Assembly: GCA_013824615.1 (NCBI GenBank)
Contig: PNOC01000035.1
Location: 1 to 37,890, forward strand
DNA: 37,890 bases
Direction: 5' to 3'
Source: Thermodesulfovibrio sp.
GTDB taxonomy: Bacteria > Nitrospirota > Thermodesulfovibrionia > Thermodesulfovibrionales > UBA6898
Shown: positions 1 to 37,890 of the stretch, in pieces
Layout of the letters: the number at the start of each line of letters is the position of its first letter
How positions within the stretch are numbered: the stretch's first letter is position 1
Made by a program: the position numbers and the translations under genes
Notes under the pieces: generated by a model
Databases searched by the model: none
Seen by the model: only the letters and a program-made list of their open reading frames with translations
Told to the model about the DNA's origin: nothing

Positions 1-825
1 ACCGAGATCATCCCGGTCTTCAGCCGGCGCACGGTCTTCGGCTATAAGGCGATCGCCTTTTCGAGCATGGCCATCGCCTCTGTCGGTTATTTTGTCTGGG
101 GGCACCATATGTTCACCAGCGGCATGAGCGATACCGCCCGGGCGGTCTTCTCCTTTATCACCTTCATCGTGGCAGTTCCCAGCGGAGTCAAGATATTCAA
201 CTGGGTAGCGTCACTCTATAAGGGATCGATCAGGGTGGATGCGCCGCTGCTGTTTACCCTCTCTTTTATCTTCCTTTTTTCAATAGGTGGACTGACCGGC
301 CTGATCATGGGGGCGCTCGCCACGAACATCCATATACACGGGACCTATTTCATCGTGGCCCATTTCCACTATGTCATGTTCGGCGGGACAGGGTTTGCCT
401 TTCTCGCCGGCCTGCATTACTGGTTCCCGAAGATCTCCGGCAGGATGTACCGGGAAAAGTCGGCCAGGCTCGGCTGGCTCTTTCTCTTCATCGGCTTCAA
501 CACCCTCTATTTCCCGATGTTCATCCTCGGCTGGCAGGGCATGCCCAGGCGGTATTACGATTACCTGCCGCAGTTCCACAGCCTGAATATCGTCTCGACA
601 ATCGGATCCTGGGTCCTTGCAACAGGCCTGATCATCATCTTTACGAACCTCCTGAAATCGATCAGGAGAGGCGAGCCCGCAGGCGCTAACCCCTGGGGAG
701 GCACTACGCTGGAATGGCAGGTCTCCTCGCCTCCCCCGACAGAAAATTTCACAGAGATACCGGTTGTGACGCAGGGACCGTATGTCTATGACCATGGCAG
801 AGCAAAGGACAATGAGCCAGCCTAA
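1..825 (+). CDS. ctaD: Cytochrome c oxidase subunit I, 3' part (5' end outside window)
   Basis: This is the C-terminal part of the heme-copper oxidase catalytic subunit. The reading frame is open from base 1, so the first visible ATG at 67 is internal and not the start. Several membrane helices are visible. The WGHHMF stretch is the conserved paired-histidine segment that binds CuB, and HGTYFIVAHFHYVMFGG is the conserved helix X block carrying the histidines for the high-spin heme and the low-spin heme. The hydrophilic tail ends with a short charged stretch. The gene overlaps the downstream subunit III frame by up to 44 bases and heads a ctaD-ctaE-ctaF-ctaC-ctaB cluster, so it is the terminal aa3/caa3 oxidase of an aerobic or microaerobic respiratory chain. 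The missing part, with the other CuB histidine and the Tyr crosslink, cannot be judged. Confidence 0.97.
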   Translation, partial: TEIIPVFSRRTVFGYKAIAFSSMAIASVGYFVWGHHMFTSGMSDTARAVFSFITFIVAVPSGVKIFNWVASLYKGSIRVDAPLLFTLSFIFLFSIGGLTGLIMGALATNIHIHGTYFIVAHFHYVMFGGTGFAFLAGLHYWFPKISGRMYREKSARLGWLFLFIGFNTLYFPMFILGWQGMPRRYYDYLPQFHSLNIVSTIGSWVLATGLIIIFTNLLKSIRRGEPAGANPWGGTTLEWQVSSPPPTENFTEIPVVTQGPYVYDHGRAKDNEPA

Positions 826-1408
826 GGACGATACAGGATCGCGGATCGGGATGTGGCTTTTCCTCTTTACTGAGATCCTGCTCTTCGGCGGGCTGTTCCT
901 GCTCTATGCTGTTTTCCGGTCACAGAACAGCGGGGAATTCCATAAAGCAGCCGGGGATCTCAACCGGACAGCCGGGGCAGTCAACACCGTGGTCCTGCTC
1001 ACCAGCAGCCTTGCCATGGCTCTGGCCATAGCCGCAATACGACTGGGAAAAAAACAGGCCTCGGTGATATTCCAGGGGATCACCATTCTTCTCGGCCTTG
1101 CTTTCCTCGTCATAAAATATTATGAATGGAGCGTAAAGATCGGTCATGGCATCTACCCCGGCTCTCCGGCATTGCTCGCCCTTGCGCACGGAGAGATACT
1201 TTTCTACGGCCTCTATTTTGTCATGACCGGGCTGCATGGCCTGCACGTCATCATCGGGCTGGGGATCTTGTGTTTCATGCTCTCATCGACAACACGGGGC
1301 AAAATCAGCAGTTCCGATTTTATTCGACTCGAGAACAGCGGCCTCTACTGGCATTTTGTGGACACGATATGGGTCTATCTCTTTCCGCTGTTTTATCTGG
1401 TGACCTAG
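782..1408 (+). CDS. ctaE: Cytochrome c oxidase subunit III
   Basis: Subunit III is a membrane protein that stabilises the oxidase core and lines the O2 entry path. About five helices are visible, with the family landmarks RIGMWLFLFTEILLFGG near the N-terminus, HGEILFYGLYFVMTGLHGLHV in the middle and YWHFVDTIWVYLFPLFYLVT at the end. The length (about 205 residues) fits the short bacterial form. The start is uncertain: in-frame ATGs lie at 782, 788, 794 and 812. An AGGGA at 773-777 favours 782 or 788, while the conserved part begins only after 812. It overlaps ctaD and is followed 22 bases later by subunit IV. Confidence 0.95.
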   Translation: MSMTMAEQRTMSQPKDDTGSRIGMWLFLFTEILLFGGLFLLYAVFRSQNSGEFHKAAGDLNRTAGAVNTVVLLTSSLAMALAIAAIRLGKKQASVIFQGITILLGLAFLVIKYYEWSVKIGHGIYPGSPALLALAHGEILFYGLYFVMTGLHGLHVIIGLGILCFMLSSTTRGKISSSDFIRLENSGLYWHFVDTIWVYLFPLFYLVT

Positions 1409-1430
1409 AAGGATTGGGATTGAAGAATCT

Positions 1431-1709
1431 ATGAAGACAGAGACCGGAAGCAGTTACAGAACATACCTTGTCATATGGTTGCTGCTCCTCGGATTGACCG
1501 CTGTCACGGTTGCCGTATACCGGCTGCACCTAGGAAATGCCGGCGCTGCTGCGGCCCTGGCTATTGCCTCGCTCAAGGCAGGGCTTATCCTGCTTTATTT
1601 CATGAACCTCAGGCAGGAGGGAAGATTCCTGCAGGGGATCTTCCTGATCCCGGTACTTCTGATCGGCATACTGATCGGCTTTACCTTCCTTGATGTGTGG
1701 TACCGCTGA
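1431..1709 (+). CDS. ctaF: Cytochrome c oxidase subunit IV (prokaryotic type)
   Basis: A 92-residue protein with three predicted membrane helices separated by short loops. Its size, and its place between subunits III and II, match the small prokaryotic subunit IV of aa3/caa3 oxidases (COX4_pro). The pattern of a TVAVYRLHLGN-type loop, a helix with ASLKAGLILLYFMNLR, and a last helix ending at FLDVWYR is typical. Its role is accessory, aiding CuB or assembly. The stop codon overlaps the likely ATG of subunit II (TGATG), which suggests translational coupling. Confidence 0.88.
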   Translation: MKTETGSSYRTYLVIWLLLLGLTAVTVAVYRLHLGNAGAAAALAIASLKAGLILLYFMNLRQEGRFLQGIFLIPVLLIGILIGFTFLDVWYR

Positions 1710-2623
1710 TGATGAGCTTCCAGAACTCGGCACAGACCGTTGACAGCATTTTTCTCTTCATCGTTGCGATATCCGTCGCCCTCCTGGCCGGAATCGTGAT
1801 CACCATGATCTATTTCGTGATCAGATACAGCAGGGAGAGGAACCCTGAACCGGAGAATATCGAGGGCAATGTCTGGCTCGAAATCACTTGGATCGTCATC
1901 CCCCTGATACTTGTTCTTGCCATGTTTTTCTATGGCTGGAGGGGCTTCAGGTTTATGAGAACCGTGCCGCCAAATGCCCTGTTGGTCAAGGCCGTCGCCA
2001 GCATGTGGCAGTGGAACTTTGAATATGAAAACAACAGGACCACAGAGATACTCGTGGTACCGTCAGGAAGACCGGTAAAGCTCATCATCTCTTCACGGGA
2101 CGTGCTGCACAGCCTCTTCATCCCTGCGTTCAGGATCAAAGAAGATGCGGTGCCGGGGATACAGACCTACCTTTGGTTTCTGCCGGACCGCATTGGGGAA
2201 TATGACCTTTTCTGTTCCGAGTACTGCGGTGAGGGACATTCTTCCATGATCACAAAAGTGAAGGTCATATCTGCAGAAGATTTCCTGAAGTGGTACCAGG
2301 AGGGCACGATAAAACCAGCCGGAAAAGCTGAAAAAGACGGGCCCGGTCTGCTCCAGAAAAAGGGATGTCTCGCCTGCCACAGCCTTGACAACAGTAAAAA
2401 AATGGGCCCGACCTTCAAGGGGCTCTTCGGGAGCACGGTCACGGTCATAATCGCGGGAAAGGAGCATGAACTCGCTGCTGACGATGAATACCTGAGGCGC
2501 TCGGTGATGGAACCTCAGGCGGAGATCGTTAAAGGCTACCCGCCGGTGATGCCGCCCCAGAAAGACAACCTCACACCAGAGGAGCTTTCCGAGATCATCG
2601 AATATATCAAGGAACTAAAATGA
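1709..2623 (+). CDS. ctaC: Cytochrome c oxidase subunit II with C-terminal cytochrome c domain (caa3 type)
   Basis: Subunit II carries the CuA centre that accepts electrons. Two N-terminal membrane helices are followed by a periplasmic cupredoxin domain. The CuA ligands are visible as His134 in LHSLFIPAFR and the block CSEYCGEGHSSM (Cys169, Glu171, Cys173, His177, Met180, counted from the ATG at 1709). A fused cytochrome c domain follows with one heme site, CLACH (Cys220, His224), and candidate Met ligand near VMPPQ. That fusion defines a caa3-type oxidase that can take electrons from its own cytochrome. A GTG at 1697 is a longer alternative start. The ATG at 1709 overlaps the stop of subunit IV and is preferred. 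No N-terminal lipobox is seen. Confidence 0.96.
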   Translation: MMSFQNSAQTVDSIFLFIVAISVALLAGIVITMIYFVIRYSRERNPEPENIEGNVWLEITWIVIPLILVLAMFFYGWRGFRFMRTVPPNALLVKAVASMWQWNFEYENNRTTEILVVPSGRPVKLIISSRDVLHSLFIPAFRIKEDAVPGIQTYLWFLPDRIGEYDLFCSEYCGEGHSSMITKVKVISAEDFLKWYQEGTIKPAGKAEKDGPGLLQKKGCLACHSLDNSKKMGPTFKGLFGSTVTVIIAGKEHELAADDEYLRRSVMEPQAEIVKGYPPVMPPQKDNLTPEELSEIIEYIKELK

Positions 2624-3483
2624 ATATGGCATCTCTCGGCAGCTATGCCAACCTGGGGCGGCTGCGCATCTCTTTTGCAACCGGCCTCTCGGCAATGACC
2701 GGATACGTCCTTACAGCATATGCGCTCCGGCCGGGAATCTTCCTCATTGGCCTCGGTGTTTTTCTGCTCTCCTGCGGAGCATCGGCGCTTAACCAGTATC
2801 AGGAACGGAATATCGATGGGCTGATGGACAGGACAAAATCCCGGCCGCTACCCTCCGCGGCCTTAACGGTCCGCGACGCACTTCTCTTTGCCGGTGGCAC
2901 AGCAGTCGCCGGGCTTACCCTGATTTCGGTCTCCGGTGGAATGCCGGGAATACTTCTTGGTCTCTTCGCGATCGCCTGGTACAACGGCTTCTATACACAT
3001 CTAAAGAGGATAACTGCCTTTGCCGCGGTCCCCGGCGCCCTTGTCGGCGCAATCCCTCCGGCTATGGGATGGCTGGCAGCCGGCGGCAGCCTTAAGGATC
3101 CGGGGCTTAGCGTACTCGGTCTTTTTTTCTTCATCTGGCAGGTACCCCATTTCTGGCTTTCTGCCGCAGCGCATGCAGAAGAGCTCAGCGGGGCAGACCT
3201 CCCGGCAGTGACATCGGTCTTTTCAGAAAGACAGTTGTCCCGTATCCTCTTCATCTGGATACTTGCCACGGCAATCGCTGCCCTGCTCTTCGTCCCCTTC
3301 GGACTGACACTCCACAGGACAAGCAGTTATCTCCTTGCCGCAGTTTCACTCGGGCTTACTTTTGCAGCCGCTCACATACTGAAAACAACAAAAGAAGCCA
3401 GGGTCTATACCCATACCTTCACCGGCATCAATATCTATATGTTCGCGGTAATAGCCCTGCTCTTTGCTGACCGTGTTGTCTGA
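2620..3483 (+). CDS. ctaB: Protoheme IX farnesyltransferase (heme O synthase)
   Basis: This enzyme adds a farnesyl group to heme b to make heme O, the precursor of heme A used by the oxidase encoded upstream. It is a UbiA-family membrane prenyltransferase with about eight or nine helices. The first Asp-rich motif reads NQYQERNIDGLMDRTKSRPL, with Glu and Asn in place of some usual Asp residues but the core D..MDRT..RP intact. The second motif region includes YTHLKRITAFA followed by GALVGAIPPAMGW. The length of 287 residues is normal. The start ATG overlaps the ctaC stop by four bases (ATGA), so it is the last gene of the operon. No heme A synthase (CtaA) gene is in the window. Confidence 0.96.
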   Translation: MNMASLGSYANLGRLRISFATGLSAMTGYVLTAYALRPGIFLIGLGVFLLSCGASALNQYQERNIDGLMDRTKSRPLPSAALTVRDALLFAGGTAVAGLTLISVSGGMPGILLGLFAIAWYNGFYTHLKRITAFAAVPGALVGAIPPAMGWLAAGGSLKDPGLSVLGLFFFIWQVPHFWLSAAAHAEELSGADLPAVTSVFSERQLSRILFIWILATAIAALLFVPFGLTLHRTSSYLLAAVSLGLTFAAAHILKTTKEARVYTHTFTGINIYMFAVIALLFADRVV

Positions 3484-4075
3484 TTAGGGCGATTTTGACA
3501 CCTGCCGTCGTCTCCCCGGAAACTGATACCGGCTCGCGAATGGAAAGCAGCCTGGGATTCCCCCCTGTTGTGCAAGACATCAGGCCCGATAAACCTGCTG
3601 TGTTCTCACAGGAATGAGACCAAATTTCGATTTTTTGAACCTGTTTAATCCGGGTTCCTAATCGACAGATTTCAGAAATTCCTGCGATTCACGTGGACTC
3701 CCTCCTATAGTTGACAGTCCGGGCACCGAGATCGCAACCTTGCTTTTCGAAGACTCGCGATGCCGGGTTTTTCATAATAGTGGTTATATTTTATCCTTAG
3801 TGCATATTAATTAAACAATAGGAGTACCTCTGCCGAACATCAGCAGCCTCCAGCTCATATCTTAAAAAACAATCAATTCTATAACAGACACCTTCCGGGG
3901 CAGCCCCGCATCAGCCCCAAATCAGACATAGATCCGCGCTGGGACAGCGTTGGTTCACTCTGTACACGATCAAGAGCCAGACTGAAGAACATCGATGCAG
4001 CAGATTTTACCTGGCATTTTGAACTCTGGCATTGTCATTGCATTAACAGAGGAAACACTAAGGAGGCTGCACACC
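3484..4075. other. Non-coding gap after the oxidase operon
   Basis: Nearly 600 bases with no convincing gene on either strand. The first part, just after ctaB, has no clear U-tailed hairpin. An AT-rich stretch around 3775-3830 (TTATATTTTATCC and TTAATTAAACAATA) is a plausible promoter zone for the following small gene and cysK, but no good -35/-10 pair stands out. No riboswitch was recognised. Confidence 0.5.
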
Positions 4076-4417
4076 ATGGAAGACAATGCCAAAATTTACG
4101 GACTCTGCCTTTACCGGCTGAAATATCAGATAGAGCTTGCACTCGGGCGGGCTGAAGGCAGTGCCGAGAAACAGCTTATACTGGAATCCTACAACACCTC
4201 TGAGATTGATGAGATTATCGATATTCTGGAGATCTACGACCTTCAGGAGAAGTCCCCGGAGGAACTGGCAGCCAAACTCGACGAATTGGCCTATACGGTT
4301 TCGGTCCTCACCAAACATCCCCTGTGCTTTGACTATACAGAGCTGGGACATCTCGGGTTATATCTTGATCTCGACAGCGCAGCCGCCAGTTCCTTGCAAT
4401 TGTCGAAGGCTGCCTAA
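4076..4417 (+). CDS. Small helical protein of unknown function upstream of cysK
   Basis: I do not recognise this family. The start at 4076 is chosen because a strong ribosome-binding site AAGGAGG (4060-4066) sits nine bases upstream; the frame is also open further back to an ATG at 3995, without such a site. The product is about 113 residues, acidic and probably mostly alpha-helical. It has a repeated Glu/Ile-rich segment ([15 protein letters not shown]), then a second helical half ending in [17 protein letters not shown]. No signal peptide, membrane segment or metal-binding cysteine cluster is visible. It lies 17 bases before cysK in the same direction and is probably cotranscribed, but nothing ties it to cysteine synthesis. 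Confidence 0.7.
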
Positions 4418-4434
4418 GGGACCGGGAGACTGCC

Positions 4435-5370
4435 ATGCCACGCATATTTGCCGACATCACCAAAACGACCGGGCATACCCCGCTGGTTAAACTGAACAGG
4501 ATAGCACTGGGGACGAAGGCAACCGTGCTTGCAAAACTCGAATCTTTCAATCCGCTTTCGAGCGTAAAGGACAGAATCGGTGTGGCCATGATCGAAGATG
4601 CAGAAGAGCGGGGTCTGCTCACCAAGGACTCGGTGATCATCGAGCCGACAAGCGGAAATACCGGAATCGCCCTCGCCTTTGCTGCTGCGGCAAAGGGCTA
4701 CCGTCTTATACTCACCATGCCGGAGACGATGAGCATTGAGCGGCGGCGTTTGCTGCTCATTTTCGGAGCCGAACTGCATCTCACCCCAGGTTCTGCGGGC
4801 ATGAAAGGGGCCATGAGAAAGGCCGAAGAGATTGCTGCAGCCACCCCCAATGCCTTTATGCCGCAGCAGTTCAGCAATCCTGCAAATCCCGAAATTCACC
4901 GCAGGACAACCGCAGAGGAGATATGGCAGGATACGGACGGGACTGTGGATTTTCTGGTAGCAGGGGTCGGCACCGGAGGTACGATTACCGGGATTGCTGA
5001 AATCATCAAGGCAAGAAAACCGGCATTCCGTGCGATTGCTGTTGAGCCTGAGAAATCTCCGGTTCTTTCAGGCGGCAGTCCCGGTCCCCACCGTCTTCAG
5101 GGAATAGGGCCCGGATTTGTCGCGGACATTCTCAACCGGGAAATTATAGATGAAATAATAACCGTCAGGGAAGAAAACGCCGGCATCACCGCCCAGAGGC
5201 TTGCGCGGGAGGAAGGCATCCTGGCCGGGATATCAAGCGGTGCTGCTGTCTGGGCCGCCCTGCAGGTTGCAGCACGCAAAGAAAATGAAGGCACGGTCAT
5301 CGTCGTCGTCCTTCCGGACACCGGGGAGCGGTATCTTTCGACCTGGCTGTTCGAAAAAGAAAGCGCCTGA
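4435..5370 (+). CDS. cysK: Cysteine synthase (O-acetylserine sulfhydrylase)
   Basis: This PLP-dependent beta-family enzyme replaces the acetyl group of O-acetylserine with sulfide to make cysteine in the cytoplasm. The PLP lysine is in [11 protein letters not shown]. The substrate and PLP-binding loop is [10 protein letters not shown], the glycine-rich phosphate loop is [10 protein letters not shown], and the C-terminal motif [11 protein letters not shown] is present. The length of 311 residues is normal for CysK/CysM. CysM or a cystathionine beta-synthase-like member cannot be excluded from sequence reading alone, but no extra domain is present. It follows a small unknown gene by 17 bases and precedes a cytochrome gene by about 150 bases. 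Confidence 0.95.
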
Positions 5371-5525
5371 AGCTCAAATCTGACCCTAAGGCAAGGTACC
5401 TTCGTGGACTCTCCCTGAGAATTCCAGTATACTGTAAATATGCTTCATCCGATGGCGGCAGTCCTCAGCAGTACCAACCTCTGTTTCATATCTGCGTATA
5501 AACCGTTTGCGACCAGGAGGCCATG

Positions 5526-6749
5526 ATGATTGCACAATTAGTTCTGCTTGTTGTTCTGATAACCGTTCCGTCAATGGCGTATGGAGGAAAAGCAGAGTCC
5601 ATCGATGAACTTGCAAAACGTTATGATTCCTCAAGCTGCCGGCAATGTCACGCGGAGATCCATACTCAGTGGGAAAGGTCGCACCATCATAAGACCCTTA
5701 TCGGCACAAAAGGGAGGACCGCTTCAACATGGGCGGCCTATCTGACCCAGGCGCTCCCGGAAGACAAGGTTTTGAAAGGGTCCGGGGTCAAGGACATAAA
5801 AGATGTGAAGTTCCGCCATATGAAACCCTGCACAATCTGTCATCTGCCTCAGCTTGAGGACGCCACGGATGAAGTGGCAAACGAGGTGGCGAAGGCGATC
5901 GTCAATAATGACCTCAACGTGCTTGAGAAGCTGAGCATCAACTGTATCATCTGCCACAACACACGGGCTATCGTGCGGCATTTCCGGGACGGCATCCCTG
6001 AAAAGGGAGTGATCTACGGCCCCAGGGGCATCGGTGCGCACGGGGACAAGGGCTTCCCAATCGCAAAGAAAAGCAATATCATGATCGATCCCGCCTTTTG
6101 CGGGCAGTGCCATTCCGGGCCGAACCTGATAGGGTTTGACGAGCCGATGTATTGTGTGTCCAACTATGACAGCTATCTGCACGCATATGTCCCGCTGGGG
6201 AAGACCGAAACCTGTCAGGACTGTCATATGAGAGGGGAGAACCTCGGCCATTCCTTTCCCCCTGTCTACGACGATGAGAAGCTTACGATAGAGAGGCTCA
6301 AAAAATGGATAGACCTTGAGGTTTCTGCCCTCGGCTATGAGTTCAGGCCGACGGCGCAAAGTCTTGTTCCGGAGGTCGTCATAAAGACAAAGGTAACCAG
6401 CCGCATCGGTCATCGCTATCCCGACGGGTGCCCGTCACCAAACAGGGTGACTCTTGATCTGCTGGTAAAGGATGCCGAAGGCAGGGAGCTCTTCAGGGAT
6501 CAGAAGATATACATGCCTCAGTCGGGGAATGGCTACGGCCAGGCAATGGTCTACGGTGCTTTTGCGAAGCTTGGTCTTCTCCGCGATACGAGTCTGCAGC
6601 CTTTTATGCCGTCCCAGGAGACCTTTGAGATTAAGCTTCCCGAAACGGTGAGAAAAGTTCTGGCAGAAGTCCGGCTTGTCTTCAGGCATCTGCCGGGGGA
6701 TGAGGTTGTTATCCATAAAGTGACCAGAACAATAAGCCTGGACCGGTAA
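5526..6749 (+). CDS. Exported five-heme c-type cytochrome
   Basis: A secreted electron carrier. An N-terminal signal peptide (hydrophobic core AQLVLLVVLITVPSMA) is followed by five CXXCH heme sites: CRQCH, CTICH, CIICH, CGQCH and CQDCH. All lie in the first 235 residues or so. The first site continues with a W..S.H.K pattern (QWERSHHHKT), as in cytochrome c554 and related multiheme families. The C-terminal 150 residues lack heme sites and read as a beta-rich domain, including GHRYPDGCPSPNRVTLDL, similar to the beta domain found after hemes in some periplasmic multiheme cytochromes. AGGAGG at 5515-5520 fits the ATG at 5526 better than the adjacent ATG at 5523. Its redox partner is unknown; no reductase subunit is next to it. 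The exact family is not assigned. Confidence 0.9.
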   Translation: MIAQLVLLVVLITVPSMAYGGKAESIDELAKRYDSSSCRQCHAEIHTQWERSHHHKTLIGTKGRTASTWAAYLTQALPEDKVLKGSGVKDIKDVKFRHMKPCTICHLPQLEDATDEVANEVAKAIVNNDLNVLEKLSINCIICHNTRAIVRHFRDGIPEKGVIYGPRGIGAHGDKGFPIAKKSNIMIDPAFCGQCHSGPNLIGFDEPMYCVSNYDSYLHAYVPLGKTETCQDCHMRGENLGHSFPPVYDDEKLTIERLKKWIDLEVSALGYEFRPTAQSLVPEVVIKTKVTSRIGHRYPDGCPSPNRVTLDLLVKDAEGRELFRDQKIYMPQSGNGYGQAMVYGAFAKLGLLRDTSLQPFMPSQETFEIKLPETVRKVLAEVRLVFRHLPGDEVVIHKVTRTISLDR

Positions 6750-6770
6750 GCAGAAATGTATAGTACGGAC

Positions 6771-6797
6771 TTGCCGGAACACAAAATTTGGTATACT
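6771..6797 (+). promoter_or_regulatory. Possible sigma70 promoter for the H1-like gene
   Basis: TTGCCG (6771-6776) and TATACT (6792-6797) are separated by 15 bases, which is short of the usual 17, about 50 bases before the ATG at 6850. The -10 box is strong; the -35 box and spacing are only fair. Confidence 0.4.
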
Positions 6798-6849
6798 GAA
6801 TATATTAACCGCTCAGACTGGGCGGAACCAAAAGGAGAAGATTAAGATT

Positions 6850-7137
6850 ATGGCAACGACAAAGAAGGCAGCGGCAAAGAAAACTGTCAAGAAAACAATG
6901 GCCAAAAAAACAGCAGCTCCCAAAATTGCAGCCAAGAAAACAGCAGCTGCAAAGAAAGCGCCGGCAAAGCAGGCGGCCGTCTCCAAGCCCGCAATAAAGA
7001 AGGGCAGCAAGCTCGGGTGCCAGGTTTGCGGATTTGCCGTTACGGTAGACCGTGTCTGCGGCTGTGTTGAAGAAGCTCACCTGATATGCTGCAAAACACC
7101 CATGAAGCTTAAAAGGGCTGCGGTAATAAAGAAATAG
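6850..7137 (+). CDS. Histone H1-like Lys/Ala-rich tail fused to a desulforedoxin-like Cys cluster
   Basis: A 95-residue protein in two parts. Residues 1-54 are almost only Lys, Ala, Thr and Pro, with repeated AAKKTAA-type units like bacterial H1-like DNA-binding tails. Residues 57-86 hold a compact Cys cluster: CQVC (57-60), CGC (70-72) and a vicinal pair followed by Pro-Met-Lys (CCKTPMK, 80-86). The CXXC plus CC..PM pattern is that of desulforedoxin and of the N-terminal domain of desulfoferrodoxin, which bind one Fe(Cys)4. Here the loop is four residues longer and contains two extra cysteines. A zinc-ribbon role is the alternative. AGGAG lies about 12 bases before the ATG. A 202-bp inverted-repeat element follows directly after the stop codon. 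Confidence 0.82.
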   Translation: MATTKKAAAKKTVKKTMAKKTAAPKIAAKKTAAAKKAPAKQAAVSKPAIKKGSKLGCQVCGFAVTVDRVCGCVEEAHLICCKTPMKLKRAAVIKK

Positions 7138-7148
7138 GACTGTGTCCG

Positions 7149-7350
7149 GAATGGCGCTAATTTAAGCACTTATTTCAAACTGATCATATCAGTGCTTTTA
7201 TGGTTGTCATTCCACGGCTTGACCGGGGAATCCAGTTTTTAGGCCCGTGGATGCCCCGATCAAGTCGGAGCATGACGGTTTATGGTCGAAGCATGAGCTA
7301 ATTATTTCAGATGCATTCTCTTGCGAATAGCTCTTAAATTAGCGCCATTC
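7149..7350. mobile_element. MITE-like element with 18-bp perfect terminal inverted repeats
   Basis: The outer ends are perfect 18-base inverted repeats: GAATGGCGCTAATTTAAG at 7149-7166 and its reverse complement at 7333-7350. They are bounded by perfect 11-base direct repeats, GACTGTGTCCG, at 7138-7148 and 7351-7361, which look like a target-site duplication. The 202-base interior has no open reading frame of useful size. It holds a large imperfect hairpin (7206-7276) and a shorter one (AGCACT...AGTGCT, from 7165). This fits a non-autonomous miniature transposable element. The transposase family is not known to me from these ends. It begins one base after the stop region of the H1-like gene and ends about 90 bases before the OsmC gene. 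Confidence 0.75.
7206..7276. repeat. Imperfect inverted repeat inside the MITE-like element
   Basis: Two 28-base arms (7206-7233 and 7249-7276) are reverse complements at about 22 of 28 positions, around a 15-base loop. The arms carry the GTCATTCC...GGGGAATCC type of sequence that is common in dispersed palindromic repeats of environmental bacteria. It may be an older repeat nested inside the element. Confidence 0.65.
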
Positions 7351-7441
7351 GACTGTGTCCGGCTTTGTTGATTTCCCGGACCGAACCAGGTAAGGCAACA
7401 GCGTCACTGGTGTCGGCTATCAAATAAATCGGAGGTGAGAC

Positions 7442-7870
7442 ATGCCTGTACGGAAAGCAGAAGCGATATGGGATGGCAATCTGAAGGACGGCAATGGGAC
7501 GATGAAATTTGGCAGCGGCGCCTATGAAGGGGCATACTCCTTTGCTTCACGCTTCGGCGACGGCAAAGGGACAAACCCCGAGGAACTTATAGGCGCAGCA
7601 CATGCAGGCTGTTTTTCTATGGCTCTTTCCCTCTTTCTTGAACTCGCCGGATTTAAGGCCGAACACATCAGGACAACGGCGAAAGTCCATATTGATAAGG
7701 TCGGAGAAGGATTTAAGATTACGGTCATCGAGCTGGAAACAGAGGCCAGGGTGCCGGGCATTGATGAAAAGACATTCCTTGCACAGGCTGAGGCAACAAA
7801 AGCCGGCTGTCCCGTATCTCAGGCCCTCACCGGGGTAGAGATCAGACTGAAGGCAACCCTGCTGGCCTGA
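7442..7870 (+). CDS. osmC: OsmC-family peroxiredoxin
   Basis: A 142-residue thiol peroxidase that detoxifies organic hydroperoxides. The two catalytic cysteines are visible: Cys57 in AAHAGCFSMALS and Cys123 in KAGCPVSQAL. The typical N-terminal WDGNLKDGNGTMKF strand region and the GTNPEELIGAAHAGCF helix match the OsmC branch rather than Ohr. A strong GGAGGTGA ribosome-binding site lies just upstream. It is preceded by the MITE-like element and followed by a hairpin at 7887-7910, so it may be a single-gene transcript. The gene symbol is a family assignment. Confidence 0.92.
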   Translation: MPVRKAEAIWDGNLKDGNGTMKFGSGAYEGAYSFASRFGDGKGTNPEELIGAAHAGCFSMALSLFLELAGFKAEHIRTTAKVHIDKVGEGFKITVIELETEARVPGIDEKTFLAQAEATKAGCPVSQALTGVEIRLKATLLA

Positions 7871-7886
7871 ATTGGCACTATTCAGT

Positions 7887-7910
7887 GGTTGCCTCAGCCC
7901 AGAGGCAACC
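7887..7910 (+). terminator. Hairpin after osmC (terminator or attenuator)
   Basis: A perfect 9-bp stem, GGTTGCCTC / GAGGCAACC, with a 6-base loop lies 16 bases after the osmC stop. The downstream bases (ACAACCTGTTC) are not a clean U-tract, so termination efficiency is uncertain. The stem covers the GTG at 7885, which argues against that codon as the start of the next gene. Confidence 0.5.
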
Positions 7911-7938
7911 ACAACCTGTTCAGGCATACCTGCGTACC

Positions 7939-8355
7939 ATGAACGTTGAACTGATAGATTATTCTGAGTACTACTTTGCGGAGCTGGCCGGCGAGTTGGT
8001 CCCGGCGAACCGGGGCGGTAAATTTGTCCAGATCCGGGACAGGGGCAGCGACAGGGAGTATGTTGTGCTTTCTCCCGCCAAACTCTCTCTGTACCATGCA
8101 AATATCGTCGAGAGATTCTGCGGATTACGTGAGCTCGACGGCCATTGGAATTCTGGAAAAACTGCCTATGAGATTGTCGACCCATCCTGGCATATTGTGG
8201 GCGGGGGGCGTTGGGTGATTGATTCAGAAAAGAAGACTCTGGAACTCGGCAGCAGTTCGCAGGCCTATGGCCGGTTCGACCTGGTGGGCCTGGAGGAGAG
8301 GCTGCGGACGCTGGATACGCTGCAGGGATATATGGTCAGGGTAGAGAGGAGTTGA
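7939..8355 (+). CDS. Janus/Ocnus (PHPT1-like) family protein
   Basis: The 138-residue product resembles the 14-kDa phosphohistidine phosphatase fold. It has a GKFVQIRDRG strand like KYVLIRV of human PHPT1, and LYHANIVERF matching the EYHADI block that carries the catalytic His53 of PHPT1. It also has VGGGRWVIDSEKKTLELG with a following SQAYGRFD, matching the GGGRI...KKI..YG.S.AYG region. The family link is from motif memory, and a bacterial member need not be a phosphatase. The ATG at 7939 is preferred to the GTG at 7885 because the latter falls in a hairpin. The stop lies two bases before the end of the convergent pirin gene. Confidence 0.7.
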   Translation: MNVELIDYSEYYFAELAGELVPANRGGKFVQIRDRGSDREYVVLSPAKLSLYHANIVERFCGLRELDGHWNSGKTAYEIVDPSWHIVGGGRWVIDSEKKTLELGSSSQAYGRFDLVGLEERLRTLDTLQGYMVRVERS

Positions 8356-8357
8356 TA

Positions 8358-9266
8358 CTACCCATGTTTTGTGAATGTGCCGTTGCGGTATTCCTCAAAA
8401 GCGGTCTGGAGTTCCTCCTGGGTATTCATGACTATAGGCCCGTACCACGCGACCGGTTCGCCGATTGGCCTGCCTGAAATGAGGAGGAACCTCAGAGGCT
8501 CTTTTTCCGTCACAGCAGTCAGTTGATCGCCGTCTTCAAAAAGAACAAGATTTCCGCTGCTGACAAAGGGATCCCGCTGCATATCGAAATAGTTTTCTCC
8601 TGCAACCTCGTAGGTGAAGGGATTCTTCTCTTTACAGAAGTACCCGCGACCACTGATGACATAGGCAAAGACCGTATGGCCCGGGTGAGTTGGGTGCGTA
8701 AACTCGCTATGTGGGGCGGCCGAAATATCAAGGTATTCCGGTTCGATTATTATGTCCCTGACCGGTCCTTCGATATTGCCAACTTTTCCGCAGATGACCT
8801 TGATTCTTGTCCCATTGTCGAGCGTCACCTCCGGGATCTGTGAACTCTTTACATCTCTGTACCGGGGATGCATCATCTTCTGTGAGGAGGGCAGGTTGGC
8901 CCAAAGCTGGAACCCTCCCATGATACCGCTCTTGTCACCCTTCGGCATCTCCTGATGGATGATGCCGCTTCCGGCTGTCATCCATTGAACATCACCGGAG
9001 GTTATGACTCCTTTGTTTCCCATGCTGTCGCCGTGCTCGACGCTTCCGTCGATGACGTACGTTATGGTCTCGATGCCCCGGTGAGGATGCCAGGGGAAGC
9101 CCTTGATATAGTTGGCGGGGTTATCGGCGCGGAAATCATCGAGCATTAAAAACGGATCAAACTGCGGCACCTCGCTGAAACCGAATGCCCTTCTGAGATG
9201 CACGCCTGCACCTTCAATAGTCGGCCTGCTTTTGAGGACTTTTCTGATTTTTCTGATTTTTAACAT
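8358..9266 (-). CDS. Pirin family protein
   Basis: A bicupin of 302 residues. The metal-binding residues of the N-terminal cupin are in HPHRGIETITYV (two His) and GSGIIHQEM (His and Glu), and the ring of motifs GDVQWMTAG and GGFQLWANLP is characteristic of pirins. Some bacterial pirins have quercetin 2,3-dioxygenase activity and others bind partner proteins; which applies here cannot be told. No signal peptide is present, so it should be cytoplasmic. The gene stands alone between the convergent Janus/Ocnus-like gene and the mla operon, with about 150 bases between its start and the mlaA stop. Confidence 0.93.
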   Translation of the reverse strand: MLKIRKIRKVLKSRPTIEGAGVHLRRAFGFSEVPQFDPFLMLDDFRADNPANYIKGFPWHPHRGIETITYVIDGSVEHGDSMGNKGVITSGDVQWMTAGSGIIHQEMPKGDKSGIMGGFQLWANLPSSQKMMHPRYRDVKSSQIPEVTLDNGTRIKVICGKVGNIEGPVRDIIIEPEYLDISAAPHSEFTHPTHPGHTVFAYVISGRGYFCKEKNPFTYEVAGENYFDMQRDPFVSSGNLVLFEDGDQLTAVTEKEPLRFLLISGRPIGEPVAWYGPIVMNTQEELQTAFEEYRNGTFTKHG

Positions 9267-9418
9267 AGTAAGTCCTGCCTTTCTTTTTCGGAACGGAGAT
9301 GTTTTAAATGGTGATTATTCCATCTCCCTGTCGCAGGGAAGCCGCAGCCTTTTGTCGGGCTTCCTGGCATTACTCCTGCTGTATTTTTTCAGTTTTTCTA
9401 TGCCGTAACACTTTGAAG

Positions 9419-10294
9419 TCAATCTTGCAGCGATTCCTGCACCTTCTTTTTCCGGTGCTGGACAAAGGCGTCACGCATGGCGGTATAGGGATCAATGGCT
9501 GCTTCCTTAAAGGACTCGTAATCTCCCATTCTGAAGGAGGCATCATTGACCCTCTCATGTACCGAAATCCCCACTGAGGCGGTGGTGGAGAGGTCTTCGT
9601 GATGCACATAGGTCAGGGGATGCAGGAAGTGGTCTCCTGCGCGGCCCACGGTATCACGCAGGGACGAAGGCCCGAGTACCGGCCATACCAGGTAAAAACC
9701 GTGGTCGAAACCATAGCGGCCGAGGGTCTGGCCGAAATCAGCCTCCTGCTTCTTTATGCCGAAGGCATCTCTTGCTGCATCGCCCATGCCGCCGACACCG
9801 ACAAAGGAATTGATGACGAACCTCAGGAGCTCATTCCCTGCTCCTTTAAGCCGCAGTTGCAGCAGGTTATTGATTGCCCGGCCCGGGGCCTTGAGGTTGT
9901 CGTATATATTGCTGAAGACAACCCTGAAATCCTCAGGGATATGCGCATAGGCCTGGGTGACCGGCTTAAGTATCCAGAAGTAAAGCCGGTCATTCACCTC
10001 GAACATGATCCTGTTCGTCGGGGCAAAGGGGTCGGCAATCCGTGGCCCTTCTTCGCCAGTCATTTCATTGTCGTCAATGGGTTCATCGACCGGAGCTTTC
10101 ACTTCGTTTTTTGTGGCTGCGCCTCCGGATGTTCCGTCCTGCTCATGAAGATTCCCCGGAACTTGGCTCCCGGGCGATTGCACAGCAGCCTCCGGGACTG
10201 GGACTGACTCCTCTGTCGAAGACGCGGCAGGGCAGATTGTGACCAGGCTGAGCAGGAGCAGTGGGAAGACGATCATGATCGTTAGAGTTTTCAT
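9419..10294 (-). CDS. mlaA: MlaA/VacJ-like outer-membrane lipid-asymmetry protein
   Basis: MlaA sits in the outer membrane and removes phospholipids from the outer leaflet, passing them to MlaC. The ATG at 10294 is preferred: AAGGAA lies eight bases upstream and it gives a signal peptide (KTLTIMIVFPLLLLSLVTI). The longer frame from 10342 would overlap mlaC. A low-complexity acidic and Pro-rich linker of about 70 residues follows. Then comes the MlaA domain, starting DPFAPTNRIMFEVNDRLY and including INNLLQLRLKGAGNELLRF, FGQTLGRYGFDHGFYLVWP and GPSSLRDTVGR. A good lipobox is not obvious (the Cys follows Thr-Ile), so lipid anchoring is doubtful. It is the last gene of the minus-strand mla operon. 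Confidence 0.93.
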   Translation of the reverse strand: MKTLTIMIVFPLLLLSLVTICPAASSTEESVPVPEAAVQSPGSQVPGNLHEQDGTSGGAATKNEVKAPVDEPIDDNEMTGEEGPRIADPFAPTNRIMFEVNDRLYFWILKPVTQAYAHIPEDFRVVFSNIYDNLKAPGRAINNLLQLRLKGAGNELLRFVINSFVGVGGMGDAARDAFGIKKQEADFGQTLGRYGFDHGFYLVWPVLGPSSLRDTVGRAGDHFLHPLTYVHHEDLSTTASVGISVHERVNDASFRMGDYESFKEAAIDPYTAMRDAFVQHRKKKVQESLQD

Positions 10295-10310
10295 GGTATC
10301 ATTTCCTTTA

Positions 10311-10943
10311 TTATTTTTTTGAGCCTTGCTCAGATTTGCCAACCTTTTTCCTCAGGGTTTCAAGCAGAGATTCCGGTGGTTTGTTCGAGAGGATCTCCCT
10401 GAACTGGGTGCGGTAGTTATTGGTCAGGCTTACACCCTCGACTACGACGTCATAGACCCTCCAGACGCCATCCTTCAGTATGACCCGGTAGATAATCGGG
10501 ACCTCTGCAGTCTTTCTCATCACCGTGCTATGGACCTCGACTGTTTTTTCGGTAAGGCTGACCTCCTTGTTGAAGACGATCTTTTCATCAGTATATGAAA
10601 GGATCTTATCGGCGTATGTGTCTCCGAGGAGGGTTTTAAAGAGCTCGACAAACTCCTGCTGCTGCCCGGGATTCAGATTCTTCCAATTCTGGGCAAGGGT
10701 CCTCTTTGAGAGTTCCGTGAAGTCGAACATCTTTTCGGAGATTGCGCGGAGCTTGTCTTTCCTGAGTTGTTTTGCAGATTCCGGCTTGAGAGAGGGGTCC
10801 CGCAATACCTCCAGCACCTTGTCTGAATGGCCCCTTACCGTATCAATCGGCAGACCTGCAAAGGCAGTGACCGGAAAGGTTAGGCCGAGCATCAACAGCG
10901 CCCCGACTATATATGTGCGCAGCATTATTTTCAGAATTCTCAT
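10311..10943 (-). CDS. mlaC: MlaC-like periplasmic phospholipid carrier
   Basis: A 210-residue Ttg2D/MlaC family protein that ferries phospholipid across the periplasm between MlaA and the MlaFEDB complex. An N-terminal signal peptide ends near VTAFAG. The mature domain shows LSKRTLAQNWKNLNPGQQQEF and FVELFKTLLGDTYADKI, followed by VYDVVVEGVSLTNNYRTQF, all standard for the family. AGGAGG lies four bases before the ATG. The start overlaps the mlaD stop by four bases (ATGA). A charged tail rich in Lys and Ser ends the protein. Confidence 0.95.
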   Translation of the reverse strand: MRILKIMLRTYIVGALLMLGLTFPVTAFAGLPIDTVRGHSDKVLEVLRDPSLKPESAKQLRKDKLRAISEKMFDFTELSKRTLAQNWKNLNPGQQQEFVELFKTLLGDTYADKILSYTDEKIVFNKEVSLTEKTVEVHSTVMRKTAEVPIIYRVILKDGVWRVYDVVVEGVSLTNNYRTQFREILSNKPPESLLETLRKKVGKSEQGSKK

Positions 10944-11413
10944 TTTTCCTCCTTTTTGCCGGTTTTGCCGACATCTCCGAATACGTATTTGCTGATCAGA
11001 TCCTCGATATCTACCGGCGAGGTGGTCTCGGTAATGGTTCCACCTGATTTCAATATCTCACCGGCCCCTCCGGGCTCGATCTTGATATACTTGTCCCCGA
11101 TGAGACCGGCTGTCTTGATTGATGCGTTGGCGTCGTCATATACCCGTATGTTTTTCTTAATCTTCAGCTGGACCATTATGATCTGCTTTTCCTGGTCTAT
11201 GCTCATCTGTTCCACCCGTCCGACCTCTATGCCGTTAATCTCGGCCGGGTTGCCTACCCGCAGTCCCGAGACCGAACCAAAACGGGCATACAGAGAGTAG
11301 TAATCGTCCCCGAGCAGTGAGACCTTTCCGAGTTTCACGGTCATGTAGGCGACACAGAGGAGGCCGATGACCACAAAGATGCCGACACCCGTTTCGAGCG
11401 AATATTTTTTCAT
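10940..11413 (-). CDS. mlaD: MlaD-like MCE-domain protein
   Basis: An inner-membrane MCE protein whose hexameric ring binds phospholipid above the MlaE permease. One N-terminal helix (TGVGIFVVIGLLCVAYMTVKL) is followed by a single MCE domain with VSGLRVGNPAEINGIEVGRV and TAGLIGDKYIKIEPGG. The ATG at 11413 is preferred to one 24 bases upstream because AAGGAGGG precedes it and it overlaps the mlaF stop (TAATG). Length about 157 residues, as in classic MlaD. The C-terminus is short and Lys-rich, in contrast with the long repeat-bearing MlaD encoded at 17701. Confidence 0.95.
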   Translation of the reverse strand: MKKYSLETGVGIFVVIGLLCVAYMTVKLGKVSLLGDDYYSLYARFGSVSGLRVGNPAEINGIEVGRVEQMSIDQEKQIIMVQLKIKKNIRVYDDANASIKTAGLIGDKYIKIEPGGAGEILKSGGTITETTSPVDIEDLISKYVFGDVGKTGKKEEK

Positions 11414-12666
11414 TAAGCTGCACCCTCCTTGCCACACTGAAATTTTACCAGTATTTTCTGCTGTGCTTCAGCCTTCAGCACGATCTCTTCAATGTCCTCG
11501 GCCGAACTGGCCTCGACGACCGCTGCAGTGACAGCCAGCTCAAAGCATTCGTCAGCTCCTATTTTGGCCCGCGCCACAGACTGAATTTCCGGCAGGGCCT
11601 TCTCCAGTTCCTTGGCTATGTCCTGCACCAACTGCCCGGCCTCTTCAGGGCTCAGGCGGGGCAGGATCGTGAGAATCTTGTCCCTGCTATGGCGTGCCGA
11701 AAAGCCGCCAATCGGGCCGAAATAGTTATTGATATGCTCTCCGAGGATCTTGAGGACCTCTATGGCAGCCTGCGGCCAGAGCAGGTCGGCCAGAAGGTCA
11801 AACTCGACACTGAAGAGTACGGCGGTGATCGTGGTGTCAGGCTGTCCGCCTCCCATAGAGAGAGCATAGCGCGATCTGAACATCTCTTTTGAGAGCAGAC
11901 CGGTGAGTTCGTCTCTGAGTCCCTCGATGCTCCTGAGAAATTCATCCATCATGGGATGCTTCACCTTTGTCAGTTCCTCGTAGGTCCCGTGAAAGCCGAT
12001 CTTCCCCTCCCAGAGGAGGAGTATACGGTCGGAGATGAAGAAGACGTCGGGGATGTCGTGACTGATGAGAACAGCGGTAAACCCGAACTGCTTCCGGTAA
12101 TGGGCGATCATGCTCAGAATGATGTTTTTTCTGATAGGATCCTGTCCCGTTGTCGGCTCGTCAAAGAGTACAATGGCCGGGTCGGTCACGAGAGCCCGGG
12201 CAAGGGCCACGCGCTTCTGCATTCCGCCTGAAAGCTCTGCCGGGTATTTCCGAACAACGTCCGTGAGTTCCATCTGTGCGAGCCTGGACATAACCTTCCG
12301 CACGATTTCCTTTTTCCTGAGATTCGTCTTCTGTCTGAGCGGAAGGGCTATGTTTTCGAAGACCGACATAGAGTCGAACAGGGCATTGTTCTGGAACATA
12401 TAGCTGATCTTGCTCCGGTACTCGTCCCATTCGCCCTTCTTCATGCTCTCAACAGGTTTACCCCTGAAGAGTATGCTGCCCTCATCAGGGGAGAGGAGCC
12501 CGATAATATGCTTCAGGAGAACACTTTTGCCGCTGCCGCTCTTGCCGATGATCGTTGTAACCTGTTTTTCGTAGATCATGAGGTTCGCCTTGTCGAGAAC
12601 CGTTTTCTCGTCAAAGCGCTTGGTGACATCCCTGAATTCTATTAAAGGTGTTTCCATCGTCTCCAT
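11413..12666 (-). CDS. mlaF: MlaF-like ABC ATPase with C-terminal degenerate GGDEF-like domain
   Basis: Residues 1-245 are a complete ABC ATPase: Walker A GKSGSGKS (41-48), Q-loop MFQNNALF, signature LSGGM (145-149), Walker B IVLFDE (165-170) and H-loop His203. MlaF powers phospholipid transport through MlaE. Normal MlaF ends near residue 270, but this protein continues to 417. The extra part begins RDELTGLLSKEMF (251-263), which mirrors the DxLTGLxNRRxF start of GGDEF domains. It continues with VLFSVEFDLLADL, AIEVLKILGEHI, and ARHSRDKILTILPRLSPEEA (324-343), where HSRDK stands where GGDEF would be. The active-site residues are therefore lost, so no cyclic-di-GMP synthesis is expected. The domain could sense a nucleotide or hold subunits together. 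mlaE and mlaD overlap it at each end. Confidence 0.93.
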   Translation of the reverse strand: METMETPLIEFRDVTKRFDEKTVLDKANLMIYEKQVTTIIGKSGSGKSVLLKHIIGLLSPDEGSILFRGKPVESMKKGEWDEYRSKISYMFQNNALFDSMSVFENIALPLRQKTNLRKKEIVRKVMSRLAQMELTDVVRKYPAELSGGMQKRVALARALVTDPAIVLFDEPTTGQDPIRKNIILSMIAHYRKQFGFTAVLISHDIPDVFFISDRILLLWEGKIGFHGTYEELTKVKHPMMDEFLRSIEGLRDELTGLLSKEMFRSRYALSMGGGQPDTTITAVLFSVEFDLLADLLWPQAAIEVLKILGEHINNYFGPIGGFSARHSRDKILTILPRLSPEEAGQLVQDIAKELEKALPEIQSVARAKIGADECFELAVTAAVVEASSAEDIEEIVLKAEAQQKILVKFQCGKEGAA

Positions 12667-13463
12667 TACATCAGGAATGAGGTCACAACATAGTCAGAGA
12701 CCAGGATCGTGACACAGGAGTAAACCACTGCCGTGGTGGTCGAGATACTGACACTCTTTGCCCCGTAGCTGTCAGTACGCAGGTGGGTGAAATAGCCCTG
12801 GAAGCAGCAGATCGTCGCCACGAGCACCGCAAAAACGAGCGATTTGATGAAGCCGCCTCTGATGTCGACGATATCCACATACTCGCGGATGCGGTAGAAG
12901 TAAGCGCCTTTATCCACGCCCAGGAGGACAACGCCGGTGAGATACCCGCCCAGGATTCCCATCAGGTCAAAAAAGGCTGTCAGCAGGGGGAAGCTGATGA
13001 TTGCTGCTGCCATCCGGGGACTGATGAGATACCGAAGGGGGTCGATCCGCATGGTATACAGGGCATCGATCTGCTCGGATATACGGAGTATACCTATCTC
13101 TGCCGTCATGGCAGATCCGGCCCTGGCAGTAATCATGATCGCGGTCAGGACAGGCCCCAGTTCCCTGATGAGGGTCAGTGCGACAACAGAGCCGAGCACA
13201 CCCTGTGATCCGAATTTTACCAGGGTGTAATAGAGCTGCAACCCCAGGACCATGCCGGTGAAGAGGCCGACGAATAAGACGATCGTCGATGACTTTGCGC
13301 CGATATAAAAGACCTGCTGGATGATCTCCCTGAGCTGTTTGGCACGAAAGATCTTCAGAAAAGAGAGAGAGAAGAAGATGGCTCCGGCGCCGAGGCTGTT
13401 TATAATGTTCATCACCCTTTTACCGATAAAATGGAAAAAGGCAAGGGGTGAACTGTTTTTCAT
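12666..13463 (-). CDS. mlaE: MlaE-like permease
   Basis: Membrane permease of the Mla phospholipid transporter, with five or six helices and the family hallmarks LTLIRELGPVLTAIMITARAG, EIGILRISEQIDAL, and the C-terminal TTTAVVYSCVTILVSDYVVT. The frame extends upstream to 13568, but the first 35 residues of that longer version are unlike the family. The ATG at 13463, or one at 13475, is more likely, though neither has a strong ribosome-binding site. The stop codon overlaps the mlaF start by one base (TAATG). It heads the minus-strand mla operon and is divergent from the FecR-type gene, with about 150 bases between them. Confidence 0.93.
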   Translation of the reverse strand: MKNSSPLAFFHFIGKRVMNIINSLGAGAIFFSLSFLKIFRAKQLREIIQQVFYIGAKSSTIVLFVGLFTGMVLGLQLYYTLVKFGSQGVLGSVVALTLIRELGPVLTAIMITARAGSAMTAEIGILRISEQIDALYTMRIDPLRYLISPRMAAAIISFPLLTAFFDLMGILGGYLTGVVLLGVDKGAYFYRIREYVDIVDIRGGFIKSLVFAVLVATICCFQGYFTHLRTDSYGAKSVSISTTTAVVYSCVTILVSDYVVTSFLM

Positions 13464-13589
13464 GGTGGATTCCATAGTATTGCTATTGTATCCCTTTTTT
13501 CCCTTTTCGACAAATGGTGTTGAAGGACGGGCGAAACAAACGAGCGGCGTGGCCGAAGATTCCTTCAATATCTCTTCACAAAAAGCTGT

Positions 13590-13595
13590 TATAAT
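13590..13595 (+). promoter_or_regulatory. Consensus -10 box before the FecR-type gene
   Basis: TATAAT lies 25 bases before the ATG at 13621. No matching -35 at 16-18 bases upstream was found. A strong GAGGAGGA ribosome-binding site follows at about 13609-13616. Confidence 0.4.
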
Positions 13596-13620
13596 AGGCC
13601 AATAATTTGAGGAGGATCAA

Positions 13621-16056
13621 ATGAAAATCGTTAAAGCACTATTAGTCGTGATGAGTCTGGCTCTGCTGCTTCCGGTATCCGTCTTCGCTGCGGACTCCAT
13701 GTATATGCGGATAAGTTATGTTGCAGGAGACGTTCAGGTGCAGACCCCTGACGCGGACGAGTGGGGTTTTGCCTCGGTAAACGCCCCTCTGGGGGAGGGA
13801 GATCAGGTCTGGGTCCCTCAGGGAGGGCGGGCGGAACTCCAGCTGAGTTCAGGGTCTTTTATCAGGCTGGACCAGAATTCGGCGCTCCAGATACTCTCCC
13901 TGGAAGACGGCTCAACACAGTTCCATCTTTCTCAGGGATCGGCCTATGTTGTCTTTGATATAGCCAAAAAGGGCGGTGTTATTCAGGTAGATACCCCTGA
14001 TGCCTCTACCCGCGCCTACAAACGGGCGATATTCAGGATAGATGTGTCAGCCCAGTATACGGACGTGGCTGTCTACCGCGGGTCGGTTGAGACCGAGAAC
14101 GGGGTAGGTTCAATCAAAATAAGAAAGAATCAGATGCTCACGCTGGCACAGGACAGTGACGGCGAGGTTGCGCCGATGGGACCTGCTGATGAATGGGAGC
14201 AGTGGAATAAGAACAGAAACGACAGAATGTCTGAAATCGCCGACGGAGGCAGCCGTTATCTTCCTGAGGAACTCCGTTCATATGCCGCCGATCTCGACAG
14301 CAGCGGGAAATGGGTCAGGGTTCCTGAGTATGGCTATGTCTGGACCCCTGCAATAGCTGTCGGCATAGACTGGGCCCCCTACCGGGATGGCAGGTGGGTA
14401 TGGAGACATGGCGAATATATATGGGTTGGGCATGAAGCCTGGGGCTGGGCACCCTACCATTACGGCAGATGGGCGCATGTCCCCCGGGTGGGATGGTGTT
14501 GGGTGCCTCCGTCAAAGGGCCAGGTCTACTGGGGCCCCGGATATGTCGGCTGGGTCAGGACGGAGGAATATGTAGCATGGGTCCCCCTGGCACCCCGGGA
14601 GATCTATTACGGTCGCGGTAATTACGGACGGCATAGTGTCAATATCACAAAGGTGAATGTCAATCAGGTCAATATCACCAACGTCTATAAGAACATACAT
14701 ATTAACAACGGGGTGACTGTGGTCAACCGCAATACCTTTAATTCGGCCACACCTGCTTTTGTCAATATCAATAAGAATGACCTTCAGCGAAAGATATTTG
14801 TGAAAAGTAATTTTGTTGCCGGAACACATGATATTAAGCCGGGCAAGGCAAGCTTTTTTGACATGGTTAAGCCGGGAGCCAGGGTCCATCAGCCGCCTCA
14901 GGCCGTAAGAAATGTGATGGTCAGAGATTTGAAACAGGCTCGGCCATTCACGAAAGATGCAGCCAGATCTGTCATGAACCCCGGAGTTAAGCCGGCGCTG
15001 CTGCCGGTCAATACCATTACAAAGCCCAGGGAACCGGGCAAAGAGAGGCCGATCATGCAGCCGATCGGGGTCACCCCAAAAGGGCCGGTCGCAATACCTG
15101 AAAGGGTTCGGACACCACGGACAATTGAGCTGGGAGCAAAAGAGCAGAAGAGGCCAATAGAGCAGCCGAAGGGGCAGCCTGTAGAAAAAGACAAAGGCAG
15201 AATCATGACCCCGATCGGCACTCCGGGCAGTAGTCCTGTAATTAAAGACGACAGACCGGGCGTAATCCCCGATCGGAGAATAACAGGCCCTCAGGGGACG
15301 ATGCCAACCCGCGCACCTGAACAAAAAACCATTGAACAAAGAGCAATTGAACAAAAGAAAATTGAACAAAGAATTAAGGAGCAGAAGACAATTGAGCAGC
15401 CGAAGGGGCAGCCTGCAGAAAAAGACAAAGGCAGAATTATGACCCCGATCGGCACTCCGGGCGGCAGCCCTGCGGTAAAGGACGACAAACCGGCAGCAAA
15501 ACCCGATCGGAGAATAACAGGCCCTCAGGGGACGATGCCAACCCGTGCCCCGGAACAAAAAACCATTGAACAAAGAGCAATTGAACAAAAGAAAATTGAA
15601 CAGGGAATTAAAGAGCAGAAGACAATAGAACAGCCGAAGGGGCAGCCTGTAGAAAAGGACAAGGGCAGAATTATGACCCCGATCGGCACTCCGGGCGGCA
15701 GCCCTGCAGTAAAGGACGTCAGGCCGGCAGTGAAACCTGACCGGAGGACAACCGGTACTGAGGGAACACCGTCACCACGCACAATTGAGCAGCCCAAAAG
15801 TCAGCCGCTAAGTCAGCCTCAGGGTCAGGCAGCGGAAAAAGACAAAGGCAGAAGCGTTACACCGATCGGCAGTCCTGCAATAAAGGACGACAAGCCGGTA
15901 GTGAAACCTCCGGTCAAGCCGGTTGATAAAGTAAAGCCGGTCGTTGTTCCTCCGGACTCTAAGCCAAAGGATGCCAAGACTGAGGAAAAAAAGAAGAAGG
16001 ATGATGACACTGAAGGGGTGATGGCACCGATCGGTGTCCAGAGGAAGGCGCGGTAA
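13621..16056 (+). CDS. Exported FecR-domain / DUF6600-like envelope protein with long repeat tail
   Basis: 811 residues. A signal peptide (VKALLVVMSLALLLPVSVFA) leads into a FecR-like domain (about 30-170; YVAGDVQVQ, GGRAELQLSSGSFIRLD, KKGGVIQVDTPDA). Then comes a Trp/Tyr/Pro-rich region (about 225-330) with units such as YGYVWTP, WAPYRDGRWVW and WGWAPYHYGRW, typical of proteins annotated FecR plus DUF6600. Next is an Asn/Val-rich stretch that may form a beta structure. From about residue 450 to the end it is a low-complexity Gln/Lys/Pro tail with long near-identical repeats. No outer-membrane anchor or sortase motif is seen. It lies between two oppositely oriented MCE transport operons, and its tail runs toward the second one. 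A periplasmic or surface-linked structural role is inferred; function is unknown. Confidence 0.85.
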   Translation: MKIVKALLVVMSLALLLPVSVFAADSMYMRISYVAGDVQVQTPDADEWGFASVNAPLGEGDQVWVPQGGRAELQLSSGSFIRLDQNSALQILSLEDGSTQFHLSQGSAYVVFDIAKKGGVIQVDTPDASTRAYKRAIFRIDVSAQYTDVAVYRGSVETENGVGSIKIRKNQMLTLAQDSDGEVAPMGPADEWEQWNKNRNDRMSEIADGGSRYLPEELRSYAADLDSSGKWVRVPEYGYVWTPAIAVGIDWAPYRDGRWVWRHGEYIWVGHEAWGWAPYHYGRWAHVPRVGWCWVPPSKGQVYWGPGYVGWVRTEEYVAWVPLAPREIYYGRGNYGRHSVNITKVNVNQVNITNVYKNIHINNGVTVVNRNTFNSATPAFVNINKNDLQRKIFVKSNFVAGTHDIKPGKASFFDMVKPGARVHQPPQAVRNVMVRDLKQARPFTKDAARSVMNPGVKPALLPVNTITKPREPGKERPIMQPIGVTPKGPVAIPERVRTPRTIELGAKEQKRPIEQPKGQPVEKDKGRIMTPIGTPGSSPVIKDDRPGVIPDRRITGPQGTMPTRAPEQKTIEQRAIEQKKIEQRIKEQKTIEQPKGQPAEKDKGRIMTPIGTPGGSPAVKDDKPAAKPDRRITGPQGTMPTRAPEQKTIEQRAIEQKKIEQGIKEQKTIEQPKGQPVEKDKGRIMTPIGTPGGSPAVKDVRPAVKPDRRTTGTEGTPSPRTIEQPKSQPLSQPQGQAAEKDKGRSVTPIGSPAIKDDKPVVKPPVKPVDKVKPVVVPPDSKPKDAKTEEKKKKDDDTEGVMAPIGVQRKAR
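15163..15720 (+). repeat. 234-bp coding tandem repeats in the FecR-type gene
   Basis: The block starting CAGCCGAAGGGGCAGCCTG recurs at 15163, 15397 and 15631, giving an exact period of 234 bases (78 residues). There are two full copies and a partial third. Copies are near identical at the DNA level, which indicates recent duplication or ongoing conversion. The encoded unit contains KGQP, EKDKGRIMTPIGTPG, DRRITGPQGTMPTRAPEQ and a run of IEQ triplets. Confidence 0.85.
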
Positions 16057-16077
16057 CAAAAGGTAAAGGCAGAAACA

Positions 16078-16170
16078 ATGGCCGGGGAAATGACCGGGGA
16101 AATGACCGGGGAAATGACCGGGGAAATGACCGGGGAAATGACCGGGGAAATGGTCCATGGAGTGACGTGA
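16078..16170 (+). CDS. Tandem-repeat mini-ORF (MTGE units) coupled to mlaE2
   Basis: A 30-residue open frame starts at ATG 16078, 22 bases after the FecR-type stop. It is made of repeated Met-Thr-Gly-Glu units and ends Met-Val-His-Gly-Val-Thr. Its TGA (16168-16170) overlaps the GTG start of the next mlaE by four bases (GTGA), the usual signature of translational coupling. An AAAGG lies upstream. Each 12-base unit also supplies a GGGGAA followed by ATG, so ribosomes could enter at several points. Whether a peptide is made or the frame only delivers ribosomes to mlaE2 is not known. I do not recognise any family. Confidence 0.5.
   Translation: MAGEMTGEMTGEMTGEMTGEMTGEMVHGVT
16081..16152 (+). 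repeat. Six tandem copies of a 12-bp unit (ACCGGGGAAATG)
   Basis: Six head-to-tail 12-base units; the first starts with G instead of A and the other five are identical. The unit length is a multiple of three, so copy-number change would keep the mini-ORF frame. The array sits immediately before the mlaE2 start. Confidence 0.95.
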
Positions 16171-16931
16171 AAGTAAAGCAGCTGGTAAGCGACTTGCAGG
16201 ATTATTACCTCCTGTCTGTGCAGGGACTCCTCGGCATGGTCAGGAGGCCTTTTTATTTCAAGGATGCGATCTTCCAGATGGAATACGCCGGGGCCGGCTC
16301 ACTGGTGATTGTGTTTATCGTCAATCTTTTTGTGGGCATGGCCCTCTCGCTGCAGCTTTCTGCAGAGCTTTCCAGCCTGGGGATGAAGATGTACATCGGC
16401 ATGATCGTCGGCATTTCAGTTGTACGGGAACTCGGCCCGGTGGTCACGGCCCTTGTCTTTACCGGTCGTGTCGGGGCAGGCATGGCCTCGGAACTGGGCT
16501 CGATGGTCCTTGGGCATCAGGTCGATATGATACGGGTCTTCGGGTTTGACCCGGTGAAGAAGCTTGTCACACCGAGGATCGTGGGTTCACTGATCATGCT
16601 GCCGGCGCTGACGGTCATCGGCGTGGCGGTTTCCCTTCTCGGCGGCTATTACATAGCTGTTTTTGTGGGTCATCAGAGCGCAGCGGTATACTGGACCTCA
16701 ATCCGGAATATCCTTACGATGGAAAATGTCCTTGCCGGGGCGATTAAGCCCTTTGTATTCGGGGTTATTATTTCTACGATATGCTGCTACATGGGCCTTT
16801 CGACCAAGGGAGGGTCTGTCGGCCTCCGGCGATCGACAACTACGGCGGTTGTGCTTTCGATTGTGATGATTATCATCTCTGACTTTATGCTCACCAGAGT
16901 GCTGCTTTATCTCTTGGGGTTTTCGGTATGA
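16167..16931 (+). CDS. MlaE-like permease, second set
   Basis: A second MlaE-family permease, 254 residues. It has the family core VGISVVRELGPVVTALVFTG, RVGAGMASELGSM and the C-terminal RRSTTTAVVLSIVMIIISDF. It starts with GTG at 16167 overlapping the stop of the repeat mini-ORF. Its own stop overlaps the next ATG by four bases. Compared with the MlaE at 12666 it has a Met-rich N-terminus and differs in the EIG/ELG loop (ASELGSMVLGHQVDMIRVF), so it is a divergent paralog and not a recent duplicate. It is expected to form the inner-membrane channel with the ATPase and MCE protein encoded next. No MlaC or MlaA partner follows, so the substrate path may use the long MCE protein or share the other operon's carriers. 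Confidence 0.93.
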   Translation: MKVKQLVSDLQDYYLLSVQGLLGMVRRPFYFKDAIFQMEYAGAGSLVIVFIVNLFVGMALSLQLSAELSSLGMKMYIGMIVGISVVRELGPVVTALVFTGRVGAGMASELGSMVLGHQVDMIRVFGFDPVKKLVTPRIVGSLIMLPALTVIGVAVSLLGGYYIAVFVGHQSAAVYWTSIRNILTMENVLAGAIKPFVFGVIISTICCYMGLSTKGGSVGLRRSTTTAVVLSIVMIIISDFMLTRVLLYLLGFSV

Positions 16932-17677
16932 TCGTATTCGACGATGTCACCTTTTCCTATGGAACGCGGAATATCCTCAGCAATGCAAGTTTTTCGTTCA
17001 GGTTTGACGAACGGGTGGCTGTCCTCGGCGGCAGCGGTGAGGGCAAGACTACTATCCTGCGCCTGATCCTTGGCCTTATCAGACCCGACAAGGGGAAGAT
17101 ATTTGTCGATGGTGAGGACATCACCGGCAAGAAGGAAGAGGAGCTGCGGGAAGTCAGGATGAAGTTCAATATCGTGTTTCAGGAAGGCGCTCTTTTTGAT
17201 TCTCTGAACGTAAAGGAGAATGTCGCCTTCTGTCTGAGGGAATACACAAAGATGTCAGAAGCCGAGATTGATGTGCGGGTGCGGGAGATACTCGGCACCG
17301 TGGGGGTGGAGCAGGCACTGGAACTCATGCCTGAAGAACTGAGCGGCGGCATGCACCGCAGGGTCTCCCTGGCACGGTCGCTGGCCCTGAGTACTCCAAG
17401 TATGTTCCTTTACGATGAACCGACAACCGGACTGGACCCGATAAACGCGGACAACATCTGCAGGCTGATTGCAGACCTTTCCAAAGACGGGAAAGGTCTC
17501 ATCATGGTCACCCATAAGGTGAGCGATGCCATGAAAGTTGCTGAGAGGTTTATGTTTCTGAAAAATGGCAGTGCGATCTTCGACGGCAACCGGAAGGAGC
17601 TGCTCCAGTCCGATATTGCCGAGATACAGGCGTTTGTCAGCGAAGTCGGTTTCCATAATACCGCAGATATTTCATGA
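16928..17677 (+). CDS. MlaF-like ABC ATPase, second set
   Basis: A standard-length (249 residues) MlaF-type ATPase. Visible motifs are Walker A GGSGEGKT, Q-loop VFQEGALF, signature ELSGGMHRRVSLARSLA, Walker B MFLYDEPTTGLDP and the H-loop VTHKVSDAM. Unlike the MlaF at 11413 it has no C-terminal extension. It overlaps mlaE2 by four bases (ATGA), and 23 bases separate it from the MCE gene. It energises the second MCE transporter. Confidence 0.94.
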   Translation: MIVFDDVTFSYGTRNILSNASFSFRFDERVAVLGGSGEGKTTILRLILGLIRPDKGKIFVDGEDITGKKEEELREVRMKFNIVFQEGALFDSLNVKENVAFCLREYTKMSEAEIDVRVREILGTVGVEQALELMPEELSGGMHRRVSLARSLALSTPSMFLYDEPTTGLDPINADNICRLIADLSKDGKGLIMVTHKVSDAMKVAERFMFLKNGSAIFDGNRKELLQSDIAEIQAFVSEVGFHNTADIS

Positions 17678-17700
17678 GGCAGCGTTGAGGAGGAATATAC

Positions 17701-18762
17701 ATGTTTGATCTGAAAAAACAGCTCCGGTGGGCAGAGATGAAGGTTGGCGTTATCATATCGCTCGCTCTGGTTATTCTTTTTTTAAGTGTCTTTTTCGCAG
17801 GAAGCATTGAGAGGATGATCCATCCCAAGGTCAAGATAAAGGCCGCGATAGCTGATGTGAAGGGTTTGAAAGGCGGGGCGCCGGTCTGGGTCTACGGGCT
17901 TGAAGAAGGGACGGTGACCGATATCAGCCTTGATCCGACCTATGGGACGGTTGTTACCATCTCGATCTACAAAAACGTCCTCGGGTATCTGAAAAAGGAT
18001 TCAACGGCAAGCGTACTGACTATGGGGCTCCTGGGGGATAAATATATAGAGCTGACGCCGGGCGCCTCGGGGGCCGAACCCCTGAAGGCAGGAGACATGA
18101 TCCGGGGGACAACCCAGCTTGATATGAAAGATGTTATGGAAACAGGAGCTTCCTCGATCAAGAAGATCAATGACTTCATAGAGAAAATGGGCAACCTTGT
18201 CCAGAAGATAGAGACGAGCAAAGGGACGCTCGGCATGCTGATTGAAGATCCCACCCTGTACGACAATCTCAAAAAGTCTGCGGCGCACCTCTCCAACATC
18301 ACCAGGGAGATAGAAAGCGGCAAGGGTACGCTCGGCAAACTGGTGAACGATCCATTGCTCTATGAGAATCTGGCGTCCACGTCGAAATCCCTTGAGGGCT
18401 TCAGCCGGAAGCTCGAAAAAGGGACCGGGACGCTGAACAAGCTGATCGAAGATGATCACCTCTATACCCGGCTTTCGGGGGCAGCGACTTCGATGGATGA
18501 ATTCGGCAAAAAGCTGAATAAATCCTCAGGGACGCTCAACAGGCTTATTGAAGATCCGGAGCTTTATGAAAACCTCAACAGTGCGTCCAAACGTATTACC
18601 TCTATTTTGGAGCGGATTGACAAGGGCGAGGGGACTGCCGGTCTGCTGGTCAGGGATGATGAGCTGTCTCTTGAGGTGAAAGACACGGTCAAACAGCTCA
18701 AAAAGCTTATGGAAGACATCCGCGAGCAGCCGAAGAAGTATTTCAAGTTCAGTATTTTCTAG
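17701..18762 (+). CDS. Long MlaD-like MCE protein with five 34-residue repeats
   Basis: 353 residues; GAGGAGGA ribosome-binding site before the ATG. An N-terminal helix (VGVIISLALVILFLSVFFAG) anchors it in the inner membrane. One MCE domain follows (about 43-140; VKGLKGGAPVWVYGLEEGTV, TMGLLGDKYIELTPG). Residues 175-344 consist of five consecutive repeats of exactly 34 residues. Each begins GTLGxLIxDPxLYxNL and continues with an amphipathic helix of the type SxLEGFSRKLEKG. The last copy is the most divergent. The protein ends Lys-Lys-Tyr-Phe-Lys-Phe-Ser-Ile-Phe, an aromatic end seen in MlaD-type MCE proteins. The repeat may form a periplasmic rod or helical bundle extending from the MCE ring. 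Confidence 0.93.
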   Translation: MFDLKKQLRWAEMKVGVIISLALVILFLSVFFAGSIERMIHPKVKIKAAIADVKGLKGGAPVWVYGLEEGTVTDISLDPTYGTVVTISIYKNVLGYLKKDSTASVLTMGLLGDKYIELTPGASGAEPLKAGDMIRGTTQLDMKDVMETGASSIKKINDFIEKMGNLVQKIETSKGTLGMLIEDPTLYDNLKKSAAHLSNITREIESGKGTLGKLVNDPLLYENLASTSKSLEGFSRKLEKGTGTLNKLIEDDHLYTRLSGAATSMDEFGKKLNKSSGTLNRLIEDPELYENLNSASKRITSILERIDKGEGTAGLLVRDDELSLEVKDTVKQLKKLMEDIREQPKKYFKFSIF

Positions 18763-18783
18763 TGTAGTGTCTCATAAACAACT

Positions 18784-18801
18784 GGTGTTATTATTAACAC
18801 C
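18784..18801. repeat. Short hairpin after mlaD2
   Basis: GGTGTTA / TAACACC, a 7-bp perfect stem with a 4-base loop, 21 bases after the mlaD2 stop. It is flanked by two related direct repeats, AGTGTCTCATAAAC (about 18767) and AGTGTCTGTGTATAAAC (about 18834). It has no U-tail. Confidence 0.5.
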
Positions 18802-18859
18802 TCGCGTTTACTTATAACCGTCATTGTTTAAATAGTGTCTGTGTATAAACGGCCGCTTT

Positions 18860-18910
18860 TTTTTTGCCCGTCATTCCCGCCTACTGACTGCGGGAATGAC
18901 GGGCAAAAAA
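18860..18910. terminator. Perfect 21-bp hairpin with flanking T and A runs
   Basis: Arms 18860-18880 and 18890-18910 are perfect reverse complements around a 9-base loop. The stem includes GCCCGTCATTCCCGC, a core familiar from dispersed palindromes, and the outer six pairs are T/A runs. On the minus strand the stem ends in a long U-tract, and on the plus strand in an A-run and then TTGGGGG. It could therefore act as a bidirectional terminator for the mla2 operon or be a mobile palindromic repeat. Confidence 0.65.
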
Positions 18911-18936
18911 TTGGGGGAACTCCGGTCTAAGAATTA

Positions 18937-18965
18937 TTGACAGGCGACGTCCTGTCCATTATAAT
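18937..18965 (+). promoter_or_regulatory. Perfect consensus sigma70 promoter before the DsrE-like gene
   Basis: TTGACA (18937-18942), exactly 17 bases, then TATAAT (18960-18965), a full match to the sigma70 consensus. The region between -35 and -10 contains GACAGGCGACGTCCTGTC, an inverted repeat with 6-bp arms (GACAGG / CCTGTC) overlapping the -35 box. That is a likely operator. The gene's ATG is about 50 bases downstream. Confidence 0.85.
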
Positions 18966-19013
18966 AGTTGCATAGTCTATTGACTGTGTAACTAAATTAT
19001 GAGCGGAGGTTTT

Positions 19014-19403
19014 ATGGAAAAGAAAAAGTATATCTTTATACTCTCACACGCTACCAGCAACCCGATTGAAGCAATAGGTCTGATGAAGATCGCAATGAAC
19101 ATGAAGGCTTTTGATGACAGCATCGAGCTGGATTTCTTTCTGATTGGCGAGGGCGTCAATCTTGCCAAGAAGGGTGTTGCAGATACCATCAGCATGGAGA
19201 TGGAAGGGCAGAAGGTTGTGGTCGGTGAAATGCTGAACACCCTGATAGAAGATTTTGATGTGAAATTCTTCATCTGCCAGGCCTTTATGTCTGCCTACGG
19301 CATATCCAAGGATGATCTTGTAAAAAACACCGAGATCAGGGCAAGTTCATTCCTCGGAGAACTCATGCTCGACGGCCGCATACCTTTTCAGCTGAATCTT
19401 TAA
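19014..19403 (+). CDS. DsrE-family protein
   Basis: A 129-residue cytoplasmic protein with the alpha/beta pattern of the DsrE/DsrF-like family: KKKYIFILSHATSNPIEAIG, a central DDSIELDFFLIGEGVNLAK strand-helix, and KFFICQAFMSAYGI with one conserved-position Cys. Such proteins carry sulfur or act in sulfur relay, or are of unknown role. The ATG at 19014 is chosen because GGAGG precedes it by five bases; an upstream ATG at 18999 lacks that. It is driven by a perfect consensus promoter and closed by a strong terminator, so it is a one-gene transcript that may be highly expressed unless repressed. No dsrAB or tus genes are adjacent. Confidence 0.8.
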   Translation: MEKKKYIFILSHATSNPIEAIGLMKIAMNMKAFDDSIELDFFLIGEGVNLAKKGVADTISMEMEGQKVVVGEMLNTLIEDFDVKFFICQAFMSAYGISKDDLVKNTEIRASSFLGELMLDGRIPFQLNL

Positions 19404-19419
19404 GAGCTCCCTCCCACTG

Positions 19420-19455
19420 CAGGCTCCCTGTGGAATGCAGGGAGCCTGTCTTTTT
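19420..19455 (+). terminator. Rho-independent terminator after the DsrE-like gene
   Basis: CAGGCTCCCTG (19420-19430) and CAGGGAGCCTG (19438-19448) form a perfect 11-bp stem with a 7-base loop, followed by TCTTTTT. It lies just before the convergent metallo-hydrolase gene. Confidence 0.92.
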
Positions 19456-19480
19456 GATGGTCAACTCCTGCTTTGGGGAG

Positions 19481-20245
19481 TTACAGCCGGAATATACCGG
19501 TTGGTTTATAGCGGTCTGCAATATGCAGCGGGAGCTTATTGCCGAGGATCTTTCTGTGGGTCTTCAGGGCAAGCCGGGGATCGTTATTGTCCTGGGAGAG
19601 GTGCGCCAGGCAGGCCCATTGGAGGCGGCCTCCCCAGCAGAGCAGTTCTGCCGACTCTGTGTTTGAAAGATGTCCGCCATCCCCTTTGATCCTTCTTTTC
19701 AGAAACGCGGGATACTGTCCGTGTTCAAGCATCTCAGTGTCGTAATTGCTCTCCAGAAATACGCCGTCAAGGGATGAAACAACCGTGATAAGTTCAGGAA
19801 ATACGTGGCCGATGTCGGTGAGTATGCCGAGTCTTCTTCTGCCTGAGTCTACAATAAAGACAGACCCGTCTGCCCCGTCGTGGGGCGTCGGGATTGAGTG
19901 AACAGAGACACTTCCTATCCGCAGGGAAGCGCCTGAAAAAAAACAGTTGACCTCATGCAGTTTCCCCAGCCGGTGCCTGCTTTCTGCCTTCGCAAGCGTC
20001 TGCGGCGTAATATAAACAGGGATGCCGAATTTTCGCTGGAACACCCCGGCATACTTTACATGGTCTGAGTGGTCATGGGATATGATCAGTGCATCAACAT
20101 CCCTGATGTCCCTGCCTGTCACCTCCCTGAGCCTTCTCTCGGCCTGGCTTCCGCATATGCCCGCGTCAAAAAGCAGCCTGACTCCTGAGGTTTCGACATA
20201 GATGCAGTTTCCGTTGCTGCCTGACTGAAGGGATATGGCTTGCAC
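19481..20245 (-). CDS. MBL-fold metallo-hydrolase, YycJ/WalJ type
   Basis: A 254-residue zinc-dependent hydrolase. The metal-binding motif is HDHSDH (57-62), preceded by the N-terminal ISLQSGSNGNCIYVE signature seen in YycJ/WalJ proteins. Further metal ligands are in TPHDGADG, and GGHLSNTESAELL matches the GHLSN motif of this branch. YycJ-type proteins have been linked to nuclease activity in DNA repair or cell-wall coordination. The start is a GTG at 20245. It faces the DsrE-like gene and is divergent from the sugar dehydrogenase gene. Confidence 0.88.
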   Translation of the reverse strand: MQAISLQSGSNGNCIYVETSGVRLLFDAGICGSQAERRLREVTGRDIRDVDALIISHDHSDHVKYAGVFQRKFGIPVYITPQTLAKAESRHRLGKLHEVNCFFSGASLRIGSVSVHSIPTPHDGADGSVFIVDSGRRRLGILTDIGHVFPELITVVSSLDGVFLESNYDTEMLEHGQYPAFLKRRIKGDGGHLSNTESAELLCWGGRLQWACLAHLSQDNNDPRLALKTHRKILGNKLPLHIADRYKPTGIFRL

Positions 20246-20563
20246 AGCTTATACTCACATAGGGTATTGCAGAATTACAAGTGCAGGCCGATACAGCTTG
20301 CTTCAGCACCTCCCTTGAGCCCGTCCCCTGACGCGCTATGCAGTTATGATCCGGGAAATGACCAACTTCCGGCAATGCGCCCCTCGAAACAGGAGCGGCA
20401 GAAGATGGGCAGATTCTGCTATGTGTGTTGCACTCGCTCATCCTGACAGCGCTTCGATGTGCTATTATTTACGTAAGGCAGATCTTGAGCCGGCAAAATA
20501 TGCAGCAATACAGAAACAGCCGACTTCCATGACATCCTGCAGGACTCTGAGAGAGGAGCCGAT
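20246..20563. other. Divergent intergenic region
   Basis: About 320 bases between two divergent genes. Short open frames are present on both strands but show no family features, so I treat the region as regulatory. No clear -35/-10 pair was found. The strongest element is the AGGAG ribosome-binding site at 20554-20558 for the next gene. Confidence 0.5.
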
Positions 20564-21730
20564 TTGAAGACATCTTCCATAATGCTGATCCTTATCCTCC
20601 TGTTTGCCTCCCCTGCGGCATGCACCCAAATAGAAGGAAAAAGCCCTCAGGCTGTGGAGGATATCTTTCTCCCCGATGGCGAGGGGGTCCGGGTCGAGGT
20701 CTGGGCCGAAGATCTCGATGTCCCCTGGTCGCTGCTCTTTCTACCCGGAGGCGGGCCCGACGTCCGGGCATTGGTGAGTGAACGAAAGGGCGTCATCCGC
20801 CTGATAAAAAATGGAAGACTCCAGGGCGCGCCGTACGCTGTTCTGGATGTTGCCGGTATTGGAGAAGGAGGACTCATGGGATTGGCTGCCGGTCCCGGGT
20901 TCCGTTCTAAACCGTTTGTCTATGTGATGCATACGTACAACAAAAGCAGCAAGCTCTATAACCGGGTAATAAGACTGAAGGATGAAGGCAGCACAGGAAG
21001 CTTCGACAAGATCATAATCGATAATATCCCGGGCGGAACCAATCACAATGGCGGAAGGATCGCCTTCGGGCCGGACGGTTTTCTCTATATCACTACCGGT
21101 GAGACATTCAATGCCGAGCTTGCACAGAACCTCTCATCCCTTGGCGGTAAAATTCTGCGTGTCGACCCTGAAGGAGGAATCCCGGCCGACAACCCCTTCA
21201 AAGGGTCGCCTGTTTTCTCATATGGCCACAGAAACCCGCAGGGGATCAGCTGGCAGCCCACGACCGGTAAACTTTTCGAGTCGGAGCATGGACCGTCAGT
21301 GGAGTTCGGTCATTTTGCAAACGATGAAATCAATGTTATCGTCAAAGGCGGAAATTACGGCTGGCCCAAAGTCATCGGTGCTCCGGGACTGAAGCAGTAT
21401 ATTGACCCCATTATAGTCTGGAAACATACGACGCCCCCATCAGGCATCACTTTTTATACGGGCGATCTTCTCAACCACCTGAAGGGCGATCTTTTTGTGG
21501 CCACACTGAAGAGCCAGGCCCTCATTCGCATAAGACTTGAAAAGGGTACGGAAAAGGTAATGCGCATCGAAAGATGGTTCGCGTCCAGTAACTCCTCAGG
21601 GAAATACGGCAGGCTTCGGAGTGTTGTTGAAGGGCCTGATGGTGCGCTTTATTTTCTGAGCAACAATCGGGATGGCAGGGGCACCCCGAAACAGGGAGAC
21701 GACAAGATATACAGGATAGTCCCGAAGTGA
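20564..21730 (+). CDS. PQQ-dependent soluble aldose dehydrogenase-like lipoprotein (YliI/Gdh-B family)
   Basis: A six-bladed beta-propeller glucose/sorbosone dehydrogenase family protein, 388 residues. The N-terminus has a lipoprotein signal peptide ending LLFASPAAC. The family motifs are ARGI-type DVPWSLLFLPGG, GGLMGLAAGP, GTNHNGGRIAFGPDGFLYI (which carries the catalytic His region), and YGHRNPQGISWQP, followed by SEHGPS. The substrate cannot be predicted; relatives oxidise sugars or aldehydes in the periplasm with PQQ. The start is a TTG at 20564, supported by AGGAG five bases upstream and by the immediate signal peptide. No PQQ synthesis genes are in the window. Confidence 0.92.
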   Translation: MKTSSIMLILILLFASPAACTQIEGKSPQAVEDIFLPDGEGVRVEVWAEDLDVPWSLLFLPGGGPDVRALVSERKGVIRLIKNGRLQGAPYAVLDVAGIGEGGLMGLAAGPGFRSKPFVYVMHTYNKSSKLYNRVIRLKDEGSTGSFDKIIIDNIPGGTNHNGGRIAFGPDGFLYITTGETFNAELAQNLSSLGGKILRVDPEGGIPADNPFKGSPVFSYGHRNPQGISWQPTTGKLFESEHGPSVEFGHFANDEINVIVKGGNYGWPKVIGAPGLKQYIDPIIVWKHTTPPSGITFYTGDLLNHLKGDLFVATLKSQALIRIRLEKGTEKVMRIERWFASSNSSGKYGRLRSVVEGPDGALYFLSNNRDGRGTPKQGDDKIYRIVPK

Positions 21731-21806
21731 CAGGCAGCCTGCTCATCTTTACATTTTGCCCGAACCTGCCCCGTCACGGTCATCACAGGACAGTCCTCAC
21801 CTTCCT

Positions 21807-22070
21807 CTATGTCATTTTTACCGGAAACCGCTCTGGATGTTCGATTATTTCAATGGTAAGGTCCACGTCCAGTTCCGGCCAGTAAAAGTGCCCGGGACGG
21901 GGCTGCTCAATCTTAAGAATCTTTCCAACAGGCGCGTTTTTAAACCATGGGAAATCGTCATAGGACATAAATAGCTCTCTATCCCCCGCCAAAAGCCAGA
22001 CTCCATTAGCGGAGATGTGTGTAATCTCAACTTCCCCGATGTTTTTTCCAAGCGTCTTTGAACTCGCCAT
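21807..22070 (-). CDS. DUF2442 domain protein
   Basis: An 87-residue protein of the DUF2442 type: ITHISANGVWLLAGDRELF, then MSYDDFPWFKNAPV, then LHWPELDVDL-like text (FYWPELDVDLTIEIIEHPE). Such proteins are encoded just after DUF4160 proteins in many genomes and have been discussed as toxin-antitoxin-like pairs; the role is not proven. GAGGTG lies five bases before the ATG. It overlaps the end of the DUF4160 remnant by 44 bases. Because DUF4160 is frameshifted here, this partner may be an orphan. Confidence 0.85.
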   Translation of the reverse strand: MASSKTLGKNIGEVEITHISANGVWLLAGDRELFMSYDDFPWFKNAPVGKILKIEQPRPGHFYWPELDVDLTIEIIEHPERFPVKMT

Positions 22071-22265
22071 AATGCACCTCGATAATGTCTTCGATTTCCT
22101 TCAAGTGAACCCGGGATAAGTTGTGGTTTCTTGATAGTTCAATGTCCGGATCCAGCCAGAATTTCGCTTCTCCATCAGAACAGGAAACATGAACATGCAT
22201 CCTGTCTTCCTCGCGGGAAAAGAAAAAGAAACGATACCCTTCTCTTTTAATATCGTAGGACTCAT
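22027..22265 (-). pseudogene. DUF4160 gene with a one-base frameshift
   Basis: Reading from ATG 22265 gives MSPTILKEKG, the exact expected start of this family. One base short of the expected GGN-TAT, the frame slips and stops after about 54 residues. The next frame then gives the rest of the family: YRFFFFSREEDRMHVHVSC, DGEAKFWLDPDIELSRNH and LKEIEDIIEVHYGEFKDAW, ending at 22027. The frameshift is at the GGG run around 22236-22238. No alternative start joins the second frame: an in-frame TGA lies just upstream. Either the gene is broken or the base call is wrong. It overlaps the DUF2442 gene as usual for this pair. Confidence 0.82.
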
Positions 22266-22395
22266 ATCACACTTTTATTTTACCTGATAATTGATACTTA
22301 TTCCTTTAATAAGTCATGCCCCGGAAGAAGATGTGCGGTTCAGAACTGCCTAAACATTGGTGAACGCTAAAACTACTCTAGCCCCGCAGCTGCGT

Positions 22396-22764
22396 CTAGG
22401 GTGCAAGCTCGGCAGGTATTCCTTCAATATCCCAATCTTTAGACCCGCCCGCCTTTTGCCTGATCATAACAACACCGTTTTCACGCGTGACCTGTTTCCC
22501 CTTCCCTTCCAGCACAATGCGTTTCACCGTAGAGTAGAAGGCCCTTTTCCTTCCGTATGTTTTTTGCGCTATCGGCTCGCCCTCTATCCCGCCTAGGTCC
22601 AGAGAAACAATCCTGAATCCCTGACCCTCAAAAAAGCTGCCGAGAAGTTTTTGCACCACCGCCGGATCCGGCTCGTCGCGCTCAGCACAGGATGAGAGAA
22701 GCAGAGGAATAAATAAAAGTGTTATTCCCAATATCATCCCATATGATCGTTTGTGCGTCTTCAT
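22396..22764 (-). CDS. Small lipoprotein of unknown function
   Basis: A 122-residue protein with a clear lipoprotein signal: a basic N-terminus, hydrophobic core GMILGITLLFIPLLL and lipobox LLSSC. The mature part has a short helical segment (AVVQKLLGSFFEGQGF) followed by beta-like strands (FRIVSLDLGGIEG, KRIVLEGKGKQVTRENGVV). AGGAGA precedes the ATG by six bases. No family was recognised. It lies between the DUF4160/2442 pair and the AT-rich defence-like operon, all on the minus strand but separated by more than 100 bases on each side. Confidence 0.8.
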   Translation of the reverse strand: MKTHKRSYGMILGITLLFIPLLLSSCAERDEPDPAVVQKLLGSFFEGQGFRIVSLDLGGIEGEPIAQKTYGRKRAFYSTVKRIVLEGKGKQVTRENGVVMIRQKAGGSKDWDIEGIPAELAP

Positions 22765-22896
22765 GTGATTCTCCTAAGAATAATTTTTCAAAATCAAGCC
22801 CGACCCTTTACTCATCTTTCATAATGTTTGACTCTTGCACCTCTCAATAGACGATCTAGAGCCTGATGTTACAGCGGTCTCGGACAATTGGCAACA

Positions 22897-25188
22897 TCAA
22901 ATTAGAGTGCTGAAAATCGAAACAATATCAGAATCGGCACAATAATCACTGATGCCACTCGACCAATACTCGCCGTCAATCTCACCCCGGCTTAACTCGG
23001 CTTCAGCCTCGATTTCATCAGCCTTGATTTCAAGTTCTTTCACTTGGTCCGACATATCGAGGCCAAGCTTCTTAGATACAAGATCAATCTCATAGGCATC
23101 ATTACGATAAACATCGGGATCATTGTCAGAATAATCGAGGCCACTGCAAACCATTTCCTCAAACTCCTTTATAACCGTCATACGATCAGCATCAGAAATG
23201 ATTTCAGGAAATAACTCAGAAAAATCACAAAAATATCTAAAATCCTCAAACCAGTCAAAGTCAGTCATGAAAAATTGCTCTGCCTTTTCTAATAACTCCC
23301 TTTCTGCCTGCGTAACCAGATTTAGCCTTTTAAGCTCTTTAAATAGGCTCACAAGATCTTCTCTATTCGCTTGCGCACTGACTATGCGATCTTCAACGTG
23401 GCGCAACACGGCACGATAAAGGCTCACGCCTGATTCGTCGTCCAATGCTGCAGCTACGGCGACAACAAACGCTGACCTCGCCTCAAAAGAACTTTCCCCT
23501 CTGGCCTTAAAGACGACCTTGTTTTCTCCTCTATTGATTAACCGGCACGACTTGGAATTTAATGTTTTATTGACACTATGTATGAATTGCCGGGGACTTG
23601 TCATGACTGCTTTCCTAAAAGTATACGATCCATCGCTTCCCTTTGACTCCCACAATAGTAGCCCTTGATCAAAAAAGGTCGCGGACTCGATTAGGGCATG
23701 TAAGACGCGATCATTTGCTGATAGGTATTTCTCCAAAAAATCGCGCACGGATGGATTATGAAAACGTATAACGGTATTGTCTCGCGACTTCTCACTGCTC
23801 AAGAAATTGCCCTCTACTTCTTTAATAGCCCGCACGAAGTCATCAGCCGTCGTTTCAAAATTGTATTCTTTGGCTTGATGTGAATGAAATATATGAAAGG
23901 CCTCTTCCAAATCTTCCAGGAAAATCTCTTCTGGCAATGTTACCATTACAAGCAAGACATGGCGCGCCTGTCGCGAGAGTTGCTCTTCAAACGCATGCCT
24001 CCAAATTTCCAACGGATTCTCTAAATGACCCATAAAATCTTCGAAATAAGCTGATGGTGAAATATGACTAATTCTATGAAACTGGGTCATAAGATCTATA
24101 ATTCGGGGGTTATAATTCTTATGATCAATTATCTGCAGGTAGTGTCTTTTCCTAAGTAGCGCTTCTTTGTATGTCATGGGTAGGTCTGAAAAGTAAATAT
24201 GATTAAATAGTATCTTTGCCCGATTCATCCGTGTATATTTGGACAAATCAATGACACATGTCTCACCGTCAAATCTTTCGCGAGCAATCTTTTCATAAGC
24301 GAGCCGGGCCTGATTTAAAATATATTCCCTCGTCGTTAAGATCAATTTTGAAAGTTTGGACTGTCTAATTGTGAAAATAAAATCTAGAAGACTCTGGTCC
24401 TCATTTTTATTGAATTTTTCTGCCAATGAAGTCTGGCCCAAAAAGTCGTCATAGTAAAAAATTCTCTTTTGAATTGTATGATCAAGAGTCCTCGCCTCCG
24501 AAATGTCGCCGGTTATTTTCACCATTTCATATTCCTGGTCAATATAATACAAACACAACATCTCAGCGAGAATGGTTTTGCCAATTCCCGGAATACCAGC
24601 AATTATGCAAAAATGCTGCTTGTCGAGAATCTGCAACGCCTTCTGAAAACTTTCGTTTTGAACGTAATACTTGGCATGCAGTCTTATTCTTTCTAGAGTA
24701 TCACGAGAGATATTCTTCACTTTACCATGAAGAATTTCCTCAAAGATGGGCATGCTATTGAACCAGAGTTTAAAAGTTCGCTTCTCAATTTTGGGAAACT
24801 TACCCAACAAGTTGTTTATATCTTCACGTCCCAAAATATCTGCCGTACTGATAATAAATGGCTCAAAAAGAATTTTGATTGAATCTTTTTGAGCCGGTGT
24901 CAGCCCTAACGATGTGGCCAAAATATAACGGGTCGGTTTTAACTTGATAACCTTTTCTAATTCGCTTTTTTGAAGCCGTCGAAAAAGCACGTCGATGGCT
25001 GATTCCACATAATGCTTACATTGTACAATTGTATTTTTATCAGCACTTGGGCAATATCTAAAATCGATTCCCTTATCTTTACCTGCCGTAAAGCTTTCAA
25101 ATCTTATTTGAAGCTCTTCCTGCAAAAGATCCCGAACCGTTGTTTCAAAATCGATCGGTGATAGTGATCGAAAGTCGTAATCAGGCAT
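22897..25188 (-). CDS. Mrr-like nuclease domain fused to a STAND/NACHT-like NTPase
   Basis: About 763 residues. The N-terminal 110 residues look like an Mrr-type PD-(D/E)XK nuclease: DFETTVRDLLQEEL, then GKDKGIDF (Asp42) and a QCK motif (Gln56, Lys58). A helical linker leads to a P-loop NTPase of the nSTAND3/NACHT kind: Walker A GIPGIGKT (198-205), Walker B IFYYDD (243-248) and LSKLILTTREYIL with the Arg of the STAND family. A large helical region follows, without recognisable TPR or LRR units, and then an acidic Asp/Glu-rich tail. Numbering uses the ATG at 25188; a TTG at 25200 is possible. Codon use is clearly more AT-rich than in neighbours, suggesting horizontal transfer. It follows the DUF5131 gene closely. 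Role in phage defence is inferred from architecture. Confidence 0.85.
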   Translation of the reverse strand: MPDYDFRSLSPIDFETTVRDLLQEELQIRFESFTAGKDKGIDFRYCPSADKNTIVQCKHYVESAIDVLFRRLQKSELEKVIKLKPTRYILATSLGLTPAQKDSIKILFEPFIISTADILGREDINNLLGKFPKIEKRTFKLWFNSMPIFEEILHGKVKNISRDTLERIRLHAKYYVQNESFQKALQILDKQHFCIIAGIPGIGKTILAEMLCLYYIDQEYEMVKITGDISEARTLDHTIQKRIFYYDDFLGQTSLAEKFNKNEDQSLLDFIFTIRQSKLSKLILTTREYILNQARLAYEKIARERFDGETCVIDLSKYTRMNRAKILFNHIYFSDLPMTYKEALLRKRHYLQIIDHKNYNPRIIDLMTQFHRISHISPSAYFEDFMGHLENPLEIWRHAFEEQLSRQARHVLLVMVTLPEEIFLEDLEEAFHIFHSHQAKEYNFETTADDFVRAIKEVEGNFLSSEKSRDNTVIRFHNPSVRDFLEKYLSANDRVLHALIESATFFDQGLLLWESKGSDGSYTFRKAVMTSPRQFIHSVNKTLNSKSCRLINRGENKVVFKARGESSFEARSAFVVAVAAALDDESGVSLYRAVLRHVEDRIVSAQANREDLVSLFKELKRLNLVTQAERELLEKAEQFFMTDFDWFEDFRYFCDFSELFPEIISDADRMTVIKEFEEMVCSGLDYSDNDPDVYRNDAYEIDLVSKKLGLDMSDQVKELEIKADEIEAEAELSRGEIDGEYWSSGISDYCADSDIVSIFSTLI

Positions 25189-25212
25189 TCTCCAACTCAA
25201 TGCCCCAGCATT

Positions 25213-25953
25213 TCATCCAACCATTACCCCCATATCCCGCCGCGGCATCATCGGCATTTCATCCCACGTTCTTCCTTCCAGCATTCTCCCCGCCTTCTTC
25301 TTCCTCGTCCCGCCCCACTGCTTAAAAAAGAAAGGAGCTCCCGCCTCTTCGCACTGGTTCCGAATATCGAGGACCCATGCCGGGTCCATAGGCCTCGCGC
25401 CGGGGCCGGATTCCCCGCCGACTATTACCCAGTCTATACCTTCCAGATTCATCTTCGGCAAAGGCCCGAGAAGCGGCTCTATGGAGAGGAACTTAAGATA
25501 TGCACCGCTTTCGCGCAGATGATCTATCCTGTGCATATAATCCTTGTTTTCAACAGTGACACCCATCCAGATATTCGATGACCATGGCAGTGCATCGCTC
25601 AAATCCAGAAGTCTCTCCGACCTTTTGGTGAGAACCTGGAACGTGTGCCAGTTGGCCTGATGCATGACATTAAATATTTTCAAGAGGAAGTCCTTCGGGA
25701 TACCCTTCAGAAAAAGGTCGCTCATGGAATTGACGAAGATAGTCTGGGGCTTCTTCCATTTGAGCGGGAGAGCAACGACATGCTCGTGGAGTGCAAGATT
25801 GAATCCGGTGGCATAGTTAGCCTGCCCCATAGCCTGCAGCCGCTTCGCCATCCGCTCGGCATAGCAGTTCAGACAACCCGGGCTGATCTTCACACATCCT
25901 GTTACCGGGTTCCATGTCGATCCGGTCCATTCTATTGCTGATGCTTGTGCCAT
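25213..25953 (-). CDS. DUF5131 / phage Gp37-Gp68 family three-Cys-motif protein
   Basis: A 247-residue protein of the family annotated phage Gp37/Gp68 or DUF5131. It begins with IEWTGSTWNPVTGC, followed by the three-Cys motif at Cys20, Cys27 and Cys30 (CVKISPGCLNCYAERM), which is like a radical-SAM iron-sulfur site in a variant spacing. Other landmarks are VNSMSDLF, TFQVLTKRSERL, GVTVEN, FLSIEPLLGP and VIVGGESGPGARPM, ending FFFKQWGG. Its reaction is unknown. The ATG at 25953 overlaps the tcmP stop by one base (TGATG), with AAGGAA upstream. This partner pair is well known to occur together. Confidence 0.93.
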   Translation of the reverse strand: MAQASAIEWTGSTWNPVTGCVKISPGCLNCYAERMAKRLQAMGQANYATGFNLALHEHVVALPLKWKKPQTIFVNSMSDLFLKGIPKDFLLKIFNVMHQANWHTFQVLTKRSERLLDLSDALPWSSNIWMGVTVENKDYMHRIDHLRESGAYLKFLSIEPLLGPLPKMNLEGIDWVIVGGESGPGARPMDPAWVLDIRNQCEEAGAPFFFKQWGGTRKKKAGRMLEGRTWDEMPMMPRRDMGVMVG

Positions 25954-26777
25954 CAAGTATTTCCTTTATTTCGGTATTTATTAAATATAGCACTAACTAT
26001 ATCCGCAGCGACAGGTTTTTGTGAAGCGAAAAAGAGATAATAAACTGTAGCACCCTTGTTATTTCGCATTGGTATAGGTTCAGGCACATAGTTAAAGCCG
26101 GCAACCTTCTTCAGGCGCTGTCTGAAGGCTTCCGCGACAGCGTCATTATCCGTTTTTTCCTCAGTCCCAAACAAGTTTTCTGTTGTATTATATGCTGCCT
26201 TTCGCCAGGATTCATCACCCCAAAAAGCCGTCATGCGGGAGGCTTGCTGAGGATCAACCTTCCCGGGATCCTTCTTCAGCACATTCATGTTCATATCCAT
26301 GATAGGAAAGTTCAAGAAAATTTCAACACTTTTCATCTGCCCGGCTGTATACATGACCTCCCAATTCAAATGTAACCCGTATGGATCGATCAGACAAAGC
26401 GCCCTCCTGTAATCAGAAAACTTTGCTCGCGGGAATACCTCATTCAACAGCAGGTCATTGCAATCGCCCTCGTGAACAGTCACATTAGGATATGGGGTTG
26501 CAATTTTCCGTAATGAATCAACTTTTTTGCTATCCAGATCGATAAGGTGATATTCATTGAACGGCGGCGCTATAAGAAGTGCATTTAGCGGGCTGCCCGG
26601 AATGAAATTGCCCGTGTTCTTGGAGATATGCATGCCCGCCCCAGCAAAGGCGTCAATATAAACATGATATAAAGTTGGCGACGTTTGAGCAGCGAGAATT
26701 TTTGAGTATGCGGTGGCATATTCTTTTACAATATCGAGCTTGACCTCAGACCAGTAGCCTATCTCGTCAAATTTCAT
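25953..26777 (-). CDS. tcmP: Three-Cys-motif partner protein TcmP (methyltransferase-like)
   Basis: A 274-residue protein matching the TcmP family, which is defined by co-occurrence with three-Cys-motif proteins such as the one encoded next. The N-terminus EIGYWSEVKLDIVKEYATAY is typical. The fold looks like a class I methyltransferase: DAFAGAG (42-48), YHLIDLDSKKVDSL with the acidic loop, VTVHEGDCNDLL, and DPYG (131-134), which resembles the DPPY motif of amino-methyltransferases. Substrate and activity are unknown. It heads a three-gene operon on the minus strand; about 185 bases separate it from the divergent TPR gene. Confidence 0.9.
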   Translation of the reverse strand: MKFDEIGYWSEVKLDIVKEYATAYSKILAAQTSPTLYHVYIDAFAGAGMHISKNTGNFIPGSPLNALLIAPPFNEYHLIDLDSKKVDSLRKIATPYPNVTVHEGDCNDLLLNEVFPRAKFSDYRRALCLIDPYGLHLNWEVMYTAGQMKSVEIFLNFPIMDMNMNVLKKDPGKVDPQQASRMTAFWGDESWRKAAYNTTENLFGTEEKTDNDAVAEAFRQRLKKVAGFNYVPEPIPMRNNKGATVYYLFFASQKPVAADIVSAIFNKYRNKGNT

Positions 26778-26962
26778 AGATCCCTATCCCCCATTATTCA
26801 ATCCCCTCCCGCACAATTAATTAATGATATTACGAACTGCCTGCTAAAGACAACGATTTATTATCAATCTGATGGCAGGGGTGTATTGCAATACCCTGCC
26901 AAGAGCCACACGATGAAAATTTGATAGTATGCGAAGGCTTCAGGTTCTATAATAGAATCACC

Positions 26963-27409
26963 ATGGACAATGCCCCGGGTATAGACGAACTGCTCCGAAA
27001 AGGGGCAGCCCTGCTAAAGGAAAATAATCCCCTTGGCGCGCTTGCGTGCTTTGAAAAGGCATATGCGATAGAAAAAACCCCTGATATCCAGTCATGCCTC
27101 GGCCTCTGCATTGCAAAAGAGAGGGGAAAGATATCAGAAGGCATACGTCTCTGTCGAGAAGCTATAGAGCAGGACTCTGGCAACCCTCTTCACTATCTGA
27201 ATCTTGGGAAGATCTATCTGAAGGCTAAACGTAAATCTGATTGTCTCGACGTGCTCAGGAAGGGTCTTTCCTTTGGTGATAACGCTGAAATCCGTGAACT
27301 TCTTGAACGCATAGGAATGAGAAAGCCGCCTGTCTTCACTTTCCTTCCCCGCGGCCATTTTCTGAACAGATATGCCGGCCTGATCATGAGAAGGCTCAGG
27401 CTGAGATAG
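26963..27409 (+). CDS. Small TPR-repeat protein
   Basis: About 148 residues from the ATG at 26963; the frame is open upstream to a TTG at 26921 but has no ribosome-binding site there. Two or three TPR-like helical hairpins are visible: ELLRKGAALLKENNPLGALA, then TPDIQSCLGLCIAKERGKI, then PLHYLNLGKIYLKAKRKSD. They probably form a protein-binding surface. The C-terminus is basic and Arg-rich (RRLRLR). No signal peptide. No partner is indicated by the neighbours. Confidence 0.8.
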   Translation: MDNAPGIDELLRKGAALLKENNPLGALACFEKAYAIEKTPDIQSCLGLCIAKERGKISEGIRLCREAIEQDSGNPLHYLNLGKIYLKAKRKSDCLDVLRKGLSFGDNAEIRELLERIGMRKPPVFTFLPRGHFLNRYAGLIMRRLRLR

Positions 27410-27660
27410 CTGTCTTCTAAACGTCCTCAGGAAGGCCGCTGCTCAGGTCTTCTTTCGTGTCCTTGAACCATTCACTCACTCCTCGTCCGGGTTCTGAAGG
27501 CAGTACAAAATATGTTTGTTTAGGCGTCGGATAAAACCTCCCGGATTTATAATCGCAATAATGCTATTTTTAATGACTTCAATAAAATCAATAGTGTGTT
27601 TCTGTGTTAAGGTACGTATGTATCCGCAATGCGGCTCATTTTCATAAAAGGGGGGAGATT

Positions 27661-27903
27661 ATGGAAAGCAACAGGAATATGCAATGCTGGAATTACCATA
27701 ACTGCGGCCATGGGAAGGATTCATTATGTCCTGTGGTGCATGAGAAGGCTGGCAGGTCATGCTGGCTCGTGGCAAAGACATTATGCGGGGGCAAGGTTCA
27801 TGGGCAGCGGACCCAAAAGACCAAAGCATGTGAGGGATGCGCCTTTTACATATATATTCATGTATTTCACCCCAAACCGTCCCTTCCAGCAAAGCACTGC
27901 TAA
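27661..27903 (+). CDS. Two-CW domain Cys-rich protein
   Basis: An 80-residue protein with a double Cys-Trp motif. MQCWNYHNCG and later CP form the first half; RSCWLVAKTLCGGKVHGQ and ACEGCAFYIY form the second. This is the pattern of the two-CW family found in Desulfo- and Geobacter-like lineages, where the cysteines likely bind a metal or Fe-S centre. A strong purine-rich ribosome-binding site (GGGGGGAG) precedes the ATG. The C-terminus ends in Lys-His-Cys, slightly longer than usual. It is followed by a small basic peptide gene. Confidence 0.75.
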   Translation: MESNRNMQCWNYHNCGHGKDSLCPVVHEKAGRSCWLVAKTLCGGKVHGQRTQKTKACEGCAFYIYIHVFHPKPSLPAKHC

Positions 27904-27974
27904 AACTTGACTATTCCTGGAGGATGAGGGAGAATGAGGGTAGAACCTGTATAACCTGAATAGGGAGGTATCTC

Positions 27975-28100
27975 ATGAGCAAGGAAAAAGATAAGCAAAA
28001 AGCAAATGCAAAGAAGAAACCGCAACACACTCTGAAAGAAAAAAGACAGGCGAAAAAAGACAAGGCAGACGGTAAACCGGGACTGATAATCGCCCACTAA
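27975..28100 (+). CDS. 41-residue Lys-rich small protein
   Basis: A small open frame with a good ribosome-binding site (GGGAGG, eight bases before ATG) and a strong terminator directly after its stop. The product is rich in Lys, Gln and Ala (MSKEKDKQKANAKKKPQH) with a second basic half (LKEKRQAKKDKADGKPG) and an end of LIIAH. Similar tiny Lys-rich proteins beginning MSKEK occur in related environmental bacteria, as far as I recall; a nucleic-acid binding role is only a guess. Confidence 0.65.
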   Translation: MSKEKDKQKANAKKKPQHTLKEKRQAKKDKADGKPGLIIAH

Positions 28101-28107
28101 ACTCAGG

Positions 28108-28145
28108 AAAGGCAGGCCTTGACTGCAAGGCCTGCCTTTCTCAAT
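28108..28145 (+). terminator. Rho-independent terminator after the Lys-rich peptide gene
   Basis: AAAGGCAGGCCTT (28108-28120) and AAGGCCTGCCTTT (28127-28139) form a perfect 13-bp stem with a 6-base loop, followed by CTC. It may serve as a terminator for the convergent minus-strand gene as well. Confidence 0.9.
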
Positions 28146-28160
28146 CTCAGGATCTCCAGG

Positions 28161-29879
28161 TTAAAGTTCCTTTCGCTTCCCCGACAGAAAGTACAGCGAC
28201 CCCATACCGGCAATAAGCATAAAGATAAGCATTCCGGCTTCAGTCACCGTTGGGACCTGGACCGGAGTATTCACCTGGAGTGTTGCCGGTGCCGCGCTGC
28301 TGCTTCCGAGAGATGAGGTGAGTGTTACCATGGGGTTGATATATGACCCGGCCACGGCAGCGGTTATATTAACCATCACCGTGCATGAACTGCCGGCAGC
28401 CAAGGTTCCCCCTGAAAAGGAGATAGTCCCTGATCCGGGAGCAGCCGTAAGAACACCTCCGGGACAGGTTGTCGAAGCATTGGCAGGAGAGGCAATAACC
28501 AGGCCTGAGGGGAGATTGTCACTGAAGGCCAGATTGCCTGCAGGTCTGATCACCAGGGTGTTATCAATGGTAAACCTGATTGTACTGACCTGCCCGGGCC
28601 TCGCGGTGCCAGGAATGAAGTCCTTATGTAATATAGTCATAGGTTCAACAATTATTGCAGCTGACGCAGCGCCGCTGTTCCCCAGCGACGAGATCAGATT
28701 TCCTGTTGTATTAACATAGGCCCCTGCCGCAATTCCGATGACGTCAACCGAAACCGAACAAATTCTTCCGGCTGCCAGCGCCCCTCCTGTATAGGTGATG
28801 ACACCCGTTCCCGGGACTGCTGTGAGGGTTCCGCCTGTGCAGGTTGTTGAGGCGTTGGCAGGAGAGGCTACGAGCAGACCAGACGGGAGATTGTCGGTGA
28901 AGTTCAGGCCGTCAGCCGCGCGCTGCCCTGCCGTATTGTTTATAGCAAAGCCCAGCGTAGTACTCCACCCGGCAACTATGCTGCTCTGCAGGAAGCTCTT
29001 GCCGAATGTCGGCTGAATATCAATATGCAGATTATCAGAGGCAGCATTTCCTGTTGTCGCAATACCGCCCACAATACCGGATACCTGGCTGGTTGTATTC
29101 AGGAAGGTAGAGCCTGCATTGGCACTCGATGGCACCTGCAGGGTTACACTGAATATACATGAAGCTCCTGGCGCGAGACTTCCTCCGGTTAAAGAAAGCA
29201 GGTTCGTGCCGGAGAGTTGAGACCCCGCGCCGCAGATGTCATTGACCGGGAGTCCGGTGGCAACCAGACCTGCCAGGACTATTGAGAGATTATCGGTGAA
29301 AGTTATTCCGGTGGCAGTCGAAACAGCACTGGAATTCGCTACGGAGAATTGAAGGATTACGGTTCCCCCTGGCGGCGCTGGATCGTTAACAAAGGACTTT
29401 GTCAGAACAAGGGGTGAGACCTGAAGTACATCGGTTGCAGGAATCGACGTTACCGTTCCAGCACCGGATATGCCGCTTGCGCTGCTGGTTGTATTGGTAT
29501 AACTGCCGGCTGCGGAAGCAGGCACCTGCAGGACAACACTGAAGGTGCATACGGCTCCAGGTGTGAGAGTTCCATTGGTAAAGGTAAGCAGCCCTGTTCC
29601 CGAAATCTGCGAGCCCGTGCCGCAGACATTACTAGCCGGAAGACCGGTTGCAACCAGACCCGGTAAGACAGCGGCGAGATCATCGGTGAAGGTAATCCCG
29701 GTGGCGTCCGAGGGTTCGTTTTCAGACAGGGAGAGTGTAAATTCAAGATTTACGGTGCCGCCGGGCAGTACAGGGTCGTTGCTGAAGCTTTTTGTCAACA
29801 GCAATTCAGCTGATGCCGGTCCTGATAACAACAGAAATAAAGTAAAGAAAACGAAATAGAAAGCTGTTTTTTTGGTCAT
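28161..29879 (-). CDS. Exported protein with four DUF11-like repeats and an IPTL-CTERM-like tail
   Basis: 572 residues, GAGGAG ribosome-binding site six bases before the ATG. A signal peptide (YFVFFTLFLLLSGPASA) is followed by four DUF11-like immunoglobulin-fold repeats. Each begins with a phrase like LTKSFSNDPVLPGG, includes TGITFTDDL or LNFTDNLPSGL, and then G-T-L-x-x-G-x-x-C-x-F/V-x-V with a conserved Cys and paired Cys. The C-terminus VPTVTEAGMLIFMLIAGMGS is followed by a helix and a basic end (GKRKEL), which is the layout of the IPTL-CTERM sorting signal with Val and Thr-Glu-Ala substitutions. It is probably a surface or matrix protein. It follows the S74-tailed protein gene by 90 bases with a hairpin between. 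Confidence 0.87.
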   Translation of the reverse strand: MTKKTAFYFVFFTLFLLLSGPASAELLLTKSFSNDPVLPGGTVNLEFTLSLSENEPSDATGITFTDDLAAVLPGLVATGLPASNVCGTGSQISGTGLLTFTNGTLTPGAVCTFSVVLQVPASAAGSYTNTTSSASGISGAGTVTSIPATDVLQVSPLVLTKSFVNDPAPPGGTVILQFSVANSSAVSTATGITFTDNLSIVLAGLVATGLPVNDICGAGSQLSGTNLLSLTGGSLAPGASCIFSVTLQVPSSANAGSTFLNTTSQVSGIVGGIATTGNAASDNLHIDIQPTFGKSFLQSSIVAGWSTTLGFAINNTAGQRAADGLNFTDNLPSGLLVASPANASTTCTGGTLTAVPGTGVITYTGGALAAGRICSVSVDVIGIAAGAYVNTTGNLISSLGNSGAASAAIIVEPMTILHKDFIPGTARPGQVSTIRFTIDNTLVIRPAGNLAFSDNLPSGLVIASPANASTTCPGGVLTAAPGSGTISFSGGTLAAGSSCTVMVNITAAVAGSYINPMVTLTSSLGSSSAAPATLQVNTPVQVPTVTEAGMLIFMLIAGMGSLYFLSGKRKEL

Positions 29880-29911
29880 TATTACTCCTCGTGAAACATT
29901 GCAGAAACACT

Positions 29912-29937
29912 GAACACCGGACAGGTGCCCGGTGTTC
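29912..29937 (-). terminator. Hairpin between the two surface-protein genes
   Basis: GAACACCGG / CCGGTGTTC form a 9-bp stem with an 8-base loop. Read on the minus strand it is followed by AGTGTTTCTG, only moderately U-rich. It lies after the S74-tailed gene and before the DUF11-like gene. Confidence 0.5.
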
Positions 29938-29969
29938 CTGCGGGCCGCTCAATAATCACTGCCGAACTC

Positions 29970-31412
29970 TCAGGAAGCAGGACGCCTGCTGTAGGTCCGC
30001 CGTTTTTCCTGAAGGCCCTGCTTCTTCAGCGATGTCAGTTCACGCTTCAGCTCATCGATAGAATTCTGCTGCTCCCGGTAGGCGGCCTGCTGCTCCACTA
30101 TCTGCCTGTTCTGTTCCTGGACAACCTTTGTCAGGACCGCCACAATGTTCATGGGATCAATACCGGTCCTGGTATTGCTGGCGACAAGTTCCGGTACATC
30201 CTCAGCAATAAAGCCGACCTTTCTTTCAGTGGCATCTGATTTATAGGTGAACATGACAGGAGTCAGGCCCTGGAGCGCTTGCATGGCTTCGGTTGACTTC
30301 AGCTCGATGATGTTATCTTTTTGTGTCCTGCTCGATACGTACACCAGTCCCCGTATCTGTGCGGTTCCATTGACATCGAGCAGATACTCCGGGCTGGTGG
30401 TCCCGATACCCACGTTGCCGCTTGCACTGATATCGATACTACTGGTGGGAGCCCCGGGCCTTATCCTGAAAGGCAGTCTCGAGCCGCCGGTAACGTCACG
30501 GATAAAGAAATTTGCCTCATTGGCGGCAATGTCCCAGATCTGGGCAGTGTAACCTCCAGAGTTATTCTGATCAAGACGCACTGCAGGAGTGTTGCTGGTG
30601 TTGATATGCAGGTCCAGTACCGGAGTAGAGGTCCTTAATCCAATCCTGCCGATTGAATCAATATAAAGAGAGTTGGTTGCGGCCCCGGCGATGACCTTAA
30701 AAGGTACTTTTGAACCGGTTATATCTTCGATGGAGAACTGGTTTGCGCCTCCGCTGGCGCTGTCATTAGCAGTAATCTGCCAGTCGTTCGTCGGAAAGGT
30801 GCCGACACTCGTATCCTCAAACTTAATCCTTGTATTGTTTTCCTTCAGCCTGATGGTGTCAAAGCCGAAGGATTCATTGTTTACGCAGTCGAACCCGACG
30901 CAGAGACTTCCCTGGACAATGAGGTCATCGGGGATGACCTGATCCAGGGGGGTTATTGTGCCCGCTGCCTGCGGCCGGAGAGGCACCGGTTCACTGGCTG
31001 CTGAGGGCACCAGAAACTTTCCGCCGGCGATCCTGAAAGTCCCGGACTGGACCATCAAATCAGTCGCGGATGGGTCAGCGGCAGGCTGCTGTTCATCCTG
31101 CCTGACTATCGTTCCTGTTGCCGGCGCAAATCTCAGTTCGTAGGAATACTGCCCGTCCGGCAGGAGATTTCCCTCCGCATCTGCAAGGCCGAGAAATGGT
31201 GAAGAGTTTGCAGCATAAGCGTTGCTGCTGTGAAAATTCCCTTGCCCGGTTACTGAAAGGGAAACTCCACCGTTAGTCACCCGGGGATGCCATGAGATGC
31301 TTTCCGGTGTCACAGTCGCCGGGGCAAGCTCCTGGGCCCCAAAAGAAACACCTGACGACACAGCCAATACAGTTAAACAGAATACCACTGCTGCTCTTCT
31401 TAACCATTCCAT
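29970..31412 (-). CDS. Exported protein with C-terminal S74 (intramolecular chaperone) domain
   Basis: 480 residues. A signal peptide (VVFCLTVLAVSSGVSFGA) leads into a beta-rich region and then trimeric-fiber-like strands (NTRIKFEDTSVG, FSIEDITGSKVPFKV, IDISASGNVGIGTTSPEYLL). The C-terminal part carries the peptidase S74 domain: SSRTQKDNIIEL, ALQGLTPVMFTYKSD and KVGFIAEDVPELV. It ends in a long coiled coil (VVQEQNRQIVEQQAAYREQ) and a basic tail. S74 domains help trimer folding and cut themselves off; they are best known from phage tail fibers but also occur in bacterial surface proteins. There are no phage structural genes nearby. AGGAG lies six bases before the ATG. Confidence 0.85.
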   Translation of the reverse strand: MEWLRRAAVVFCLTVLAVSSGVSFGAQELAPATVTPESISWHPRVTNGGVSLSVTGQGNFHSSNAYAANSSPFLGLADAEGNLLPDGQYSYELRFAPATGTIVRQDEQQPAADPSATDLMVQSGTFRIAGGKFLVPSAASEPVPLRPQAAGTITPLDQVIPDDLIVQGSLCVGFDCVNNESFGFDTIRLKENNTRIKFEDTSVGTFPTNDWQITANDSASGGANQFSIEDITGSKVPFKVIAGAATNSLYIDSIGRIGLRTSTPVLDLHINTSNTPAVRLDQNNSGGYTAQIWDIAANEANFFIRDVTGGSRLPFRIRPGAPTSSIDISASGNVGIGTTSPEYLLDVNGTAQIRGLVYVSSRTQKDNIIELKSTEAMQALQGLTPVMFTYKSDATERKVGFIAEDVPELVASNTRTGIDPMNIVAVLTKVVQEQNRQIVEQQAAYREQQNSIDELKRELTSLKKQGLQEKRRTYSRRPAS

Positions 31413-31709
31413 TTCAGTCTCCTTTTCTCTGCAGGGAAGGCTTTTCCCTGGCGTTCATTAATCATAGTCGAAGGTTCTTTATAGGGGAACCGAAAGAGTT
31501 CTGCCCTGAGAAAACTCTGTCTTCCGGGCAAGGCTGCCCGCTGAAAATGATGTCTTCGCAAGCTACTCGCTGCTGGAGAAAACATATCAATACTAATATG
31601 TTGTGACATGTAACGCAAGAACAATGTGTATGCATAAGATACAGAGAACATACTCGGGGGACCTCACCCCGGAAGCGTCGTTAATATTCAGGAGCGTCTT
31701 TGTGGAAAA
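31413..31709. other. Intergenic region upstream of the S74-tailed gene
   Basis: Nearly 300 bases without a gene. A hairpin CAGGGAA / TTCCCTG (31432-31450) lies about 20 bases upstream of the S74 gene's ATG. Both flanking genes are on the minus strand, so this is the promoter side of the S74 gene and the end of the kinase gene. No convincing promoter boxes were found. Confidence 0.45.
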
Positions 31710-34244
31710 CTAAGGTTTCCCCGCATCCAGCACACTTCTGATTTTTCTCAGCAGATCCATGGGAGATACGGGTTTGTACATTATCGTCACATCTTTCCCA
31801 GGGGAAATTTTGCTTCTGACAATTTCCGGAGAATAGCCGCTTACGAAGACCGTTTTCAGCTCGGGGCGTATTTTCCTGATAGCGTCATGAACTTCTTTGC
31901 CGTTCTTCTTTGGCATAACCAGGTCTGAAATCAGCAGGTCGATACAGTCCTGGTTCTGTATAAACTTTTCCACTGCCTCGTCGCCGTCAACAGCCACGAT
32001 CACGTTATACCCGAATTCCCGCAGCACGGACTCAGCCAGCTTTCTTAACATTTCATCATCTTCCGCCAGCAGAATGGTCTCCGACCCTCCCGCGGGATAG
32101 CTGGTCTTTTCAGAATCAGCGGTTTCAGATGGGGCGGTTCTGACAATCGGGAGATATATCCTGAAGGTCGTTCCCGCTCCCGGATTACTGTCAACCTCGA
32201 TGAAGCCGTCATGCTGCTTGATAATGCCGTAAATAATTGATAATCCAAGACCTGTGCCCTTGCCGACTTCCTTTGTCGTAAAGAAGGGTTCGAATATCCG
32301 CCGCCGCGTCTCTTCATCCATGCCGCTGCCGCTGTCTGATACAGAGATTAGTGCGTAGTGACCGGGGTTGCCATATCCGTGCGACAGAGGGAACTCTTCA
32401 TCAATCCGGTACGGTTCTGTCGTGACAATAAGCTCACCCCCTGCCGGCATGGCATCGCGGGCATTGGTGATAAGGTTCATCAGGACCTGCTCAATCTGGT
32501 TGGGGTCTGCAAAAACAAGAATAGGCTGCCCATGCAGATTGACCCGGAACCTGACCTCGGCACTGATTGCTGTCCGGAAAAAATACTCGGCCTTTTTTAT
32601 CTGTTCGTTCAGGTCAACCTGCTTCTTGTTGCTCAACTGTTTTCTGCTGAAGGCCAGGAGCCCTTGTGTCAGGTAGGCGGCCTTATCAGCCGCCGCGCGT
32701 ATATGCTCTATTTTAGAGCGTAACTCATGGTCAGTCTCCATTTTCATCAGGACAATATCACTGTAGCCGATAATGGCCGAGAGGATATTGTTGAAGTCAT
32801 GTGCAATGCCGCCGGCCAGAGTTCCCACGGATTCCATCTTCTGGGAGTGGCGCAGCTGCTCTTCGAGGCTGCGCTGGGCGGTTATATCCCGGGCTACTTT
32901 AATTACGCTGACCACGGTTTCGTCCTGTTTGACCGGGAGAGTCCTCAGCTCAAATACTTTCCCGTCATGGGTGGTGACGATATCGCTCGCCGGCTGGCTG
33001 GTGCTGAAACTCCGCAGGGCTGGGCAGGGATCGCAGGGGGAGTTGATGTTATGCCACAGAGAATAACAATGCTGGCCGATAATATCTTCACTTTCCTTGT
33101 TCACGCCGGCTGCCGCAGCTTTATTTGCCCAGAGCATTTTCAGGTCAGGAGACATCAGGAAAAGATTGTCCGGAATCGCGTCCAGAAGCGCGTTAAACTG
33201 GGTGGAGAGATTCCGGTATACTTCCTCGCTTGCTTTCAGGGCCTTCTCAGCCTGTTTGCGTTCAGTGATGTCGCGATGGAAACACTGAATGTAGGCGTCG
33301 TTGCCAAAGCAGATCAGGCTGGCAGACACCTCCAGCGGGAACGCGTGACCGTCCTTATGATAGTGTTCCACTTCAAAAGTCAGAGCTTCACCTGCCATGA
33401 GACGCGTCATCCTCTCGGGAATCAGTTTTGCGGTTTCAGGAGTGTCAAGATCCAGGAGGTCCATATTCTGCATCTCCTGGGGGCTGTACCCGTGCATCCT
33501 GGCAAGCGACTCGTTGACGTTAAGAATTTTAGTCCCGACAGAAAGAGTGAAGATACCCTCCCCGGCCCGGTCGAACAATATTCTGTAGCGGTCCTCGCTC
33601 TCCTGCCGCGCTTCTTCCGCCTGCCTCAGCTCTTCTATATGCCCCTGCAGTTCAGTGTTCTTTATCTCAATCTTGAGGGTGGCGGCCCTGATATGCTCAA
33701 AAAGAGATGTTATGGACCAGAGGACTATGATACTGGGGACAAATCTCAGTTTAATTTCGGAAGAATAGGATGCTGACAGAAACGGGGTGCCTGGCCAGAA
33801 GAGGATGAAGCCCGAGGCCGCGAGTGAAGTCAGCACAACCAGGGAACCTTTTCTGAACCCCAGCAGAAAGAGGACAATGGGGGGGAAGGAGTAAAACCAG
33901 AGCAGGCCCGAATTGCCGCTGCCACCGGAGGCCAGCAGGTAGAGAAACATCCAGAAAATAACAAATACGACCAGGTAAGCAAAGAAATTATAGTTTTTGG
34001 TTCTCCTGAGCAGATAGAAGCAGGTGGCACAAATAAAACCGATGGTGGTAATAATATATCCGAGCGGCTGAATACCGTGGTAGATGTCGTAGAGACCAAA
34101 CCCGAGGACAAAAGGGGTCCCCAGGATAAGGCAGAGATTCAGCATCATGAATTTGTATAGATCAGCGGGCTCACATTTGTCATGCATACCGCTTGTAAAA
34201 ATGTCCTGTACCATTAAACGCAGCCTGCTCACATTATTCTCCAT
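31710..34244 (-). CDS. Hybrid sensor histidine kinase with two PAS domains and a receiver domain
   Basis: 844 residues. About six N-terminal membrane helices (30-190) form an unassigned sensor region. A coiled segment is followed by PAS1 (about 215-330, ending [13 protein letters not shown]) and PAS2 (about 345-460, with a Cys-rich [17 protein letters not shown] stretch that could bind metal or sense redox). HisKA is [18 protein letters not shown] with the phospho-His in GGIAHDFNN. The ATPase boxes are [14 protein letters not shown] (N box), DSGSGMDEE and [10 protein letters not shown]. The C-terminal receiver (about 725-840) has LLAEDDE and the phospho-Asp in [11 protein letters not shown], then VSGYSPE and YKPVSP. 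No output DNA-binding regulator is adjacent, so it likely signals through phosphorelay. The start lacks a clear ribosome-binding site. Confidence 0.93.
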
Positions 34245-34475
34245 ACGATTATATGTCTGCCTCTTTTTACAGTAAGGTTATACGGGATATCCCCGTCCCG
34301 GAAGATCTGCTTTCTGTTTAATGTATCGCATTTTCCCTGAACCTTGTCAAGCATTTCTCGGATCACATTAACAGCAACGGGAACCCATGAGAAGGCAATT
34401 CTGTTAGAATAAAGGATGAAACGGTTGAGAATTCAAAGCCATTGTGCGACTCCCGTGCAGGTGACGGAAAAGTAG

Positions 34476-35303
34476 ATGCAACTCATGGTCGATTATCCGA
34501 AACCGTGGCTCTTGTTCGGGGTTGCGACAGTCATCTCCCTGGGGTACATGGGGTATGCCTTCATTCTCAAATGGCGTGCCTGGAACAGGGGGGCTGAAGA
34601 GACTCGGAGGGCTGAAGGAGGAAGAGGACGGGCCACCTGGATATGGCTTGCTGAAGTCCTTCTGCAGCGCCAGCTGTTTGTGCTTTCGCCCGGGCGTTGG
34701 CTGATGCATATACTGATTTTTTACGGCTTTGCCGGCCTTCTCTTTCTCTCTCTTCTCGCCTCTGTTCTCAGGCCGCTGGCATTACTCGGACTTGACAGAG
34801 GCCTGTCGAGCTTCTTTTTTCAGGGAGAAGGACACCTTTTTATCAAGCTCTGGGGAGACGCCTTCGGGCTTGCGCTCCTTGCCGGGTTGGTCGCGGCACT
34901 CTTCAGGAGGCTTTTTTTTCGTTCCGTGCAACTGGACAATAGCCAGGCAGACGTGATCCTTCTGGTTTCTCTCCTTTGGCTTGCGTTGACAGGTTTTGCC
35001 CTGGAAGCGCTGCGCGTTGCTCTCGTCCCGGTCTGGCAGGCCCGGTACTCTTTTTTCGCGCAATTGTTTGTTTCCCCCGGTGCCTATACATATAATCAGC
35101 TCCAGCCATGGCTTACGGCCCTCTGGAGTCTTCATGCCTTTAGTGTGTTGGGCCTGATGCTCTACCTGCCTCACAGTAAACTGATGCATAGTCTGCTTGC
35201 CCCGGTGGTCATTGCGATGAACGCTCTCGGGGAGCAGGACAGGGAGGATATCTATTGGCCCGACGTGAAGAAGCACAGGCCGACCGGATCGCCGGGCGCC
35301 TAA
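34476..35303 (+). CDS. HdrE/DsrM/NarI-like membrane cytochrome b subunit
   Basis: A 275-residue membrane protein with about five helices. Likely heme b ligands are the His residues in PGRWLMHILIFYGFAG and in the late WSLHAFSVLGLMLYLPHSKL. This resembles the membrane-bound partners of HdrD-like iron-sulfur proteins (DsrM, HdrE, NarI-like). It probably passes electrons between the quinone pool and the cytoplasmic HdrD-like protein encoded downstream, whose start overlaps this gene by 49 bases. The first ATG (34476) or the one nine bases on may be used. The loop between helices one and two is rich in Glu, Gly and Arg. Confidence 0.83.
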   Translation: MQLMVDYPKPWLLFGVATVISLGYMGYAFILKWRAWNRGAEETRRAEGGRGRATWIWLAEVLLQRQLFVLSPGRWLMHILIFYGFAGLLFLSLLASVLRPLALLGLDRGLSSFFFQGEGHLFIKLWGDAFGLALLAGLVAALFRRLFFRSVQLDNSQADVILLVSLLWLALTGFALEALRVALVPVWQARYSFFAQLFVSPGAYTYNQLQPWLTALWSLHAFSVLGLMLYLPHSKLMHSLLAPVVIAMNALGEQDREDIYWPDVKKHRPTGSPGA

Positions 35304-36517
35304 CCAGAAGGCAGCTGATCGAGCTGGAGGCCTGCACCCGTTGCGGTGAGTGCCAGGTCTGGTGTCCGGTATTTTTACAGGACAAGCGGGAATGTATCTC
35401 TGCCCGGGGCAAGCTTTCCTTGCTGCAACGCCTGGTAAATGACGGGCTGCCGGATACGGAACTGCAGGACTTTCTGCAGGGGCTTTACGAATGTTCTGCC
35501 TGCGGCCAGTGCCATGTGGTCTGCCCGGTGCGGATCAACACGCATGAACTCTGGGAGCAGACGCGGGAGTCTCTGGTGTCTGCCGGTATCCCCCGGCCTG
35601 AAACGCAGACGAAACAGTTGCTGACAATCAAGAGGGCCAATAATGCCTTTGACAAGCCGCAGCAGGACCGAGGCCTCTGGGCGAAAAAAGCCTGGGAAGC
35701 CGGGCTTCTGAAGGCCCCGGTACCGCTCTGGAGAGAGCAGCCTTCTTCAGTACTCTATTTTGCGGGGTGTACGGCCAGTTTTGATCCTGAGATGCAGTCA
35801 GTGGCAGTGCAGACCGCCAGACTGCTGCAGGAGGCGGGGGTGGAGTTTTCTATCCTTGGGGATGAAGAGCCCTGCTGCGCCGGTAAACTGCGGCGGATGG
35901 GAGATCTTGAGTTCAAAGCAGAGGCAGAAAAAAGGATCAGCTTATTTGCAGAAAAAGGCATTAAGGAGATTGTTGTTTCCTGCGCGGGCTGTTTCAAGGG
36001 ACTGCATTCTGACTATGCAGCACTCTGGCCCGGGGCGAAGAAAGTCCGGCATCTCACTCAGTTTATCGACCGGTTGATACAGGACGGGAAGCTGCGCCTG
36101 AAGCATGCAGTGCCTCTGACCGTGACGTATCACGATCCCTGCCACCTTGGACGGCACAACCAGATTTACGATCCTCCCCGCCGGATACTGCAAGCTATTC
36201 CAGGGCTGAAGCTGGTAGAGATGCCGCGCCATCGCGCCTTTTCTTCCTGCTGCGGTATGGGAGGAGGTCTGAAACTGGTAAACCCGGGAATTCAGCATAG
36301 CATGGCAGGTGTACGGATCAGGGAGGCTGAGTCGGTAGGAGCAACCGCAGTCGTCACCCCCTGCCAGACCTGCTACATGGGACTGCAGTATGGCGTTGAA
36401 GAGACGGCATCCTCCATGCAGGTTTATCATCTCAACGAAATGCTGATACGTTCAGTCTGCCCCGAGGTCTCCTGCGGGGAGATCAGTGCCCGCTTTCAGC
36501 ATCTGCAGACTACATGA
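35255..36517 (+). CDS. HdrD/DsrK-like iron-sulfur oxidoreductase
   Basis: 420 residues. Two ferredoxin-type [4Fe-4S] sites are seen: CTRCGECQVWCPV (27-39) and CSACGQCHVVCPV (80-92). Two complete CCG domains follow. The first has FAGCTASFDPEM, EEPCCAGK and SCAGCFKG; the second has HDPCHLGRHN, SSCCGMGGG and TPCQTCYMG. CCG domains bind the unusual [4Fe-4S] cluster that cleaves disulfides in heterodisulfide reductase. Its substrate here is not known; DsrK, TmcB, HdrD and lactate/glycolate oxidase-type members share the layout. The start is a TTG at 35255 with AGGGAGGA six bases upstream; it overlaps the membrane subunit by 49 bases. Confidence 0.93.
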   Translation: MARREEAQADRIAGRLTRRQLIELEACTRCGECQVWCPVFLQDKRECISARGKLSLLQRLVNDGLPDTELQDFLQGLYECSACGQCHVVCPVRINTHELWEQTRESLVSAGIPRPETQTKQLLTIKRANNAFDKPQQDRGLWAKKAWEAGLLKAPVPLWREQPSSVLYFAGCTASFDPEMQSVAVQTARLLQEAGVEFSILGDEEPCCAGKLRRMGDLEFKAEAEKRISLFAEKGIKEIVVSCAGCFKGLHSDYAALWPGAKKVRHLTQFIDRLIQDGKLRLKHAVPLTVTYHDPCHLGRHNQIYDPPRRILQAIPGLKLVEMPRHRAFSSCCGMGGGLKLVNPGIQHSMAGVRIREAESVGATAVVTPCQTCYMGLQYGVEETASSMQVYHLNEMLIRSVCPEVSCGEISARFQHLQTT

Positions 36518-37006
36518 GTTCGTTTGTAATTTTGACATTCCGGGTTTTAATTTTGGAAATGGGTAATGAGACGCAAGAAAAGGAGTCCCCGGAACAATAG
36601 CATCCCATTTGCCTGGAGAGCCTGGCTGCGATATCAATACAACACCCCGATTTGTCCGCAGTTATCACCTGTCGAAACTTCATGAAAAGTACTACCAGAA
36701 ACAAATCAAGTTCAGGAAACTGCCGAGCGCCAATTCCAGCCACAAGGCAATGTTTTAGCGGTGAGAGTATTGTTATCACTTGCTTCCTGAAGTCCGCACC
36801 TCTCCTGCATCATATAATAATGCACAGTACAAATGGTAACCATGAATATACCGTGATCGTTCTTGTGGTGAACAAATACCCTGCTGTTCTCGGCACGTCA
36901 CAAGAGGTTTTAATAATGAGAAACTGCATTATCCATAGCAATGGGACGTATTCTCTTTCGGTCTACCAAATATAAATGTTATCTGGAAAATACCTTGTTC
37001 GTCGCA
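36518..37006. other. Non-coding gap before the NHL-like gene
   Basis: Nearly 490 bases without a convincing gene. Three short open frames between 36510 and 36975 lack family features and consistent ribosome-binding sites. The region could hold degenerate DNA from an old insertion, but no inverted repeats or transposase motifs were recognised. Confidence 0.45.
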
Positions 37007-37035
37007 TTGACATAATCTAGTGAACCATTTATAGT
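37007..37035 (+). promoter_or_regulatory. Near-consensus sigma70 promoter for the NHL-like gene
   Basis: TTGACA (37007-37012), exactly 17 bases, then TATAGT (37030-37035). The start codon is 57 bases downstream, with AAGGGGGAA as ribosome-binding site about seven bases before it. Confidence 0.75.
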
Positions 37036-37091
37036 TTATCAACAAATTGCCAAATTGCTAGGGAATAAGTTGAGAAAAGGGGGAATGAGTA

Positions 37092-37890
37092 ATGAGGGGA
37101 AAAGTTTTTTTCTTAGTCTTTTTTTGTTTAGTGGTGTTCTTTACAGCATCTCTGACTCATGCAGCTATGTATGTTTCAAATGCTAACAACAACGGCGATA
37201 TCAATAGCATCGTAACTTGGCCTAATAACACCACAGGCAATACTGCACCGACAACAGCTATCATCGGCAGCTTTACTACCCTTAGCGGTCCTTTTGGGGT
37301 GGCAGTGGATGCGAACCAGATTTATGTGGCTAATGAAACGGGCAGCAGCATTCTTGTATTTTCAAAAGAGGACACAGGCAATACTTCGCCTACGCGCACG
37401 ATCAGCGGCGGCCTTACTACCCTTAATGGTCCTGCAGGGGTGGCAGTGGATGAGAACTGGATTTATGTGGCCAACAGAAACAATAACAGTATACTTGTAT
37501 TTCCGAAAAACGCCACAGACAATACGTCACCCACTCGCACGCTTAGCGGCGGCCTTACTACCCTTAATGGTCCTACAGGGGTTGCAGTGGATGCGAACCG
37601 GATTTATGTGGCCAACAGTAACGATAACAGTATACTTGTATTTCCGAAAAACGCTATAGACAATACTTCGCCCACCCGCACGCTTAATTTCCTTTCTACC
37701 GTGAATTTTCCGCTAGGGGTCGCAGTGGATGCGAACTGGATTTATGTGGCTAACTTTGGGAACAGCAGTATACTTGTATTTCCAAAAGACGACACAGGCA
37801 ATACTTCGCCTACGCACACGATCAGCGGCGGCCTTACTACCCTTAATCGTCCTACAGGGGTCGCAGTGGATGCGAACTGGATTTATGTGG
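37092..37890 (+). CDS. Secreted NHL-like beta-propeller protein, 3' end outside window
   Basis: An open frame from ATG 37092 to the window end, with no stop, so the gene is truncated by the window. A signal peptide (VFFLVFFCLVVFFTASLTHA) precedes repeated propeller-type units of 47 residues (141 bases). Each unit carries GVAVDANWIYVAN, then NSILVFPK and then NTSPTRTISGGLTTLNGP. Five copies are at least partly visible and the DNA is nearly identical between several of them, which suggests recent duplication. Such NHL/SBBP-like proteins are exported or surface-exposed binding proteins; a ligand cannot be named. Upstream, a near-consensus promoter and a good ribosome-binding site support the start. 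Confidence 0.85.
   Translation, partial: MRGKVFFLVFFCLVVFFTASLTHAAMYVSNANNNGDINSIVTWPNNTTGNTAPTTAIIGSFTTLSGPFGVAVDANQIYVANETGSSILVFSKEDTGNTSPTRTISGGLTTLNGPAGVAVDENWIYVANRNNNSILVFPKNATDNTSPTRTLSGGLTTLNGPTGVAVDANRIYVANSNDNSILVFPKNAIDNTSPTRTLNFLSTVNFPLGVAVDANWIYVANFGNSSILVFPKDDTGNTSPTHTISGGLTTLNRPTGVAVDANWIYV

Follow-up and report, generated by a model that had tools for sequence, protein, structure and literature searches.

The window (the whole stretch of 37,890 nt analyzed here) contains two mla operons with a gene of a different family between them. The lipid-transport permease gene mlaE2 (16167–16931, plus strand; Pfam: PF02405, E-value 7.8e-67, with matching relatives) is of the MlaE family and is the first gene of the mlaE2-F2-D2 operon. 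Its start is backed by alignment of the N-terminus with relatives, and a Shine-Dalgarno-like GGAG (16159–16162, plus strand) lies 4 nt before its GTG, a spacing near the mode of this genome. The ABC ATPase gene mlaF2 (16928–17677, plus strand; PF00005) overlaps the end of mlaE2 as ATGA, and the MlaD/MCE gene mlaD2 (17701–18762, plus strand; PF02470) follows. The other MlaE permease gene, mlaE1 (12666–13568, minus strand; PF02405, syntenic in the congeneric genomes G001 and G002), is the first gene of a second, divergent mla operon. Between the two operons lies a FecR/DUF6600 gene (13621–16056, plus strand; PF20245 and PF04773), which is absent from this site in G001 and G002. It encodes an 811 amino acid protein with a repeat-rich tail and ends in a TAA at 16054–16056.

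Directly before mlaE2 there is a tandem array of 12-bp units (16078–16152, plus strand). Tandem Repeats Finder (TRF) reports it at 16077–16152 with a period of 12, 6.3 copies and 98% matches. A pattern search places exact copies of ATGACCGGGGAA at 16090, 16102, 16114, 16126 and 16138, so that the perfect units span 16090–16149; they are preceded by ATGGCCGGGGAA (16078–16089), which has one mismatch (ATGGCC), and followed by an ATG. The array of six 12-bp units described in the first-pass annotation is therefore real, but it consists of five perfect copies and one variant. Its head-to-tail, near-identical units exceed what chance would give and are those of a minisatellite, and five identical units are what is expected of a recent expansion. 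In 438 kb of the genome, made up of the window and a 400-kb sample of 20 contigs, it is the top short-period array: it scores 143, and the runner-up, located in the adjacent gene, scores 63. As a tandem, the motif occurs at a single locus in its own genome, and we reject a dispersed element on this ground.

Tandem repeats are also abundant in the 3' half of the DUF6600 gene, which adjoins the array. They include a 234-bp repeat (15139–15746; 2.6 copies, 89%) and 15-bp IEQ-type repeats (15318–15370 and 15553–15602). At the other end of the window, a 141-bp coding tandem repeat (37232–37890) runs off the contig end; from its consensus unit we take the recurring motif “GPTGVAVDAN..YVAN” to be beta-propeller-like.

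Because the length of the 12-bp unit is divisible by three and no stop occurs in this frame, the array forms a putative mini-ORF (16078–16170, plus strand; 30 codons, MAGE(MTGE)5MVHGVT*) between the DUF6600 stop and the mlaE2 start. It begins 21 nt past the DUF6600 stop, and every internal ATG of the array runs in the same frame to a single TGA at 16168–16170. As had been proposed, and as sequence and coordinates confirm, this stop overlaps the mlaE2 GTG (16167–16169) as GTGA, sharing two bases, which places the end of the mini-ORF at −4 nt to mlaE2. The mlaE2–mlaF2 junction is likewise a −4 overlap by its coordinates. The predicted product is close to the (Met-Thr-Gly-Glu)n peptide described before: it contains five MTGE units, but the first unit reads MAGE and the tail is MVHGVT.

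How much weight can this reading frame bear? Read from its sequence, the unit has no stop in five of its six frames, and an uninterrupted mini-ORF therefore does not count as evidence for coding. The GTGA merely requires an A as first base of the second mlaE2 codon (here AAA, Lys) together with a one-in-three match of frame, and −4 overlaps evolve easily for a like reason (PMC12548453). Any 12-bp unit also preserves the frame, functional or not. We regard the mini-ORF and its overlap as suggestive and not as strong evidence. On the other strand, where the repeat reads as His-Phe-Pro-Gly, we agree with the initial view that it is less likely to matter: the antisense HFPG ORF (15808–16158) has no support and is mostly antisense to the 3' end of the DUF6600 gene.

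The neighborhood in related genomes points to the origin of the spacer in which the array lies. The mlaE1 and mlaE2 operons stand side by side and point away from each other in the congeners G001 and G002, and only in the present species does the DUF6600 gene stand between them; its homologues in the family sit elsewhere in their genomes. Together these observations argue that the DUF6600 gene was inserted between the two operons here. (In a third congener, G003, DUF6600 is present as three paralogues, and a close mlaE2 is lacking.) The gap regions compared were 13475–16166 of the window, 6903–7095 of L047 and 5374–6056 of L046. About 190 bp separate the operons in G001, and in G002 the gap holds a different ORF of approximately 160 amino acids with its own terminator-like hairpin. 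The gap appears to be a repeated insertion site in the genus, empty in G001 and occupied by a small ORF in G002 and by FecR/DUF6600 here. An assembly chimera is unlikely because the expected mla neighbors flank the insert on both sides.

Local alignment also identifies a conserved, promoter-like segment, TATCTCTTCACAAAAAGCTGTTATAATA, just before the DUF6600 gene (13569–13597 within a few bases, plus strand). The segment (TATCTCT..AAAAA.CTGTTATAATA) lies between the operons in G001 and directly before DUF6600 here, and its alignment score of 35 against G001 was reached by none of 200 shuffles. Relative to the insert, the conserved TGTTATAAT segment has thus remained with mlaE1. From 15700 to the mlaE2 start, spacer included, we found no terminator-like site and, with a simple promoter model, no promoter-like site.

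We examined how widely the array is distributed. A close mlaE2 is present in 23 of 60 related genomes, and none of these 23 carries the array upstream of it. None of the 60, four congeners among them, contains the two-unit pattern, in a comparison set with one genome per species; a conserved regulatory element can thus be rejected. Over 18 comparisons with other mlaE2 leaders, the spacer gave only matches of 11–12 nt (AAAGGCAGAAA), which are unconvincing as homology. The sole exact two-unit match in the collection of genome contigs is in a metagenome-assembled genome of Clostridia (L032), within an open coding region that presumably belongs to an SbcD-type nuclease gene, as we read the sequence, and we take it as an unrelated coincidence. 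Viral contigs gave no match to the array, and the array region matched no Rfam family.

We conclude that ordinary slippage most likely produced the array and that its tiny reading frame is incidental. We assign a probability of roughly 0.6 to the reading that it is a species-specific minisatellite that arose by slippage in a young spacer and has no copy-number function. Insertion of the FecR/DUF6600 gene between the two divergent operons would have left a 110-bp spacer before mlaE2, within which the 12-bp unit would have expanded by replication slippage. The promoter-like segment, which precedes mlaE2 in a congener, now precedes the DUF6600 gene, so transcription of mlaE2FD probably depends on read-through from that gene. 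Translation of mlaE2 would begin at its own GTG using its own GGAG, and some ribosomes may cross the mini-ORF as a passive bridge; copy number is unlikely to set the output of mlaE2. What counts against this reading is that the top short-period array of 438 kb coincides precisely with a start codon, in the favored −4 overlap. Chance alone would give such a placement with a modest but appreciable probability, one in three or so for the frame and less for the position.

The main rival is that the mini-ORF acts as a translational bridge, handing ribosomes to mlaE2 by termination and reinitiation at GTGA. The ribosomes would be those terminating at DUF6600 21 nt upstream or would initiate on the mini-ORF itself, and copy number would be of little matter. 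Such a bridge would restore coupling over a 110-nt spacer that is otherwise too long. Coupled translation works efficiently at distances of −4 to +3 nt, and most of it is gone past 30–40 nt (PMC12548453). By these trends, the two steps of 21 nt and −4 nt permit coupling, while a direct gap of 110 nt would not. The spacer has no terminator, the same −4 overlap is used within the operon at mlaE2–mlaF2, and the mycobacterial interspersed repetitive units (MIRUs) provide a natural precedent. However, there is no conservation to indicate selection, the first ATG at 16078 has a weak Shine-Dalgarno (at best −2.6 kcal/mol at the usual spacing), mlaE2 has its own, and the frame would agree by chance one time in three. 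We consider the bridge rather unlikely on balance. Of the translational coupling claimed in the first-pass annotation, the −4 nt geometry is real, but the copy-number rheostat attached to it is unsupported.

In that rheostat, each unit would be a separate ribosome entry site, and gain or loss of units would tune mlaE2 without a frameshift. The unit length does keep the frame, and all the internal ATGs lead to the TGA at the mlaE2 start. More protein is made from engineered leaders that carry several ribosome-binding sites (PMC9723656), which makes such a device feasible in principle. In Moraxella, tandem repeats in the 5' UTR of uspA1 and of another surface-protein gene influence expression (PMC4679880).

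The Shine-Dalgarno and RNA-structure models tell against it. The GGGGAA and ATG of each unit had been put forward as an entry site, but the GGGG lies 2 nt before the ATG, a spacing at which GGGG occurs in none of 290 sampled genes of this genome; in the same sample, GGAG, GAGG and AGGA peak at 4–7 nt before the start. A leader with several ribosome-binding sites would have a Shine-Dalgarno at a productive distance in each repeat, and with the canonical anti-Shine-Dalgarno assumed, the array does not, its spacing being 2 nt throughout. At the usual spacing, the simple model with this anti-Shine-Dalgarno gives −2.2 kcal/mol for the array ATGs and −2.6 kcal/mol for the first one, and −5.9 kcal/mol for the GGAG of mlaE2 at 4 nt. 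The canonical sequence was assumed because the 16S tail of the genus is unreadable: a 16S rRNA gene was found in none of the five genus assemblies (G000–G004), and such absence is common in draft metagenome-derived genomes. Across arrays of 1 to 13 units, the predicted energy for opening the mlaE2 start stays at 10.6–10.7 kcal/mol, so predicted accessibility is flat with copy number, and the region shows no unusual RNA folding (z = −1.56).

Neither model supports copy number as a control. The idea that copy number tunes how many ribosomes reach the mlaE2 GTG has against it an unused spacing, a separate Shine-Dalgarno for mlaE2, flat predicted accessibility and an array confined to one species; copy-number variation itself is an assumption. 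Nor is there a sign of a contingency-locus system, as had been suggested, since no other comparable array occurs in the 438 kb. We regard the rheostat as improbable. Its fullest form, a natural non-frameshifting rheostat in which a variable array with an in-frame start per unit formed after an insertion cut the permease from its promoter, we likewise hold to be improbable.

Scarcely credible is a last reading, in which the array would be a C-terminus that the DUF6600 protein has lost: the frame of 16078 is that of 13621–16056, one TAA apart, and the protein tail is repeat-rich, but most inspected homologues have K/R directly before the stop (RRR*, KKR*, QQR*, NFR*, RAR*, QQK*) as this protein does (KAR*), so that the TAA appears native and the array no part of the protein, and none of the inspected homologues has an MTGE tail.

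If a bridge or rheostat did work here, it would mean that a genome can repair or tune translation by slippage alone after a gene is inserted before an operon. As it stands, the array is a repeat confined to its lineage, and its geometry is suggestive. We see it mainly as a cautionary example of how cheaply G-rich tandem repeats yield open frames and Shine-Dalgarno-like letters.

The array can be compared with several known systems. MIRUs have units of approximately 50–100 bp, and at some loci their tandem copy number is variable. They are the nearest natural precedent: in the MIRU of senX3-regX3 of mycobacteria, for example, an intergenic repeat carries a small ORF that is coupled to the next gene at −4 nt (PMC12548453). 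The mini-ORF of the array also overlaps a downstream start at −4 nt (GTGA, 16167–16170). However, MIRUs are longer, apparently mobile and dispersed at many loci, whereas the 12-bp unit is found at one locus in one species. The AGAT case in Moraxella is that of uspA2. In Moraxella catarrhalis, uspA1 and uspA2 resemble our locus in having a tandem repeat between the promoter and the start of an envelope-related gene; their poly-G and AGAT tracts have shown variation and effects on expression (PMC4679880), while the array is translatable. The TAACTGA repeats of Beggiatoaceae are also short direct repeats right upstream of start codons with an inferred function (PMC4679880), but they number well over a hundred sets in one genome, in contrast to the single array here, and their 7-bp unit contains stops and overlaps the Shine-Dalgarno, which is intact before mlaE2. 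Finally, the array resembles the bacterial minisatellites (variable number tandem repeats, VNTRs) in its short, perfect head-to-tail units, its restriction to one lineage and its place in a spacer, and it differs from an ordinary one in its position at a start codon and in having an open frame.
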